A DNA stretch of 64,000 nt from contig NZ_JAANCM010000004.1 in the NCBI RefSeq assembly GCF_011603255.1, positions 248,001-312,000 of the forward strand. Reading direction: 5' to 3'. Position 1 is the first letter of the stretch. Each line of letters opens with the position of its first letter. This DNA is from Ferranicluibacter rubi. GTDB taxonomy: Bacteria > Pseudomonadota > Alphaproteobacteria > Rhizobiales > Rhizobiaceae. Below the pieces are notes generated by a model. That model worked only from the letters and a program-made list of their open reading frames with translations. It made no database searches and had not been told where the DNA came from. The translations under genes were made by a program, and so were the position numbers. Positions 1-64,000 of this stretch are shown piece after piece.

Positions 1-622
1 CGATCTTCACCGCAAACAGCGAAAATACGCCCGCAAAAACGTAGTCTATGGTGCGCATGACGCCCGGCCGTGCCTGAAGCCATCCCGAAAGCCGGTCCGC
101 CGTCAGCACGACCGCGATGTTGATCGGCAGGGACACGGCAATCAGGGTCAATCCGAGCACGATCAGCTTCGCTCGAAGATTCGGATCACCGGCCGTGACG
201 AATTGCGGCAGGAAGGTCATGAAGAAGATGATGACCTTGGGATTGAGCAGATTGACAGACAGTCCGGACAGGATGTTCGCCACTGGCGAAGCCTTCGGAG
301 CCGCCATGCGCTTGACCGAAAGGCTCGATCCGTAGCGGATCGCCTGAATGGCGATGTATAGCAGATAGGCCGCACCCCCGGTCTTCAGCACAAAGAAAGC
401 GGTCGGGGATGCCGTGACAAGCGCCGAGACGCCGAAGGCAACGAGGAATGTGTGCACCAGGCAGCCCAGATTGGTCCCCAGACTGACTTGAAACGCTGCC
501 GCCCGCCCTTGGCTCAGCGCCCGGCTGATCCAGAGCGTCATGTCGGGTCCGGGCGTGATCGCAAGCAGAAGGCTTGCAGCGGCAAAGGCCAGCAGGGTCG
601 GCAGGCTGGGGATGAAGTCCAT
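1..622 (-). CDS. LysE/RhtB-family amino-acid exporter (3' end outside window)
   Basis: Translating the minus strand from the ATG at 622 gives about 207 residues that run off the left edge without a stop, so the gene is partial at its C-terminus. The family exports amino acids or homoserine lactones across the inner membrane. The protein opens with a hydrophobic helix followed by ITPGPDM, the conserved LysE/RhtB motif near residues 22-28. Further hydrophobic stretches and the NLLNPKVIIFF segment are typical of the fold. An in-frame ATG at 655 is an alternative start; neither has a strong ribosome site. It is divergent from tenA with under 100 bp between. The substrate cannot be told from sequence. 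Confidence 0.88.
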   Translation of the reverse strand, partial: MDFIPSLPTLLAFAAASLLLAITPGPDMTLWISRALSQGRAAAFQVSLGTNLGCLVHTFLVAFGVSALVTASPTAFFVLKTGGAAYLLYIAIQAIRYGSSLSVKRMAAPKASPVANILSGLSVNLLNPKVIIFFMTFLPQFVTAGDPNLRAKLIVLGLTLIAVSLPINIAVVLTADRLSGWLQARPGVMRTIDYVFAGVFSLFAVKI

Positions 623-718
623 GACATCGTCTCGCAGAAGGGTTCTGTGCTTCATCAGCTTTTGCAGCTATTCCCAGGCAAGGCAAGAACCTCCCCATCC
701 TCGCTGAAGGGCTCCCGT

Positions 719-1381
719 ATGACATCGTCTTTCGAAATGCTGAAAATCCGAAATGCCGGGGAATGGCAGGCCTATCGCGAACATGATTTCGTTTGCCGGC
801 TGGGCGCGGGAACGCTGCCCGAAGAGGCCTTCCGCCATTATCTCAAGCAGGATTATCTCTTTCTCGTCCAGTTTGCCCGCGCCTGGGGCCTTGCCGTCTA
901 CAAGAGCCGCGATCTCGATGAAATCCGCCAGGGGCTGGAAAGCCTGAAGGCCATCGTCGAGGTCGAGATCGGCCTACATGTCGGCTACTGCGCCGAATGG
1001 AGCATTCCGGAAAAAGCCCTTGCCGATGTGCCCCCATCGCCCGCAACCCTTGCCTATACCGATTACGTCCTCGAAACGGGCCTGCACGGCGACCTTACCG
1101 ACCTGCATGTAGCGCTTGCGCCCTGCATCATCGGCTATGGCGAGATTGCCCTCTGGCTCCAGGCCCAGCCTTTCCTGAAAACGGACGGCAACCCCTACAC
1201 GGCCTGGATCGAGATGTATGCGAGCCCCGACTATCAGGCGCTCGTCCGAAGCGAGATCGAATGGCTCGACCGCCGGCTTGCTAGCCTCGACGAAACAGCC
1301 ATCTCGTGCCTCTCCGGGATTTTCGGCAAGGCGACCCGGCTGGAAGCCGATTTCTGGCAGATGGGCCTCGATCTCACCTGA
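719..1381 (+). CDS. tenA: TenA-family aminopyrimidine aminohydrolase (thiaminase II)
   Basis: The protein has 220 residues. TenA enzymes hydrolyse 4-amino-5-aminomethyl-2-methylpyrimidine for thiamine salvage, or cleave thiamine, in the cytoplasm. The key residues fall almost where they do in Bacillus subtilis TenA: Asp45 in KQDYLF, Cys136 in ALAPCIIGYGE and Glu209 in LEADFW. The SPATLAYTDY segment carries the conserved tyrosines. I placed the start at the ATG that gives this family length; the open frame continues upstream into the divergent lysE gene but that part does not look like TenA. No other thiamine genes are near and I see no THI-box in the short upstream region. Some rhizobial members are annotated as regulators, but the intact catalytic triad argues for an enzyme. 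Confidence 0.88.
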   Translation: MTSSFEMLKIRNAGEWQAYREHDFVCRLGAGTLPEEAFRHYLKQDYLFLVQFARAWGLAVYKSRDLDEIRQGLESLKAIVEVEIGLHVGYCAEWSIPEKALADVPPSPATLAYTDYVLETGLHGDLTDLHVALAPCIIGYGEIALWLQAQPFLKTDGNPYTAWIEMYASPDYQALVRSEIEWLDRRLASLDETAISCLSGIFGKATRLEADFWQMGLDLT

Positions 1382-1530
1382 CGCGTGTCTGACTGCCCGC
1401 GATTTTCTCCCGGTGCGGGATTTCGAATTTCCGGAATATGCAGTAAGAGTTCCGCCATTTCGAAGAGATACGGCGCATTCTGCCGCCGTTTACCCCCTTA
1501 CTCCCATTTATCCAGACGGAACGGATCACC

Positions 1531-2754
1531 ATGGCACTTCCCAAAGACGTCAAGAAGGTCGTGCTCGCTTATTCGGGCGGGCTCGATACCTCCATCATCC
1601 TCAAGTGGCTGCAGACGGAACTCGGCGCGGAGGTCGTGACCTTCACCGCTGATCTCGGCCAGGGCGAGGAGCTGGAGCCGGCGCGCAAGAAGGCCGAGAT
1701 GATGGGCATCAAGGACATCTTCATCAAGGATGTCCGCGAGGAGTTCGTGCGCGACTTCGTCTTCCCGATGTTCCGCGCCAATGCCGTCTATGAAGGCGTC
1801 TACCTGCTCGGCACGTCGATCGCCCGCCCGCTGATCTCCAAGCACCTGATCGACATCGCCCGGGAAACCGGCGCCGACGCGATCGCTCACGGCGCGACCG
1901 GCAAGGGCAATGACCAGGTCCGCTTCGAGCTGTCGGCCTATGCGCTCAACCCCGACATCAAGATCATCGCACCCTGGCGCGACTGGTCGTTCAAGAGCCG
2001 CACCGATCTTCTCGAATTCGCCGAGAAGCACCAGATCCCCGTCGCCAAGGACAAGAAGGGCGAGGCCCCCTTCTCCGTCGACGCCAACCTTCTGCACTCC
2101 TCGTCCGAAGGCAAGGTTCTGGAAGATCCGGCTGTCGAGGCCCCGAACTACGTCTACATGCGCACGATTTCGCCCGAGGAAGCGCCTGATGTCGCGACCA
2201 CCGTCAAGATCGGCTTCCGCAAGGGCGACGCCGTCTCGATCGACGGCAAGGAATTGAGCCCTGCCTCGATCCTCACGGCCCTGAACGCACTCGGCCGCGA
2301 CAATGGCATCGGCCGTCTCGATCTGGTGGAAAACCGTTTCGTCGGCATGAAGTCACGCGGCATCTACGAGACGCCCGGCGGCACCATCCTGCTGACCGCC
2401 CACCGCGCCATCGAAAGCATCACGCTCGACCGGGGTGCCGCCCACCTCAAGGACGAGATTATGCCGCGCTACGCGGAACTGATCTATTACGGCTTCTGGT
2501 TCTCGCCCGAGCGCGACATGCTTCAGGCCCTGATCGACAAGAGCCAGGAGCATGTGGAAGGCGAAGTGACGCTGAAGCTCTACAAGGGCAATGTCATGGT
2601 CATCGGCCGGACAAGCGACAAGTCGCTCTACTCCGACAAGCTCGTCACCTTCGAGGACGACCAGGGCGCCTACGACCAGAAGGACGCTGCCGGCTTCATC
2701 AAGCTCAATGCACTGCGCCTGCGCACGCTCGCGGCCCGCAACCGCATCAAATAA
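1531..2754 (+). CDS. argG: Argininosuccinate synthase
   Basis: A 407-residue protein of normal family length. It joins citrulline and aspartate with ATP hydrolysis to AMP in the penultimate step of arginine synthesis, in the cytosol. The ATP pyrophosphatase loop AYSGGLDTS is at residues 13-21, and the substrate-binding segment [13 protein letters not shown] follows around residue 120. It stands alone and ends just before a strong hairpin (2764-2787) shared with the convergent efflux gene. I saw no ARG box or leader peptide upstream. Confidence 0.98.
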
Positions 2755-2763
2755 ATAGACGAC

Positions 2764-2787
2764 CTGCGGCCGGGCAACCGGCCGCAG
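2764..2787. terminator. Hairpin between convergent argG and MFS gene
   Basis: Ten perfect base pairs (CTGCGGCCGG / CCGGCCGCAG) close a GCAA tetraloop. There is no clear U-tract on either side. It lies 9 nt after the argG stop and 2 nt after the stop of the opposite gene, so it can end or protect both transcripts. Confidence 0.7.
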
Positions 2788-2789
2788 CT

Positions 2790-4007
2790 CTATTCCGCAG
2801 GCGTCTCCACGGCGCTCTGCGTCAGGCGCACGAACGTCACATAGGACGCAACGGCCCCGAGGCACATCAGCGGAATGATCGTGCCGAACGCCATCAACGG
2901 CACGCCGACGAGCGCGGCCGCCAAGCCTCCGAGAAACCCGCTCGCCATCTGAATGAACCCGAGCATGGCAGACGCAGACCCCGCAATATGCGGGAACGAC
3001 TGCAGCGCCGCCGTCGTCATATGCGGCGTGAGGAACGCGATGCCGAAGCTCGAAAACGCGACGGGCGCCATGACCGAGAGATAGGTCGGCGGCAGCAGAT
3101 GCGTGGAGAGCGCGATCAGCACACCGCCAGAGGCAAGCATCGCCAGCCCCACCCGGACGGATCGCTCGCCCCCGAGCCGTGCCGCCGTCAGCCGCAGGCA
3201 CACCGAGCCGAGAAAATAGAACCCGGACTGCATGAGCATGCCAAGCCCGAACGCCGTCGGCGACAGCCCGACCCGGTCGATCAGGATGAAGGGCAGCATG
3301 GTCGCCTGCGCATAGAGCGAGCCGATCGCGCCGCCGAGCACGCCCGTGGCTGCGAGAAACCTGATATCGCCGAGCACCTCCCGGTAGGACGCAGCCACCC
3401 GCCTCGGCCGGGCCAGCGCCGGATCCGGCCGTCCCGTTTCCCGCATGAAGACCAGCACGGAAAGAATGATCGCCAACGAAAACCCGATCAGCATCACGAA
3501 AATCGCGTGCCACCCGAAGGCGACCAGGAGCAACCCGCCGATCGCCGGCGCCATGGCAGGGCCGATCGCCAGCATGATGCCGATCAGGTTCATGATCCGC
3601 GACGCCTCGGCACCCGTGAACTGGTCGCGCACGACGGCGCGCGCCACGGTGATGCCGACGGATGCGCCGATGCCCTGCACCAGCCGCCCGGCGAGCAGCC
3701 ATGTCACATCGGGCGCAAGCACGCAGATCAGGCCGCCGAAGGCGTTAATGCCGACAAACAGAAGCGTCGCGTTCCGCCGGCCGAAAGCATCCGAAAACGG
3801 ACCCGACACGAGCTGCGCCACGGAGAAACCGGCGAAATAGACGGTCAGCGTCAGCTTGATCATCGATTCGGTCGAGGAAAAGGCGCTGACCAGCTGCGGC
3901 ATGGCCGGCGTGTAGATCGACATGGAAATCGGCCCAAGCGTCGCCAGCAACGCGCCCAGAATGCTGGTGCGGCGCTCACTCATGCGCCCGCGCATCGCAG
4001 CTTTCAT
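2790..4007 (-). CDS. Bcr/CflA-family MFS drug efflux transporter
   Basis: A 405-residue protein with about 12 hydrophobic segments, the usual length for drug:proton antiporters of the Bcr/CflA group in the inner membrane. After the first helix comes SIYTPAMPQL, and loop 2-3 has the MFS motif A (SGPFSDAFGRR). The start overlaps the last 4 nt of the upstream MarR gene (ATGA), so the two are translationally coupled and transcribed together. That pairing suggests a pump induced when the MarR repressor binds a toxic ligand. The substrate is not evident. Confidence 0.9.
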   Translation of the reverse strand: MKAAMRGRMSERRTSILGALLATLGPISMSIYTPAMPQLVSAFSSTESMIKLTLTVYFAGFSVAQLVSGPFSDAFGRRNATLLFVGINAFGGLICVLAPDVTWLLAGRLVQGIGASVGITVARAVVRDQFTGAEASRIMNLIGIMLAIGPAMAPAIGGLLLVAFGWHAIFVMLIGFSLAIILSVLVFMRETGRPDPALARPRRVAASYREVLGDIRFLAATGVLGGAIGSLYAQATMLPFILIDRVGLSPTAFGLGMLMQSGFYFLGSVCLRLTAARLGGERSVRVGLAMLASGGVLIALSTHLLPPTYLSVMAPVAFSSFGIAFLTPHMTTAALQSFPHIAGSASAMLGFIQMASGFLGGLAAALVGVPLMAFGTIIPLMCLGAVASYVTFVRLTQSAVETPAE

Positions 4008-4510
4008 GAGGACGTTCGATCTGCCTGTGCCGTCCCTTGGGCTTGTGCCGCCCCCTGCGCCGGGTTGCGGTCGAGGTCATGCAGGTTATCGCGCATCATC
4101 TTCAGGCTGAGCCGCAGGATCTCGAGCTCCGCGGCATCATGCCCCGCCGTCACCTCGTCCATCAGCGCGCGGACATGGGTGCGGATATCCAGCAGCACGC
4201 CATCGGCAGCCGGTGTCGCCACCACGTTTTTCGCGCGGCGATCGGACGGATCGGGAATGCGCTCGACGAAGCCGAGCGCCTCCAGACGGTCGAGATAGGT
4301 CGAAAGCGTCATCGGCTCGATGCCCATGCGGATGGCGATATCAGCCTGCTTGATGCGCTGGTTGACCGCGACCTGAATGAGAGCCCGCGCCTCGCCGGGC
4401 GTCACGCCGAGGTTCGCCGCATTGATTCGTCTGTCGAACGCACTGCGCAGCAGGCGTGAGACATCGGTGAGAAGCATGCCGACGGTATCGGCTTCCAGTC
4501 GGACGGTCAT
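4004..4510 (-). CDS. MarR-family transcriptional regulator
   Basis: A 168-residue winged-helix repressor. The recognition region (ADIAIRMGIEPMTLSTYLDRLEALGFVERIPDPSDRRAKNV) is typical of MarR proteins, including the basic DRRAK wing. I chose the ATG at 4510 because AAGGGAGA lies at ideal spacing; the frame opens 19 codons upstream without such a site. It is first in a two-gene operon with the efflux pump. A dyad at 4599-4613, about 90 bp upstream, is a possible autoregulatory operator. Confidence 0.93.
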   Translation of the reverse strand: MTVRLEADTVGMLLTDVSRLLRSAFDRRINAANLGVTPGEARALIQVAVNQRIKQADIAIRMGIEPMTLSTYLDRLEALGFVERIPDPSDRRAKNVVATPAADGVLLDIRTHVRALMDEVTAGHDAAELEILRLSLKMMRDNLHDLDRNPAQGAAQAQGTAQADRTSS

Positions 4511-4598
4511 GAAGTCTCCCTTATGCGCCGCCGCGTCGGTCGTGACCGGCCAGGATCGCCGCTGCATAACGCATTAAAAGCATTCCTGTTTCAGCATG

Positions 4599-4613
4599 AA
4601 TGCAGTAAGCATT
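4599..4613. promoter_or_regulatory. Candidate MarR operator dyad
   Basis: AATGC-agtaa-GCATT is a perfect 5+5 inverted repeat upstream of the MarR-MFS operon. GCATT also recurs twice just downstream toward the gene (4571-4575 and 4580-4584). Size and position suit a MarR dimer, but the role is inferred. Confidence 0.4.
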
Positions 4614-4764
4614 TCTTATCATTTGCAGAAAGGTCAGACAACCGTCATCCCTTGAAGCGGACTTTGCTAAGCGCCATCTCGCAGTGCTACCTTTCTAACC
4701 AAGTTCTGAATCGCCTGACACCACGCATTTCATCACCGCAGGACATTCCCGAAGGATTTCGACG

Positions 4765-6852
4765 ATGGCAACGCCCGATCTCAACCCCGCTCTGACAGAC
4801 TGGACAGGCCCGGACGGGCTCCCGCACTTCGAGGCGGTCGCAGACACGGATTTCGCACCGTCCTTCGACGCCGCCCTTGCCGAGCACGACGCTGATATCG
4901 CCGGCATCGCCCACAATCCCGATGCTCCGACATTCGAAAATACCATCGTCGCGCTCGAAATCGCCGGTGACAGCCTGTCCCGCGTGTCTGCCCTCTTCTG
5001 GAACCGGGCGGGCGCTCACACCAATGAGACGATCCAGGCACTGGAGCGCGAGATCGCGCCGAAGATGTCGCGGCATTACTCGAAGATCGGCATGGATGTC
5101 GCCCTCTTCGCCCGGATCGACACGCTCTGGAATGCACGCGACACGCTTGGCCTGTCGCTGGAACAGTCCCGCGTGCTCGAACGGCATTGGAAGGGCTTCG
5201 TCAAATCCGGTGCCCAGCTTGCCAAGCCCGAGCAGGAGCGCCTTGCCGCCATCAACGAACGTCTGGCCGGCCTCGGCGCCGCCTTCGGCCAGAACCTGCT
5301 GGCCGACGAGAAGAGCTGGTCCTTGCTCCTGAAGGAAGAGGCGGATCTCGCCGGCCTTCCCGGCTTTCTGCGCGATGCGATGGCGGCCGCAGCGCGCGAA
5401 CGCAATGCCGAAGGCACCTATGCCGTCACCCTCTCCCGCTCGATCGTTGAACCGTTCCTGACCTTCTCCGAAAACCGCGACCTGCGAGAAAAAGCGTTCC
5501 GCGCCTGGTCGTCCCGTGGCGAAAACGGCGGCGAGACAGACAATGGCGCCGTCATCCGCGAAACACTCGCTCTGCGTGCCGAGAAGGCCCGCCTGCTCGG
5601 CTACGACAATTACGCCGCCCTGAAACTCGACAATACCATGGCGAAAACCCCTGACGCAGTGAACGGCCTCCTGACCGCCGTCTGGGAAAAGGCGGTCGCC
5701 CAAGCCCGTCGGGAAGAAGCCGATCTTGCAGCGCTGATCGCCCGCGAAGGCCGCAACCACCCGGTCATGCCTTGGGACTGGCGCCATTATGCCGAGAAGC
5801 TGCGTTCTGAGCGCTTCGATTTCTCCGAGAGCGAACTAAAGCCCTATCTGCAGCTCGACCGCATCATCGAGGCCTGCTTCGATGTCGCACACCGCCTGTT
5901 CGGCATAACCGCTACGGAAAAGACCGGCGTCCGGGGCTATCATCCGGATGTCCGCGTCTTCGACATCCGCAATGCCGACGGCACGCTCGTTGCGCTGTTC
6001 CTCGGCGATTACTTCGCCCGGTCGTCGAAGCGCTCGGGCGCCTGGATGAGCGCCTTTCAGTCGCAGCACCGCCTGCCCCTGCCGAATGGTGCAAAGGGCG
6101 AACTGCCGATCGTCTACAATGTCTGCAACTTCGCGAAACCCGCCGACGGCAAGCCGGCACTGCTGTCGCTCGATGATGCCCGCACGCTTTTCCACGAGTT
6201 CGGACACGGCCTGCACGGGATGCTCTCCAACGTGACCTACCCGTCCGTTTCGGGCACCGGCGTCTCCCGCGACTTCGTCGAGCTTCCCTCGCAGCTCTAC
6301 GAGCACTGGCTGACCGTGCCCGAGATCCTGAAGCGCTACGCCGTGCATGAAGCGACGGGCGAGCCGATGCCGCAGGCGCTGTTCGACAAGGTCATGGCCG
6401 CCCGCACCTTCAACGCCGGCTTCAACACGGTGGAGTTTACCTCCTCGGCCCTGGTCGACATGGCCTACCACACCGCCGAGAGCGTCGAAGACCCCGCAGC
6501 GTTCGAGGCCGCCGTGCTGGAGCGCCTGGGCATGCCGCAGTCAATCACGATGCGGCACCGCTCCCCGCACTTCCAGCACATCTTCGCGGGCGATGGCTAT
6601 TCGGCGGGCTACTATTCCTACATGTGGTCGGAGGTGCTGGATGCAGACGCGTTTTCGGCCTTCGAGGAAACCGGAAATCCGTTCGATCCGGCCATGGCAA
6701 AACGCCTGCGGGACAATATCTATTCCGTCGGTGGATCGATCGATCCGGAGGACGCCTACACCGCCTTCCGCGGCAAGCTGCCGAGCCCGGACGCCATGCT
6801 GCGGAAAAAGGGCCTCGGCGTGACCGAGCCGCTCACAGGCAGCGACGCCTGA
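4765..6852 (+). CDS. M3-family oligopeptidase (oligopeptidase A / Dcp type)
   Basis: A 695-residue zinc metallopeptidase. Family members degrade oligopeptides, including cleaved signal peptides, usually in the cytoplasm. The zinc site is complete: HEFGH at residues 477-481 and the third ligand Glu506 in DFVELPSQ. The downstream GYSAGYYSYMWSEVLDAD segment is a strongly conserved M3 motif that positions substrate. No signal peptide is visible, which favours the cytoplasmic prlC/dcp-like form. It is monocistronic between the divergent MarR gene and typA. I cannot separate endopeptidase (PrlC) from dipeptidyl carboxypeptidase (Dcp) activity by eye. Confidence 0.93.
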   Translation: MATPDLNPALTDWTGPDGLPHFEAVADTDFAPSFDAALAEHDADIAGIAHNPDAPTFENTIVALEIAGDSLSRVSALFWNRAGAHTNETIQALEREIAPKMSRHYSKIGMDVALFARIDTLWNARDTLGLSLEQSRVLERHWKGFVKSGAQLAKPEQERLAAINERLAGLGAAFGQNLLADEKSWSLLLKEEADLAGLPGFLRDAMAAAARERNAEGTYAVTLSRSIVEPFLTFSENRDLREKAFRAWSSRGENGGETDNGAVIRETLALRAEKARLLGYDNYAALKLDNTMAKTPDAVNGLLTAVWEKAVAQARREEADLAALIAREGRNHPVMPWDWRHYAEKLRSERFDFSESELKPYLQLDRIIEACFDVAHRLFGITATEKTGVRGYHPDVRVFDIRNADGTLVALFLGDYFARSSKRSGAWMSAFQSQHRLPLPNGAKGELPIVYNVCNFAKPADGKPALLSLDDARTLFHEFGHGLHGMLSNVTYPSVSGTGVSRDFVELPSQLYEHWLTVPEILKRYAVHEATGEPMPQALFDKVMAARTFNAGFNTVEFTSSALVDMAYHTAESVEDPAAFEAAVLERLGMPQSITMRHRSPHFQHIFAGDGYSAGYYSYMWSEVLDADAFSAFEETGNPFDPAMAKRLRDNIYSVGGSIDPEDAYTAFRGKLPSPDAMLRKKGLGVTEPLTGSDA

Positions 6853-6987
6853 AAAGGCCCGAACCGGCGCTCATCCAACCGAGCGCCGGGCACCCTCTTT
6901 CGCATTTGCAAAAAAACATGTAAGAGCCCGGGCAATGCAGTTGCGGCGTTCCCAAGACACGCCCCGAGCCCCCGGATACCCAAAACC

Positions 6988-8820
6988 ATGAAAATGCGGA
7001 ATATCGCGATCATCGCACACGTCGACCATGGGAAAACGACCCTTGTTGACGAAATTCTGAAGCAGTCCGGCTCGTTCCGCGACAACCAGCGCACCGTCGA
7101 GCGCATGATGGACAGCAACGATCTCGAAAAAGAACGTGGCATCACCATTCTCGCCAAGGCGACGTCGATCGAGTGGAAGGGCGTTCGCATCAACATCGTC
7201 GACACCCCCGGCCACGCCGACTTCGGCGGCGAAGTCGAGCGTATCCTGTCGATGGTGGACGGCGCCATCGTTCTGGTCGACAGCTCGGAAGGCCCGATGC
7301 CGCAGACCAAGTTCGTGGTCTCCAAGGCGCTGAAGGTCGGCCTTCGCCCGATCGTCGCGATCAACAAGATCGACCGTCCGGACGGCCGCCATGAAGAGGT
7401 CATCAACGAAGTCTTCGACCTCTTCGCAAACCTCGACGCGACCGACGAGCAGCTCGACTTCCCGATCCTCTACGGTTCGGGCCGCGATGGCTGGATGAAC
7501 GTCAACCCGGAAGGCCCGAAGGATCAGGGCCTCGCCCCGCTGCTGGACCTCGTGCTCGAGCACGTCCCGGAGCCGAGCGTCGGCGACGAAGACGGCGCAT
7601 TCCGCATGATCGGCACGCTGCTGGAAGCCAATCCCTTCCTCGGACGCGTCATCACCGGCCGCATCCATTCCGGCTCGATCAAGCCGAACCAGTCGGTCAA
7701 GGTCATGAGCCAGGACGGCAAGGTGGTCGAAACCGGCCGCATTTCCAAGATCCTCGCGTTCCGCGGCATCGAGCGCACCGCCATCGATGAAGCCCATGCA
7801 GGCGATATCGTCGCCATTGCCGGCCTTTCCAAGGGCACGGTTGCCGACACGTTCTGCGACCCGTCCGTGACCGAAGCGCTGGAAGCTCAGCCGATCGATC
7901 CGCCGACCGTCACCATGTCCTTCCTCGTCAACGACAGCCCGCTCGCCGGCACCGAAGGTGACAAGGTCACCTCGCGCGTCATCCGCGATCGCCTGTTCAA
8001 GGAAGCCGAAGGCAACGTTGCCCTGAAGATCGAAGAATCCGAAGGCAAGGACTCGTTCTTCGTCTCGGGCCGCGGCGAATTGCAGCTCGCCGTTCTGATC
8101 GAAACCATGCGCCGCGAAGGCTTCGAGCTTGCCGTGTCGCGTCCGCGCGTCGTCATGCACAAGGATGAAGACGGCAATGTCCTGGAGCCGATCGAAGAGG
8201 TCGTGATCGACGTCGACGAGGAGCATTCCGGTGTCGTCGTGCAGAAGATGTCAGAGCGCAAGGCCGAACTCGCCGAGCTTCGTCCCTCCGGCGGCAGCCG
8301 CGTCCGTCTCAAGTTCTTCGCCCCGACGCGCGGCCTCATCGGCTACCAGTCGGAACTGCTGACGGACACCCGTGGCACCGCGATCATGAACCGTCTGTTC
8401 CACGACTATCAGCCCTTCAAGGGCGAAATCGGCGGCCGCACCAACGGCGTTCTTCTGTCCAACCAGTCGGGCGAAGCCGTGGCCTACGCGATGTTCAACC
8501 TGGAAGACCGCGGCCCGATGATCATCGAGCCCGGCGAAAAGGTTTATGCCGGCATGATCATCGGCATTCACTCTCGCGACAACGACCTCGAGGTCAACGT
8601 GTTGAAGGGCAAGCAGCTCACCAACATCCGTTCGGCCGGCAAGGACGAAGCCGTCCGCCTGACGCCGCCGATCCGCATGACGCTCGACCGCGCGCTCTCC
8701 TGGATCCAGGACGACGAGCTGATGGAAGTCACGCCGAAGAACATCCGTCTTCGCAAGACCTACCTCGACGCCAACGACCGCAAGCGCTTCGGCAAGGGCG
8801 GCAAGGGCGCCGCCGCTTAA
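6988..8820 (+). CDS. typA: Translational GTPase TypA/BipA
   Basis: A 610-residue ribosome-binding GTPase related to EF-G, needed for ribosome assembly and stress or cold growth. The G1 motif AHVDHGKTT is at residues 10-18, G3 is DTPGHADF and G4 is NKID. The TypA-specific C-terminal region (SNQSGEAVAYAMFNLEDRG and LKGKQLTNIRSAGKDEAVRLTPP) is intact. It is transcribed alone and ends at a classic intrinsic terminator. Confidence 0.98.
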   Translation: MKMRNIAIIAHVDHGKTTLVDEILKQSGSFRDNQRTVERMMDSNDLEKERGITILAKATSIEWKGVRINIVDTPGHADFGGEVERILSMVDGAIVLVDSSEGPMPQTKFVVSKALKVGLRPIVAINKIDRPDGRHEEVINEVFDLFANLDATDEQLDFPILYGSGRDGWMNVNPEGPKDQGLAPLLDLVLEHVPEPSVGDEDGAFRMIGTLLEANPFLGRVITGRIHSGSIKPNQSVKVMSQDGKVVETGRISKILAFRGIERTAIDEAHAGDIVAIAGLSKGTVADTFCDPSVTEALEAQPIDPPTVTMSFLVNDSPLAGTEGDKVTSRVIRDRLFKEAEGNVALKIEESEGKDSFFVSGRGELQLAVLIETMRREGFELAVSRPRVVMHKDEDGNVLEPIEEVVIDVDEEHSGVVVQKMSERKAELAELRPSGGSRVRLKFFAPTRGLIGYQSELLTDTRGTAIMNRLFHDYQPFKGEIGGRTNGVLLSNQSGEAVAYAMFNLEDRGPMIIEPGEKVYAGMIIGIHSRDNDLEVNVLKGKQLTNIRSAGKDEAVRLTPPIRMTLDRALSWIQDDELMEVTPKNIRLRKTYLDANDRKRFGKGGKGAAA

Positions 8821-8847
8821 GGCTTCAGACCCCATCTGACGACCAGA

Positions 8848-8877
8848 GCCCTGCCTTGCAAAAGGCGGGGCTTTTTT
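8848..8877 (+). terminator. Intrinsic terminator of typA
   Basis: GCCCTGCCTT and AAGGCGGGGC form a 10-bp stem (one G-U pair) around a GCAA tetraloop, followed by six T. It starts 27 nt after the typA stop. Confidence 0.93.
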
Positions 8878-9087
8878 GTGCCCGACGCTCAAGGTCTCTC
8901 CTTTGACGGCGCACCCCGCTGAGGCCGTTACAAGGCCATCAAGGCCGCAGACAGTGATCGGACGCAGAAGCCTCCTCAGAAGCTCCCAAGGAACCACAGG
9001 AGCCTCTTCTGCTTGCCAGGCGCGATGGCCGCGGGATGATGGGCATCCTCCCCACGTCGCTCAGTGACGCCCCCAACCTCAAGCCAT

Positions 9088-9122
9088 AAAAAAACCCCGC
9101 CTCTCGCAAGGCAGGGTTTTTG
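9088..9122 (-). terminator. Terminator of carD (A/T tracts on both sides)
   Basis: A 12-bp hairpin is flanked by seven A on the left and five T on the right. The single non-Watson-Crick position is a G-U pair on the minus-strand RNA but an A-C mismatch on the plus strand, so the structure favours the carD transcript. It lies 20 nt past the carD stop. Confidence 0.9.
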
Positions 9123-9142
9123 AACAGAAGAAAGTGAGACGC

Positions 9143-9715
9143 TTACGCGGCTTCTTCTTCCTGAGTTTCGTCTTCATCGACCGTCTTGCCGCGCTTGGGA
9201 CCCTTGGCAAGGTTTGCTTCGACGAGACGCACGGCCTCGGTGCCGGACATCTTGTTGACAGCGGCGATTTCGCGGGCCATGCGGTCCAGAGCGGCTTCAT
9301 AAAGCTGCCGTTCGGAATAGGACTGTTCCGGCTGGTTCTCGGCACGGTACAGGTCGCGAACGACTTCCGCGATGGCGATCAGGTCGCCGGAATTGATCTT
9401 GGCATCATATTCCTGCGCGCGGCGCGACCACATGGTCCGCTTGACGCGAGCCTTGCCTTGGACGACCTTCAACGCACGCTCGACGAAATCCGTTTCCGAC
9501 AGCTTGCGCATGCCGATGCTGACGGCCTTGGCAACCGGCACCTTCAGACGCATCTTGTCCTTGTCGAAATCGATCACGAACAGTTCGAGCGACATGCCGG
9601 CGACAACCTGCTCTTCGATAGCGACGATTTGTCCAACACCATGAGCCGGATAAACGATCGATTCACCGATTTTGAAGCCATGGCGCGTGGAGGATTTTTT
9701 CTGCTGGGTCGTCAT
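9143..9715 (-). CDS. carD: CarD/CdnL-family RNA polymerase-binding regulator
   Basis: A 190-residue protein. CarD/CdnL proteins bind the RNA polymerase beta subunit through an N-terminal Tudor-like domain and stabilise open complexes at rRNA and other promoters. The N-terminal domain is recognised by GFKIGESIVYPAHGVGQI. The middle RSAPEYDAKINSG-like region and helical C-terminus match the DNA-binding part. The tail from about residue 170 is rich in Lys and Glu and probably flexible. I prefer the ATG at 9715; a TTG three codons upstream sits too close to the GGGAG site. A strong promoter lies about 250 bp upstream, giving a long leader. Confidence 0.95.
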   Translation of the reverse strand: MTTQQKKSSTRHGFKIGESIVYPAHGVGQIVAIEEQVVAGMSLELFVIDFDKDKMRLKVPVAKAVSIGMRKLSETDFVERALKVVQGKARVKRTMWSRRAQEYDAKINSGDLIAIAEVVRDLYRAENQPEQSYSERQLYEAALDRMAREIAAVNKMSGTEAVRLVEANLAKGPKRGKTVDEDETQEEEAA

Positions 9716-10104
9716 TCGTTTCAAAAACTCCCTGTTACGCTCCCGGCATGGGCCGGGGTCGGGTCAGTCAGGCCCGGGATGGACGGGCATCCTGCGGGTC
9801 ACTCCTTACTGAAACGCACCAGACGAATTCAAACGCTTCGGCAAACAGATCACACACAAGCAACGGACGTTGCATGGAGACATGAACCGTGACGAAGGAG
9901 AATTTGCTTTCGTGATGGTTTCGGGCACACAAAAGTGCCACGATGTGGATCAGTATCGAGATACTACCACAAAAATCTGCCGAAATCAATGTTTTGCTTA
10001 AGCCACAGGCAAGCGTCGCCGCGTGTCGTTAAAAACGGCGTGCCGGTTTCCCTTGAGGAGACCGTTATCGAATCACACGCTGCGGAGAGCGTGGCTTGGC
10101 GACC
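9716..10104. other. Intergenic region: carD leader and promoter
   Basis: These 389 bp between the fdxA stop and the carD start hold the carD promoter (9961-9989) and a leader of about 240 nt. A small hairpin (GGCAC-N6-GTGCC, 9924-9939) lies near the predicted transcript start. A short open frame beginning with ATG near 9874 and ending at 9768 lies within the leader, but I see nothing that shows it is translated. Confidence 0.6.
9961..9989 (-). promoter_or_regulatory. Predicted sigma-70 promoter of carD
   Basis: On the minus strand TTGATT (9984-9989), a 17-bp spacer and TAGTAT (9961-9966) match housekeeping promoter spacing and sequence well. The predicted start is about 240 nt before the carD ATG. 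Confidence 0.65.
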
Positions 10105-10443
10105 TTAGTCACCTTGACCCGGGTTGGGCGAGAAGAACTTTTCGTACTTCCCCTCGATCCCGTCCATTTCCTTGGCTTCCGGCATCTCGTCGCGCTTGAT
10201 CGTGATGTTCGGCCACTGCGTCGCGAAGTCGGCGTTCACCTTGAGCCACATGTCGAGGCCCGGCTCCGTATCAGGCTTGATCGCGCCAGCCGGACATTCC
10301 GGCTCGCAGACGCCGCAGTCGATGCATTCGTCCGGATGGATGACCAGAAAGTTCTCGCCTTCGTAAAAGCAGTCGACCGGGCACACCTCGACGCAGTCGG
10401 TGTACTTGCAGCGAATGCAATTGTCGGTGACGACGTAGGTCAT
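10105..10443 (-). CDS. fdxA: 7Fe ferredoxin FdxA ([3Fe-4S][4Fe-4S])
   Basis: A 112-residue small electron carrier. The N-terminal cluster region has Cys9, Cys12, Cys17, Cys21 and Cys25, and the second has Cys40, Cys43, Cys46 and Cys50 followed by proline. This is the seven-iron ferredoxin pattern (Azotobacter FdI type), with the C-terminal extension of about 50 residues usual in alphaproteobacteria. The start ATG at 10443 is clear. It lies between carD and an S4-domain gene on the same strand, an order I recall from many rhizobia; the redox partner is unknown. Confidence 0.97.
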
Positions 10444-10740
10444 GCTCTCACTCCAGTCGGTCTCGTCTCAAACCCGGGCGCTTGGGATGCCTTGGGGTGA
10501 GCGAGGATCATACAGCTTTGGCCCGATGGGCCCGATCTTCAGAAGAACCGCACGGTCCGGTGCCTCGTTGCGCCGGCCCGCAGCCAGGGCCTGCATGAGC
10601 CTTTCGTGGCTTGAGCCCGATCGTCGGGCCGCGGCGCACGTCGCCCTTGGCATTCCCAGGTGTTGTTGCGTGAGGTAACGGCTTTGACCAACCTTTGCAA
10701 GGCTCTTGCGTTCCAATCGGAGGCGCGGAAACGGAGGATT

Positions 10741-11166
10741 TTACTCCTCGCCGCCGATATCCCATCCGTCCTGCAACCGGTCGATCTCCCGGCGCTCGCG
10801 CTTGGTCGGGCGGCCGCTTCCCGGCTCCCGCGTCGCCTGTTCGAAGGGCGTCAGCCGCTCTCCGGGAACCGGCACGGGCGTGAGATCGTCATAGAGCAAC
10901 CGCGCTTCCTCGAAAGGGCCGCGCCGGCTGCCGCCGCTGCGCATGCGCACCGTGACGTCCCGCCGGTCGAGGGACAACATCACCACGTCGCCACCTTTCA
11001 GAGCATGCGAGGGCTGCGTGACACGGTGATCGTTGACGCGAACCTTGCCACCCTCGATCGCCTTCTGGGCGATCGAGCGGGACTTCGTGAGGCGTGTGAA
11101 GAACAGCCACTTGTCGAGGCGTTGGCGGGAGGCAGCCTCTGCTGGCGTGATCTCCTGTTCGGCCAT
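10741..11166 (-). CDS. S4-domain RNA-binding protein (Hsp15-like)
   Basis: A 141-residue protein with an S4 RNA-binding domain over roughly residues 15-75 (RLDKWLFFTRLTKSRSIAQ and GGKVRVNDHRVTQPSHALKGGDVV). The family includes Hsp15, which rescues stalled 50S subunits carrying peptidyl-tRNA. The C-terminal part is basic (GKRERREID-like). The gene begins 14 nt after the helicase gene ends on the same strand, so both are probably one transcript, suggesting a shared role in RNA handling. The exact RNA target is not known. Confidence 0.9.
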   Translation of the reverse strand: MAEQEITPAEAASRQRLDKWLFFTRLTKSRSIAQKAIEGGKVRVNDHRVTQPSHALKGGDVVMLSLDRRDVTVRMRSGGSRRGPFEEARLLYDDLTPVPVPGERLTPFEQATREPGSGRPTKRERREIDRLQDGWDIGGEE

Positions 11167-11180
11167 GACGTCGCGGCTCC

Positions 11181-14100
11181 CTACTTCTTCATCTGCTCCT
11201 TGAGAGCAGCGAGCTTGGCGAAGGGCGAATCCGGATCGATCGGCTTATCCTTGCGCGGCGGGCGGGCCTCGAAGGTGGTGGGAGCCTGCGACTTGCCGTG
11301 GCCGCTGCCGGAGGGCTTGCCCCCCGGCCGGTCGTTGCGATCGCGGCGCTCGCCACGGTCGCCCTTATGATCGGGACGTGCGCCGTCTGCCGGCTTGCCG
11401 TCGCGGCCGCGATTGCGGTCCGGACGTCCACCGTCAGGGCGACCGCCGCCAGCCTTGCGCTCGCCGTCACGCTCGTCGCGACGACCCTGCGGGCGACCCT
11501 CGGCGGGTGCGGTACCGTCGGTCGGTGCGGCTGCTGTCTTGTCCTGGCCGGGACGGTTGCCGCCACGGCGATCGCCATTGCGGGCATCGCGCTGGCCGGG
11601 ACGACGCTCGCCCTGGCGCTGGTTGTCGCTGCGCCCACCCGGACGCCAGAGAAGCACGGGCTTCACTTCGGCCTCGGGAGCCTCGCTTGCCACAGCGTCC
11701 GACGCGTCGGTAGCTGCTGCAATCGGTGCAGGCTCGACTGCCTCTTCAGAAACGGGCGTCTCTTCGGCGGCAGGCGCAACGTCGGTTGCCGACGCATCCG
11801 AAACGGCTTCGGTCTCGGCAGCAGGGACCGCTTCGACAGCCGTCTCCTCGGTCGCGACATCGTCAGCGCTGCCTTCGTCGGAAGCCTCTTCCACTGTCGC
11901 GGTATTGTCCGATGCAGCGGCATCATCCGATACCGCGACATCGCTCGTCTCGGACTCAGCTATCTCGGCGTCGGACGCCACGGTCTCTGCCTTCGGCGCG
12001 GCGTTGCTGGTTGCCGGTGCCTGCGCACCCAGGAACGCTGCGGCTTCCTCCGGCTTCACGCTGTCGGCGCGATAGCCAAGACCCTTCAGGATCTCTTCCA
12101 TATCGTCGGGCGTCGCGCCGAGAATAGACAGCATGGCCGTCGTGGTCGTGAACCGGCGACCGTCATAGGCGCCTTCCGGCCGCACGGTCGTGCCCGGCTT
12201 CCACTGAAGGAGCGGTCGAATGAGATCCGCGAGACGTTCGAGAATGTCGATGCGCACCGCACGCTTGCCGAGGAAACGGAAACCGGCAAGCTTGTAGAAC
12301 ATGCGCTCATAGGACGGATCGGTGACGATCGACGTGCGACCGGCGGCGAGAACCGGAATGAGGTCGCCGTAACCGGGCTTGTCGAGGCCGTCGTTCTTCA
12401 GCGCCCAGAGGAGCGTGATCAGTTCGGCCGGCGCCGGCTTCAGGAGCGCCGGCATGAAGATGTGGTAAGCGCCGAAGCGGATGCCGTGGCGGCGGATGGA
12501 GGCGCGGGCTTCCTGATCGAGCGACTTCACGTCTTCGGCGACGTCGCGCCGGAAGAGGACGCCGAGGCTTTCGACCAGCTGGAAGGCGAGGCCCTTGGCA
12601 AGACCCTGCAGGTCTTCGGCGCGCGACAGGTCGTCGAGCGGCTTCAGGACGGTCGCGATGTGATGATTGACGTAGCGCTCGATGCGGGCGGAGACATGAT
12701 CGCGTGCCGCACCCTGCAGCTGATCGTCGGCCAGCAGGATGACGCGGGGCCGCATGATGTGGTCGCTGGCCGCGAGCCGCGCGACAGGGTCGCCCAGCCA
12801 GCGGACGAGGCCGTCGGACGACAGCGCCAGATCGGCATTGCCGGCAGCGTGCAGACGTGCCGCGCGGGCCTCGAACTCCAGCGCCAGCGCCTTCTGGGCT
12901 GCCCCCTGCACGGCGCGGGCATCCAGCCCGTCCGTCGTGGTGGCCAGCACGAACCGGAAACCGGTGAGTTGTCCCACATGATGTCCTTCCACGAAGACAT
13001 CGCCATTCACACTGATTTCCGCTTCCAGCATCGCATTCTCTCTCAGCCGCTTCATGAGCACAGATGTCCTGCGGTCAACGAACCGTTTCGTCAACCGTTC
13101 ATGTAACGCGTCGGACAATCGATCTTCGATTTCCCGCGTCTTTTCCTGCCAGTGTGTCGGATCGGCAAGCCAACCGGGCCGGTTCGACACATAGGTCCAC
13201 GTTCTGATCTGCGCGATTCGCGCCGACAGCGTGTCGATTTCCCCGTCGGTATGGTCTGCCCGGCGCACCTGCTCGGACATGAAATCCTCGTTGACGGTGC
13301 CACGCCGGACGAGGTCGGAGTAAATATTCGCAATCAGATCGGCATGCTGCGCAGGCGCGATCCGACGGTAATCGGGAAGCGCGCAGGCTTCCCAGAGCTT
13401 TTCCACCGTCCGCGCGTTCGTCGCAAGCGCCTTGACTTCGGGAAGCGTCGTCAGGAATTCGAGCGCCTGCTGATCGACCGCCGGAAGCGCCCGTGTCAGC
13501 CCGTGCACGGCAGGTGGTGCTTCCAGTGTCTTCTTCAGCGTCGCCACCGACGTGAAGTCGAGGGCCTTGGAACGCCATTGCAGGACCCGCACCGGGTCGA
13601 ACTGGTGTTGCTCGATGCGATGGACCAGTTCGTCATCGAACGGCTCCACGCGCGAGGTCACCCCGAATGTCCCGTCCCGCAGATGTCGGCCGGCGCGGCC
13701 TGCGATCTGCGCGAGTTCGCCCGGATTGAGATTGCGGAACTGGTAACCGTCATATTTGCGGTCCTGCGCGAAGGCGACATGGTCCACGTCGAGGTTGAGA
13801 CCCATGCCGATCGCATCGGTCGCCACGAGATATTCGACCTCGCCTTCCTGATAGAGCGCGACCTGCGCATTGCGCGTGCGGGGGCTGAGCGCACCGAGCA
13901 CCACGGCCGCACCGCCGCGCTGGCGACGGATCAACTCCGCGATCGCATAGACCTCGTCGGCCGAGAAGGCGACGATGGCAGAGCGCTGCGGTAGGCGCGT
14001 GATCTTCTTGGAGCCGGCATAGAGCAGTTGCGACAGGCGTGGTCGCTCGACGATGGTGATGCCCGGCAGGAGATGTTCAAGAATCGGCCGCATGGTGGAT

Positions 14101-14495
14101 GCGCCGAGCAGCAGCGTTTCCGACCGTCCGCGCAGATGCATCAGCCGGTCGGTGAAGATGTGGCCGCGCTCGAGATCGCCTGCCAGCTGGACCTCGTCGA
14201 TAGCGACGAAGGCCGCCTTAGTCTCGCGCGGCATCGCCTCGACGGTGCAGACGGAATAGCGGGCGAGATGCGGCGTGATCTTTTCTTCGCCGGTGATGAG
14301 CGCGACATTATGCGCGCCCACCCGCTCAACGACGCGCGTGTAAACTTCGCGGGCGAGAAGACGCAAGGGGAGACCGATGACGCCGGATTCGTGCGCGACC
14401 ATGCGTTCGATCGCATAATGCGTCTTGCCGGTGTTGGTCGGGCCGAGGACCGCGATCACGCCGCGGCCACTCAAGATCATCGGTTGGTCAGGCAC
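11181..14495 (-). CDS. Suv3-like DExH RNA helicase with long disordered tail
   Basis: An 1104-residue superfamily-2 helicase resembling mitochondrial Suv3, the RNA-degradosome helicase. Walker A is GPTNTGKT (18-25), the DEVQ box is 100-103, and motif VI is QIAGRAGRH near residue 268 after DAIGMGLNL. The helicase and helical region ends near residue 820. A tail follows that is acidic and Ala/Glu/Ser-rich to about 945, then basic and Arg/Gly/Asp-rich to about 1065, then a short conserved-looking end (FAKLAALKEQMKK). The start is GTG with AAGG 8 nt upstream; the ATG at codon 6 is an alternative. It is probably cotranscribed with the S4 protein. Rhizobial homologues are often called MgpS or 'helicase-related protein'; I leave the symbol blank. 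Confidence 0.9.
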   Translation of the reverse strand: MPDQPMILSGRGVIAVLGPTNTGKTHYAIERMVAHESGVIGLPLRLLAREVYTRVVERVGAHNVALITGEEKITPHLARYSVCTVEAMPRETKAAFVAIDEVQLAGDLERGHIFTDRLMHLRGRSETLLLGASTMRPILEHLLPGITIVERPRLSQLLYAGSKKITRLPQRSAIVAFSADEVYAIAELIRRQRGGAAVVLGALSPRTRNAQVALYQEGEVEYLVATDAIGMGLNLDVDHVAFAQDRKYDGYQFRNLNPGELAQIAGRAGRHLRDGTFGVTSRVEPFDDELVHRIEQHQFDPVRVLQWRSKALDFTSVATLKKTLEAPPAVHGLTRALPAVDQQALEFLTTLPEVKALATNARTVEKLWEACALPDYRRIAPAQHADLIANIYSDLVRRGTVNEDFMSEQVRRADHTDGEIDTLSARIAQIRTWTYVSNRPGWLADPTHWQEKTREIEDRLSDALHERLTKRFVDRRTSVLMKRLRENAMLEAEISVNGDVFVEGHHVGQLTGFRFVLATTTDGLDARAVQGAAQKALALEFEARAARLHAAGNADLALSSDGLVRWLGDPVARLAASDHIMRPRVILLADDQLQGAARDHVSARIERYVNHHIATVLKPLDDLSRAEDLQGLAKGLAFQLVESLGVLFRRDVAEDVKSLDQEARASIRRHGIRFGAYHIFMPALLKPAPAELITLLWALKNDGLDKPGYGDLIPVLAAGRTSIVTDPSYERMFYKLAGFRFLGKRAVRIDILERLADLIRPLLQWKPGTTVRPEGAYDGRRFTTTTAMLSILGATPDDMEEILKGLGYRADSVKPEEAAAFLGAQAPATSNAAPKAETVASDAEIAESETSDVAVSDDAAASDNTATVEEASDEGSADDVATEETAVEAVPAAETEAVSDASATDVAPAAEETPVSEEAVEPAPIAAATDASDAVASEAPEAEVKPVLLWRPGGRSDNQRQGERRPGQRDARNGDRRGGNRPGQDKTAAAPTDGTAPAEGRPQGRRDERDGERKAGGGRPDGGRPDRNRGRDGKPADGARPDHKGDRGERRDRNDRPGGKPSGSGHGKSQAPTTFEARPPRKDKPIDPDSPFAKLAALKEQMKK

Positions 14496-14653
14496 GTTTC
14501 AGACCTTGCGCATTGTATGGGCGGCAAACGGCAAAGCGTCCGCAGCGCGACACACATGACCACGCGGTGCGGGAAACACAAGGCCACGCCGGCAAAAAGA
14601 CCGACCGTCGCAACGAGAGGAAACCGATTTCTCAGGTGAAGACCCGCAATTCC

Positions 14654-15379
14654 TTAAGCAAAGAACTGCCCGCCATTCGCCGACAGCGTCGATCCGGTGA
14701 TGAACCCGGCATCGTCGGACGCCAGAAACACCACGCAACGCGCAATCTCCTCGGGCTCGCCGAGCCGGCCGACCGGGATCTGCGGAATGATCCGCTCGGC
14801 CAGCACCTTTTCCGGGACTGCGCGCACCATCTCCGTGCCGATATAGCCGGGACAAATGGCGTTGACGGTGATGCCCTTTGCGGCACCTTCCTGCGCGAGC
14901 GCCTTGGTGAAGCCGATGTCTCCGGCCTTGGAGGCGGAATAGTTGACCTGGCCCATCTGGCCCTTCTGCCCGTTGATCGAGGAAATATTGACGACGCGAC
15001 CGAAATTGCGGTCCCGCATGCCCGACCAGACTGGATGCGTCATGTTGAAGAGGCCGTTCAGGTTGACGTTCACGACCTCGTTCCACTGCGACGGCGTCAT
15101 CTTGTGGAACATGGCGTCGCGGGTGATGCCGGCGTTGTTGACCAGAACCTCGACCGGACCGAGCGCTTCCTCGATCGTGGCGGCACCTGCCGCACAGCTT
15201 GCATAGTCCGAGACATCCCACTTGAAGACCGGGATGCCGGTGACGTCGGAGAAGGCCTGCGCCTTTTCCTCGTTGCCGGCATAGTTTGCGGCCACGCGGT
15301 AACCCGCACCCTTGAGCGCAATCGAAATGGCAGCGCCGATGCCGCGCGTTCCACCCGTTACCAAGGCAACCCTGCTCAT
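14654..15379 (-). CDS. phbB: Acetoacetyl-CoA reductase (NADPH)
   Basis: A 241-residue short-chain dehydrogenase that reduces acetoacetyl-CoA to (R)-3-hydroxybutyryl-CoA, the second step of polyhydroxybutyrate (PHB) synthesis. The nucleotide site is VTGGTRGIG (7-15), NNAG is at 81-84 and the catalytic triad is Ser134-Tyr147-Lys151 in YSASK. The PhbB-type FNMTHPVWSGMRDRNFGR and INGQKGQMGQVNYSA segments separate it from FabG. It follows phbA on the same strand, but a terminator-like hairpin lies between them. The start ATG has GGGAGGAC upstream. Confidence 0.96.
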   Translation of the reverse strand: MSRVALVTGGTRGIGAAISIALKGAGYRVAANYAGNEEKAQAFSDVTGIPVFKWDVSDYASCAAGAATIEEALGPVEVLVNNAGITRDAMFHKMTPSQWNEVVNVNLNGLFNMTHPVWSGMRDRNFGRVVNISSINGQKGQMGQVNYSASKAGDIGFTKALAQEGAAKGITVNAICPGYIGTEMVRAVPEKVLAERIIPQIPVGRLGEPEEIARCVVFLASDDAGFITGSTLSANGGQFFA

Positions 15380-15450
15380 GCTCGTCCTCCCTCAATCGTT
15401 CTTTTCTTCAAGGTATTTCGTGTCGTCCCAGCCGACATTGGTGAAAATGA

Positions 15451-15473
15451 AAAGGCCGGCTCAGCGCCGGCCT
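15451..15473 (-). terminator. Terminator-like hairpin between phbA and phbB
   Basis: On the minus strand AGGCCGGC-gctga-GCCGGCCT is followed by TTT C and a further T-rich run. It lies 18 nt past the phbA stop and about 70 nt before phbB, so it can attenuate phbB transcription. Confidence 0.75.
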
Positions 15474-15490
15474 CTGTCCAAGATCCTTCC

Positions 15491-16672
<1,182 letters not shown>

Positions 16673-16895
16673 CACGGTCTCCTCCCTGAGAATGCAATCG
16701 GATCCGGCTGGCGAGACCCCTTGATGAGGCAAGACTGAACGAGGTTCTCGCGCAAGTCAAAGTGTAAGTGGGAGAAAGCTGCACGTCGTTACGCGAGCGT
16801 GATCACTGCAGCGCACAAAGAGATTGTCTTATGGCGCGATTTCCGCATATCCTCATGAAATGCTATAAAAACAGCAATTTGGGGAGGAGACCCTG

Positions 16896-17477
16896 ATGGC
16901 GAAGCAGGATGGGCAGATCGTTATCAAGAAATACGCCAATCGGCGGCTCTACAACACGGGAACGAGCACCTACGTCACGCTCGACGATCTCGCGGTCATG
17001 GTCAAGAAGGGGGAGGAGTTCAACGTTCAGGACGCCAAGAGCGGGGACGACATCACCCATTCCGTCCTGACGCAGATCATCTTCGAGCAGGAAAGCAAGA
17101 CCGGCAATACGCTCCTGCCGATCTCCTTCCTGCGCCAGCTCATCGCCTTCTACGGCGACCAGATGCAGGCGGTCGTGCCGAGCTATCTCGAACATTCCAT
17201 GCAGGCCTTCACCGACCAGCAGGTGCAGATGCGCGAGCAGATCGGCAAGGCCTTCGGCGATACGCCTCTGAGCAAGAACCTTCAGGTGCCGCTGCAACTG
17301 GTCGAGGAACAGGTGAAGCGCAACACCGAGATGTTCCACCAGGCCATGCAAATGTTCTCGCCCTTCATGGCCGCCGCCCCGCAGGCGCGCGAACCGCGCA
17401 AGGCCGAGGCCAAGGACATCGATGAGCTGAAGGAGCAGCTGCGCGCGCTCCAGAGCAAGCTCGAGAACCTGACCTGA
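16896..17477 (+). CDS. phaR: PHB synthesis regulator PhaR
   Basis: A 193-residue regulator that binds both DNA and PHB granules, and represses phasin and other PHB-related genes until polymer is made. The N-terminal DNA-binding region (IKKYANRRLYNT, then STYVTLDDLAVMVKKGEEF) and the central PHB accumulation domain are intact. The C-terminus is a Lys/Glu-rich coiled coil (DELKEQLRALQSKLENL). A strong GGGGAGGAG site precedes the ATG. It faces phbA; a CTGCAG at 16806-16811 fits the TGC-rich sites described for PhaR, but this is weak evidence. Confidence 0.95.
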   Translation: MAKQDGQIVIKKYANRRLYNTGTSTYVTLDDLAVMVKKGEEFNVQDAKSGDDITHSVLTQIIFEQESKTGNTLLPISFLRQLIAFYGDQMQAVVPSYLEHSMQAFTDQQVQMREQIGKAFGDTPLSKNLQVPLQLVEEQVKRNTEMFHQAMQMFSPFMAAAPQAREPRKAEAKDIDELKEQLRALQSKLENLT

Positions 17478-17493
17478 GGTCACGCCTCGTGCC

Positions 17494-17533
17494 GGGACGG
17501 ACAGCGGACCCCGAAGGCCGCCATTTCCGTCCC
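17494..17533. terminator. Possible hairpin between phaR and membrane-protein gene
   Basis: GGGACGGA pairs with TCCGTCCC, with an inner GCGG/CCGC helix. It lies in the 78-bp space between two convergent genes. No T-run is present, so function as a terminator is uncertain. Confidence 0.35.
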
Positions 17534-17555
17534 CTGCACCCGCCTGCCAAAGCCG

Positions 17556-17963
17556 TCAGAGCCCGATCGAGACGTCCCGCCCGGCTGTGCGCATCGAGAT
17601 AGTGAAGCCGGCGATGACGTCGATGAAGCTGATCGCCATCAGGATGAAGAAGACGTCGGTCGCAGCCCCCGCCACAGCCAAGAACTCGATCAGGAAGACG
17701 ATGAAGAGCACCATCGACAGGATGTGATCGACCAACGTCTTGGAACTCGTCCGGGTGGCTTTGAGGATTTCCACGAACAGGAGGACCAGGCTGCCGACGA
17801 TCAGGAGATCACCGACGCTCATGCTCCATGTCGCCCCCGACAGCATCGCGAGGCTCGTCACGGTATCCTCGAACACGGCGACGCCGCCCGCCCCGAGAGC
17901 CCCCGTCATGGCGAGGTTGTAGAGCGCGAACGGCAGGATCAGGAGCGGGATGGAAGCGAGCAT
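17556..17963 (-). CDS. Small four-helix membrane protein, unknown function
   Basis: A 135-residue protein with about four hydrophobic helices (near 2-25, 42-65, 83-102 and 103-122) and a short polar C-terminus. I do not recognise a named family. An AGGAA site lies upstream of the chosen ATG. It sits alone between convergent phaR and rpmF. Proteins of this size and shape occur in rhizobial genomes as conserved inner-membrane proteins; no function can be assigned. Confidence 0.75.
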   Translation of the reverse strand: MLASIPLLILPFALYNLAMTGALGAGGVAVFEDTVTSLAMLSGATWSMSVGDLLIVGSLVLLFVEILKATRTSSKTLVDHILSMVLFIVFLIEFLAVAGAATDVFFILMAISFIDVIAGFTISMRTAGRDVSIGL

Positions 17964-18092
17964 GGCATGGTTCCTGGCTGGCGAAATCGTCTGGCCCTCG
18001 AAAAAGGCGTCGCCTCAGGTATGAACCAGCGATGTGCGCCAATCAAGGCAACGCCCAGCCGACCGGCAAGATACGGCATCATCGAAACGCAG

Positions 18093-18120
18093 AAAAGGCC
18101 GGCGCAATGGCCAGCCTTTT
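18093..18120 (-). terminator. Probable rpmF terminator
   Basis: AAAAGGC and GCCTTTT form the outer stem and GGC/GCC the inner stem around a short loop, with one mismatch. The run of U is on the minus-strand transcript. It lies about 70 nt past the rpmF stop. Confidence 0.6.
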
Positions 18121-18192
18121 CCGTGATCTCGATCTTCTCGACCATCCGTCCGCAACATCGCACAAGGGCGTGCCTGCCGGACGGCAAGACGA

Positions 18193-18375
18193 TCAGCTTG
18201 CCTTCGGTGTCAGAACCTGACGACCGCGGTACATGCCGGTCTTCATGTCGATGTGATGCGGGCGACGCAGTTCACCGGAGTTCTTGTCTTCGATGTAGGT
18301 CGGGATCTTCAGCGCATCAGCAGAACGGCGCATGCCGCGCTTCGACGGGCTCGTTTTTCTCTTAGGAACAGCCAT
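18193..18375 (-). CDS. rpmF: 50S ribosomal protein L32
   Basis: Sixty residues beginning [18 protein letters not shown], the alphaproteobacterial L32 signature. L32 binds the 50S subunit near the peptide exit region. The zinc-binding cysteines found in some L32 proteins are absent, as is usual in this group. An open frame extends upstream but only this part is L32, so the start is at 18375. The gene lies alone between the small membrane protein and a glutathione S-transferase. Confidence 0.98.
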
Positions 18376-18547
18376 TTCAAACACTCCACGTATCGGGGGA
18401 AACCACCAGTCTGCGGACCGTTGAACGGGCCGGGATGAAGGCGTTTCAATCTCGGAATTGGCCGGGCTTATACATGCAGGATGCCATCTTGGCCAGACCC
18501 CACAGGTTTTTTTTGCCCAGGCATTGCGAACTTTCGAAAAGGTGCGC

Positions 18548-19195
18548 TCAGGCTTCGTCTTCCGGCACGATCCAAGTCTCCGCCAGCGCATCGGTCTGCC
18601 AGGCGAGAAAGGCCGGATGCGCCTTGACGGCGGCCATATAGGCGAGCGAAACCGGATCTTGCGTCAGCGCATAGATCTCCAGCCGGTTGACGACCGGTGC
18701 GAACATCGCATCCGCAGCCGTGAACCGGCCGAAGAGGAACGGCCCGCCGGATTTGGCCAGCGCCTGCGCCCAGATTGTCTCGATCCGCGCGACATCCTCC
18801 ATCACGCCTTCGGGCAACGCGATCGCGCCGACCGGCCGGCGAATGTTCATCGGGCAGGCCCCGCGAAGCGCACGGAACCCCGCCAGCATTTCCATCGAGA
18901 TGCTGCGTGCCACGACCCGGTCGACGAGATCCTCGGGCCATAGACCGGCCTCCGGAAAGAGTTCGGCGACATATTCGATGATTGCGAGCGATTCCCACAC
19001 GCGAACCGCACCATGATGCAGCACCGGAACCCGGCCCGTCGGCGAAATCTCCCGGAAACGCGGATTACCGTTCGGAAAATCGAAGGGAATGACGACATCG
19101 GTAAAGGGCACGCCGCAGCCTTTGAGAGCGAGCCACGGCCGTAGCGACCAGGAGGAATAGTTCTTGTTGCCGACGTAAAGGACGAGGTCGCTCAT
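18548..19195 (-). CDS. Glutathione S-transferase family protein
   Basis: A 215-residue protein. The N-terminal thioredoxin-like domain (residues 1-80) carries [13 protein letters not shown] near the active site, then the cis-proline segment GRVPVL and ESLAIIEYV, which bind glutathione. The C-terminal helical domain follows. Family members conjugate or reduce electrophiles with glutathione in the cytoplasm. The catalytic residue is probably Ser or Tyr in NYSSWS, but I cannot say which. It lies downstream of mtgA on the same strand; no pathway partner is evident. Confidence 0.9.
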
Positions 19196-19266
19196 GCTGG
19201 ATCTCCGGTGACGGTCCCGGCGTTAGAGCAGACCCTTCAGAACCCATCCAATCAAACGGCGTGATT

Positions 19267-20274
19267 TCAGGGATAAAGGCACTTGATGTATCCGCCGGAC
19301 GCCCCGGCCCGACGCTCGATCATGGAGGCAAGCCGTCTCAGCCCGCGGCCAGGCTTGCCGGCATTGCGGTCGATCGGATTGGGCAGGGAAACCGCGAGAA
19401 GGGCCGCCTGCCGTCGCGTCAGCTTGGAGGCCGGCACGCCGAAATGATGCTGGGCTGCGGCCTCCGCGCCATAGATGCCCGGCCCCCATTCGGCGATATT
19501 GAGATAGATCTCCATCAGACGTCGCTTGGTCCAGACGAAATCGGCCGCGAGCGCCAAGGGCAACTCCATGGCCTTGCGCACGAAGGAGCGGCCGTTCCAG
19601 AGAAACAGGTTCTTGGCCGTCTGCATGGGGATGGTGCTCGCGCCACGCGTCTGCTCGCCCTCCAGCGCGTCATCCACGACACCGCGCATCTGCACCCAGT
19701 CGACCCCGGCATGCATGCAGAACTGCCCGTCTTCCGACATCATCACCGACTGCACGAGATTGGGCGAGATCTTCTCGAACGGCACCCATTGCCGATCATA
19801 GCCGCGGAGAAGGGCCAGATCGCGCAGCATGAGCGAGGACACCGGATGCACGAAATTCGGCGAATAGAGGATGATCAGGGCGTAGGGCAGCAGGAGGAGA
19901 ACGACCGCGACGACGAGAAGCTGACGCCACCGGCGCCTGATCCGCGCGAACATGCCTCGTTTGGCGTTTGACGGCAGTTCCTCATCTCCAGCTGTGTCCG
20001 GACCCCGCACGTCCTGACTTGCCGCATCCCGTCTGGCAGGATCCGTAGGGACGTCGTCGCGCAAGGACACGTCTTCGGCGCGAACCTCGCTTATCCCTTG
20101 CTCAGGGCTCGAAGCACGGACCTCAGCGGCATCGTGCTCGCTTGGCATATCGACCGGGAGCTTACGGAGGTCTGGCCCCCGCGATTCTGGCTCACGTGGT
20201 TCGGGTACGATATCCCAACTCTGATCGTCCCGACTGATCAACCCGTCCGTCGCCCCATCCGTACTCTCCGTCAT
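19267..20274 (-). CDS. mtgA: Monofunctional peptidoglycan transglycosylase MtgA with long N-terminal extension
   Basis: A 335-residue glycosyltransferase-51 protein that polymerises lipid II into glycan strands at the periplasmic face of the inner membrane. The catalytic Glu181 is in MMSEDGQF, followed by [15 protein letters not shown] and [21 protein letters not shown] single membrane helix covers about residues 117-137. Typical MtgA has 230-245 residues; here an extra 107 acidic, hydrophilic residues lie on the cytoplasmic side before the helix. Starting at Met108 (19953) would give the normal length, but neither start has a good ribosome site. Whether the extension is made is open. Confidence 0.9.
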
Positions 20275-20384
20275 AGTCTAAGATCGGGGGGATTTGAACG
20301 TCCTTTTCACCGCTGTCCCCGGTAGAGACGCGGTTGCCGGTGAAATTTATTGAACGCGCCGCACGCGCATGCCAAAGAGCCGCC

Positions 20385-21299
20385 ATGAACGCAGCTGCCC
20401 AGACCTTCGATACCCAACTCCGGCAGAGTGCCGACCAGGTTACGGCCTGCCTCGAAGCGCTCCTGAGCGACACGGTCGCACCCGACGAGATCGCCCGCCC
20501 GCCCGCACTGCTCGCCGCCATGCGCCATGGCGTGCTGAACGGCGGCAAGCGACTGCGCCCCTTTCTGGTGATGGAAAGCACGGCGCTGTTCGGCGGAGAT
20601 GCGCAAGCTGCCATCCGGGTGGCCGCTGCCCTCGAATGCGTGCATTGCTATTCCCTCGTCCACGACGATCTGCCGGCCATGGACGACGACGACCTGCGCC
20701 GCGGCCAGCCGACCGTCCACATCGCCTATGGAGAGGCGAATGCCATCCTCGCCGGCGACAGCCTGCTGACCCTCGCCTTCGACATTCTGGCAGGGCCAGA
20801 GACGGGGCTACCCGATGCCGTGAAGACGGCGCTCGTGCTGGCGCTCGCCCGCACCTCCGGCCTCGGCGGTATGGCCGGCGGACAGGCGCTGGATCTGGCA
20901 GCGGAAACGACCGCACCCGACGAAGAGGGCATCGTCACCCTGCAGGCGATGAAGACCGGTGCCCTCATCCGGTTTGCCTGCGAAGCCGGTGCGATCGTCT
21001 CCGGCACGGGTGCCGAAGACCGCGTGCGCCTGCGCCAGTTCGGCGAACGCATCGGCCGCGCCTTTCAGCTTGCGGACGACCTTCTCGACCTCAAGGCAGA
21101 CGCTGAGACCATGGGCAAGGCGACCGGCAAGGACGAAGCCCGCGGCAAGGCGACACTGGTCGCCCGCCGCGGCACCGACTGGGCCGAAGCCGAACTCGCA
21201 CGTCTTGTTGCAGAGGCCAGCACTCTCCTCGCGCCATATGGCGACGCAGCGAAAACGCTGATCGACGCCGCCGCCTTCGTCGCCAACCGCGATCATTAA
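20385..21299 (+). CDS. ispA: Short-chain polyprenyl diphosphate synthase (farnesyl/geranyl type)
   Basis: A 304-residue isoprenyl synthase that condenses isopentenyl and allylic diphosphates. GGKRLRP is at residues 53-59, the first Asp-rich motif is in VHDDLPAMDDDD (D94, D95), and the second (LADDLLD) is near residue 230. A short insertion between the Asp pairs is characteristic of IspA. I prefer the ATG at 20385; the frame opens 17 codons earlier without a better ribosome site. It is convergent with the hydantoinase gene and near no other isoprenoid gene; ispG lies 37 kb away in the same window. Product chain length cannot be fixed by eye. Confidence 0.93.
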   Translation: MNAAAQTFDTQLRQSADQVTACLEALLSDTVAPDEIARPPALLAAMRHGVLNGGKRLRPFLVMESTALFGGDAQAAIRVAAALECVHCYSLVHDDLPAMDDDDLRRGQPTVHIAYGEANAILAGDSLLTLAFDILAGPETGLPDAVKTALVLALARTSGLGGMAGGQALDLAAETTAPDEEGIVTLQAMKTGALIRFACEAGAIVSGTGAEDRVRLRQFGERIGRAFQLADDLLDLKADAETMGKATGKDEARGKATLVARRGTDWAEAELARLVAEASTLLAPYGDAAKTLIDAAAFVANRDH

Positions 21300-21358
21300 G
21301 CCGAGGCGACCGTCGCGTCCCCCAACGCAGCCGCACGGGTTGTGTGACCGGCCTCCAT

Positions 21359-22765
21359 CTACCGGATCAGCGCAGACTTGCCCCTCGGGAGATACGTGCC
21401 TGTCGGCGTATCGCTCTCGGCAGGTTTGCCGTCCTTGACGATCGTCCGGCCGCGCAGGAGCACGCGGGTGGGCCAGCCCTGGATGTCGAGGCCTTCGTAA
21501 GGCGTGTAGTCGGCGCCGTGGTGGAGAAGGTCGTTGGTGAGCGTGGTGCGCTTCTCGGGGTCCCAGAGGGCGAGGTCGGCATCCGAGCCGATGGCGATGG
21601 TGCCCTTGCGGGGATAGAGCCCGTAGAGCTTGGCATGGTTGGTGGCCGTGACCGCAACAAAGGTATTGAGGTCGATGCGGCCCCTCATCACGCCTTCGGA
21701 AAAGAGGATGGGAAGGCGGGTGGCAACGCCCGGAATACCGTTCGGGATCCAGCGGAAATGGCGCTTGCCCTTCTCGTTCAGCTTGCCCTCGGGGTCATCG
21801 AAGCGGAAGGGGCAATGATCGGAGGAGAACAGGTCGAACACGCCCTGTTCGAGGCCCTCCCAGCAGGCGTCCTGGCTCGCCTCGTCGCGCGGCGGCGGCG
21901 AGCAGACGTATTTTGCCCCCTCGAGCGCATCCTGATCGAGATCGTCCGCCGTCAGCATCAGATATTGCGGGCAGGTTTCGCCGGCGATCTTCTGGCCGCG
22001 CTGGCGGGCGCGCCGGATTTCCTCCATCGCCTCGCGGTTGGAAACGTGGACGATGACGATCGGCACATCGACGATTTCGGCAAGCGACAGAGCGCGGTGG
22101 GTCGCCTCACGTTCAGCCGCGACCGGCCGGGTCGTCGCGTGGAATTTCGGGGCGAACTTGCCCTCCTCCTCGTGACGGCCGATGAGGTAGCGGATGGCAT
22201 CCTCGTTCTCGCAATGAACCATGACGAGCGCACCGGTGCGCCGCGCCGTGTCGAGCGTGGCGAGGATCTCGTCGTCGCGCAGCCGCAGGCCCTCATAAGT
22301 CATGAAGACCTTCATCGAGGTATAGCCGTCCTCGACCAGCGCCGGCACTTCCTGGCCGAGCACCTCCGGCGTCGGGTCGGTAATGACCATGTGGAAGGAC
22401 ACATCCACATGGCATTTGTCCTCTGCCTTCGCATGATAGATCTTCAGGGCTTCGCGCAGTGATTGGCCCTTCTCCTGTATGCAGAAGGCCATGACGGTCG
22501 TGTTTCCGCCAATGGCGGCCGAGCGGGTGCCGCTGTCGAAATCGTCGGCCATGACGATGCCGTCGCCGGAGGGCTGGTCGAGATGCACATGGCTGTCGAT
22601 ACCGCCGGGAAGGACGAGAAGGCCGGTCGCATCGATGATCTCGTCGGCGTCCGTCAGCTCCGCCGCGAGTGCGACGATACGGCCGTCGCGGATGCCGATA
22701 TCGCTTTTGAACGTATCGGAGGCCGTCACCACCGTTCCATGGCGGATCACCGTGTCGAAGCGCAT
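21359..22765 (-). CDS. hydA: Dihydropyrimidinase / D-hydantoinase
   Basis: A 468-residue amidohydrolase that opens cyclic amides such as dihydropyrimidines or hydantoins. The binuclear metal site is complete: His59 and His61 (HVH), the carboxylated Lys152 (TSMKVF), His184 (VHCEN), His240 (VHVSN) and Asp316 (SDHCPF). The length fits. It is last in a five-gene operon with a class-V PLP enzyme and an amino-acid type ABC transporter. No N-carbamoylase, which would normally follow in hydantoin or pyrimidine breakdown, is in this cluster. The physiological substrate may therefore differ from hydantoin. Confidence 0.92.
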   Translation of the reverse strand: MRFDTVIRHGTVVTASDTFKSDIGIRDGRIVALAAELTDADEIIDATGLLVLPGGIDSHVHLDQPSGDGIVMADDFDSGTRSAAIGGNTTVMAFCIQEKGQSLREALKIYHAKAEDKCHVDVSFHMVITDPTPEVLGQEVPALVEDGYTSMKVFMTYEGLRLRDDEILATLDTARRTGALVMVHCENEDAIRYLIGRHEEEGKFAPKFHATTRPVAAEREATHRALSLAEIVDVPIVIVHVSNREAMEEIRRARQRGQKIAGETCPQYLMLTADDLDQDALEGAKYVCSPPPRDEASQDACWEGLEQGVFDLFSSDHCPFRFDDPEGKLNEKGKRHFRWIPNGIPGVATRLPILFSEGVMRGRIDLNTFVAVTATNHAKLYGLYPRKGTIAIGSDADLALWDPEKRTTLTNDLLHHGADYTPYEGLDIQGWPTRVLLRGRTIVKDGKPAESDTPTGTYLPRGKSALIR

Positions 22766-22798
22766 CGTTCTCTCCTTCTTGTATCCTGCATGGCCTGC

Positions 22799-24064
22799 TC
22801 AGCTCGCCTTGGCCAGCCCGGCATCACCCGCAAGGATGCGGTCGAGGGCAGCGGTAAAGCGATCGACCTCTTCCAGCGTGTTGTAGTGGACCATGGAAAC
22901 CCGCAGCATGCCGCCATGGTCGGTGAGGCCGAGATATTCGGCAAGGCGGCGCGAGTGGAAATCGCCGAACCGCATGGCGATCTTCTCGGCGTCCATCGCC
23001 TTGCAAAGCTCGCCAGCATCACGGCCATCGAAGCGGAAGGCGATGGTGGGCACACGCGTATCGTTGCGGTTGGTCGCCTGGCCAACAATGCGGCAGTCGT
23101 TGCGCGCCCGGAGATAGGTGAGGAGCCGCTCGGCCAAGGCATTCTCCTGCGTCGTGATCGCCGAGAAGGCGGCCTCGATCTTCCGGCGGGTCGTGCCGGT
23201 CTCGCCGGCCTGCTCGCCCAGCGTCGCGAGATAATCGACGATGCCGCAGGTGGCATAGGCAAGCTCGTAGTTCGGGTTGCCGGGCTCCAGCTTGCCCGGC
23301 ACTTTGTCCTTGCCGTAGAAGTAGTGGTAGAGCGTGTCGAGCTCCAGCAACAGGTCGTATTTGCCGTACATCAGCGCGTAGTGCGGCCCGTAGGTCTTGT
23401 AGAGGCTGAAGACGTAATAATCGGCATCGAAGGCCTGCACGTCCACGGCCCGGTGCGGCGCATAGGCAACGGCATCGACGCAGATCCGGGCGCCGCGCGC
23501 ATGCACGAAATCGGCGATCTCGCGGATCGGGTTAACCGAGCCGAGAATGTTGGAGACGTGGGTAACGCAGACGAGCTTCGTGCGCTCGGTCATCAGCGGC
23601 GCGAGATCGGCTGGATCGAGCGTCATGGTTTCCGTGTTCAGCGGCCAGATCTTGAGCGTGATTCCAGCGGCCTGCAGCCGGTCCCAGGGGCCGATATTGG
23701 ATTCGTGATCGCTGACGGTGATGACGATCTCGTCGCCCGGGGACAGCTGGCTCTGCATGGCACGGGCAAGATTCTGGAGAAGCGCCGTGGTCGAGCTGCC
23801 GAAGACGATTTCTTCCGGTCGGTTGGCGTTGACCAGATGCATGGCCGCCGTGCGTGCCTCGTAGAGCGCGCGGGCCGCCTCCTGCGACACGTCGTAGGAA
23901 CCGCCGATCTGGACGTTCTTGTCGATCAGGAACGTATTGATGCGGTCGAGCGCGCCTTTGAGGATCTGCGATCCCCCGGCATTGTCGAAGAAGGCCCAGC
24001 CTTTGGCGAGCCCTGGAAACTGGCTGCGCACATAATCGAGATCGAGCGGCGTCGTGGTGGCCAT
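22799..24064 (-). CDS. Class-V PLP enzyme, cysteine-desulfurase-like (VC1184/TIGR01976 type)
   Basis: A 421-residue fold-type I PLP enzyme. Lys223 in FSLYKTYGPH is the predicted Schiff-base lysine and SDHESNIGPW binds near the cofactor. It resembles the SufS/CsdA group, but the desulfurase catalytic cysteine is missing: where SufS has RTGHHCAMPL this protein has RFGDFHSRRL. It is therefore unlikely to be a sulfur donor and could be a lyase, transaminase or epimerase acting on an amino acid. The start at 24064 follows GGAGGA. It lies between the ABC ATPase and hydantoinase genes, with gaps of 29 and 33 nt, so the substrate is probably shared with them. Confidence 0.85.
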   Translation of the reverse strand: MATTTPLDLDYVRSQFPGLAKGWAFFDNAGGSQILKGALDRINTFLIDKNVQIGGSYDVSQEAARALYEARTAAMHLVNANRPEEIVFGSSTTALLQNLARAMQSQLSPGDEIVITVSDHESNIGPWDRLQAAGITLKIWPLNTETMTLDPADLAPLMTERTKLVCVTHVSNILGSVNPIREIADFVHARGARICVDAVAYAPHRAVDVQAFDADYYVFSLYKTYGPHYALMYGKYDLLLELDTLYHYFYGKDKVPGKLEPGNPNYELAYATCGIVDYLATLGEQAGETGTTRRKIEAAFSAITTQENALAERLLTYLRARNDCRIVGQATNRNDTRVPTIAFRFDGRDAGELCKAMDAEKIAMRFGDFHSRRLAEYLGLTDHGGMLRVSMVHYNTLEEVDRFTAALDRILAGDAGLAKAS

Positions 24065-24093
24065 CCGTGTTGTCCTCCGTATTGTTTTCTTGT

Positions 24094-24855
24094 TCAGTGG
24101 TTGAGGACAGCGCGCAGGAAGCTGCGCGTGCGCTCTTGCCTCGGGCTGTCGAAGATCTGCTCCGGCGTGCCGGCTTCCACCAGCCGTCCGCTGTCCATGA
24201 AGATGACGCGGTCGGCGACCTGGCGGGCAAAGCCCATCTCGTGCGTGACGATGATCATGGTCACGCCGGTGCCGGCGAGCTTGCGCATCACGTCCAGAAC
24301 CTCTCCCACCATTTCCGGGTCGAGCGAAGATGTCGGTTCGTCGAAGAGCAGCACGCGCGGCTCCATGGCCAGCGCCCGGGCAATGGCCACGCGCTGCTGC
24401 TGTCCGCCGGAAAGCTGGGCCGGAAACTTCTCCGCCTGTTCGCCGATGCCGACGCGGGCGAGCAGGTCGCGGGCCTTGCGCTCGGCATCGGCCTTCACCG
24501 TGCCGCGCACCCGCATGGGCGCGAGCATGACGTTCTTCAGCACGGTCATGTGCGGGAAGAGATTGAACGACTGGAACACCATGCCGACCTCGGCCCGCAC
24601 CTTGGCAAGCGCCTTGCCGGGTGCAACGCGGATACCATCGACCGTGATCGTGCTGTCCGCCGAGAAGGGCTCCAGATGATTGATGCAACGGATCAGCGTC
24701 GATTTGCCGGAGCCGGACGGGCCAATGACGCAGACGACCTCGCCCTCGGCGATATCGAGATCAATGCCGTGGAGGACCGTGAAGGTGCCATAGGCCTTGG
24801 TGAGGCCGCGGATGGAGATGATCGCGGGAACGGGCGTGGTGATGGTCGTGCTCAT
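24094..24855 (-). CDS. Polar amino-acid ABC transporter ATPase (GlnQ type)
   Basis: A 253-residue ATP-binding subunit of a polar amino-acid importer. Walker A is GPSGSGKS (45-52), the signature is LSGGQQQR, and Walker B is VLLFDEPTS. The sequence is typical of GlnQ/HisP proteins. The start overlaps the stop of the permease gene (ATGA), so the two are translationally coupled. The open frame extends far upstream through the permease, but the start at 24855 gives the normal length. Confidence 0.95.
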
Positions 24856-25526
24856 CAGCGTTTCCCCCGTGCGAAATGTTTCTCGAGGCGGGCGACGACG
24901 GCGACCATCGGCCAGAGCAGCAGGACGTAGATGATGGCGGCACCGATCAGCGGCGTCGGGTTGGCCGAGAGCGCCTGCGCCTGCGTCGCCTGTTTCAGAA
25001 GGTCCGGCATGGCGACGACGGAGGCGAGCGACGTGTCCTTCATGACGTTGATGCAATTGTTGGTGAGCGGCGGAATGACGATGCGGACAGCCTGCGGCAG
25101 GATGACATCGATCATCGTGTGCCTGTTGGAGAGGCCAAGCGCCGCCGACGCCTCGAACTGGCCATGCGGAATGGCCTCGATGCCGGCGCGGAAGATCTCG
25201 GCCGTATAGGCAGCCGACACCAGCGAGAGGGCCGTGACCGCAGAGAGGAAGGGCGACAGGCGGATGCCGACGAAAGGAAGCGCATAATAGACGACGATCA
25301 GCAGAACGAGCAGCGGAATCGAGCGGAAGATATCGATATAGATGCGGATCAGCAGCTTGAAGAAAGCCGGAGCGTAGAGCCGCGCGATGGCCAGGAACAG
25401 GCCGCCTGCAAGACCGCAGAGAATACTGGTGACGCCGATCTGCAGCGTGACCACAAGACCCCACATGAGCTGCGGCAGACTGTCGGCCAGCACCTGCATG
25501 TTGAAGAAGGTATTGATGAGATTCAT
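24855..25526 (-). CDS. Amino-acid ABC transporter permease (HisM/GlnP type)
   Basis: A 223-residue inner-membrane permease with about five helices. The EAA loop [24 protein letters not shown] couples to the ATPase. Only one permease gene is present, so the transporter is probably a homodimer of this subunit. It lies 63 nt after the binding-protein gene, from which it is separated by a hairpin, and overlaps the ATPase gene by 1 nt. Confidence 0.94.
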
Positions 25527-25548
25527 GGCCGAAACGGCTCCCTGGCAT

Positions 25549-25577
25549 CCGGCAGGACCTTTGTGCGATCCTGCCGG
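25549..25577 (-). terminator. Intercistronic hairpin after the binding-protein gene
   Basis: CCGGCAGGA and TCCTGCCGG form nine perfect pairs around an 11-nt loop. It lies in the gap between the binding-protein and permease genes. There is no T-run, so it more likely stabilises the upstream mRNA or attenuates than fully terminates. Confidence 0.55.
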
Positions 25578-25589
25578 TGCGGTTGCGGC

Positions 25590-26387
25590 TTACTTGGCCT
25601 TGGGCATGTCCATGACGGCGACGGTCGAGGTCGTATCCTCGGCCTTGGCACCGAACCAGGTCTCGTGAAGCTTGGCGATGAAGCCTTCGCCCTTGAGCTT
25701 GGTGATCACGTCGTTGACCTCGGCAGCCAGCGGGTCGCCCTTGTTGAACATGATCGAGTATTTTTCGCCGGTCGGGATGCGCTCGACGACCTTCAGCTCC
25801 GGCTTGTCCTTGACGTAGTAGAGCAGCGCCGGAATGTCGGAGATGTAGCCATCGACGCGGCCGGCGACGAGGTCGAGCATGGCGGGCTGCAGGCCTTCGA
25901 AGCGACGGATCTCGCCCAGCTTGTACTCGACCTTGTGCGCGTCCGCCCACATGTCGCCGGTCGAGCCGGTATCGACGCCGACGACCTTCTCGCCCATGTC
26001 CTTGAGGCCGGTGATGCCGGAGGCGGCGGTCACGGTCAGCGACTGGTCGCTGTCGTAATAGGGCTGGGCGAAGCTGACGGAGGCCAGGCGCTTCTCGGTG
26101 ATGGTGATCGAGGAGACCGCCATGTTGATGCGGCCGGACTGGACGGCCGGGAAGAGGCCGTTGAACGGCGTGTTGACGAATTCGACCGTCTTGCCGAGGC
26201 GCTTGGCGATTTCGTTGACGAGATCGACTTCGAAACCTGTCACCTTGCCGCTTGCATCTTCGAATTCCCACGGCACGTTGCCGATATTGGCACCGACCGT
26301 GAGATCGGCGGCGAGAGCGCTGGCCGTGCCAAAGATAGCGAGGACGCCGGCAAGAAGCGTTGTTTTGAGAGTGTTCGTTCGTGTCAT
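25590..26387 (-). CDS. Periplasmic amino-acid-binding protein of ABC importer
   Basis: A 265-residue family-3 solute-binding protein. It has a signal peptide: basic start, hydrophobic core [14 protein letters not shown] and a likely AXA cut near ALAA. The mature fold shows [43 protein letters not shown], the classic polar amino-acid-binding signature. I chose the ATG at 26387 because it follows AAGGGGA and begins the signal peptide; the longer frame adds 26 unrelated residues. It is first in the operon, directly downstream of the 29-nt palindrome. The ligand is not predictable by eye. Confidence 0.95.
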
Positions 26388-26427
26388 GAGAGTTCCCCTT
26401 GTTTTTTGAACATGACTCAATCTACAG

Positions 26428-26456
26428 TGGCCTGACTGGTCAGACCAGTCAGGCCA
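26428..26456. promoter_or_regulatory. 29-nt perfect palindrome, probable FadR/GntR operator
   Basis: Two 14-nt arms, TGGCCTGACTGGTC and GACCAGTCAGGCCA, are perfect reverse complements around a single A. The core TGGTC-A-GACCA matches the TGGTxxxACCA pattern of FadR-subfamily operators. It lies 41 nt upstream of the binding-protein start and 164 nt upstream of the FadR-type regulator, so it can control both. Confidence 0.85.
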
Positions 26457-26620
26457 AAAAAGCACGATGCTTTCCGCTTGGCAATGGCCGCGAACAAAAT
26501 AGATTGGGCGCCTGTCTCTCGGATTTTGGACCCGGATACGGCAGGAATTGATATGTCGGCGGCAAGAGCTGGGGCGCCAGCGCCTATCGCCAAGTGCTTG
26601 AGGTGCGGAGTGGGGTTTTC

Positions 26621-27319
26621 ATGTTGAACAAGACGCTCGTCCCGCAATCGGTCGCCCGCGAGATCCAGGCGATGATCCAGAACGGCACGTTGAAAGCGGG
26701 CGAGAAAATCCCGTCTCAGCGCGGATTTTCGCAGACGCTCGGCGTCAGCCGCGCATCTCTGCGCGAGGCGCTTCTGACACTGGAAACGCTGGGTCTTCTG
26801 AAGACGGAAGCAGGGCGCGGCACCTTCGTGACTGTGTCGACAGAGGGTGCGGGGCGCGCCTCCGGCCATATGGCCCCCTGGCGCTATTCCGACAGCTATT
26901 CGGTGTTCGACGTCTTCCAGACGCGGATTCTGCTGGAGGGCGAGATCGCGCGACTGTCGGCCGGTCGCCTGACGCAGTTGCAGCTCGACCGGATGGAGAT
27001 GGCGACGCAGACCATGGAGGAATGCTGGGCGCGGCAGGATCTCCTGTCCAATGTGGAAGCGGACCTCGACTTTCACGGCACGATCGTCTCGGCCTGTTCG
27101 AACGCCATGCTGAAGGCGCTCTATCAGACGGTGCGCGATCAGGTAACGGAAACGCAACGCCAGCCGATCCCGATCACCGACCCGGAACGCATGCGCCATT
27201 CAATCGCCGAACATCGCCGGATCATCGCAGCACTCCGGAACAACGATGCCGCAGCGGCGCGCCAGGAAATGGAAGCGCATATCCGCAACACCGCGCGCTG
27301 CGCCGGGCTTTCGCCGTAA
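26621..27319 (+). CDS. GntR-family regulator, FadR subfamily
   Basis: A 232-residue regulator. The winged helix (residues about 8-70) includes PSQRGFSQTLGVSRASLREALLTLETLGLLKTEAGRGTFV. The C-terminal FCD ligand domain has the metal-type ligands Asp and His in LDFHGTIV, His in IAEHRRII and His in MEAHIRNTA. GGAG lies shortly before the ATG. It is divergent from the hydantoinase/ABC operon, with the 29-nt palindrome between, so it is very probably that operon's repressor. The effector is likely a small carboxylate or amino acid taken up by the transporter. Confidence 0.93.
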   Translation: MLNKTLVPQSVAREIQAMIQNGTLKAGEKIPSQRGFSQTLGVSRASLREALLTLETLGLLKTEAGRGTFVTVSTEGAGRASGHMAPWRYSDSYSVFDVFQTRILLEGEIARLSAGRLTQLQLDRMEMATQTMEECWARQDLLSNVEADLDFHGTIVSACSNAMLKALYQTVRDQVTETQRQPIPITDPERMRHSIAEHRRIIAALRNNDAAAARQEMEAHIRNTARCAGLSP

Positions 27320-27338
27320 CCACAGCGCCGATCGCGTG

Positions 27339-29291
27339 TCAGGCCGTCTTTGCCAGACGAATACGCGGACGGCCGAGCTTGCGGGTGATCGTCATCAGCG
27401 GCACCGGGCCGGTCTCGGTCAGCGCCGAGCGGACGGTTTCGACCAGCGTCAGGGTGATGAAGTCGGCATTGGTGTCCTCCAGCGTCATGCGCGGATGGTC
27501 CTGGCCATTGGCGAGAGGCACGAACAGGCCGACCCGCAAACCCGGCTTCATGCGCTTCAGGCGACGCACGAGATTGCGGGCATGGGTCTTCGAGTTTCCG
27601 TTGAGGAACGTGAAGACCACGGTGTCGATCGTGTCGCTATCCTTGAGCATACGCAGATCGGTCGTGGAATGCGCGATGCTGGCAGCGTCCGCACCCTGGA
27701 TCTCAAGGAGCTGGGCCAGCATGGCGGCCGCCGCGTCGTCGATATCTCCGCGTCCACCGATGCAGAGCAGCGAATGTCCGGTGCCGTCCGGCAGATCGAC
27801 GTCGTCGCCTGCCTTGTCCGTTCCGTCACTGGCTTCTGGATCGGTTGGAACGTCCTCCTCGCTTTCCTCCTCGTCGGCGATCTCGGAGAGGTTATCGACC
27901 AGCGAGCGAACGCTGCCCGAGAAGCGCTCGATTTGCGCCTCCGTCATCACGCCGCGCTGCCGGTCGACTTCGCCGAGAAGGAGCGCGGGCATGCCGACCT
28001 TCTCGTAATAGTCGAGCAGATACTCGTCTTCCAGATAGTCTTCCGCATTGGCCGTCGCTTCGTCCGGATCGCCTGCCAGAAGCCTCTGGTAGAGCTTCTC
28101 ATGTGGCTCCAGCACGGGCTCGTTGCCGAGCAGCACGTCGAGAAAGCTGAATTGCGGCACATAGCGGCCGAGGACGACGAGGCAGACGGTCAGCGGGGTC
28201 GACAGCATCAGCCCGAGCGGTCCCCAGAGCCAGGACCAGAAGATCGCGGAGATGATGATGGCGAGCGGCGAAAGGCCGGTATGCGACCCGTAGAGCCAAG
28301 GTTCGACGACATTATTGCTGATCAACTCGGTCGTAAGAAACAAGGCGCCGACCCAGAGCACGAGCGACCAGCCGGGTGCGATCGCTAGCGCCAGAAACAG
28401 CGGCAGGATCATGCCGATGACCGGACCGATATAGGGGACGAAGCGCAGGACCAGCGTCAGAAGGCCCCAGAGGATGGCATTGGGAATGCCGAGGATCCAG
28501 AGGCCGATGGTGATAGGAAAGGCGTAGAGCGCATTCACCACCAGCTGCATCAGCAGATACTTGCCGACCCGCTTGCCAGCATCCTGAAGCGCTTCAGTGG
28601 TGCGGTGGAGATCGTTGAGGCCGACCAGTCGGATGAACCGGTCACGCAGGTCCTCGCGCTCCAAGAGCATGAAGATGACGAGCACGATCACGAGACCCGC
28701 CGTGGCGAAAGGGCTGATCAGCGGCAGGATGAAGTTGCCGAGCGTCTGGATGGGATTCGAGCGCGTGACGATCTCGACCGGCATAGGTTCGCGCGATGTG
28801 GGCACGGCAGCTGCCGCATCTTCCTGGCTCTCGACCGCCCGCGTCTGGATCTCCTCGCCCACCCGCTCCACGATGCCGCTCAGGTGCTTCATGATGCCGT
28901 CACCGGACCCGGCCTGCGCCAGCGTCTGCACCTTGACGACGATGTTGCGCTGGTAGGCTGGGATATTCTGAGCGAGGTTCGACACTTGGCTGGCGACGAC
29001 GACGCTGAAGAGGGCGATGGCGCAGAAGGCCGAGGCGACCGCGATCATGACCGCAGCGATCTTCGGCACCGAGCGGCGGCGCAAGAAGGAGACGATCGGG
29101 GCGAGCGTGAAGGTGAGAAGAAGGGACAGCGCGAGCGGAACGAAGATCTCCTGCCCCACCTTGAGAACAACGGTGGCGCCGAGCAATATGAGGATGACGT
29201 GTCCCGAAAGCTTGTTGCGCGTATTGGGGTCGTGCGGCGGGTAAAGGTCCGCCTTGCGAAGAGGCGCGTTAACGGTCGCTTTCGTGCTCAC
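27339..29291 (-). CDS. AI-2E/PerM-family transporter with extra C-terminal domain
   Basis: A 650-residue protein. Residues from about 30 to 360 carry the eight hydrophobic segments and conserved WGLLTLVLRFVPYIGP and SPLAIIISAIFWSWLWGPLGLMLS segments of AI-2E-family membrane proteins. Typical family members have 340-380 residues. Here another 290 cytoplasmic residues follow, including an acidic stretch (EEESEEDVPTDPEASD) and a part that looks like an alpha/beta domain (IDTVVFTFLN, GLRVGLFVPLA). The start is GTG with GGAGAG upstream. It is divergent from the hybrid kinase and convergent with the GntR gene. The transported substrate is not known. Confidence 0.87.
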   Translation of the reverse strand: MSTKATVNAPLRKADLYPPHDPNTRNKLSGHVILILLGATVVLKVGQEIFVPLALSLLLTFTLAPIVSFLRRRSVPKIAAVMIAVASAFCAIALFSVVVASQVSNLAQNIPAYQRNIVVKVQTLAQAGSGDGIMKHLSGIVERVGEEIQTRAVESQEDAAAAVPTSREPMPVEIVTRSNPIQTLGNFILPLISPFATAGLVIVLVIFMLLEREDLRDRFIRLVGLNDLHRTTEALQDAGKRVGKYLLMQLVVNALYAFPITIGLWILGIPNAILWGLLTLVLRFVPYIGPVIGMILPLFLALAIAPGWSLVLWVGALFLTTELISNNVVEPWLYGSHTGLSPLAIIISAIFWSWLWGPLGLMLSTPLTVCLVVLGRYVPQFSFLDVLLGNEPVLEPHEKLYQRLLAGDPDEATANAEDYLEDEYLLDYYEKVGMPALLLGEVDRQRGVMTEAQIERFSGSVRSLVDNLSEIADEEESEEDVPTDPEASDGTDKAGDDVDLPDGTGHSLLCIGGRGDIDDAAAAMLAQLLEIQGADAASIAHSTTDLRMLKDSDTIDTVVFTFLNGNSKTHARNLVRRLKRMKPGLRVGLFVPLANGQDHPRMTLEDTNADFITLTLVETVRSALTETGPVPLMTITRKLGRPRIRLAKTA

Positions 29292-29657
29292 ATGTCTCTC
29301 CAAAACCCGCTGATCGCGCGGCTGAGGACCGAGCTTTAGAGAACACTGATGCCGAATATTGGTTCCGTTCGCCAGATCAATATCCCGCAAGAAATTCGGG
29401 CGGGCGGGACCACCGGTTATTTGCGTCTTCTGCCACGCTATCGATGCCGGTTTCCGGCCGTAAAGAGGCCGTGAATGCCTGCGGCCGTCAGACGGGCCGG
29501 GCAGCCGGGGATGGACAGCCCATGGACGGCGACGCTGCTCTAACGCGTTGAGCTATCGCAGGATTTTTTGCCCAGAAATGATTCCGATTTCCGGGGAAAT
29601 GCAGTAGAACTCACCCTGTCCCGATCCCTTACGCACACCCGGCGAGATACGAGTATC
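29292..29657. other. Divergent intergenic region, AI-2E gene and hybrid kinase
   Basis: About 366 bp between two divergent genes must hold both promoters. It has several short GGCC-rich dyads near 29450-29500, but I found no convincing promoter hexamers, operator or open frame. Confidence 0.4.
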
Positions 29658-32633
29658 ATGAGCATTGGTTCCAGCAAGGCAGCCTGGCCTTTCGGCGGCG
29701 GCGAGCTCGGGCAGCGCATCCGGAATTTCGACTGGACCTCGACATCGCTCGGTCCGATCGGCACCTGGCCCGCCAATCTGCGAATCAAGGTCAATTCCCT
29801 GATCAATTCGCCGATCCCGCAGGTGCTGATGTGGGGTCCGGATCATGTGATGATCTACAATGACGCCTACCGCGAGATCGCCGGCGGCTATCACCCCCGG
29901 GCACTCGGCGGCAAGGTGCCGGAGATCTGGCCGGAAATCTGGGACTGGAACCGCCGCATCCTGGAGAGCGGCTTCAAGGGCGAGGTCCAGAGCTTTCGCG
30001 ACCAGCCCATGGTGCTGCACCGGAACGGCCGGCCGGAAGAAATCGTCTTCGACCTGTTCTATACGCCGATCTACAATGACGAGGGTGGGGTCGATGGTGT
30101 GCTCTGCACGGTACTCGAAAACACCGACCGGGTGCGAGCCGTGCGGGCGCTGGCCGAAAGCCAGGCGGAACTCAGCCGGATCACCGACGCGCTCCCCATT
30201 CTCGTCGGGTTCCTCGATGTCGATCATGTCTACCGGTTCGCCAACAAGGGCTATCTCGAATGGTTCGGCCATCCCGCGAACGCGGTCATCGGCCGGCACA
30301 TCCGCGAGATCATCGGCGAGGACTATTATCGCAAACGCATTTCCTATCTCGAACGCGCCTTTGCCGGCGAGCCCGTCATTACGGATACGGTGATCCGCAG
30401 ACCGGGCGGCGACCATCGGACCGCCGAGGTGCGCTACATGCCGCGCCTGACGGATGCCGGCACGGTGGACGGTATTTACATCCTGATGATCGACATCGAG
30501 GATCGCAAGCGCGCCGAGAAGGAGCTTCTTGCCAGCAACAGCCGGTTTCGGGCCGCAGTTCACGCCGTGCACGGCGTTCTCTGGACCAACAGCGCCGATG
30601 GCCGGATGATCGGGCAGCAGCCGGGCTGGGCAGAACTGACCGGGCAGCCTTACGAGGCCTATCAGGATTACGGCTGGGCGGACGCAGTGCATCCCGACGA
30701 CCGGCAGGCGACGGTCGAAGCCTGGAATGCTGCCGTCGCCGACCGGCGCACCTTCATCTGGGAACATCGCGTGCGGCGGCATGATGGCGTCTGGCGGATG
30801 TTTGCCATTCGGGGCGTGCCCATCTTCGACGAGCAGGGCGATATCACTGAGTGGGTCGGCGTTCACACGGATATCAGCGAGCAGCGGCAGGCCGAGGACG
30901 AGCTGCGCCGGCATGCCGTGCATCTGGAGCGCCAGGTCCGCCATCGCCAGCGCGCCGAGGAGCAGCTGCGTCTGCTCAACGAGACGCTGGAGGCCCGCGT
31001 CGGCGAAGAGATCGCCGTGCGGCGGCAGGCGGAGCGGGCGCTGCAACAGGCCCAGAAAATGGAGACGATCGGCAAGCTCACCGGCGGCGTCGCCCATGAT
31101 TTCAACAACCTGCTGCAGGTCGTCTCGGGCAATCTGCAGCTGCTTGCGAAAGACGTGGCCGGCAACGAGCGCGCCGAGCGGCGGGTCGCCAATGCGCTGG
31201 CCGGCGTCAGCCGCGGCGCCAAACTCGCAAGCCAGCTTCTGGCCTTCGGCCGAAGGCAGGCGCTGGAGCCGAAGGTCATCAATGTCGGGCGCTTCATGTC
31301 GGGCATGGACGATCTGCTGCGGCGCTCCATCGGCGAGGCCATCGAGCTGGAAACCATCGTCGCCGGCGGGCTGTGGAACACATTCGTCGATCCGGTGCAG
31401 GTCGAGAACGCGGTGCTGAACCTCGCGATCAATGCGCGCGACGCCATGGAGGGCAATGGCAAGCTGACGATCGAGGTGGGCAATGCCTATCTCGACGACG
31501 ATTATGTTCGCAACCATGCCGAGGTCGAGGCGGGCCAGTATGTCGTGCTGTCCGTCAGCGACACGGGATCGGGCATTGCGCCGGAGGTGCTGGAACAGGT
31601 GTTCGAGCCATTCTTCTCCACAAAGGCCGAGGGCAAGGGCAGCGGGCTCGGCCTGTCGATGGTCTACGGCTTCGTCAAGCAGTCGGGCGGCCATGTGAAG
31701 ATCTACAGCGAGGTCGGGCACGGCACGACGGTCAAGCTCTACCTGCCCCGCGCCACGGCCAGCGAAGACCGCGAGGTGACGATCCAGTCCGGACCCGTCG
31801 TCGGCGGAACGGAAATGATCCTCGTGGTGGAGGATGACGACGAGGTGCGCAACACGGTCGTGGAGATGCTGAGCGATCTCGGCTACGGCGTGCTGAAGGC
31901 GACCAATGCGCAGAATGCGCTCAGCGTGGTGGAAAGCGGCATCGCCATCGACCTGCTCTTCACCGACGTCGTCATGCCCGGACCGCTGAAAAGCGTTGAC
32001 ATGGCGCGCAAGGCCAAGGAGCGCCTGCCGGATATCGCCGTGCTCTTCACCTCGGGCTACACGGAGAACTCCATCGTCCATGGCGGACGACTGGATGCCG
32101 GCGTGGAGCTTCTCTCCAAGCCCTATACCCGCGAAGCACTGGCGCGCAAAATCCGCCACGTCATCGCCAATCAGAAACAGCGTTCCGCCGTGAACAGGCG
32201 GGTCGCCGACACTGTCGCACCCGGGCCGGCCGCGACGGCCTTGCCTGCGCCGATCGTCACGCCCGCGCCGGCACCGCTGACGGTTCTCGTCGTCGAGGAC
32301 GATCCGCTGATCCGGGCCAACACCGTGGAGCTCGTCGAGAATTTCGGCCATGCCGTCATCGAAGCGGGCAATGCGCAGGAGGCGAGGGAGAAGCTTGCCG
32401 GCGCATCGGTCGATGTGCTCGTGACCGATCTCGGCCTTCCCGACGCATCGGGCGCAGAACTTGCCGCGGAAGCGCTGGCGATCAACCCCGCGCTCGGCAT
32501 CGTCTTTGCAACAGGTAACGACCGGGCACCGGACGGTTCGCCGCCGGATGCAGTGCTGCTGCGCAAACCTTATGATGCGGACGGCCTGGAAGCGGCCATC
32601 AAGGCGGCAGCACGGCGGGGATCTACGACCTGA
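29658..32633 (+). CDS. Orphan hybrid histidine kinase with multiple PAS and two receiver domains
   Basis: A 991-residue soluble sensor. No membrane helix is visible. The order is an N-terminal PAS-like domain (about 30-150), a second PAS (about 165-290), a third PAS with PAC (about 295-420), a coiled linker, a kinase core with phospho-acceptor His480 (VAHDFNNLLQVV), an ATPase domain (DTGSGIAPEVLEQVFEPFFSTK), then two receivers with phospho-acceptor Asp770 (FTDVVMPG) and Asp924 (VTDLGLPD). There is no output domain. The His-box HDFNN puts it in the HWE-unrelated HisKA group seen in many soil bacteria. I chose the ATG at 29658. No partner regulator lies next to it. The PAS fold could sense light, redox or a ligand. 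Confidence 0.92.
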   Translation: MSIGSSKAAWPFGGGELGQRIRNFDWTSTSLGPIGTWPANLRIKVNSLINSPIPQVLMWGPDHVMIYNDAYREIAGGYHPRALGGKVPEIWPEIWDWNRRILESGFKGEVQSFRDQPMVLHRNGRPEEIVFDLFYTPIYNDEGGVDGVLCTVLENTDRVRAVRALAESQAELSRITDALPILVGFLDVDHVYRFANKGYLEWFGHPANAVIGRHIREIIGEDYYRKRISYLERAFAGEPVITDTVIRRPGGDHRTAEVRYMPRLTDAGTVDGIYILMIDIEDRKRAEKELLASNSRFRAAVHAVHGVLWTNSADGRMIGQQPGWAELTGQPYEAYQDYGWADAVHPDDRQATVEAWNAAVADRRTFIWEHRVRRHDGVWRMFAIRGVPIFDEQGDITEWVGVHTDISEQRQAEDELRRHAVHLERQVRHRQRAEEQLRLLNETLEARVGEEIAVRRQAERALQQAQKMETIGKLTGGVAHDFNNLLQVVSGNLQLLAKDVAGNERAERRVANALAGVSRGAKLASQLLAFGRRQALEPKVINVGRFMSGMDDLLRRSIGEAIELETIVAGGLWNTFVDPVQVENAVLNLAINARDAMEGNGKLTIEVGNAYLDDDYVRNHAEVEAGQYVVLSVSDTGSGIAPEVLEQVFEPFFSTKAEGKGSGLGLSMVYGFVKQSGGHVKIYSEVGHGTTVKLYLPRATASEDREVTIQSGPVVGGTEMILVVEDDDEVRNTVVEMLSDLGYGVLKATNAQNALSVVESGIAIDLLFTDVVMPGPLKSVDMARKAKERLPDIAVLFTSGYTENSIVHGGRLDAGVELLSKPYTREALARKIRHVIANQKQRSAVNRRVADTVAPGPAATALPAPIVTPAPAPLTVLVVEDDPLIRANTVELVENFGHAVIEAGNAQEAREKLAGASVDVLVTDLGLPDASGAELAAEALAINPALGIVFATGNDRAPDGSPPDAVLLRKPYDADGLEAAIKAAARRGSTT

Positions 32634-32693
32634 TTTTGCGAGCGTAAACGGGGATGGGCGCGGTTCGGCGGACGTTTTCCTGCAGCGGCGGTC

Positions 32694-32906
32694 TCACGCC
32701 TCTGCGGCGACCACGCTCCACAAAAGCTCTTCCGTGTTCAGGCCATCGCTGAACAGCGCCACGAGATAGGCAGCCTCGATTTCCGCCTTCGGGCCGGTAC
32801 TGGGGATCTGGCGATGATCGCAGAGGCGCTGGAAGACGCGAAAGAGCATATCCATTTCCGTCGGCGTGATGACGGTGCCTTCCTGAAAAACATACGAACC
32901 CAGCAT
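32694..32906 (-). CDS. Small conserved-looking protein, paralogue of 33352-33561
   Basis: A 70-residue protein beginning MLGSYVFQEGTVITP with a good GGGAG site. It is predicted to be alpha-helical and soluble, with no signal peptide, membrane helix or metal motif. From residue 15 on it aligns with the neighbouring 69-residue protein at 33352-33561 (about 15 identities in 54 by eye, ending in EELLxxV). Function unknown. It is convergent with the hybrid kinase and divergent from its paralogue. Confidence 0.75.
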   Translation of the reverse strand: MLGSYVFQEGTVITPTEMDMLFRVFQRLCDHRQIPSTGPKAEIEAAYLVALFSDGLNTEELLWSVVAAEA

Positions 32907-33226
32907 GACGTGCTCCCGGCTGCCATGCAGCAGCCTCTGTTGGCGAATGAGGCGTAAACCGTCTTCCCTGAAGACGGCGCGAGCCTTATGTCGCTCGCCT
33001 TCGTCAGGGCGCCGCCTCTACGCGCTATCCTCCGTTTGTGACGTAACGTTCTCCCCGGCTATTTCAATATGTCGTGAAGGTTGTAGTATGGAGGGAGAGC
33101 CGCTTCGTAAAAACACAGGACTCTTCGCCGCCTCTTCAAAGCGCATTCCCGTTTAGAGGTCGCGTGCGTTTGGAGAGTTCTTGCGCTCTACACATTCCTT
33201 TTTTTCGAGAGAGCCATTGTTTTTCC

Positions 33227-33252
33227 GTAAAACCGACCAAATGAGGTTTTAC
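33227..33252. promoter_or_regulatory. Inverted repeat overlapping the -35 of the small-protein promoter
   Basis: GTAAAACC and GGTTTTAC are perfect 8-nt inverted repeats with a 10-nt spacer. The right arm overlaps the predicted -35 element at 33248-33253, so a bound repressor would block RNA polymerase. Confidence 0.5.
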
Positions 33253-33276
33253 ACTTTTTCTCAAACAGCCCTATTT
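33248..33276 (+). promoter_or_regulatory. Predicted promoter of the 69-residue protein gene
   Basis: TTTACA (33248-33253), a 17-bp spacer and CTATTT (33271-33276), close to the rhizobial -10 CTATAT. It lies about 75 bp before the ATG at 33352. Confidence 0.5.
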
Positions 33277-33351
33277 TCCTCTGAGCCATATCCCAAATGT
33301 CTGAACTGGCTGCCCTTCGACCAGCAGCCGTAAAGAGAAGAGACTGAACCG

Positions 33352-33561
33352 ATGTCCTGGCGTAACCAACCCATGCTGCCCGAGCATGTCGATCTCTGTC
33401 AGCGCGTCTACGACGCTGCTCGCAAGAAGCGCAAGATCGCGCCTGACAGCGATGCCAGCAACCCCGTCGCAGCTCTTGTCCTTACGCTCTATCGTCACGG
33501 GGTCCTCGAGGAAGAGGAGTTGCTGCGGCGCGTCTTGAAGGCACTTGACGAAAAGAACTGA
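33352..33561 (+). CDS. Small conserved-looking protein, paralogue of 32694-32906
   Basis: A 69-residue protein, mostly helical and charged, beginning MSWRNQPMLPEHVDLCQRVYD. It shares the pattern D-x3-RV(F/Y), R(Q/K)I, AA, G and EELLxxV with the 70-residue protein 450 bp away on the other strand. No catalytic motif, signal peptide or membrane segment. A predicted promoter with an overlapping inverted repeat lies upstream. Function unknown; the two proteins could form a homo- or heterodimer. Confidence 0.78.
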   Translation: MSWRNQPMLPEHVDLCQRVYDAARKKRKIAPDSDASNPVAALVLTLYRHGVLEEEELLRRVLKALDEKN

Positions 33562-33612
33562 GATGCCAACAGGTTCCGGTTCTCGACCGGTGGGGCGGTC
33601 GTGGGTCTGGGT

Positions 33613-35745
33613 TTATTGCAGGAACACGCGAACGCTGGCGGCCCGGCCCGCAGCATCGATGACAGTCAGCGTGGAATAGCCGGCACCATCCGGCACCCAC
33701 TGGTTGACCCGCCGCCGGGTGAGATCCGCCAGCGGCCGGCCATTGGCCAGCCAGCGAAACGGCGCCCGTCCACCCTGAAGTTTCAGCATCAGCGGCAGCG
33801 GCACGCCGGCGACATCCTTACCGAGATCGACGCGCGCGCCCTCCGGCGGATAGACGATCTGCGGTGCAGCTTCGCGGATGTTGGCGCGCAGGAGGCCGCT
33901 TGTCGTCATGGAAAAGCGGCGCTGGCTGATCGGCAGGTCCTGCGCCGCGATACGCACGGCACCGGCCGGCGCGCGCGGCAGCGGTACGCCCGCAATGCCC
34001 GATTTGGCAAAAGCTTCGAACAGGATCGGCGCCGCCGTCGCATAGCCGGTAATGCCCGGCACGGCGCCGTTGTCGGCGCGGCCGACCCAGACGCCGAGCA
34101 CCGTCCGACCGTCATATCCGACCGACCAGGCATCGCGGTAGCCGTAGCTCGTGCCCGTCTTGTAGGCGATCCCACGGCGAGCGCTGCCGGTCGGCGGCAG
34201 GACGCCCGAGAGGATATCGGCAATCTGCCATGTCGCGGCCGGGTCTAGCATGGGTTCGCCGGCGATGGGCCCGGGCACCGAGTCCACCCCGTCGCCGAGC
34301 CGTACCGGCCGGCCCTCATTGGCAAGCCCGGCATAGAGCTGCACCAGATCGCGCAGCGTCACACCGAGACCGCCGAGCCCGATGGCAAGGCCCGGCGTCT
34401 CCTGCGGCGGCAGGATCGGGTTGATGCCCGCGCGCCGCATGCGCAGCATCAGCCGGGACGGGCCGACCGCATCCAGGAGCCGGATGGCCGGGACGTTCAG
34501 CGACAGTTGCAGCGCCTGCCGGATGGTGACGTCGCCCTGGTAGGTCATGTCGAAATTGCGTGGGCGGTAGCCGAAGAAGTCGGCCGGCCGGTCTTCGATC
34601 ACCGTTTCCTGCGACACCAGCCCCTCTTCGAAGGCCAGTCCGTAGATGAAGGGCTTCAGGGTCGATCCCGGCGAGCGCGGCACGCGGGTCATATCGATCC
34701 AGCCTTTGCGGCTCGAATCGAGGTAATCCGCCGATCCCACCTCCGCAAGAATCTCCCCCGTCGCGGCGTCCGCCATGACCATGGCGACCGAAATGCGTAG
34801 GCCGGCACGCTCGGCCGCACTCTTGGCCACCGCCTCCAGCGCAGCCTGAACGGGCGCGACGAGCGTGGTATGAAGCGTGGGTGCGGCCGGCGCCTTGCGA
34901 CGTGCGGTTTCGGCGAGGTGCGGGCTGAGCGTCGGCAGCGGCCGACGGCTTTCGGGCACACGCGTGACGGCTGCCCGCTCCGCCTCGCCCTCGCCGATAA
35001 CAGCGGCAACGGCGGCGCGCTCCAGCACGCGGGCACGCGCGGCTTCCGCCGCTTTTGGATGCCGGTCGGGACGCCGGCGCTCGGGCAGTTGCGGCAGGGC
35101 GACGAGAAGCGCCGCCTCCGCAACCGTCAGCCGCCGCGGCTCCTTGCCGAAATAGGCAAGGCTTGCCGCGCGCACGCCTTCCAGATTACCGCCATAGGGC
35201 GCGTGCGTGAGGTAGAGGTCGAGAATCTGCGCCTTGGTCAGCCGGCGCTCCAGCTGCCAGGCGCGGGCCATCTGCCGAAGCTTCGCACCGATCGAGCGGC
35301 TTTCGCGTGGCTCGATCAGCCGGGCGACCTGCATGGAGAGGGTCGAGGCGCCCGAAACGATACGGCCGTGGGCGAGGAACTGCATGACGGCGCGGGCGAG
35401 CGCACGGACATCGATACCCCCATGCTCGGCAAAGCGCCGGTCTTCGTAAGCGATGAGCATGCGGACGAATTGCGGATCGACATCCTGCGCCGTGGTCCGC
35501 AGGCGCCAGCGGCCATCGGCGGTCGCAAAAGCCCGCAACAGCCGGCCATCGCGATCGACCATTTCGGCCGAGGTCGAAAGCGCCGGTCCTTCGAGCGGTG
35601 GCGGATAGGCGTGATCCGCCGCATCGATAGCAAACACGACGCCGACGACAAGGCCAACCAGAATGCCGCCGCCGACAAGGCCGGCGGCGAACGTTCGGAC
35701 GAGACCGCCAGAAAGGACGGATGGGCGCAACGACGGACGCATCAC
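33613..35745 (-). CDS. pbpC: Penicillin-binding protein 1C (bifunctional)
   Basis: A 710-residue class A penicillin-binding protein of the PBP1c group. After an N-terminal membrane anchor, the glycosyltransferase-51 domain has EDRRFAEHGG and GASTLSMQVARL; the transpeptidase domain has Ser361-x-x-Lys364 (STLK) and KTGTS from residue 529. A C-terminal domain of about 90 residues (from near 620) is the PBP1c-specific extension. It works in the periplasm on peptidoglycan. It overlaps the upstream alpha-2-macroglobulin gene by 4 nt. This pairing is known from many Gram-negative bacteria and suggests repair of the wall after protease attack. Confidence 0.95.
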   Translation of the reverse strand: MMRPSLRPSVLSGGLVRTFAAGLVGGGILVGLVVGVVFAIDAADHAYPPPLEGPALSTSAEMVDRDGRLLRAFATADGRWRLRTTAQDVDPQFVRMLIAYEDRRFAEHGGIDVRALARAVMQFLAHGRIVSGASTLSMQVARLIEPRESRSIGAKLRQMARAWQLERRLTKAQILDLYLTHAPYGGNLEGVRAASLAYFGKEPRRLTVAEAALLVALPQLPERRRPDRHPKAAEAARARVLERAAVAAVIGEGEAERAAVTRVPESRRPLPTLSPHLAETARRKAPAAPTLHTTLVAPVQAALEAVAKSAAERAGLRISVAMVMADAATGEILAEVGSADYLDSSRKGWIDMTRVPRSPGSTLKPFIYGLAFEEGLVSQETVIEDRPADFFGYRPRNFDMTYQGDVTIRQALQLSLNVPAIRLLDAVGPSRLMLRMRRAGINPILPPQETPGLAIGLGGLGVTLRDLVQLYAGLANEGRPVRLGDGVDSVPGPIAGEPMLDPAATWQIADILSGVLPPTGSARRGIAYKTGTSYGYRDAWSVGYDGRTVLGVWVGRADNGAVPGITGYATAAPILFEAFAKSGIAGVPLPRAPAGAVRIAAQDLPISQRRFSMTTSGLLRANIREAAPQIVYPPEGARVDLGKDVAGVPLPLMLKLQGGRAPFRWLANGRPLADLTRRRVNQWVPDGAGYSTLTVIDAAGRAASVRVFLQ

Positions 35746-38700
35746 TCGACCGCCTGAACCTCCATGCGGCCCGTTGCCGTGCGCGCGGAGAATTGCGGGC
35801 GGTACATGTCCTCGACCGTTGCCGCGGGATGATCGTAGGTGCCGGAGGTGACGGCACGCACGACATAGGCAACCGTCATCTCGTTCGTATCGCCGGCGGC
35901 ATGGTCGAAGGCGGCGACGAAGCGGTCGCTGCGGAACTCGCTATGGGCTGCCTGCATCTCGCCCAGCCATTCGAAATTCGACAGCTTGGCACTGTCCACC
36001 AGCGTCGGATTGTCGATCTCGAACCCGGCGGGCAGAAGGTCCGTGACAAGAATACGGGCCGGGCCGGGGTTGAGATCGGTCGCCTTGATCACCACGACAT
36101 AGCGTTCGTTCTGGCGGGCTTGGCTGACATTCGCGGGTTCGCCGTCGAGCGTGTAGTAGCTCCGCTCGATGGCATAGCCGTTGCCGCCGGCCGGCAGCGG
36201 GAAGGCGGGAGCGGCAACAGTCGTCACCGTCGCCGTTACCGGCTCCTTGCCGGCATTGGCGATGGTGACGGGACGGGCAAGGATCTCGTCGCCGGTCTTG
36301 CGGGCGGCAAAGGCGCCCGATGACGCCACGCCGTCCACCGTCAGGGCGAGGCCCTCGTCTCCGCCCGACACCGCACGGGCGGCGAGCAGCATCCACAATT
36401 GCTCCTGGGTGCTGGTGGTCGATGTGCGGTCCCATGCGGCCGCGACCTTCCTTGCGAGCGCAGGAATGATCGTCGGGACAGGGCGGCTTTCGGCCGCAAG
36501 AGTCAGCACCGCCGCATCGTCGCGAAGGGCGGAGCCGTAGTCCGACCGGGCAAGCTCCGAGATCTTCGCATCCTCGGACATCGTCGCTGCCTGCGAGAAC
36601 ACGCTCTCCGCCCGGTTCGCATCGCCATAAAGCGACAGGGCTGCGGCCAAGTGACCCTTGGAAAGGGCCGTCGGGAATTCGCCGAGCTTCGTATCGACGT
36701 AGTAGCGCAGGTCGCTGATGGCGGCCTTGCGGTTGCGGGCGAGAACATAGAGCGCGTAGGCGATGCCGTTGCCCTGCTCGGTCACGTTGACGTCGTAGGA
36801 GAGCGAGTTCTGTAGATTGTCGAGCGCCTGCACCATGGCCTGCTCCGGCACGTCGAAGTTCTTTTCGCGGGCGCGGGTCAGGAACTCGGTCACGTAGCTG
36901 TCGAGCCAGAGATCGCCGGAACCGGGACCCCAAAGGCCGAAGCTGCCCGACGACGACTGGTAGGAGAGGACGCGGTGGATGGCATCCTGAACACGCGTGC
37001 GCACATCGGCATCTTCGGGAAGACCGGATTGGGCAGAGAGTTCGCTCAGATAGAGAAGCGGCAAAGCGCGGCTCGTCGTCTGCTCCGCGCAGCCATAGGG
37101 GTAGCGGTCGAGCACCATCAGAAGCGCCGGGATATCGAAGGCGGCAGCCCTGCTGACGCTAAGACTGACGGACGCGCCGCGCAGCTGACTTTCCGCAAGC
37201 AGGCCCTCGTCCACGACAAGGCTCGCGCCGGGTTTCAACTCGACCGGCAGGCGCGTGGTGACCGGAAGCGAGGCGGGCCGGACAGGGATCGACAGCGTCT
37301 GGTCGAGCGACAGTCCATCGGCCCCGGCGATCTTGACGGTGAACGTTCCATCGCCCGGATGCACGCCTTTCAGCGGCAGGGTCACATCGATCTTCGAGCC
37401 GGCCGGAATGGCAAAGCTCTGGGCGAGCGACGCTGTATCGACGGAGAGCGAGGGATCGGCCTCGACCGTGATTGTGAGATCGCCGGCCGGGGCATCGGTA
37501 TTGGCGATATCGAGGCGCAGTTCGGCGCTGTCGCCGGGCGCCAGGAACTTCGGCAGGCTGGCGGTGACGACGACAGGATCTCGGATGACCACGTCGGCGC
37601 TCGCATGGCCGACGCCCGCTTTCGTCCAGGCCACGGCCATGACGCGCGCGGTGCCGTTGAATTGCGGAATGTCGAAACCGATAATGGCCTTGCCCTCGGC
37701 ATCGAGCTTGACCGGGCCGGAGAAGAAGGCGACCAGCTTTTCCGTGGGCGGATTGCCCTGCAGCGCCATGGCACCGCCATCGCCGCCGGTGCGCAGACGT
37801 CCGGTCGCGCCCAGCGAGCCATCGATCAGGCGGCCGTAGAGATCGCGGATCTCGAGGCCGAGGCGGCGCTGGCCGAAATACCAGCCATCGGGATCCGGCG
37901 CCTGGTAGCGCGTGAGGTTGAGAATGCCGACATCGACGGCGGCAAGCGTCACATAGGCTTCCTCGCCGACACCGGAGCCGGCAACGCTGACGGGGATGTT
38001 CAGCGTCTGCCGCGGCAGCGTCTTCTCCGGCAGCGTCAACGACACGTCGAGCTTGCGCTCGGCTGGATCGACAGACAGCCATTTGACGCCGATGGCGCGC
38101 ATCGGCATACGGCTTTCCTGCGCGTCACCCGGCCGATAGAGCGTCGCCGTGACATAGGCGCCGGCACCGAACTCGGCCGTGATCGGCAAAGCGATCTTGT
38201 CGCCGGTCGCGGGAATGGAAACGGTTTTGGTGGCGATCAGGGTTTCCGAACCGACGGTGACCAGCAGTTCGCCGGCAAATCGCGGCGAGACGTTGAGGGT
38301 CGCGGTTTCCCCGACCTTGTAGCTGTTCTTGTCGAGAGCGATCTCCAGGCCGTCGGGCGTCTCGGTGGAGGTCGCCGCGACGTAGAAGCCGGCATCGAAC
38401 TCGACGCTCGAAACGGGATCGCCGCCGGGACCCGCAACCTCCAGCCGGAAACGGCCCCAGGTGACGGGAACGCTGACCGTGCCACCATCAGTCCCGGCAT
38501 CGACCGTGCCGTTCGACAGAAGCTTGGTCGACAGGATGGGCTCGTAGCGCCACGCCGTACCTTCGCGATACCACTGGTACTGCCGCTCAACGCTCATGAG
38601 CTTCCACGTCAGGCCCGGCATCGCCTTGCGCGCGCTATCCGGCCCGACACCGATCACGTGGAACGTGCCGGTGGAATTCTCGGTGAGAGCACCACTGAAG

Positions 38701-41183
38701 TTCGGCTTGATGCCGATCCGGTCGGTCTCCGAGCGCACCGGAATCTCCAGCGTCCGCTCGACCGCCCGTCCGCCGGCTTCCTGAAGCCGGACGGCGATGG
38801 TGGCGTTGATGAGCTGGGTCGTGGCCGGGACATCGGAGAGATCGACATCGAAGCTCGCCTTGCCGTCCGCATCGAGCGGCGTCAGCATGTCGAGCGTCTG
38901 GCGGCTGTCCTCGGTGTTCTCCTCGTCCGCAAGGCCGAAGACGTAGCCGGGATAGTCAGTGCTTTCATGCGTTGGCTTCAGGAGCACGTCGCCTTCGAGC
39001 TCAAGACCCGCCGCCGGCGCGCCATAGAGAAAACGGCCATCGACGGTGACCGGTACCGGCGTGCCGGGTGTGATGGCCTGCGCGGTGCTCTTGAGGTCGA
39101 ATTCGATGCGATCCGGTACGAAATCATCGACCTGAAACGGTTTTTCGCTGATGGCCTTCGCTTTCGGATCGGTGAAGACCTGCACCGTCCAGGTACCGCG
39201 CATGGCATTCGGCTGCAGCGCCATATCGAGCGTGTAACCGCCGAGCTTGCTGTCGGACGACACGATCCGCCGGTCCTCTACGCCATCTGGGCGCAGGAAG
39301 ACGAAGGTGAGCGGCAGATCGGGAACGGCTGTCGCCGCGGGATCGCGGGCGAGCGCCGACACGTGAACCGTCTCCCCGGCCCGATAGATGCCGCGCTCCG
39401 TCCAAGTGAGCACATCGACAGCGCCCGGGGCCGGGCGGCCGGTAACGCCGCGGTCGGACAGGTCGAAGCCGGCCCGTGTCATATCGAGGAAGACATAGTC
39501 GTCGGTGCCGGCACGGGCTGCGATGACGGCCGGCAGCGTGGCATCGCCACCGCGCAGGAGACCGGCGGCAAAGACCGCGCGGCCATCGGCGTCGGTGGTT
39601 GCGGTGCCCAGCACCTCGTTGTTTTTCGCGACGAGTTCCAGCGCGACGCCGGACAAGGGGCGTGCCGACGAGAGCGAACGGGTGAACACGCTGAGGCCAT
39701 CGGTGCCGGCAAAGGTCGAGAGGCCGATATCGGAGACGACGAACCATTGCGTGGCCCGGTTGTCCCATTCGTTGGAGGCGCCGGTCGCCGAGACGGCCGT
39801 CAGCACATAGACGCCGGGCTTGCGCTGCGGCAGGGCCTCGTCCACCGGAAAGCTGGTGACGACCTCCTTGTTGAGGTCCGTCTGGAGGTCGATAGTGCCC
39901 TGCCAGACGAGTTCGCCGCTCTCGTCGCGAATGCGGTCGGCGCTGTAGCCGTCAAGCTGGGTCAGGAATTGCGAATTCGTCAGCAGCTGGGCGATGTTGC
40001 GATCGCCGACGCGGTAGAGCTTGAGATTGGCGCTTGTCGTATTGACCGACACGAGGGGAATGCCGCGCCGTGCCGTCATCGGCAGCACGAAGCTGTCGCC
40101 GGTGAAGCGCACCATGGCCGGGCGGTCGGGAATGTAGAGATCGAGATCGACGGCCGCCTCGAGCGGCTCCTCGACGGACGAGGGAAGACCGGGGCGCAGC
40201 GCGAGCTTGTAGCGCTGGCCGTGCAACAGGCCCTCGACGCAGATCTGGCTTTCCTTCGCCTCCACCGCCTGAGGTGCAGCACCATCCAGCGTCAGGAACG
40301 GCGTGTAATCGACGCCCGACTGCAGCGGCTCGGAAAACTGGACGCAGGCACGCGGCGAAACGGCTTCCGCCTCCACCGTATTGCCGATCACGCGAAAGCC
40401 GTTCTTGCTGCGCAGATCTGCAAAGGCGGCCCGTATCGTCGGGTTTTCCACCAACGCAAGGCTTGCCTTGTAGGCTTCGAGCGCCGGGCGGAAGCTTTCG
40501 GTGGCGGCAAGCGCCTGCCCCAGCATGGCCAACGCGTCGGCGCGGTCGGTGGCGGTGCGCGACAGCTCGTAGCCATTGATGGCGGCAAGCGCCGACTGGT
40601 TGGCGACGGTCGCATTGCCAGTGATGAGGTTGGCGGTGCGGGAGGCCTGCGTCCACAAGCGGCCATCCTCGGCATCGATCGCGAGCGCAGCCATGAGGCT
40701 CTGGAGGGAGGCCTCGTTGGCACCCTCCTGCCGTTCGCGGGCGGCCTGCGCAATCAGCGCCGCACGACCGGCGTCCGCGCGATCTTCCGGCACGGTGAGT
40801 GCGCGCTTGGCCTCGCGCGCCTGGGTTACCAATTCCTCCGACAGGAAGGGCAGCGAAAGGGCGGCACCGATATCCGGGCCGGCGCTTGCGGCATCCACGA
40901 TCCGGCCGGCAACGGCGCCGGGGAAGGTGTTCAGCGTGTGGAAATCGGACTTGAGGAAGCACCACTTCACCTTGGGATTATAGGTGAAGGCGCGGCAGTT
41001 GCGATCAGCGATACAGACCTTCTCGCAATCGGCGAGCGACAGGTTCTGCTCCGTGCGCAGGTCGAAGCCGAAATAGTCGTGATCTCTCGTCGTCGCGACG
41101 GTTCGCCCCCCGGCGGCAGCGACCGAGATCACCGAACCGAGCAGCATAAACAGGCCCAAGGAGAACCGAAGTGTCGCGCGCAT
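35742..41183 (-). CDS. Alpha-2-macroglobulin family protein with N-terminal PAN/Apple domain
   Basis: An 1813-residue periplasmic protein (YfhM-like). It has a signal peptide (LGLFMLLGSVISVAAA), then a cysteine-rich PAN/Apple-like domain at about residues 30-92 (EKVCIADRNCRAFTYN, KWCF), a linker, the macroglobulin domains, a bait-like region and a thioester domain. The thioester motif is intact: GCAEQ with Cys1365 and Gln1368. Family members trap attacking proteases covalently in the periplasm. It overlaps pbpC by 4 nt, so the two are translationally coupled, macroglobulin first. A single-copy lipobox is not seen, so the protein may be soluble rather than a lipoprotein. Confidence 0.95.
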   Translation of the reverse strand: MRATLRFSLGLFMLLGSVISVAAAGGRTVATTRDHDYFGFDLRTEQNLSLADCEKVCIADRNCRAFTYNPKVKWCFLKSDFHTLNTFPGAVAGRIVDAASAGPDIGAALSLPFLSEELVTQAREAKRALTVPEDRADAGRAALIAQAARERQEGANEASLQSLMAALAIDAEDGRLWTQASRTANLITGNATVANQSALAAINGYELSRTATDRADALAMLGQALAATESFRPALEAYKASLALVENPTIRAAFADLRSKNGFRVIGNTVEAEAVSPRACVQFSEPLQSGVDYTPFLTLDGAAPQAVEAKESQICVEGLLHGQRYKLALRPGLPSSVEEPLEAAVDLDLYIPDRPAMVRFTGDSFVLPMTARRGIPLVSVNTTSANLKLYRVGDRNIAQLLTNSQFLTQLDGYSADRIRDESGELVWQGTIDLQTDLNKEVVTSFPVDEALPQRKPGVYVLTAVSATGASNEWDNRATQWFVVSDIGLSTFAGTDGLSVFTRSLSSARPLSGVALELVAKNNEVLGTATTDADGRAVFAAGLLRGGDATLPAVIAARAGTDDYVFLDMTRAGFDLSDRGVTGRPAPGAVDVLTWTERGIYRAGETVHVSALARDPAATAVPDLPLTFVFLRPDGVEDRRIVSSDSKLGGYTLDMALQPNAMRGTWTVQVFTDPKAKAISEKPFQVDDFVPDRIEFDLKSTAQAITPGTPVPVTVDGRFLYGAPAAGLELEGDVLLKPTHESTDYPGYVFGLADEENTEDSRQTLDMLTPLDADGKASFDVDLSDVPATTQLINATIAVRLQEAGGRAVERTLEIPVRSETDRIGIKPNFSGALTENSTGTFHVIGVGPDSARKAMPGLTWKLMSVERQYQWYREGTAWRYEPILSTKLLSNGTVDAGTDGGTVSVPVTWGRFRLEVAGPGGDPVSSVEFDAGFYVAATSTETPDGLEIALDKNSYKVGETATLNVSPRFAGELLVTVGSETLIATKTVSIPATGDKIALPITAEFGAGAYVTATLYRPGDAQESRMPMRAIGVKWLSVDPAERKLDVSLTLPEKTLPRQTLNIPVSVAGSGVGEEAYVTLAAVDVGILNLTRYQAPDPDGWYFGQRRLGLEIRDLYGRLIDGSLGATGRLRTGGDGGAMALQGNPPTEKLVAFFSGPVKLDAEGKAIIGFDIPQFNGTARVMAVAWTKAGVGHASADVVIRDPVVVTASLPKFLAPGDSAELRLDIANTDAPAGDLTITVEADPSLSVDTASLAQSFAIPAGSKIDVTLPLKGVHPGDGTFTVKIAGADGLSLDQTLSIPVRPASLPVTTRLPVELKPGASLVVDEGLLAESQLRGASVSLSVSRAAAFDIPALLMVLDRYPYGCAEQTTSRALPLLYLSELSAQSGLPEDADVRTRVQDAIHRVLSYQSSSGSFGLWGPGSGDLWLDSYVTEFLTRAREKNFDVPEQAMVQALDNLQNSLSYDVNVTEQGNGIAYALYVLARNRKAAISDLRYYVDTKLGEFPTALSKGHLAAALSLYGDANRAESVFSQAATMSEDAKISELARSDYGSALRDDAAVLTLAAESRPVPTIIPALARKVAAAWDRTSTTSTQEQLWMLLAARAVSGGDEGLALTVDGVASSGAFAARKTGDEILARPVTIANAGKEPVTATVTTVAAPAFPLPAGGNGYAIERSYYTLDGEPANVSQARQNERYVVVIKATDLNPGPARILVTDLLPAGFEIDNPTLVDSAKLSNFEWLGEMQAAHSEFRSDRFVAAFDHAAGDTNEMTVAYVVRAVTSGTYDHPAATVEDMYRPQFSARTATGRMEVQAVE

Positions 41184-41389
41184 GCCGAATTTCCCCCGTA
41201 AGGTCCGGCCTGCTCAAGGCGGCCGGTTCCGGCGCCACTCTCTGTCCGGGCCCTGTCATTGTCAATCCAGAGGCACGTTCATAGAGGGATCGGCAGACCC
41301 TGAAGAGCGATGCTGCGATAGGTCACGCCGACCTTTGGTTCGGAGGCCCTACCTTCCGAGCAAGCCCTTCGGCAACAGCGCTTGTCGCG

Positions 41390-42787
41390 TCAGCCGGCCT
41401 GGCGCTGCGGGCGGGCGCGCATGTCGATGAGCGTGGCTGCGGCATAGGTCTGGGCGACGATTTCCGGCACCAGATCGATATCCGGCAGGGAGCCGAGGCC
41501 GAGCGGGCCGATGGCAAAGAGGCCGAGGGAGCGGCCGCGCGCATCGAGAAGCTCGCCAGCCGGATTGACCGACAGGCCGAGCTGCAGCTCGTCGGTGACC
41601 GCAAGCTGGTTGCGAAGGGCGGCCGCAATCACCGGCACATCCAGATCGGCCGACAGGCAGCGGCAATCGATGATGCGGTCAGCCGTAAACAGGCTTTCCG
41701 CCTGCTCGCCGGCCCAGCGGACCACGAGGCCTTGAGAGGACCTGCGCAGCGCAGTGCCACGCCGCAGTTCCGTCAGTCCGGCGCCCAGCTCGCGCTCCAG
41801 CCGGGCATGGACGTCGGCCGGCAACCGGTTGCGGTGGGCGTCGTAGATCGAGCGCAGATGCCGGTTGAACTGCCGCTTCTCGCTGGGCGGAAGGGACGAC
41901 CAGAGCGAGCTTGCCCGCTTGCGGAGCCCATTCATGGCCGCCTGCCAGCTCCAGCCGTTCTCCTCCGCCTCGGCACAGGCTTCGCGCACGAAGCGCAGGA
42001 TGTGACGCAACTGCGAGGGCATGGGCTGGGTCGGGAACACCGAATCGGCGGCAAGCCGCGTGTGCGGCTGGGGCAGGAATCCGCGGCGAGAGAGGATGGA
42101 GATCCGGCCAGCGAAGCCTGCGTCGCGTAGCTGCAGTACCTGATCCACCGCCCGCAGGCCGCTGCCCATGACGATCACGTGCTTCTCGACGCTTTGCGGC
42201 GTGGTGATCTCGCGGGTCAGCGCCCGCGCGACATCGCCGGCATCCGCCTTCAGGCCATAGCCCGTCGCCAGAATCACGTCGTCGAACACCATGGCCCCAC
42301 CATCGGCAAAGCCGAGGCGAACGCCGCCATGATCGAGGCGGCGGATGTCGTCGGCGATATCGTGCGACATCTGCACCGTCACATCGCGCCGCTGGGCGAG
42401 CGCCTCGGAAAAGCGCTGATAGACATAGTCGCTGAAGATCGATTTCGGCACGAAGATCTGCCCGAAGCCGGGAATTGCGGCGGAAACGGCATCGCGAAAT
42501 TCGCTGCTCGCCTGCAGCCAGCGCGTGAAATCCTTAGGTTCCCCGGTCGCGACCGAGAGATCGCGAGCGCGGCTGTTGAGGATCTCCGTCGAGCGGGCGC
42601 CGGCCAGCGCCTGACCGCCGCTGATGGTAGGCGCGGGATCGAACAGGCGCAGCCGGAAGGGTTGCGTCACCGTCTTCAGAAGCGCGATCGCCATCATGAT
42701 GCCGGAGAAACCACGGCCGACCACCGCGATATCGAGCGGGTCGCCGGATGCACGTCGGCCGGGCGCGGAAATGCCGTGAACCGTCAT
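41390..42787 (-). CDS. FAD/NAD(P)-binding oxidoreductase-like protein
   Basis: A 465-residue protein. The N-terminus holds the dinucleotide-binding motif IAVVGRGFSG, and a second nucleotide-type segment (VIVMGSGLRAVDQVLQL) near residue 160. It resembles the FAD-NAD(P)-binding group (NAD_binding_9). I chose the ATG at 42787, which follows GGGAGGA; the longer frame adds 36 unrelated residues. Near the centre, a stretch rich in Arg/Leu (RSIYDAHRNRLPADVHARLERELG) is helical. Substrate and pathway are unknown. It stands alone. Confidence 0.82.
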   Translation of the reverse strand: MTVHGISAPGRRASGDPLDIAVVGRGFSGIMMAIALLKTVTQPFRLRLFDPAPTISGGQALAGARSTEILNSRARDLSVATGEPKDFTRWLQASSEFRDAVSAAIPGFGQIFVPKSIFSDYVYQRFSEALAQRRDVTVQMSHDIADDIRRLDHGGVRLGFADGGAMVFDDVILATGYGLKADAGDVARALTREITTPQSVEKHVIVMGSGLRAVDQVLQLRDAGFAGRISILSRRGFLPQPHTRLAADSVFPTQPMPSQLRHILRFVREACAEAEENGWSWQAAMNGLRKRASSLWSSLPPSEKRQFNRHLRSIYDAHRNRLPADVHARLERELGAGLTELRRGTALRRSSQGLVVRWAGEQAESLFTADRIIDCRCLSADLDVPVIAAALRNQLAVTDELQLGLSVNPAGELLDARGRSLGLFAIGPLGLGSLPDIDLVPEIVAQTYAAATLIDMRARPQRQAG

Positions 42788-43017
42788 ATCATTCCTCCCT
42801 TCCTGCCGCCTCCAGCAGGTGTCGGATCGTTGAACCGGATGCCCTCGCCCTGGTCGTCCTCGCGGACATTGCCTTGGGCGCATGCGTTCACACATATGCG
42901 GTCATGTCGTCAGTGGGGGATTACAACACGGGTTTCGCCCGCCATCAAGCGGTTTTCACGATCCGTTAACGTCTGCCATCGTCGGGTAGGACGGCGCGCG
43001 AGTGTTTCCACAACGAG

Positions 43018-43043
43018 AAAGGGGCCACTTTCGCAGCCCCTTT
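43018..43043 (-). terminator. Probable terminator of the 131-residue orphan gene
   Basis: AAAGGGGC pairs with GCCCCTTT around a 10-nt loop. It begins 3 nt after the stop codon on the minus strand and ends in TTT. Confidence 0.65.
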
Positions 43044-43046
43044 GGG

Positions 43047-43442
43047 TTATGAGCGAACGAGGCGATGCGCCTGCTGTCGCTCCATCCGGCGGATAAACGC
43101 GTTGATATCGGCCCGTCCGCTGCGCACCTGGCGCTTGCGGATCATGATGCCCATGATGCGGGCTGCCGTAGAGACCGTCATATCGTCGAGCGGGCTTTCG
43201 CTCGACCACGGCTTGGTCAGCTGCGACGTCACCACCTCCCGGACGGACGTCGGCAGAATATCGGTGCATCCGCGCATATGATCGAAGACCAGCGCGATCG
43301 GCAGGAGTGCACCTTGATAGTAGATGGTCGGCGCATCGGCGCCGCCGTTCCATTCCTCGTAGGCGTCGATCGCCTCGCGGAACAGCTGATGCAGCGTAAT
43401 CGGAGCATGCCCCTGGTGAAGTTCTGGCAGTAGAGTGTTCAT
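43047..43442 (-). CDS. Protein of unknown function (131 residues)
   Basis: A soluble-looking protein, MNTLLPELHQGHAPITLHQ at the start, with no signal peptide or membrane helix. The C-terminal half is helical and basic (MIRKRQVRSGRADINAFIRRMERQQAHRL), which could bind nucleic acid, but I recognise no family. A good GGAGACGCAG site precedes the ATG and a terminator follows the stop, so it is very probably expressed as a single gene. Function unknown. Confidence 0.7.
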   Translation of the reverse strand: MNTLLPELHQGHAPITLHQLFREAIDAYEEWNGGADAPTIYYQGALLPIALVFDHMRGCTDILPTSVREVVTSQLTKPWSSESPLDDMTVSTAARIMGIMIRKRQVRSGRADINAFIRRMERQQAHRLVRS

Positions 43443-43702
43443 CTGCGTCTCCTCACATTTGCTTCGACGCGGGCGGGTCGCGCCTGCACATTTCCGCCTG
43501 ACACATTAATGACGTGCTTTGCCGCCGGGTTCCACCCTTTTGAGAAATTTTTTTGCGCATTTCGCAGAGGTAACAATCCTTAAGCCAAGGATTACAATAG
43601 CTTTGCGTGGGTACATCCATCTTTCGCCCTTGTTATCGGTGCTGCGTGGAAAGGGCTGATTAACCTTTATTTTCTATTGAATAGAGGTGCCCATCGGCCC
43701 TC

Positions 43703-46402
43703 ATGTTCCCGAGTTTGCAGGTTCCCATGCGTCTATCCAGAACGAATCTTCCCCACGGTATCGACAATGCGAAGGCGGAGGATGCGCAGCAGCGTATCGA
43801 GCCGGTCAAGCGGATCTACGGTACGCCGGAGACGCTCGGCAGCGCTTTCCTGTCGGGCGCCGACACGGAGAATGCCGACGAGATGGCCGCCGGCGAGATC
43901 GAAGGACGCGCGCCGATCTGGCAGAGCAACTTCGTCATCGGCCCCAATGTCCGCTTCACCCGCACGCCGGACAGCGCCTATCCCAAGCGCAGCCCGAAAT
44001 CGCCGCCCATGCTCGAAATGGTACAGATCAACGAGCATCCCCCAGCGTCGATCTCCGACATGACAGAGGCCACGGCCTCAATGGAACGACCCGAAATGAC
44101 ACAGACCTTCGACATGCCGGAAACCGACTTCGCGACGGCGCGCGGCGCCTTGGCGCTGGCACTGAAACTGCGCCGCGAATTCCCGCAGAGCGACGCCTGG
44201 CCGCAGCTGGCGCAGATCGAGGCGCCGCGGGATGTCCAGCCCACAGAGATTGTCGACGTGGTGTCTGTCGAACCCGAGACTGTGATCGAAGACGTTGCCG
44301 TCCCGGCAGAGGCGCCCGCGCCCGTAACGCTGGCTCCCCGCGCCTTCAGCTTCGCGATCAACGATGCGATCTTCTTCGAGACGCTGCTCTCGAACCCGGA
44401 TTTCGATCCGTCCCTTTCTCTCATCCCCGCGCCCTCCATTCGGGAAACGGCATCGGTGAAGACCGAGGCCGAAACGATGGCAATACCGGTTGTGGCCGAA
44501 ACGCCGGCTCCCGTGCCGCCGACGATCGCGTTTCGGACAAGCCCGGAATCCGTGACGGCGCTGTATCGGGTGATCGAGGTCGGCCCGGCCAAGGCCGTTG
44601 CCGTTTCCGGCATCGATGAGACCGCACCTGTCGAAACAGCTACCGAGGAGCCACAGGCCGCACCGGAACCGGTCGCCGAAGCGCCGGCCGCCCCCGAGGT
44701 TGCCGAGGAGGCGCCAGCCGCCTTCAAGCCGCGCATCCGCGCCGCTCAGGTTCTTGCCGGCCGGCTGACACCCTCGCTGCAGCTGAGCGCCGCTGCCCGC
44801 GCCATCGATCTCTCGGTCCTGCCGGAGATGGAAGGCTACCAGCTTCCGTCGGTCGAACTGCTGCAGGAGCCGGTGTTCCAGCAGACCACGTCCATGAGCC
44901 AGGAAGCGCTGGAACAGAGTGCGGGCCTGCTCGAAAGCGTGCTGGAAGATTTCGGCGTGCGCGGCGAGATCATCGACGTGCGGCCGGGCCCAGTCGTCAC
45001 GCTCTATGAGTTCGAGCCGGCACCGGGGGTCAAATCCTCGCGCGTCATCGGCCTGTCCGACGATATCGCTCGCTCCATGTCGGCGCTGTCGGCCCGCGTC
45101 GCGGTCGTTCCCGGCCGCAACGTCATCGGCATCGAGCTGCCGAACCCGGTGCGCGAAACCGTCTATTTCCGCGAGATGATCGAGTCGCACAGCTACGAGG
45201 AAACGAAGTTCAAGCTGCCGCTCTGCCTCGGCAAGACCATCGGCGGCGAGCCGGTCGTGGCGGAACTCGCCAAGATGCCGCATCTGCTCGTCGCGGGAAC
45301 GACGGGGTCCGGCAAGTCGGTGGCGATCAACACGATGATCCTGTCGCTCCTCTACCGCCTGAAGCCCGAGGAATGCCGCCTGATCATGGTCGATCCGAAG
45401 ATGCTGGAACTGTCGATCTATGACGGCATCCCGCATCTCCTCACCCCCGTCGTCACCGACCCGAAGAAGGCCGTGATGGCGCTGAAATGGGCGGTGCGGG
45501 AGATGGAAGACCGCTATCGCAAGATGTCGCGGCTCGGCGTGCGCAATATCGACGGCTATAACGGCCGCGCGGCGATCGCCCGTGCCAAGGGCGAGACGGT
45601 GTTCACGACGGTCCAGACCGGGTTCGACCGGGGCTCCGGCGAGCCGGTGTTCGAGGAGCAGGAACTCGACCTCGCGCCGATGCCCTATATCGTCATCATC
45701 GTCGACGAGATGGCCGACCTGATGATGGTCGCCGGTAAGGAAATCGAAGGCGCGATCCAGCGGCTGGCCCAGATGGCACGTGCCGCCGGTATCCACCTGA
45801 TCATGGCGACGCAGCGCCCCTCGGTCGATGTCATCACCGGCACGATCAAGGCGAACTTCCCCACCCGCATCTCCTTCCAGGTGACCTCGAAGATCGACAG
45901 CCGCACCATCCTCGGCGAACAGGGTGCCGAACATCTGCTCGGACAGGGCGACATGCTCCACATGGTCGGCGGCGGACGCATCGCCCGCGTCCATGGGCCC
46001 TTCGTTTCGGACGAAGAGGTCGAGAAGGTCGTCAACCATTTGAAGGCGCAGGGTCGTCCCGAGTATCTCGGCACCGTCACCGAGGACGCCGACGAGGTGG
46101 AGGAGGCGCCCGAGGAAGATACGGCTGTGTTCGACAAGTCTGGCATGGCCGAGGAAGACGGGCAGGACCTCTACGACAAGGCGGTCAAGGTGGTGCTGCG
46201 CGACAAGAAGTGCTCGACCTCCTACATCCAACGTCGCCTGCAGATCGGCTACAACCGTGCGGCCTCGCTGGTGGAGCGCATGGAACGCGAAGGTCTCGTC
46301 GGCGCGGCCAACCACGTCGGCAAGCGGTCGATCATCGCCGGCGGACGGGACACCATGGAGCCCATCGCCATCGAGCCTGCTATTCTTGAAAGCGAAGACT
46401 GA
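43703..46402 (+). CDS. ftsK: FtsK/SpoIIIE-family DNA translocase lacking a membrane domain
   Basis: An 899-residue DNA translocase. The motor has Walker A GTTGSGKS (residues 532-539), Walker [13 protein letters not shown] and the Fts[15 protein letters not shown] segment. The C-terminal gamma winged helix, which reads KOPS-like signals, is present ([44 protein letters not shown]). Canonical FtsK begins with four membrane helices; here the first 460 residues are hydrophilic, Pro/Glu/Ala-rich and without membrane segments. Rhizobia often have both a membrane and a soluble FtsK. The start could also be the ATG at 43727. It is monocistronic, ended by a 10-bp hairpin. Confidence 0.93.
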
Positions 46403-46416
46403 GGACATGCAGGACG

Positions 46417-46441
46417 CCCGGGGCGAGACATTCGCCCCGGG
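46417..46441 (+). terminator. Hairpin downstream of ftsK
   Basis: CCCGGGGCGA and TCGCCCCGGG form ten perfect base pairs around GACAT. It lies 15 nt after the ftsK stop; no T-run follows. Confidence 0.6.
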
Positions 46442-46565
46442 TTCCGCGATCCAGACGCTGTCCGGTCTTGCAAACCCCTTTGCGGCAGGCATTTGGAACC
46501 AAACCCGGGTTCGCGAATTATCCCGTGTTCTTAGGGGCGCGACGACGCGCGTGGGAGATATCGTA

Positions 46566-46889
46566 ATGAAGAAAATTCTAGCTTCTGCCGGCATTGCGCT
46601 GGCGATCGCAGCTGGCGGCACGGCCGGTTTTGCAGGCATTGCCAATGCTCAAGGCGTGGAACTGCGCGTCGGGCCGGACGGCATCCGTCCTGTCATCCGC
46701 GAGCCGCGCCGCGAACGTGGTCGTGATCGTTGCGGCGAACGCGAAGCTCGCGCTGCCGCCCGCGACTCGGGTCTCCGCGACCCGGAAGTCGTCCGCGTGA
46801 CCGACCGCCGTGTCGTCGTCGAAGGCATGACCCGTCGCGGTCCGCAGCGCATTACCTTCGCCAACCGGAACGGCTGCCCGGAAATCTGA
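46566..46889 (+). CDS. Small secreted protein, unknown function
   Basis: A 107-residue protein. Residues 1-29 form a signal peptide (MKKILASAGIALAIAAGG then GIANAQG) with a probable cut after ANA. The mature part is short, basic and Arg-rich (GIRPVIREPRRERGRDRCGEREARAAARD) with a C-terminal segment RVTDRRVVVEGMTRRGPQRITFANRNGCPEI. Two cysteines could form a disulfide. The ATG has GGAGAT upstream and the gene ends at a strong terminator. I recognise no function; similar short exported basic proteins occur in rhizobia. Confidence 0.8.
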   Translation: MKKILASAGIALAIAAGGTAGFAGIANAQGVELRVGPDGIRPVIREPRRERGRDRCGEREARAAARDSGLRDPEVVRVTDRRVVVEGMTRRGPQRITFANRNGCPEI

Positions 46890-46910
46890 TCGCCTTTAAA
46901 GGCGACGACT

Positions 46911-46946
46911 AAAAAGGGCTCCCGCATCGCTGCGGGAGCCCTTTTT
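46911..46946. terminator. Strong bidirectional terminator
   Basis: A 16-bp perfect stem (AAAAAGGGCTCCCGCA and its complement) closes a TCGC loop, with A and T tracts on the two ends. It serves the small secreted protein gene on the plus strand and the DUF3597 gene on the minus strand. Confidence 0.95.
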
Positions 46947-46965
46947 CATGTCTTGACGGTTTAGA

Positions 46966-47457
46966 TCAGTCGAGCAGTTCGGCCGGAACCTTGCCGCCGT
47001 TTTCCGACAGCTTCTGGAGCAGCGCCTTGTGCAGGAACACGTTCATCTTGCCGGAGTCGTTCGCGTCGCCGGTATAATGAAGCTCCTGCGCCAGTTCCTT
47101 GCGTTCCGAAAGGCTAGCTTCCATGCCGAGCGCCTTCATCAGATCGACGATGGAGTGGCGCCAGTCGAGCTTCTGGCCGTTAGTGGCGACAGCCTTGTCG
47201 AGCATCGCGGCGACATCGACAGGACCGGACGAAGCGGTGGTGGCCGAGGGCGCCTGCGACGGGGCGGCCGTCGGCGTACCGGATGTCGTGTTTACCGCCG
47301 GACCTGTCGGGGCAACCGGTGTGGCCGACGGTGCCGTGGATGCAATAACCGGGCCGGTGCCCGTGGGGTTGATGGTCGTGCCGGTCGGCGAAGCCGGTGC
47401 GGCGGCCTTGTCGTGATGGCCGAAGATCGCGTCCTTGATCTTGTCGAAAATGCCCAT
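46966..47457 (-). CDS. DUF3597 domain protein
   Basis: A 163-residue protein. The N-terminus MGIFDKIKDAIFG is amphipathic and the C-terminal 75 residues (VDVAAMLDKAVATNGQKLDWRHSIVDLMKALGMEASLSERKELAQEL) match the DUF3597 domain, whose function is unknown. The middle (residues 18-80) is low-complexity Ala/Pro/Thr. No signal peptide. A domain similar in name is found in many alpha- and betaproteobacteria and may bind the membrane or cell wall. It is convergent with the small secreted protein gene and divergent from leuD. Confidence 0.85.
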   Translation of the reverse strand: MGIFDKIKDAIFGHHDKAAAPASPTGTTINPTGTGPVIASTAPSATPVAPTGPAVNTTSGTPTAAPSQAPSATTASSGPVDVAAMLDKAVATNGQKLDWRHSIVDLMKALGMEASLSERKELAQELHYTGDANDSGKMNVFLHKALLQKLSENGGKVPAELLD

Positions 47458-47691
47458 GGGAACGTCCTCCTTTGGTGGGGGCGGCGCATCGCATGCGCGC
47501 CTGCCTGCACGCTTTAACTAAGCCGCAGGTTTCATTCTCCAAGGGCTCGCCCTGGAATGGCACTTGGTAAAAGGACAGAAGCGGATAGAGGCGCCCCGTG
47601 CCCGCTGGAGATTTTTCTTCAAATCATCGGCGTTTTGCTCTAAAGCGCGAGGCAATTCCGTTCCCCCCTGGAAAACGAAAGTCGCAAGGCC

Positions 47692-48297
47692 ATGGACAAG
47701 TTCGTCAAGCTCACCGGCGTCGCCGCTCCCCTGCCCGTCGTCAATATCGACACGGACATGATCATTCCGAAGGATTACCTGAAGACGATCAAGCGCACCG
47801 GGCTCGGCACGGGCCTGTTTGCCGAAGCGCGCTACAACGAGGACGGCACGCCGAACGAGAGCTTCGTTCTGAACAAGCCCGCCTACCAGAACGCCAAGAT
47901 TCTGGTCGCCGGTGACAATTTCGGTTGCGGCTCCTCGCGCGAACATGCGCCGTGGGCACTGCTCGACTTCGGCATCCGCTGTGTCATCTCGACCTCGTTT
48001 GCCGACATCTTCTACAACAACTGTTTCAAGAACGGCATCCTGCCGGTCGTCGTCAGCCCCGAGAATCTCGAGAAGCTGATGGACGATGCGAGCCGCGGCT
48101 CGAACGCCGTTCTGACGGTGGACCTCGAGAACCTCGAGATCACCGGCCCCGATGGCGGCAAGATCAGCTTCGAGCTAGACGCCTTCAAGCGTCACTGCAT
48201 GCTGAACGGCCTCGACGATATCGGCCTGACGCTGGAGAAAGTTTCGGCCATCGACGGCTTCGAGAAGTCGAACGCCGTCGAGCGTCCCTGGGCCTGA
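47692..48297 (+). CDS. leuD: 3-isopropylmalate dehydratase small subunit
   Basis: A 201-residue subunit that, with LeuC, isomerises 2- to 3-isopropylmalate in leucine synthesis, in the cytoplasm. The substrate-binding region has [14 protein letters not shown] and [17 protein letters not shown], the hallmark of LeuD. leuC is not in this window, so the two genes are apart. The stop overlaps the start of the RidA gene (TGATG), so the two are cotranscribed. The transcript ends at the hairpin at 48723. Confidence 0.97.
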
Positions 48298-48698
48298 TGT
48301 CCGACGCCGAGGCACCGGACACCCGCCGTCTGATCTCGTCAGGCTCGCCGTTCGAAAGGACGGCGGGCTATTCGCGGGCGCTTGTCCAGGGCGACTGGTG
48401 CTTTGTCTCCGGCACCACCGGCTATGATTATGCGACCATGACCATGCCCGAGACGGTGGAAGAGCAGGCCCGCAATTGCCTGAAGACCATTGAAAGTGTC
48501 GTCCGCGAAGCCGGCTTCTCTTTGTCCGACGTCGTCCGCTGCCACTATTACATCACCGATGCCAGCTTCGCCGACCGGGTCTTCCCGATCCTCGGAGAAG
48601 CCTTCGGCGAGATCCGCCCGGCCGCCACCATGGTCGTCTGCGGCCTGATCCGCCCGGAGATGCTGATCGAGATCGAGGTCACGGCGCTTCGCCGCTGA
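48297..48698 (+). CDS. RidA-family protein
   Basis: A 133-residue member of the RidA (YjgF/YER057c/UK114) family, which as trimers hydrolyse reactive enamines and imines formed by PLP enzymes. The segments CFVSGTTGYDY, QARNCLKTIESVVREAG and ATMVVCGLIRPEMLIEIEVTALR match the fold. The conserved Arg near the C-terminus (LIRPEMLIEIE) is present. Its start overlaps the leuD stop; linkage to branched-chain amino-acid synthesis fits, because isoleucine enzymes are targets of enamine damage. Confidence 0.9.
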   Translation: MSDAEAPDTRRLISSGSPFERTAGYSRALVQGDWCFVSGTTGYDYATMTMPETVEEQARNCLKTIESVVREAGFSLSDVVRCHYYITDASFADRVFPILGEAFGEIRPAATMVVCGLIRPEMLIEIEVTALRR

Positions 48699-48722
48699 CC
48701 GCAACACCAATGCCCCGACGCA

Positions 48723-48751
48723 AAAACGCCCCGCTTTCGACGGGGCGTTTT
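48723..48751. terminator. Bidirectional terminator, leuD-RidA and ndvA
   Basis: AAAACGCCCCG and CGGGGCGTTTT form eleven perfect pairs around a 7-nt loop. It lies 24 nt after the RidA stop and, on the other strand, after the ndvA stop. Confidence 0.9.
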
Positions 48752-48779
48752 CGTATTCGGTATCGTGATCCTTCCGGGA

Positions 48780-50534
48780 TCAGGCGGCCGTTGCACGGCG
48801 GACGTCGTCGTCCGTCAGGATGCCCGAGGCCCGCAGCAGGGCTGCAAAGCGGCCGTTGGACTGGCTGAGCTCGTTGAAGCCGCCCATTTCGACGATCCGG
48901 CCACGGTCCATGAAGACCACCAGGTCGGCTTCGCGAACCGTCGAGAGACGGTGTGCGATGATGAAGGTCGTGCGGTCCTTTCGCAGGTTGTCGATAGCGT
49001 CCTTCACCCGGTTTTCGGTTTCCACGTCGAGCGCGGAGGTGGCTTCGTCCAGCACCAGGATCGGTGCATTCTTCAGGATGGCACGAGCGATCGCGATCCG
49101 CTGGCGCTCGCCGCCGGAAAGGCGGTTGCCCCGTTCGCCGACCCGTGTGTCGTAACCCGTGTCGCGGCTTTCGATGAAGTCCGAAGCAGCGGCGGCTTCA
49201 GCGGCCTTCACGACTTCTTCCAGCGTGGCATCCTCGCGGCCCAGACGGATATTGTCCGAGATGGAGCGATTGAGGAGGCCGGCGTCCTGGAAGACGGTGG
49301 CGATCGAGGCACGCAGCGACTTGCGGGTCACCTTGGCAACATCGACGCCGTCGATCAGGACCTTGCCGGAGGCCGGTTCGTTCACACGCTGCAGCATGTT
49401 GATCAGCGTGGTCTTGCCGGAGCCGGTGGGGCCAACGATGGCGATGGTCTGGCCGGCCTTCACCTTGATGTTGATGTCGTGCAGGCCATCCAAGGTGCCC
49501 GGGAAGTGATAGGTCAGGTCGCGGAACTCGACGTCGCCACGAACATGGTTCAGTTCACCGGCGTCGGCAGGCTCTTCACGGTCACGAACCGAGTCTTCGA
49601 GGTTGAAGAAGTCTTCCAGCTTGGCACGGGCTTCGAAGATCTGGTTGACGAAGTTCTTCATCTGGTCGAGACGGCCGATCAGAAGGTTCGCAAAGCCGAT
49701 GAAAGCAACCACTTCGCCGACACCCAGTTCGCCGCGCTGGACGAGGATGGTGCCGATGACGAGGATCGTCATCATGGAGATCGTGGAAGCCATGCGGTTG
49801 AGGCCGCTGGCCAGCGCCCACCAGTCGAGAACCGGCAGCTGCACCGACATGAGCTTCTGCGTGAAAGCCTTCAGTTCGCGCGTTTCGGCTTCGATACGGT
49901 TGTAGCTGTGAACGACCGAGACGTTGCTGATGGCATCCGACACATGGCCGAACACGGTGTGGTAATGACCTTCGACAGCAGCCTGGCCGTCCTTGGTCTT
50001 CGCCATGACCAGCTTGCCGATGATGACGTAGAGCGTGCCGAGAACGACGAGGACGATCGACAGGCGCCAGTCCATCGCAAAGGCGGTGGGAACCAGCAGC
50101 GTCAGCGCGACGGCCGTCGAGAGATGCTCGCGCATGAATTCGAGCCAGAGGCCGAACAGCGTTTCGCAAGCCCGCAGCAGTGTATGCAGCGCATTGGACG
50201 TGCCGCGCTGGCTGTGCCAGGAAAGCGGCATGGAGATGATGCGGCTGAAGGCTTCCGTGATCAGCGTCGCACGGCGCTGATGCGCCAGGCGGTCGGCTTC
50301 ACGGGCGACCAGCACGAATGCGATCGTGTTGAAGATGCCGAGCGTCGCCCACATGATCAGGGTCGACGTGACTTCCGTCTTGGAGGAGATCGCGTCGATG
50401 ATGCGGCCGAACAGGATCGGCTCGGCGATCGTGATGCAGGCCAAAACGATGTTGGCGACCACGATTGCGGAAACGCGAAGCTTGTGAGCGGCGAGATACT
50501 GAAGTGCTCTCGCATAGACCTGGAACAATGACAC
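48780..50534 (-). CDS. ndvA: Cyclic beta-1,2-glucan ABC exporter
   Basis: A 584-residue fused membrane/ATPase exporter. It is closely related to NdvA/ChvA, which secretes cyclic beta-1,2-glucans needed for attachment and invasion of plants by rhizobia and agrobacteria. The N-terminal part has six membrane helices starting SLFQVYARALQYL; the ATPase has GPTGSGKTTL, LSGGERQR and LVLDEATSALD. The start is GTG at 50534, with GAGGGAT upstream; it gives the known family start and length. The frame continues 49 codons further without family resemblance. Upstream lies a long dyad (50653-50690). Confidence 0.96.
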   Translation of the reverse strand: MSLFQVYARALQYLAAHKLRVSAIVVANIVLACITIAEPILFGRIIDAISSKTEVTSTLIMWATLGIFNTIAFVLVAREADRLAHQRRATLITEAFSRIISMPLSWHSQRGTSNALHTLLRACETLFGLWLEFMREHLSTAVALTLLVPTAFAMDWRLSIVLVVLGTLYVIIGKLVMAKTKDGQAAVEGHYHTVFGHVSDAISNVSVVHSYNRIEAETRELKAFTQKLMSVQLPVLDWWALASGLNRMASTISMMTILVIGTILVQRGELGVGEVVAFIGFANLLIGRLDQMKNFVNQIFEARAKLEDFFNLEDSVRDREEPADAGELNHVRGDVEFRDLTYHFPGTLDGLHDINIKVKAGQTIAIVGPTGSGKTTLINMLQRVNEPASGKVLIDGVDVAKVTRKSLRASIATVFQDAGLLNRSISDNIRLGREDATLEEVVKAAEAAAASDFIESRDTGYDTRVGERGNRLSGGERQRIAIARAILKNAPILVLDEATSALDVETENRVKDAIDNLRKDRTTFIIAHRLSTVREADLVVFMDRGRIVEMGGFNELSQSNGRFAALLRASGILTDDDVRRATAA

Positions 50535-50652
50535 TATCTTATCCCTCGTGGGAAAACTCGTTGTCGCGCCAGACCGGCCAACCGGCCCGGCTTGAAAACG
50601 AACCGGTGAGAAGACGTGCTTCTCCCTGTTCGATGAGTCCACTATCGCAATC

Positions 50653-50690
50653 GCAACATGAATGGTCGCTGAACGAGGCATTCATGTTGC
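50653..50690. promoter_or_regulatory. 11-nt inverted repeat upstream of ndvA
   Basis: GCAACATGAAT and ATTCATGTTGC are perfect reverse complements, 16 nt apart, centred about 137 bp upstream of the ndvA start. Outside them the match continues with one mismatch (ATCGCAA versus ATTGCAA). The size suits two half-sites of one regulator or an mRNA hairpin. Confidence 0.55.
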
Positions 50691-50825
50691 AATGCAGCAC
50701 CGCGGGCAGCCTCGAACGTCGTCTTCGCGCAAGCTGGCCTGGACAGGCGAAATAGCTGGGCTTTGCTTGGTCTGGACAGGCGCCAGACCGGCATCATGAT
50801 TCTGACATTCTTGTGAAATCCGAAA

Positions 50826-50854
50826 TTGAACTTCCTAAAATGAGCGGATAGAAC
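50826..50854 (+). promoter_or_regulatory. Predicted pyc promoter
   Basis: TTGAAC (50826-50831), 17 bp, TAGAAC (50849-50854). It gives a short leader of about 40 nt ending in GGAGG and the TTG start. Confidence 0.45.
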
Positions 50855-50902
50855 TTATATCGCGGTGCAGCAGAACCGCACGTCAAGGTGTAGGAGGCCA
50901 GC

Positions 50903-53900
50903 TTGTCCATCAAAAAAATTCTCGTTGCCAATCGATCCGAAATCGCGATCCGCGTGTTTCGCGCCGCCGACGAGCTGGGCCTGAAAACCGTCGCGATCTG
51001 GGCCGAGGAGGACAAGCTCGCCTTGCACCGTTTCAAGGCCGACGAAAGCTACCAGATCGGGCGGGGGCCCCATCTGGAGCGCGACCTCGGACCGATCGAA
51101 AGCTATCTCTCGATCGACGAGATCCTGCGCGTGGCCAAGCTGTCGGGCGCGGATGCGATCCATCCGGGCTACGGCCTGCTGTCGGAAAGCCCGGAATTCG
51201 TGGATGCCTGCAAAGAAGCCGGCATCATCTTCATCGGCCCGACGGGCGACACGATGCGCCGTCTCGGCAACAAGGTCGCCGCGCGCAACCTCGCCATCGA
51301 GATCGGCGTTCCCGTGGTGCCCGCGACCGAGCCGCTGCCGGAGGACATGGCGCAAGTGGCGCGCATGGCCGAGGAGATCGGCTATCCCATCATGCTCAAG
51401 GCCTCCTGGGGCGGCGGCGGGCGCGGCATGCGCGCCATTCGCGACCCGAAGGATCTCGCCCGCGAGGTGACGGAAGCCAAGCGCGAGGCGAAGGCTGCCT
51501 TCGGCAAGGACGAAGTCTATCTGGAAAAGCTGGTGGAGCGGGCCCGCCACGTCGAAAGCCAGGTTCTGGGCGATACCCATGGTAATGTCGTGCATCTGTT
51601 CGAGCGCGACTGTTCGGTTCAGCGCCGCAACCAGAAGGTCGTGGAACGGGCTCCCGCCCCCTATCTGAACGAGGCACAGCGTCAGGAGCTGGCAGCCTAT
51701 TCGGTCAAGATCGCCCAGGCGACGAATTACGTCGGTGCCGGCACGGTCGAGTACCTGATGGATATGGATACCGGCAAGTTCTACTTCATCGAGGTGAACC
51801 CGCGCATCCAGGTCGAGCACACCGTCACCGAAGTCGTCACCGGCATCGATATCGTGAAGGCGCAGATCCACATTCTCGATGGCCATGCCATCGGGACACC
51901 GGAATCCGGTGTCCCGAAGCAGGCGGACATCCGCCTCAACGGCAACGCGCTGCAGTGCCGCATCACCACGGAAGACCCCGAGCAGAACTTCATTCCCGAC
52001 TATGGCCGCATCACCGGCTACCGTTCGGCAGCCGGCTTCGGCATCCGCCTCGATGGCGGCACGGCCTATACCGGCGCAGTCATCACCCGCTTCTACGATC
52101 CGCTGCTGGTGAAGGTCACCGTCTGGGCGCCGGGCGCTCCCGAGGCCATTACCCGCATGGAGCGCGCTCTGCGCGAATTCCGTATCCGCGGCGTGGCGAC
52201 GAACCTCACCTTCCTCGAAGCCATCATCACGCACCCGAAATTCCGCGACAATTCCTACACGACGCGCTTCATCGACACGACGCCGGAGCTCTTCCAGCAG
52301 GTCAAGCGGCAGGACCGTGCGTCGAAGCTCCTCACCTATCTGGCAGACGTGACCGTCAACGGTCACCCCGAGGCCAAGGGACGGCCGCGCCCCTCCGCCG
52401 ATATCGCCAAGCCCGTCGTGCCCTACGTCAAGGGCGACATCTTGCCCGGCACCAAGCAGAAGCTGGACGAACTCGGCCCGAAGAAATTCGCCGAATGGGT
52501 GCGCGCCGAAAAGCGCGTGCTGATGACCGACACCACCATGCGTGACGGCCACCAGTCGCTGCTGGCGACCCGCATGCGGACCTATGACATCGCGCGGATC
52601 ACCGGCACCTATGCCAAGGCGCTGCCACAACTGTTCTCGCTGGAATGCTGGGGCGGCGCGACCTTCGACGTCTCCATGCGCTTCCTGACCGAGGATCCGT
52701 GGGATCGTCTCGCCCGCATCCGCGAAGACGCGCCGAACCTCTTGCTGCAGATGCTGCTGCGCGGCGCGAACGGCGTCGGTTACAAAAACTATCCCGACAA
52801 TGTCGTAAAGTATTTCGTGCGCCAGGCAGCCCGCGAGGGGATCGACGTCTTCCGCGTGTTCGACTGCCTCAACTGGGTCGAAAACATGCGCGTTTCGATG
52901 GATGCCGTGAACGAGGAGAACCGCATCTGCGAGGCGGCGATCTGCTACACGGGCGACATCCTCAATTCCGCACGTCCGAAATACGACCTGAAATACTACA
53001 CCGCGCTTGCAGGCGAACTGGAACGTGCCGGTGCGCACATGATCGCGCTGAAGGACATGGCGGGCCTCTTGAAGCCGGCGGCAGCCACCGTGCTGTTCAA
53101 GGCGCTGCGCGAGGCGACCGATCTGCCGATCCACTTCCACACGCACGACACGTCGGGCATCGCGGCTGCGACCGTGCTGGCCGCCGTGGATGCGGGCGTC
53201 GATGTGGTCGATGCGGCCATGGATTCGCTCTCCGGCAACACCTCCCAGCCCTGCCTCGGCTCGATCGTCGAGGCGCTGAAGGGCTCGGAGCGCGATCCGG
53301 GTCTCGATCCCGAATCCATCCGCCGTATCTCCTTCTACTGGGAAGCGGTTCGCCACCAGTATGCGGCCTTCGAAAGCGACCTCAAGGGGCCGGCATCCGA
53401 AGTCTATCTGCATGAAATGCCGGGTGGTCAGTTCACCAACCTCAAGGAACAGGCACGCTCGCTTGGCCTGGAGACCAAGTGGCACCGGGTCGCCCAGACC
53501 TATGCCGACGTCAACCAGATGTTCGGCGACATCGTGAAGGTCACGCCGTCCTCCAAGGTGGTGGGCGACATGGCGCTGATGATGGTGAGCCAGGATCTCT
53601 CCGTCGCCGACGTCGAAAACCCGGCCAAGGACGTGTCCTTCCCGGAATCGGTCGTCTCCATGCTGAAGGGCGATCTCGGCCAGCCTCCGGGCGGATGGCC
53701 GGAAGCGCTGCAGAAGAAGGCGCTGAAGGGCGAGGAAGCCTATACCGCCCGTCCGGGCTCGCTGCTTCCCGAAGCCGATCTGAATGCCGAGCGGCAGGAG
53801 GTCGAAACCAAGATCGGCCGCTCTGTCTCGGATGTCGAGTTCGCCTCCTATCTCATGTATCCCAAGGTCTTCACCGATTACGCGCTGGCCGTCGATACCT

Positions 53901-54358
53901 ATGGCCCGGTCTCCGTGCTGCCGACGCACGCCTATTTCTACGGGCTGACGACAGGCGAGGAGCTTCTGCCGGAAATCGAGCGCGGCAAGGCGCTGGTCAT
54001 CCAGCATCAGGCCAAGAGCGAGCCGGACGAGCAGGCCATGGTCAAGGTCTTCTTCGAGCTGAACGGCCAGGCCCGTATGATCAAGGTGCCCGACCGCAAC
54101 CGCGCGGCGACCGCCGCCGTTCGTCGCAAGGCCGAAGCCGGCAACGTCTCCCATCTCGGTGCGCCCATGCCGGGCGTCGTCTCGACCGTCGCCATATCCG
54201 CCGGCCAGACCGTCAAGGCGGGTGACGTGCTTCTGTCGATCGAAGCCATGAAGATGGAAACGGCGCTGCACGCCGAGAAGGACGGGACGATCGCGGAGGT
54301 GCTGGTGAAGACCGGCGACCAGATCGACACCAAGGACCTGCTCGTCGTCTTCGGCTGA
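50903..54358 (+). CDS. pyc: Pyruvate carboxylase
   Basis: An 1151-residue anaplerotic enzyme that carboxylates pyruvate to oxaloacetate. It has the biotin carboxylase domain (residues 1 to about 460, with GGGGRGMR), the carboxyltransferase domain (about 530-830, with MRDGHQSLLATRMRT) and a C-terminal biotinyl domain with biotin lysine 1117 in EAMKMETAL. The start is TTG, with GGAGG upstream, and gives the conserved start SIKKILVANRSEIAIR. Its neighbour on the other strand is ndvA. It ends at a 12-bp hairpin. Confidence 0.98.
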   Translation: MSIKKILVANRSEIAIRVFRAADELGLKTVAIWAEEDKLALHRFKADESYQIGRGPHLERDLGPIESYLSIDEILRVAKLSGADAIHPGYGLLSESPEFVDACKEAGIIFIGPTGDTMRRLGNKVAARNLAIEIGVPVVPATEPLPEDMAQVARMAEEIGYPIMLKASWGGGGRGMRAIRDPKDLAREVTEAKREAKAAFGKDEVYLEKLVERARHVESQVLGDTHGNVVHLFERDCSVQRRNQKVVERAPAPYLNEAQRQELAAYSVKIAQATNYVGAGTVEYLMDMDTGKFYFIEVNPRIQVEHTVTEVVTGIDIVKAQIHILDGHAIGTPESGVPKQADIRLNGNALQCRITTEDPEQNFIPDYGRITGYRSAAGFGIRLDGGTAYTGAVITRFYDPLLVKVTVWAPGAPEAITRMERALREFRIRGVATNLTFLEAIITHPKFRDNSYTTRFIDTTPELFQQVKRQDRASKLLTYLADVTVNGHPEAKGRPRPSADIAKPVVPYVKGDILPGTKQKLDELGPKKFAEWVRAEKRVLMTDTTMRDGHQSLLATRMRTYDIARITGTYAKALPQLFSLECWGGATFDVSMRFLTEDPWDRLARIREDAPNLLLQMLLRGANGVGYKNYPDNVVKYFVRQAAREGIDVFRVFDCLNWVENMRVSMDAVNEENRICEAAICYTGDILNSARPKYDLKYYTALAGELERAGAHMIALKDMAGLLKPAAATVLFKALREATDLPIHFHTHDTSGIAAATVLAAVDAGVDVVDAAMDSLSGNTSQPCLGSIVEALKGSERDPGLDPESIRRISFYWEAVRHQYAAFESDLKGPASEVYLHEMPGGQFTNLKEQARSLGLETKWHRVAQTYADVNQMFGDIVKVTPSSKVVGDMALMMVSQDLSVADVENPAKDVSFPESVVSMLKGDLGQPPGGWPEALQKKALKGEEAYTARPGSLLPEADLNAERQEVETKIGRSVSDVEFASYLMYPKVFTDYALAVDTYGPVSVLPTHAYFYGLTTGEELLPEIERGKALVIQHQAKSEPDEQAMVKVFFELNGQARMIKVPDRNRAATAAVRRKAEAGNVSHLGAPMPGVVSTVAISAGQTVKAGDVLLSIEAMKMETALHAEKDGTIAEVLVKTGDQIDTKDLLVVFG

Positions 54359-54382
54359 AACCGGCGATCCCGACGATGTGAG

Positions 54383-54411
54383 AAACACCGGCCGGCAACG
54401 GCCGGTGTTTT
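54383..54411 (+). terminator. Intrinsic terminator of pyc
   Basis: AAACACCGGCCG and CGGCCGGTGTTT form twelve perfect pairs around a GCAA loop, followed by another T. It lies 24 nt after the pyc stop. Confidence 0.9.
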
Positions 54412-54457
54412 GCGTTCTGGGAGCTCGCACGCCGGTATCAGGCGCGGCGCGTTCTCT

Positions 54458-55228
54458 CTACAAAAACAGCGGCACGATCAGCGCCGTCACCAGCGCGTTC
54501 AGCGCCATGGCGATGCCGGCAAAGAGGCCGGCAACGGGATCGACCTGGAAGGCGCGGGCGGTGCCGATACCGTGCGAGGCAAGACCCGCCGCAAAGCCGC
54601 GGGCAGCATAGTCGGTGATCCGCATGCGGTTCATCAGACCGGTGACGATGACCGCACCGGTAATGCCGGTCAGGATCACGAAAACGGCGGTGAGGCCGGG
54701 ATCGCCGCCGAGACCCTTCGATATCGCCATGGCAACGCCGGCCGTCGAGGACTTCGGCGCCATGGAGACGGTGAGCGCTTCCGGAAAGCCGAAGAGCGCG
54801 CCGAGCGCGAGAACGCTTAGGACCGCCGTGACGCTGCCGGCAGCGAGCGCTGCGAGCATGGGCAGGAGATTGGCGGCAACCAGCTTGATCTGCCGCACGA
54901 GTGGCACCGCCAGCGCCACCGTTGCCGGACCCAGCAGGAAATGGATGAACTGCGCGCCCTCGAAATAGGCGGGATAGGCGACCCCACCGAGCGTCAGGCC
55001 CGTGCCGATGACGACGACCGAGATCAGCACCGGATTGACCAGCGGGTGTCCGTTCGCCCTGCGCGCCGCTGCATTGGCAAGCAGCCAGACGACGAGCGTC
55101 GCCGTCAACCAGAATAGCGGCGTCGCGGAAAGGTAGACCCAGAGGCTGGACGGCAAGGCCGGCAGGGATTGCGCCTGATCGGTGGCAGCCTGTGCCGCGA
55201 TCTGACCCAGGTTAGACATCTCGGTCAT
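54458..55228 (-). CDS. lrgB: LrgB/CidB-family membrane protein
   Basis: A 256-residue protein with about seven or eight hydrophobic helices. The segment TVSMAPKSSTAGVAMAISKGLGG is the LrgB signature. LrgB pairs with LrgA; in staphylococci such pairs modulate murein hydrolase activity and in plants they carry glycolate. The start at 55228 overlaps the stop of lrgA (ATGA), so they are coupled. Its role in this organism is not known. Confidence 0.9.
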   Translation of the reverse strand: MTEMSNLGQIAAQAATDQAQSLPALPSSLWVYLSATPLFWLTATLVVWLLANAAARRANGHPLVNPVLISVVVIGTGLTLGGVAYPAYFEGAQFIHFLLGPATVALAVPLVRQIKLVAANLLPMLAALAAGSVTAVLSVLALGALFGFPEALTVSMAPKSSTAGVAMAISKGLGGDPGLTAVFVILTGITGAVIVTGLMNRMRITDYAARGFAAGLASHGIGTARAFQVDPVAGLFAGIAMALNALVTALIVPLFL

Positions 55229-55602
55229 GGCTTGCGCCTCCACTGCTGTTCCAGATGCTTGGCCAGAGTGAACGCCCAGACGGTCACGACGAGCGTGACG
55301 ACCGTGGAGACGAGGATGGCGACGAGAATCGGCAACCCCATGGATATCACGAGATCGAGGTGCTGGATAATGCCGACACCGGCCGGCACGAAGAGGATGC
55401 CGAGATTGGCGAGCAACCCGTCGGCCACCTTGCCGGTGGATTGCTCCATGGCGGCAGCAGCGGAAAAGCGTCGGGTCGCAAGCAGAAAGAGCGCGAGCAG
55501 CGCAAGTCCGATGACAGGTCCCGGAACATGGCCGCCGCTCGCATAGGAAAGAGTCTCCCCGACGAGCTGGAAGCCGAGCAGCCACGTGATGCCCTGAATC
55601 AT
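55225..55602 (-). CDS. lrgA: LrgA/CidA-family holin-like protein
   Basis: A 125-residue membrane protein with four hydrophobic helices. The segments GFQLVGETLSYASGGHVPGPVIGLALLALFLL and GLLANLGILFVPAGVGIIQHL are typical of LrgA/CidA. These proteins are thought to act as holin-like partners of LrgB. It is first in the two-gene operon, divergent from a DeoR regulator that could control it. Symbol assigned by family; CidA is equally possible. Confidence 0.9.
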   Translation of the reverse strand: MIQGITWLLGFQLVGETLSYASGGHVPGPVIGLALLALFLLATRRFSAAAAMEQSTGKVADGLLANLGILFVPAGVGIIQHLDLVISMGLPILVAILVSTVVTLVVTVWAFTLAKHLEQQWRRKP

Positions 55603-55760
55603 GCTGGGTGTTTCCTGTCGATGTTGGAGATGCGTCCTGTGTCCAGAGATGCCTTGTGAACCCCTCTTTTACGGAGGGTCAAGCCCGGCAGATAGAAATC
55701 CCTTTGCACCTCGGCCAAAATTGTTTATGCACGTTCTTACCGATTCATGCATGATTGAGA

Positions 55761-56546
55761 ATGAAGATGGCAAGTGACCTGCTGTCGCGCGAGAGACAGG
55801 ATGCGATCCGGGCCGAACTCCGCCAGTCCGGCCGGGTGCTGGCCGGCGATCTCGCACGCGCGTTCAAGGTCTCGGAAGACACGATACGGCGTGACCTGCG
55901 CGAGATGGCGGCAGCGGGCCTCTGCGAACGCGTTTATGGCGGCGCGCTGGCATTGCCCGCCGAGCAGCCCTTCTCGGTGCGGACCGGCATTTCGCGCGGA
56001 CGCAAGCAGATGCTGGCCGCAGCCGCCGTCTCCTGCCTCAAGGACGGGATGACGGTGTTCGTCGATGCCGGATCGACCAATCTCGCCATCGTCCAGGCGC
56101 TCCCGCCCGGGCTCTCCCTCACGCTTGCGACCAACATGCCGGCCATCGCCGTTGCAGCGCTGGAGCACGCCGGGATCGAGGTGATCACCATCGGCGGGCG
56201 GATCGACCGTCATGTGGGCGCGGCGATCGGCGCACAGGCGGAGCGGGACCTGGAGATGCTGCGGCCCGACCTCTGCATTCTCGGCGCCTGCGGCCTTGAT
56301 GCGAGAGCAGGCCTGACGGGGCTCGTCTATGACGACGTCGCCTTCAAGAAGATCGCCGCCGCGCGCGCGGCGGCCGTGCTCGTCGCCTGCACCAGCGACA
56401 AACTGGAAGCGGTGCACCCTTTCGTGATCGCCAACCTGAGCGACCGGATGACGCTGATCCTCGAGGCGGACGCACCAGACGCCATCGCGACCGGGCTCAA
56501 GGATACAGGTGCGACAATCCTGCGGGCCGACCCGGTCGACGGCTGA
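55761..56546 (+). CDS. DeoR-family transcriptional regulator
   Basis: A 261-residue regulator. The N-terminal helix-turn-helix (RQDAIRAELRQSGRVLAGDLARAFKVSEDTIRRDLREMAAAGLCERVYGGAL) is the DeoR/GlpR type, and the C-terminal sensor domain has the DAGSTN and ATNMPAIAVAALEHAG sugar-phosphate-binding segments. An alternative ATG lies two codons downstream. It is followed 55 bp later by an MFS transporter on the same strand, and divergent from lrgAB. It probably represses a sugar-related gene, perhaps the neighbouring transporter. Confidence 0.92.
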   Translation: MKMASDLLSRERQDAIRAELRQSGRVLAGDLARAFKVSEDTIRRDLREMAAAGLCERVYGGALALPAEQPFSVRTGISRGRKQMLAAAAVSCLKDGMTVFVDAGSTNLAIVQALPPGLSLTLATNMPAIAVAALEHAGIEVITIGGRIDRHVGAAIGAQAERDLEMLRPDLCILGACGLDARAGLTGLVYDDVAFKKIAAARAAAVLVACTSDKLEAVHPFVIANLSDRMTLILEADAPDAIATGLKDTGATILRADPVDG

Positions 56547-56601
56547 TCCGCACATACACAAAGACGACATGATCCGGTCGCAGAGGACCGGGAGGAGACA
56601 G

Positions 56602-57822
56602 ATGATGGACCACCACACGACCACAGGAGCACCGGACGGGCCAGCGCACGCAGCAGCGGAGATGGCGCCACGGGGCTACATGCCGAAGATCAGGCTCGCC
56701 GTGTCGCTGCTGTTCCTGATGAACGGCTTCATGATGGGCAGCTGGGCGCTGAAAATTCCGGTGCTGAAGGATCGGCTCGGCATCAGCGAGGGCATGCTCG
56801 GCCTCTTGATCCTCACCTTCGGCATCGGCTCCCTGCTGATGATGCCGGTGGCGGGCGGGCTGATCTCACGGCTCGGCTCGCGGCAGATCTCGAACCTCAT
56901 GGCCGCCTGCCTGGCGCCCATTCTGCTCCTGCTCAGCCTCGTGCCGGGCCTGCCCCTCACCTTCGTCGTCCTCTTCCTGCTCGGCGGCTTCATCGGCGCC
57001 ATGGACGTGGCGATGAACGCCAATGCGGTGGCCGTGGAAAAACGCATGCGGCGGGCGATCATGTCGTCCTGCCACGCTTATTGGAGCCTCGGCGCGCTGT
57101 TCGGTGCAGCGCTCGGCGGCCCGGCGCTCGCCCATTTCGGCGAGGTCATGCATGCCGTGCTGGTCACGATCACCGGCCTTGCGATCCTCGCGGTCGCCTG
57201 GCCCATGGTGATGGCGGATCACCCGCATCCCGAGGCCGAAAAGGAAAAGCTGGCCTTGCCTCGCTCGGCCCTTCCCTGGCTGATCGGCATCGTCGCCCTG
57301 TTCTCGATGATCCCCGAAGGATCGGTCATCGACTGGAGCGCGCTCTACATGCGCAACGAACTCGGCGCTTCCGTCGCCTTGTCCGGATACGGTTTTGCTG
57401 CCTTCTCCGCCACCATGGCCATCATGCGCTTTGCCGGCGATCATGTCCGCGATCGCTTCGGCGCCGTGAGGACGCTGCGCGTCTGCACGCTGCTCGCTCT
57501 CCTCGGACTGGTGACGGCCGGGCTTGCACCCAGCCCAACCGTCGCGATCATCGGCTTTGCGGTCGCCGGCATCGGGATTTCCAACATGGTGCCGATCGCG
57601 TTTTCGGCGGCTGGCAACCTGCCGGGGCTTGCACCGGGCATCGGCCTTTCGGTCGTCACCTTCATGGGCTATTCCGGCATCCTGGTTGCCCCATCCCTCA
57701 TCGGCTTCATCGCCGAACATGTCGGCTTCTCCCTCGTCTTCACCGCCATCCCCCTGCTCTTCCTCGTCGTCCTCCTGCTGTCGGGCCATGCGGTTCATGC
57801 GGATGCAGCAAAGAACGGATAA
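56602..57822 (+). CDS. MFS transporter
   Basis: A 406-residue protein with about 12 hydrophobic segments. The loop 2-3 motif is less basic than in drug pumps; the sequence SLGALFGAALGGPALAHFGE and the lack of efflux motif C suggest an importer or YbjJ-like transporter, but I cannot name a substrate. A strong GGGAGGAGAC site precedes the ATG at 56602. The gene follows the DeoR gene on the same strand, which suggests sugar regulation. Confidence 0.85.
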   Translation: MMDHHTTTGAPDGPAHAAAEMAPRGYMPKIRLAVSLLFLMNGFMMGSWALKIPVLKDRLGISEGMLGLLILTFGIGSLLMMPVAGGLISRLGSRQISNLMAACLAPILLLLSLVPGLPLTFVVLFLLGGFIGAMDVAMNANAVAVEKRMRRAIMSSCHAYWSLGALFGAALGGPALAHFGEVMHAVLVTITGLAILAVAWPMVMADHPHPEAEKEKLALPRSALPWLIGIVALFSMIPEGSVIDWSALYMRNELGASVALSGYGFAAFSATMAIMRFAGDHVRDRFGAVRTLRVCTLLALLGLVTAGLAPSPTVAIIGFAVAGIGISNMVPIAFSAAGNLPGLAPGIGLSVVTFMGYSGILVAPSLIGFIAEHVGFSLVFTAIPLLFLVVLLLSGHAVHADAAKNG

Positions 57823-58000
57823 GATGAGAGCCTGATGCCAGGCGGCGGATAGGCGCCACGAATTCGCCGCCAAAACCTGCTGGAGCACAGGTGCTGCCGG
57901 GTGCGCCTTTTCGACCTGGAAGGCGCGGCGTCAGTTGACAGCGCGTCGATCCTCCTGCACCTCAGGGGCGCCGATCGACCGGGAATGCACGAGGCCCACC

Positions 58001-59254
<1,254 letters not shown>

Positions 59255-59481
59255 GACGGCGCTGTCGATACAGCCCCGCATGGCGAAGATGGATGACAAT
59301 CATCCTACTGCCGGACGATCTGGCGCGTGATTCGCATAACGACGACTGCTTCAGATCGTTGATTTCCATAGGAAATGTATGCTGATGGGTCAGCCCGAGA
59401 TCCGTCTCCGGCAACCGACAAGAGCGGATGCGTACACGTGCCGAAGATCAGCAATAATTCGTGACTGAATCATCAGACAAA

Positions 59482-59571
59482 TGGCGGAGAGGGTGGGATT
59501 TGAACCCACGATGCCCTTGCAGGCATGCCGCATTTCGAGTGCGGTGCATTCGACCACTCTGCCACCTCTCC
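59482..59571 (-). tRNA. tRNA-Ser(CGA)
   Basis: The minus strand folds as a class II tRNA: acceptor stem GGAGAGG/CCTCTCC, a D arm, anticodon stem CCGCA/TGCGG with loop CTCGAAA (anticodon CGA), a long variable arm (GCATGCC...GGGCATC) and T arm GTGGG-TTCAAAT-CCCAC. The discriminator base is G and CCA is encoded (59482-59484). It reads the serine codon UCG. Confidence 0.97.
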
Positions 59572-59888
59572 GCGGGGTCAGAAGGCGCTTTGGAGCGCGA
59601 GGCGGTTCATAGCGGCAGTTCGGGGGGATGGCAAGAGGGGGAAAGGCTTCAATTTGAGGGATTTCAGGGGTTTTACCTTGACAGTTTTCTAAAGTTCACG
59701 TAACGGGCGCGTCTGAAGTGGTGCGAACTCCGTCATGGGGTTGCGGTGCTACGTCAGGCAGGATGTCCGAAAGGGTATTCGTTTCGTCGGCCGGGGAGAA
59801 CCTTCCCTTGGCCATTCCGACTGATAAAAAGACGGCCGTTCTCTTCTCTCGAAGAGGCAGAGCCGGACCGAACAGACAAGGACAAGAC
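59572..59888. other. Intergenic region: rplU leader and promoter
   Basis: About 317 bp between the tRNA and rplU. It carries the predicted promoter (59678-59706) and a leader of about 175 nt. I saw no open frame or clear ribosomal-protein leader structure. Confidence 0.5.
59678..59706 (+). promoter_or_regulatory. Predicted promoter of rplU-rpmA
   Basis: CCTTGACA gives a perfect -35 TTGACA (59678-59683) in the rhizobial CTTGAC context; at 17 bp lies TAACGG, a weak -10. The -35 is convincing, the -10 less so. Confidence 0.55.
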
Positions 59889-60206
59889 ATGTTCGCAGTC
59901 ATCAAGACCGGCGGTAAGCAGTACCGCGTAGCCGCAAACGACGTCATCACCATCGAAAAACTGGATGGCGCCGAGGGCGACAAGATCGAATTCACCGAGA
60001 TCCTGATGGTCGGCGTTGGCGCCGACGCCACGATCGGCCTTCCCTTCGTCGAAGGCGCTATCGTCAGCGCGGAAGTTGTCAGCCATGGTCGTGCCAAGAA
60101 GGTCATCGCCTTCAAGAAGCGCCGTCGCCAGAACTCCAAGCGCACGCGCGGCCATCGCCAGCACCAGACGACTGTCCGTATCCTGGACATCGCAGGCGCC
60201 AAGTAA
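59889..60206 (+). CDS. rplU: 50S ribosomal protein L21
   Basis: A 105-residue L21 protein starting [20 protein letters not shown]. It binds 23S rRNA in the 50S subunit. The open frame begins far upstream but the family start is at 59889. The C-terminus ([19 protein letters not shown]) matches the L21 rRNA-binding tail. It is followed 30 nt later by rpmA, as in nearly all bacteria. Confidence 0.98.
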
Positions 60207-60236
60207 GATCGATCGAAGGTTTAAAGGAGAAGACCC

Positions 60237-60506
60237 ATGGCACACAAAAAAGCTGGCGGTTCGTCGCGTAACGGTCGCGATTCGGAATCCAAGCGCCTTG
60301 GCGTGAAGAAGTTCGGCGGCGAAGCCGTCATTCCAGGCAACATCATCCTGCGCCAGCGCGGGACGAAGTGGCATCCGGGCGCCAATGTCGGCCTCGGCAA
60401 GGACCACACCATTTTCTCGCTGACGACAGGCAACGTTGACTTCCGCACGAAGGCCAATGGCCGCGTGTACGTCTCGGTGATGCCGAAAGCAGAAGCAGCG
60501 GAATAA
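60237..60506 (+). CDS. rpmA: 50S ribosomal protein L27
   Basis: An 89-residue protein beginning [24 protein letters not shown], the L27 signature. Its N-terminus reaches the peptidyl-transferase centre. AAAGGAG precedes the ATG. It ends the rplU-rpmA operon; a terminator follows at 60575. Confidence 0.98.
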
Positions 60507-60574
60507 GCCGGTAGCGCTCTAAAACAGCCGGCGTCTCATCGACCCGGCTGGCCGTTTCAGGTTCAGACCACGAC

Positions 60575-60610
60575 AAAGGGGAGATGGGGCAAGACCCAAC
60601 TCCCCTTTTT
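60575..60610 (+). terminator. Intrinsic terminator of rplU-rpmA
   Basis: AAAGGGGAG pairs with CTCCCCTTT; an inner TGGG/CCCA helix continues the stem. The T-run lies directly after. It ends 20 nt before the acetyltransferase ATG. Confidence 0.9.
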
Positions 60611-60629
60611 CACGTCTGGAGGACGAGAC

Positions 60630-61262
60630 ATGCAGAGCGAATTGTTACGGGAAGACCGGCCGAGGTCTCCCGAAGAGCGGCTGAGGCCGCAACGGTCAAG
60701 GACCGATTGCCCGATATTATTGTCACCGAGGCTCGTGCTGCGCGCGCCCCATGAAGACGATATCGACGCCCTTGCCCATCTTGCCAACAACGCCAACATC
60801 GCCACCATGGTTTCGCGCATGCCGCATCCCTACACGGTGGCGGATGCCGCGGATTTCGTGCGACGTACGAATGCCGGCACGATTGGCAAGTGCGTCTACG
60901 CCATCACCAAAGCGGACACGGGCGCCTTTCTCGGGTGCTGCGGCGTCGAGCCGCATGAGGATGGACGTACGGCCGAACTCGGCTACTGGCTGGGCGAACC
61001 GCACTGGAACAAGGGCTATGCGACGGAAGCCGCCCAGGCCCTGATCGACATGGCGTTCCGCACGCGCGAGATCGCGCAGCTGGATGCCCGCTGCCGGGTG
61101 ATGAACGTCGCCTCGCGGCGGGTCATCCAGAAGTGCGGCTTCCAGTATCAGGGCGGCGGCATGGTCGGCAGCCTTGCGCTCGGCGGCATGGTGCCGGTCG
61201 AGTGGTTCCGACTGGATCGCAAGACCTGGATCTCGCTCAGAAGCTGGGGAGGCGGACGATGA
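60630..61262 (+). CDS. GNAT-family N-acetyltransferase (RimJ/RimL-like)
   Basis: A 210-residue acetyltransferase. The N-terminal RLVLRAPHEDDIDALAHLANN and the acetyl-CoA region GYWLGEPHWNKGYATEAAQALIDMAF (the RimJ/RimL-type W-x-KGYATEA) define the family, whose members acetylate amines or protein N-termini. A GGAGGAC site precedes the ATG. It overlaps the next acetyltransferase by 4 nt (ATGA) and lies between rpmA and obgE. A ribosomal target is possible, given the context, but is not shown. Confidence 0.9.
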   Translation: MQSELLREDRPRSPEERLRPQRSRTDCPILLSPRLVLRAPHEDDIDALAHLANNANIATMVSRMPHPYTVADAADFVRRTNAGTIGKCVYAITKADTGAFLGCCGVEPHEDGRTAELGYWLGEPHWNKGYATEAAQALIDMAFRTREIAQLDARCRVMNVASRRVIQKCGFQYQGGGMVGSLALGGMVPVEWFRLDRKTWISLRSWGGGR

Positions 61263-61885
61263 CGCTCGACTTGGAAATGCCGGCACGGCGCAAGCCTGAG
61301 ATGTCTGGCGCCAAGAGCCCGGATCGCAAGAGCCAAGCGTCCGGAAGCTTGCCGCCCTGCCCGGTCATCCGGACGCCGCGGCTGACCTTGCGGCCGCATC
61401 TCCTTTCCGATGCGGAGGCGGTCACCGCGTCGCTCACCGACTTCGGCGTCGCACGCATGCTCCTGCGCGTGCCGCAGCCCTATCATCTGGGCGACGCACG
61501 GGAGTGGCTGGAGACGGAAGCGAATGCCGGCACTGCATGGAACGCGGCCATTACCGAGACGGACGATGCGCATATCGGCGTGGTCTCGATCGAGAAGCTG
61601 CGGAACGGCTGGCACCTCGGCTATTGGCTGAACCGCCAGGCTTGGGGCCGCGGCATCATGAGCGAAGCCGCATGGGCCCTCGTCGCGGCGTTCTTCCGAC
61701 AAAGGCCCGATAGCACCGTGCTATCCGGTGTCTTTGCCGACAACACGGCCTCGCTGAAGGTCCAGGCAAAGCTCGGCTTCGCGATCTCGGGCATTGCGGA
61801 TGTCTATGTCCCGGCACGCGGTGCGACGGTGAACCGGATCGAGACGCGGCTGACGCGGGATGCCTTTGCGCCCGCCACAGAATGA
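61259..61885 (+). CDS. Second GNAT-family N-acetyltransferase
   Basis: A 208-residue protein related in order of motifs to the preceding one: RLTLRPHLLSDAEAVTASLTD, then GYWLNRQAWGRGIMSEAAWALVAAFF and SLKVQAKLGF at the end. It is translationally coupled to the first by the ATGA overlap. The N-terminal 40 residues are Ser/Lys/Pro-rich and perhaps flexible. The two are tandem paralogues that have diverged. Substrate unknown. Confidence 0.9.
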   Translation: MTLDLEMPARRKPEMSGAKSPDRKSQASGSLPPCPVIRTPRLTLRPHLLSDAEAVTASLTDFGVARMLLRVPQPYHLGDAREWLETEANAGTAWNAAITETDDAHIGVVSIEKLRNGWHLGYWLNRQAWGRGIMSEAAWALVAAFFRQRPDSTVLSGVFADNTASLKVQAKLGFAISGIADVYVPARGATVNRIETRLTRDAFAPATE

Positions 61886-61889
61886 CATT

Positions 61890-61925
61890 GCGGGCGGCTC
61901 CGGCGTCAAAGCCGGGGCCGCCCGC
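61890..61925 (+). terminator. Hairpin after the acetyltransferase pair
   Basis: GCGGGCGGCTCCGGC and GCCGGGGCCGCCCGC form a 15-bp stem with one G-U pair around a 6-nt loop, starting 5 nt after the stop. No T-run follows; it may protect the message or attenuate reading into obgE. Confidence 0.6.
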
Positions 61926-61942
61926 ATGAAGGATTTCTTTGA

Positions 61943-63015
<1,073 letters not shown>

Positions 63016-63016
<1 letters not shown>

Positions 63017-64000
63017 TGCGCTCAGCCCGCAAGCCGCTTTCGACCTATCGCCGGATCGTCATCAAGATCGGATCGGCCCTGCTGGTCGATCGCGCAAGCG
63101 GGCTGAAGACGGCATGGCTTCATGCCATCTGCGCCGATATCGCCGCCCTGAAGGCAAAAGGCGTCGATATCCTTGTGGTCTCCTCCGGCGCCATTGCGCT
63201 CGGCCGCTCCGTGCTGAAGCTGCCGGGCGGCGCCCTGAAGCTGGAGGAGAGCCAGGCGGCGGCGGCCGTCGGGCAGATCGCGCTGGCACGTGCCTGGTCG
63301 GAAAGCCTGTCGCAGGATGCCATCATTGCCGGACAGGTGTTGCTAACGCTCGGCGATACGGAAGAGCGGCGCCGCTACCTTAATGCGCGCGCGACGATGA
63401 CGCAGCTTCTGAAGATGGGCGCCATTCCCATCATCAACGAGAACGACACAGTCGCGACCAGCGAGATCCGCTATGGCGACAATGACCGGCTGGCCGCGCG
63501 CGTGGCCACCATGATCGGTGCCGATCTCCTGATTCTCCTCTCCGATATCGACGGCCTCTACACGGCGCCGCCGCATCTCGATCCGCAGGCCCAATTCCTT
63601 GAGACGATCCCGTCCATCACGCCCGAGATCGAGGCGATGGCCGGCGGGGCCGCATCGGAACTGTCGCGTGGCGGCATGCGCACCAAGATCGACGCTGGCA
63701 AGATGGCGACGGGCGCCGGTTGCGCCATGATCATCGCCTCCGGCAAGGTCGATCACCCCTTGAGCGCGCTCGGCGACGGCGCCCGCTCCTCGTGGTTTGC
63801 GCCCTCCACCACGCCGGTGACCGCGCGCAAGACCTGGATTGCAGGGCAATTGCTGCCCTCCGGCAGCCTCGCCATCGATGCGGGGGCGGAAACCGCGCTG
63901 CGCTCCGGCAAGAGCCTGCTGCCGGCCGGCGTGCGCGACGTCACCGGCTCCTTCAGCCGTGGCGATACGATCGCAATCCTGAGTGCGAACGGGCGCGAGA
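63016..64000 (+). CDS. proB: Glutamate 5-kinase (3' end outside window)
   Basis: The first 328 codons are in the window. The enzyme phosphorylates glutamate as the first step of proline synthesis. The kinase domain has [32 protein letters not shown] and [11 protein letters not shown]; the C-terminal PUA domain begins near residue 275 and is cut by the window edge. It is coupled to obgE by the TGATG overlap, and proA probably follows outside the window. Confidence 0.96.

Follow-up and report, generated by a model that had tools for sequence, protein, structure and literature searches.

A conserved operon and its divergent regulator

The window, i.e., the whole analyzed stretch of 64,000 nucleotides from the alphaproteobacterium Ferranicluibacter rubi (contig NZ_JAANCM010000004.1, positions 248,001 to 312,000), contains a minus-strand operon in which the genes for a polar amino-acid importer are joined to those for a class-V PLP enzyme and a hydantoinase. 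The initial annotation had grouped these five genes together, and all of them were found where it had placed them. The features of the locus are as follows:

25590-26387, minus strand: SBP_bac_3 binding protein of a polar amino-acid ABC transporter (Pfam, 3.3e-36)
24855-25526, minus strand: permease of an amino-acid ABC transporter (TIGR01726 score above the cut-off)
24094-24855, minus strand: ATPase of an amino-acid ABC transporter (ABC_tran, 6.5e-36)
22799-24064, minus strand: class-V PLP enzyme (Aminotran_5, TIGR01976), proposed C-beta/C-gamma (retro-aldol) lyase that would yield L-alanine
21359-22765, minus strand: hydantoinase/dihydropyrimidinase of the PRK13404 subfamily, proposed opener of 5-hydroxyhydantoin
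26594-27319, plus strand: GntR/FCD regulator, divergent to the operon (Pfam GntR and FCD)
26428-26456, no strand: perfect palindrome (14 + 14 bp, one central base), probable operator, from the sequence

The start of the ATPase gene overlaps the stop of the permease gene. Conservation was assessed in 80 related loci kept from one scan of species genomes and counted by tblastn mapping, ORF-based gene calls being crude in high-GC DNA and including some shadow ORFs. The genes for the binding protein, permease, ATPase and PLP enzyme were clustered in all 80 loci, and the hydantoinase gene lay directly behind the PLP gene in 67; of the 13 others, two are truncated too early to judge, while the remaining 11 carry the importer and PLP genes with room behind, yet no hydantoinase gene directly there. 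Inspection of the hydantoinase-less loci for a replacement gene revealed no consistent substitute. The operon is real and widely conserved, and its clustering is far beyond chance. In the 67 loci, the side-by-side pair usually bears the names cysteine desulfurase-like and dihydropyrimidinase, and literature searches returned no role for it. Nor did they return any described pathway in which such an importer is combined with this pair, in keeping with the initial annotation, which knew of none with exactly this set; in the accessible part of a paper on a Polaromonas plasmid, these genes are annotated separately (PMC6015842).

A GntR/FCD homologue was divergent to the operon in 79 of the 80 loci, the remaining locus being cut off. 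The palindrome sits between the regulator gene and the operon, and a TGGTC-n(1-3)-GACCA core recurred in 62 of 79 related intergenic regions; judged by its sequence, the palindrome is a probable operator. The exact 11-bp core occurs in only two places in the genome, the second inside a 627-amino-acid ORF, and with at most one mismatch it occurs in 43; from this search, in which one-mismatch sites were compared by position only, no second target gene emerged.

Importer, hydantoinase and the absence of a carbamoylase

The importer combines an SBP_bac_3 protein, a HEQRo permease and an ABC ATPase, as expected of a polar amino-acid ABC transporter (PAAT). In the binding-protein alignment (the window plus the 108 of 135 loci passing E 1e-40 and 200 amino acids), S93, T95, R100 and D184, which we take to be alpha-amino-acid-binding positions, were identical in 109/109 rows. 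The ATPase is closest among NCBIfam models to the GlnQ/EhuA type, below the equivalog cut-offs. Together, the gene trio and the conserved R100 and D184 support the import of an alpha-amino-acid-like compound.

Ring opening by the hydantoinase is supported by its scores against TIGR02033 (547.7 bits; cut-off, 393.25) and NF009941 (765.4 bits; cut-off, 647) and by H59, H61, K152, H184, H240 and D316, the metal ligands (HxH, carbamylated Lys, two His and Asp), the full set of which had been reported in the initial annotation and which were identical in all 77 aligned rows. Y157 and N342 were likewise invariant, and S289 was kept in 76/77 rows. An identity as allantoinase (TIGR03178, 286.7 bits; cut-off, 357.85) was rejected, as was one as ErtD, the hydantoin-5-propionate amidohydrolase (237.4 and 180.3 bits against cut-offs of 650 and 600). 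The loop that we assume to contact the exocyclic group of the substrate is charged (EGLRLRD), whereas the genome's other hydantoinase has KGLMVDD at the equivalent place and both Burkholderiales hydantoinases read have a hydrophobic loop; its arginines are not universal, R161 being present in 68 and R163 in 66 of the 77 rows, many of which are near-copies.

The operon resembles those for reductive pyrimidine breakdown (Pyd) and D-hydantoinase operons in the family of its hydantoinase, which is related in sequence to solved hydantoinases, but it differs from them in having an amino-acid importer, a PLP enzyme akin to C-C lyases and, as noted at the outset, no carbamoylase. Scores and residues led us to reject a plain pyrimidine operon. 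A genome search gave seven M20 and six CN-hydrolase matches, only one of them in the hydantoinase/carbamoylase family TIGR01879; this gene (contig C4, 114468-115442) adjoins a second TIGR02033 hydantoinase gene (C4, 112461-113807), so that the genome holds a separate hydantoinase-carbamoylase cluster apart from the operon. A distant carbamoylase under the same operator, which would have spoken for normal hydantoin catabolism, was not found when sites were compared by position: each of the 13 M20/CN-hydrolase genes is more than 5 kb away from all 43 core matches, and C4 has no such match. Five plasmid stretches with a hydantoinase operon (L102, L104 and L106 to L108) also have no annotated carbamoylase in their gene table, which is incomplete.

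Kinship of the PLP enzyme and the AllA genes of Burkholderiales

The PLP enzyme scored 368.7 bits against TIGR01976 (cut-off, 352.35), the scored protein being 14 residues short at the N terminus. Its best PDB match was Fgm3 (298.9 bits over residues 6 to 411); UstD reached 206.4 bits, and cysteine desulfurases reached at most 171. As far as the accessible part of one report goes, gamma-hydroxy-L-arginine is the substrate of a retro-aldol reaction by Fgm3, and UstD catalyzes a decarboxylative aldol reaction (PMC10367076). Since both act on the C-beta/C-gamma bond, the PLP enzyme more likely acts ahead of the hydantoinase, removing alanine and passing the ring on to it; by this analogy, it probably cuts alanine off the imported amino acid. 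The initial annotation had the ring opened first and the released amino acid passed to the PLP enzyme. While its ring opening stands, its order is disfavored by the Fgm3/UstD kinship, although one of the alternatives weighed below retains it.

The PLP lysine is K223, and K223 and Y225 align with the Lys of Fgm3 and the Tyr two residues further, within a common Y-K-x-Y-G-P-H active-site motif. On our reading of the alignment, Tyr225 would correspond to the putative retro-aldol base of the Fgm3 paper; as a marker of retro-aldol activity, however, it does not discriminate, given that hydantoinase-linked rows have Tyr (71/93) or Phe (22/93) at this position. Fgm3, from the Fusarium fusaoctaxin pathway, differs in being fungal and biosynthetic, whereas the operon is proposed to be catabolic, and in its segment KLELAAASYE, where the window enzyme has KLEPGNPNYE. 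The ring in the fusaoctaxin pathway is reportedly opened by Fgm2. In the accessible part of its report, Fgm2 of the Fgm3 cluster is polysaccharide-deacetylase-like (PMC6389888). The position of the desulfurase cysteine is His370 here, in a column without Cys in 136 rows, and the SufS model gave 215.2 bits (cut-off, 475.1); we rejected an identity as cysteine desulfurase.

All 93 hydantoinase-linked PLP rows fell within one clade of 115 (SH-aLRT 100, quick tree), and 0/21 rows outside it were linked; within the clade, 22 rows were unlinked, and the linkage label takes 14 changes on the tree. The hydantoinases that follow this one clade are of clearly different lineages: the window's is 41.2% identical to HYDb and 40.5% to the genome's own other hydantoinase, and both HYDb and the Deinococcus hydantoinase score below the PRK13404 cut-off. 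We count this in favor of the pathway proposed below. At two loci inside the clade (L138 and L139), the PLP gene is in a row with genes for a hydratase (closest to HpaH) and, as assigned by eye, an SDR and an aminotransferase, an arrangement that the cleavage of gamma-hydroxy amino acids would lead one to expect.

Burkholderiales operons run SBP-permease-ATPase-PLP-hydantoinase-RpiR-AllA (L136, L137, L164, L167 and L169), and the operon on the Polaromonas plasmid (L108) has the same extension. RpiR and AllA were present in 5/6 sampled Burkholderiales operons, the contig of the sixth (L165) ending after RpiR. In that Burkholderiales family, AllA was found in 49/250 genomes and in 6/6 genomes bearing the operon, once on another contig (one-sided Fisher test, 4.4e-5, with sister species not independent); by genus, the figures were 4/4 with the operon versus 35/137 (p 0.005). 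Two of three Burkholderiales AllA copies pass the PRK13395 subfamily model, the plasmid's fails, and all are below every equivalog cut-off. Alphaproteobacterial operons do not include AllA; the genome's one AllA-type (PF04115) gene (contig C38, 22612-23082) adjoins an allantoinase gene, outside the window operon. In Rhizobiaceae, where AllA occurs in 185/198 genomes (26/26 PLP-positive versus 159/172 others; p 0.15), its presence is uninformative and does not track the operon. Allantoin/ureide catabolism (AllB/PuuE, AllA) resembles the operon in the opening of a hydantoin-type ring and in the AllA-family gene of the Burkholderiales operons, but the operon has a hydantoinase instead of an allantoinase, plus an amino-acid importer and a PLP enzyme. 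By analogy, the product of the hydantoinase is probably ureidoglycolate; were it split by AllA into glyoxylate and urea, no carbamoylase would be needed.

A possible route for oxidized histidine, and its rivals

Singlet oxygen converts histidine into an amino acid that would yield alanine and 5-hydroxyhydantoin. Our tentative reading, to which we give somewhat less than an even chance, is that the operon serves the redox-free catabolism of a gamma-hydroxy, ring-oxidized imidazole amino acid, most likely histidine oxidized by singlet oxygen. We infer the enzyme reactions, their order and the substrate compound, sun-oxidized histidine being our best guess by retrosynthetic logic. A candidate would be 6a-hydroxy-2-oxo-octahydropyrrolo[2,3-d]imidazole-5-carboxylate, whose opened, hydrated form would be a 4,5-dihydroxy-2-oxoimidazolidin-4-yl alanine. 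The importer would bring in the oxidized histidine, with the GntR/FCD protein sensing the compound or a product; the PLP enzyme would then catalyze a retro-aldol cleavage at C-beta/C-gamma to L-alanine and 5-hydroxyhydantoin, the hydantoinase would turn the latter into ureidoglycolate, and AllA would release glyoxylate and urea. By our own derivation, the atoms balance without a redox step. Several observations count against the proposal: the loci and clade rows in which no hydantoinase is linked to the PLP gene, the Phe at position 225 in part of the linked rows, the absence of AllA from alphaproteobacterial operons and the AllA scores below equivalog cut-offs. In addition, the amine of the main histidine photoproduct, a bicyclic compound, is secondary, so that ring opening has to precede its binding to PLP. 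It is possible, if on the whole doubtful, that light-exposed bacteria have in the PLP retro-aldolase, hydantoinase and AllA a dedicated route for regaining the carbon and nitrogen of histidine that singlet oxygen has destroyed. If the proposal is true, neither database name fits the pair, which would dismantle an oxidized amino acid with urea released via a lyase; hydantoinases without carbamoylases need not mean incomplete pathways; photo-oxidized histidine gains a biological sink; and class-V PLP enzymes gain a new reaction and hydantoinases a new substrate.

The same genes and end products, again without redox chemistry, would serve if 3-(hydantoin-5-yl)alanine, a fully oxidized histidine with an intact hydantoin, were imported and opened by the hydantoinase to 4-ureidoglutamate, from which the PLP enzyme would release alanine and ureidoglycolate (the latter split by AllA) by a retro-Mannich C-beta/C-gamma cleavage. 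A zwitterionic side chain would fit the charged loop, and the binding protein retains its alpha-amino-acid residues, but the two Burkholderiales enzymes have a hydrophobic loop, a gamma-ureido leaving position would have no proven precedent in this PLP family, and we know of no natural abundance of the compound; we regard this route as unlikely. Catabolism of gamma-hydroxy-L-arginine (4-hydroxyarginine) is about equally improbable. Here, the PLP enzyme would form alanine and guanidinoacetaldehyde, the cyclized aldehyde would be oxidized to glycocyamidine (2-iminohydantoin), the hydantoinase would open this to guanidinoacetate, and a ureohydrolase encoded elsewhere would give glycine and urea. 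The first step is exactly that of Fgm3 as given in the accessible part of its report (PMC10367076), and the window genome has five arginase-family genes, but the required dehydrogenase and ureohydrolase both lie outside the operon, and AllA in the Burkholderiales operons is left unexplained. Also in its favor, at two loci inside the PLP clade without a hydantoinase behind (L105 from R. leguminosarum and L109 from Phyllobacterium), the PLP gene is preceded at 10 to 37 bp by an agmatinase gene (TIGR01230, above the cut-off) and followed after 2 to 5 kb by the gene of a polysaccharide deacetylase with weak likeness to PuuE (65 to 73 bits; cut-off, 424.6). These two loci sit, however, on a long branch (1.15) with reversed importer genes, perhaps a sign that the substrate has changed, and in L105 an IS3 transposase gene separates the PLP and deacetylase genes.

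Slightly less probable still is ordinary hydantoin or dihydropyrimidine use, with a distant carbamoylase acting in trans and the PLP enzyme serving as transaminase or racemase for the product. The hydantoinase does pass D-hydantoinase/dihydropyrimidinase models, and the genome does hold one TIGR01879 gene; that gene, however, is paired with its own hydantoinase and has no operator-core match, the five plasmid stretches are likewise without an annotated carbamoylase in their incomplete gene table, and such use would explain neither AllA nor why the PLP enzyme is related to C-C lyases. Sulfur chemistry on the pattern of ergothioneine use, with a desulfurase and with a thiohydantoin as the ring that the hydantoinase opens, we consider very improbable; it agrees with the database name "cysteine desulfurase-like" and is opposed by the Cys-free catalytic column and by the SufS and ErtD scores given above. 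The likeness to ergothioneine use (Ert genes) is that a hydantoin ring derived from histidine is opened there by an amidohydrolase; the difference, beyond ErtD scores far below the cut-offs, is that ergothioneine use has, by model name, its own carbamoylase, ErtE.

Operon layout and the carbamoylase question

The initial annotation described an operon of an amino-acid importer, a hydantoinase and a class-V PLP enzyme, and all of its genes were located in the window, together with a divergent regulator gene and an intervening palindrome.

Features of the operon, in transcription order, and of its regulatory region
25590-26387, minus strand, SBP_bac_3 binding protein, first gene
24855-25526, minus strand, amino-acid permease, second gene
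24094-24855, minus strand, ATPase, third gene
22799-24064, minus strand, class-V PLP enzyme, fourth gene
21359-22765, minus strand, hydantoinase, fifth gene
26428-26456, perfect palindrome between regulator gene and operon
26594-27319, plus strand, GntR/FCD regulator, divergent from the operon

The core of the palindrome (TGGTC-n(1-3)-GACCA) was found in 62/79 intergenic regions of related loci. The operon indeed lacks a carbamoylase, as had been annotated: among the 7 M20 and 6 CN-hydrolase matches in this genome, a single one falls in the hydantoinase/carbamoylase family TIGR01879, and its gene adjoins a second TIGR02033 hydantoinase gene on contig C4. Two of these 13 matches (L006 and L093) had no model match at limits of E 1e-60 and 1e-40, respectively. 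A distant carbamoylase under the same operator, raised in the initial annotation as the competing possibility, did not emerge when positions were compared, with none of the 43 operator-core matches (≤1 mismatch) lying within 5 kb of any of the 13 candidate genes; plain hydantoin use with the distant carbamoylase on C4 is unlikely. We rate the operon as a hydantoinase pathway free of carbamoylase. Its protein families are already known; the gene combination was not found in full-text literature covering few subscription journals, and three of the gene products appear separately among plasmid genes in one report (PMC6015842). Elsewhere in the window, a tRNA-Lys was called by ARAGORN (36264-36343, minus strand) and not by Rfam at its gathering threshold, and this call is probably false.

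Conservation and the two enzymes

Scanning one genome per species yielded 159 stretches encoding a relative of the PLP enzyme. In the best 80 of these 159, importer genes lie upstream of the PLP gene in 80/80 loci, a GntR gene is divergent in 79/80 and a hydantoinase gene directly follows in 67/80; two of the remaining 13 end too early to judge, and the other 11 have importer and PLP gene with no hydantoinase behind. Three of these 11 have a gene of the hydantoinase family at another place in the locus. In L038 and L041, the regulator gene, and not the PLP gene, is followed by a second-subtype hydantoinase (58-61% identity to that of the window; loop TYDDLVLND); in L054 (Phyllobacterium), a converging operon (10265-16350) contains a hydantoinase and its own amino-acid importer, along with HpcH-type aldolase-like and DHDPS-like proteins, both named by eye. 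A hydantoinase directly follows the PLP gene in five of eight plasmid stretches picked from the match list, and one follows it in 20 of 47 further stretches picked so as to take in distant relatives. The PLP gene itself (counted at E up to 1e-85) is patchy, occurring in 26/199 genomes of the window's family, 24/337 of its class (almost all distant homologues, with 36-49% identity) and 7/398 of its phylum.

In a quick tree built from 136 PLP proteins, all 93 hydantoinase-linked rows fell inside one clade of 115 (SH-aLRT 100), which also holds 22 unlinked rows; outside it, 0/21 are linked. This clade takes in Burkholderiales and one Deinococcus plasmid, the latter as a long-branched row. The adjoining hydantoinases share 41.2% (HYDb, of the Burkholderiales operon) and 46.4% (Deinococcus) identity with that of the window, compared with 40.5% for the genome's other hydantoinase, and 3/3 tested from these two groups fall below the PRK13404 cut-off. 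Because clearly different hydantoinases adjoin the same PLP clade, the pairing of PLP enzyme and ring opener looks, from sequence, functional and not merely inherited. The metal ligands of the hydantoinase are identical in 77/77 rows, as are Tyr157 and Asn342, which bind substrate; Ser289 is kept in 76/77. The loop that faces the exocyclic group in known hydantoinases reads EGLRLRD in the window's enzyme versus KGLMVDD in the genome's other hydantoinase, and is hydrophobic in the two Burkholderiales enzymes compared.

The PLP enzyme scores above the cut-off of TIGR01976, a model named cysteine desulfurase-like. The desulfurase-cysteine column is occupied by His370, with no Cys in 136 aligned rows, and sulfur chemistry by the PLP enzyme/hydantoinase pair is unlikely. 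Its best solved relatives are Fgm3, from the Fusarium fusaoctaxin pathway (298.9 bits), and UstD (206.4 bits), both of which act on a C-beta/C-gamma bond. Tyr225, which we equate with the putative base of Fgm3, is present in the window's enzyme; 22/93 hydantoinase-linked rows have Phe there. As described in one paper (PMC10367076), Fgm3 cleaves gamma-hydroxy-L-arginine by a retro-aldol reaction, and the reaction of UstD is a decarboxylative aldol. The PLP enzyme is thus probably a C-beta/C-gamma lyase. Two relatives inside the clade are followed by SDR, hydratase and class-I aminotransferase genes (SDR and aminotransferase named by eye); the hydratases are closest to HpaH (L138 copy, 99 bits; cut-off, 351.5).

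Gene rows with a PLP-enzyme relative, SDR, hydratase and aminotransferase
L138:3118-7265
L139:6037-10193

Such a set would be expected where gamma-hydroxy amino acids are made and cleaved, and these rows look like another pathway of that kind.

The AllA link and a candidate substrate

In Burkholderiales, the operon runs SBP-permease-ATPase-PLP-hydantoinase-RpiR-AllA (AllA being the ureidoglycolate lyase family) in L136, L137, L164, L167, L169 and the Polaromonas plasmid L108; the L165 contig stops after RpiR. Two of three AllA copies tested exceed the subfamily model PRK13395, and 0/3 exceed any equivalog cut-off. AllA was found in 49/250 genomes of the sampled Burkholderiales family versus 6/6 with the operon (Fisher 4.4e-5; the six include G957, with its AllA match on another contig), or, by genus, 35/137 versus 4/4 (p 0.005). 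Three PLP-positive genomes with no hydantoinase behind the PLP gene (G906, whose contig ends immediately upstream of that gene, G1018 and G1100) gave no AllA match. AllA is nearly universal in Rhizobiaceae (185/198 genomes) and therefore cannot discriminate there; in the window genome it adjoins the allantoinase PuuE, in an apparent uric-acid cluster. The link to the operon is direct in Burkholderiales only.

The simple hydantoin whose opening yields ureidoglycolate is 5-hydroxyhydantoin, and we lean toward ureidoglycolate or a close analogue as the hydantoinase product. In the proposed route, which would run with neither a redox step nor a carbamoylase, the PLP enzyme would split alanine bearing 4,5-dihydroxy-2-oxoimidazolidine at C-gamma by retro-aldol into alanine and 5-hydroxyhydantoin, the hydantoinase would open the latter to ureidoglycolate, and AllA would release glyoxylate and urea. 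By our own derivation the formulas balance: C6H9N3O4 + H2O gives alanine + C3H4N2O3, a further H2O gives ureidoglycolate, and glyoxylate and urea follow. On the ring-atom assignment adopted here, the proposed substrate is 6a-hydroxy-2-oxo-octahydropyrrolo[2,3-d]imidazole-5-carboxylic acid in its ring-opened, hydrated state; singlet oxygen is taken to be the origin of this acid. The acid is named as a histidine oxidation product in PMC10376966. Oxidised histidine, in gamma-hydroxy form, is our tentative candidate for the imported compound. Several points count against this reading as a whole: the photoproduct must ring-open before reacting with PLP, 11/80 loci have no hydantoinase behind, the Burkholderiales loops compared are hydrophobic, and the direct AllA link is confined to that order.

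Alternative substrates and related loci

Gamma-hydroxyarginine is Fgm3's own substrate and fits the PLP relatives linked to an agmatinase gene (R. leguminosarum and Phyllobacterium), but its use requires a dehydrogenase and a ureohydrolase, the operon encodes neither, and AllA would go unexplained; we consider it improbable here. Hydantoinyl-alanine, its ring opened first to 4-ureidoglutamate, would employ the same genes in reversed order, and we give it a similarly small chance.

The agmatinase-linked relatives (51-52%) have an agmatinase gene before and no hydantoinase after the PLP gene, an oppositely oriented importer and a weakly PuuE-like gene nearby.

PLP relatives with a preceding agmatinase gene
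L105:7992-10251, R. leguminosarum
L109:8106-10251, Phyllobacterium

Through these loci, bacteria from Fabeae may use gamma-hydroxyarginine, in keeping with the chemistry of those hosts. Next to the operon of L124, at 4-9 kb from the PLP start, are a further amino-acid importer and a pair of arginase-family genes (29-33% to the agmatinase of L105).

Several genera carry, close to the operon, a module that combines an Asp/Glu/hydantoin-racemase-like protein with an amidohydrolase and, in some cases, a DHDPS-like protein (racemase-like and DHDPS-like named by eye). In L062, the racemase-like protein had no model match at 1e-40, and the amidohydrolase came closest to ErtD, scoring below its cut-off.

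Racemase-like/amidohydrolase modules
L062:11818-18657
L017:12928-16795
L081:12282-16108
L079:3-2923
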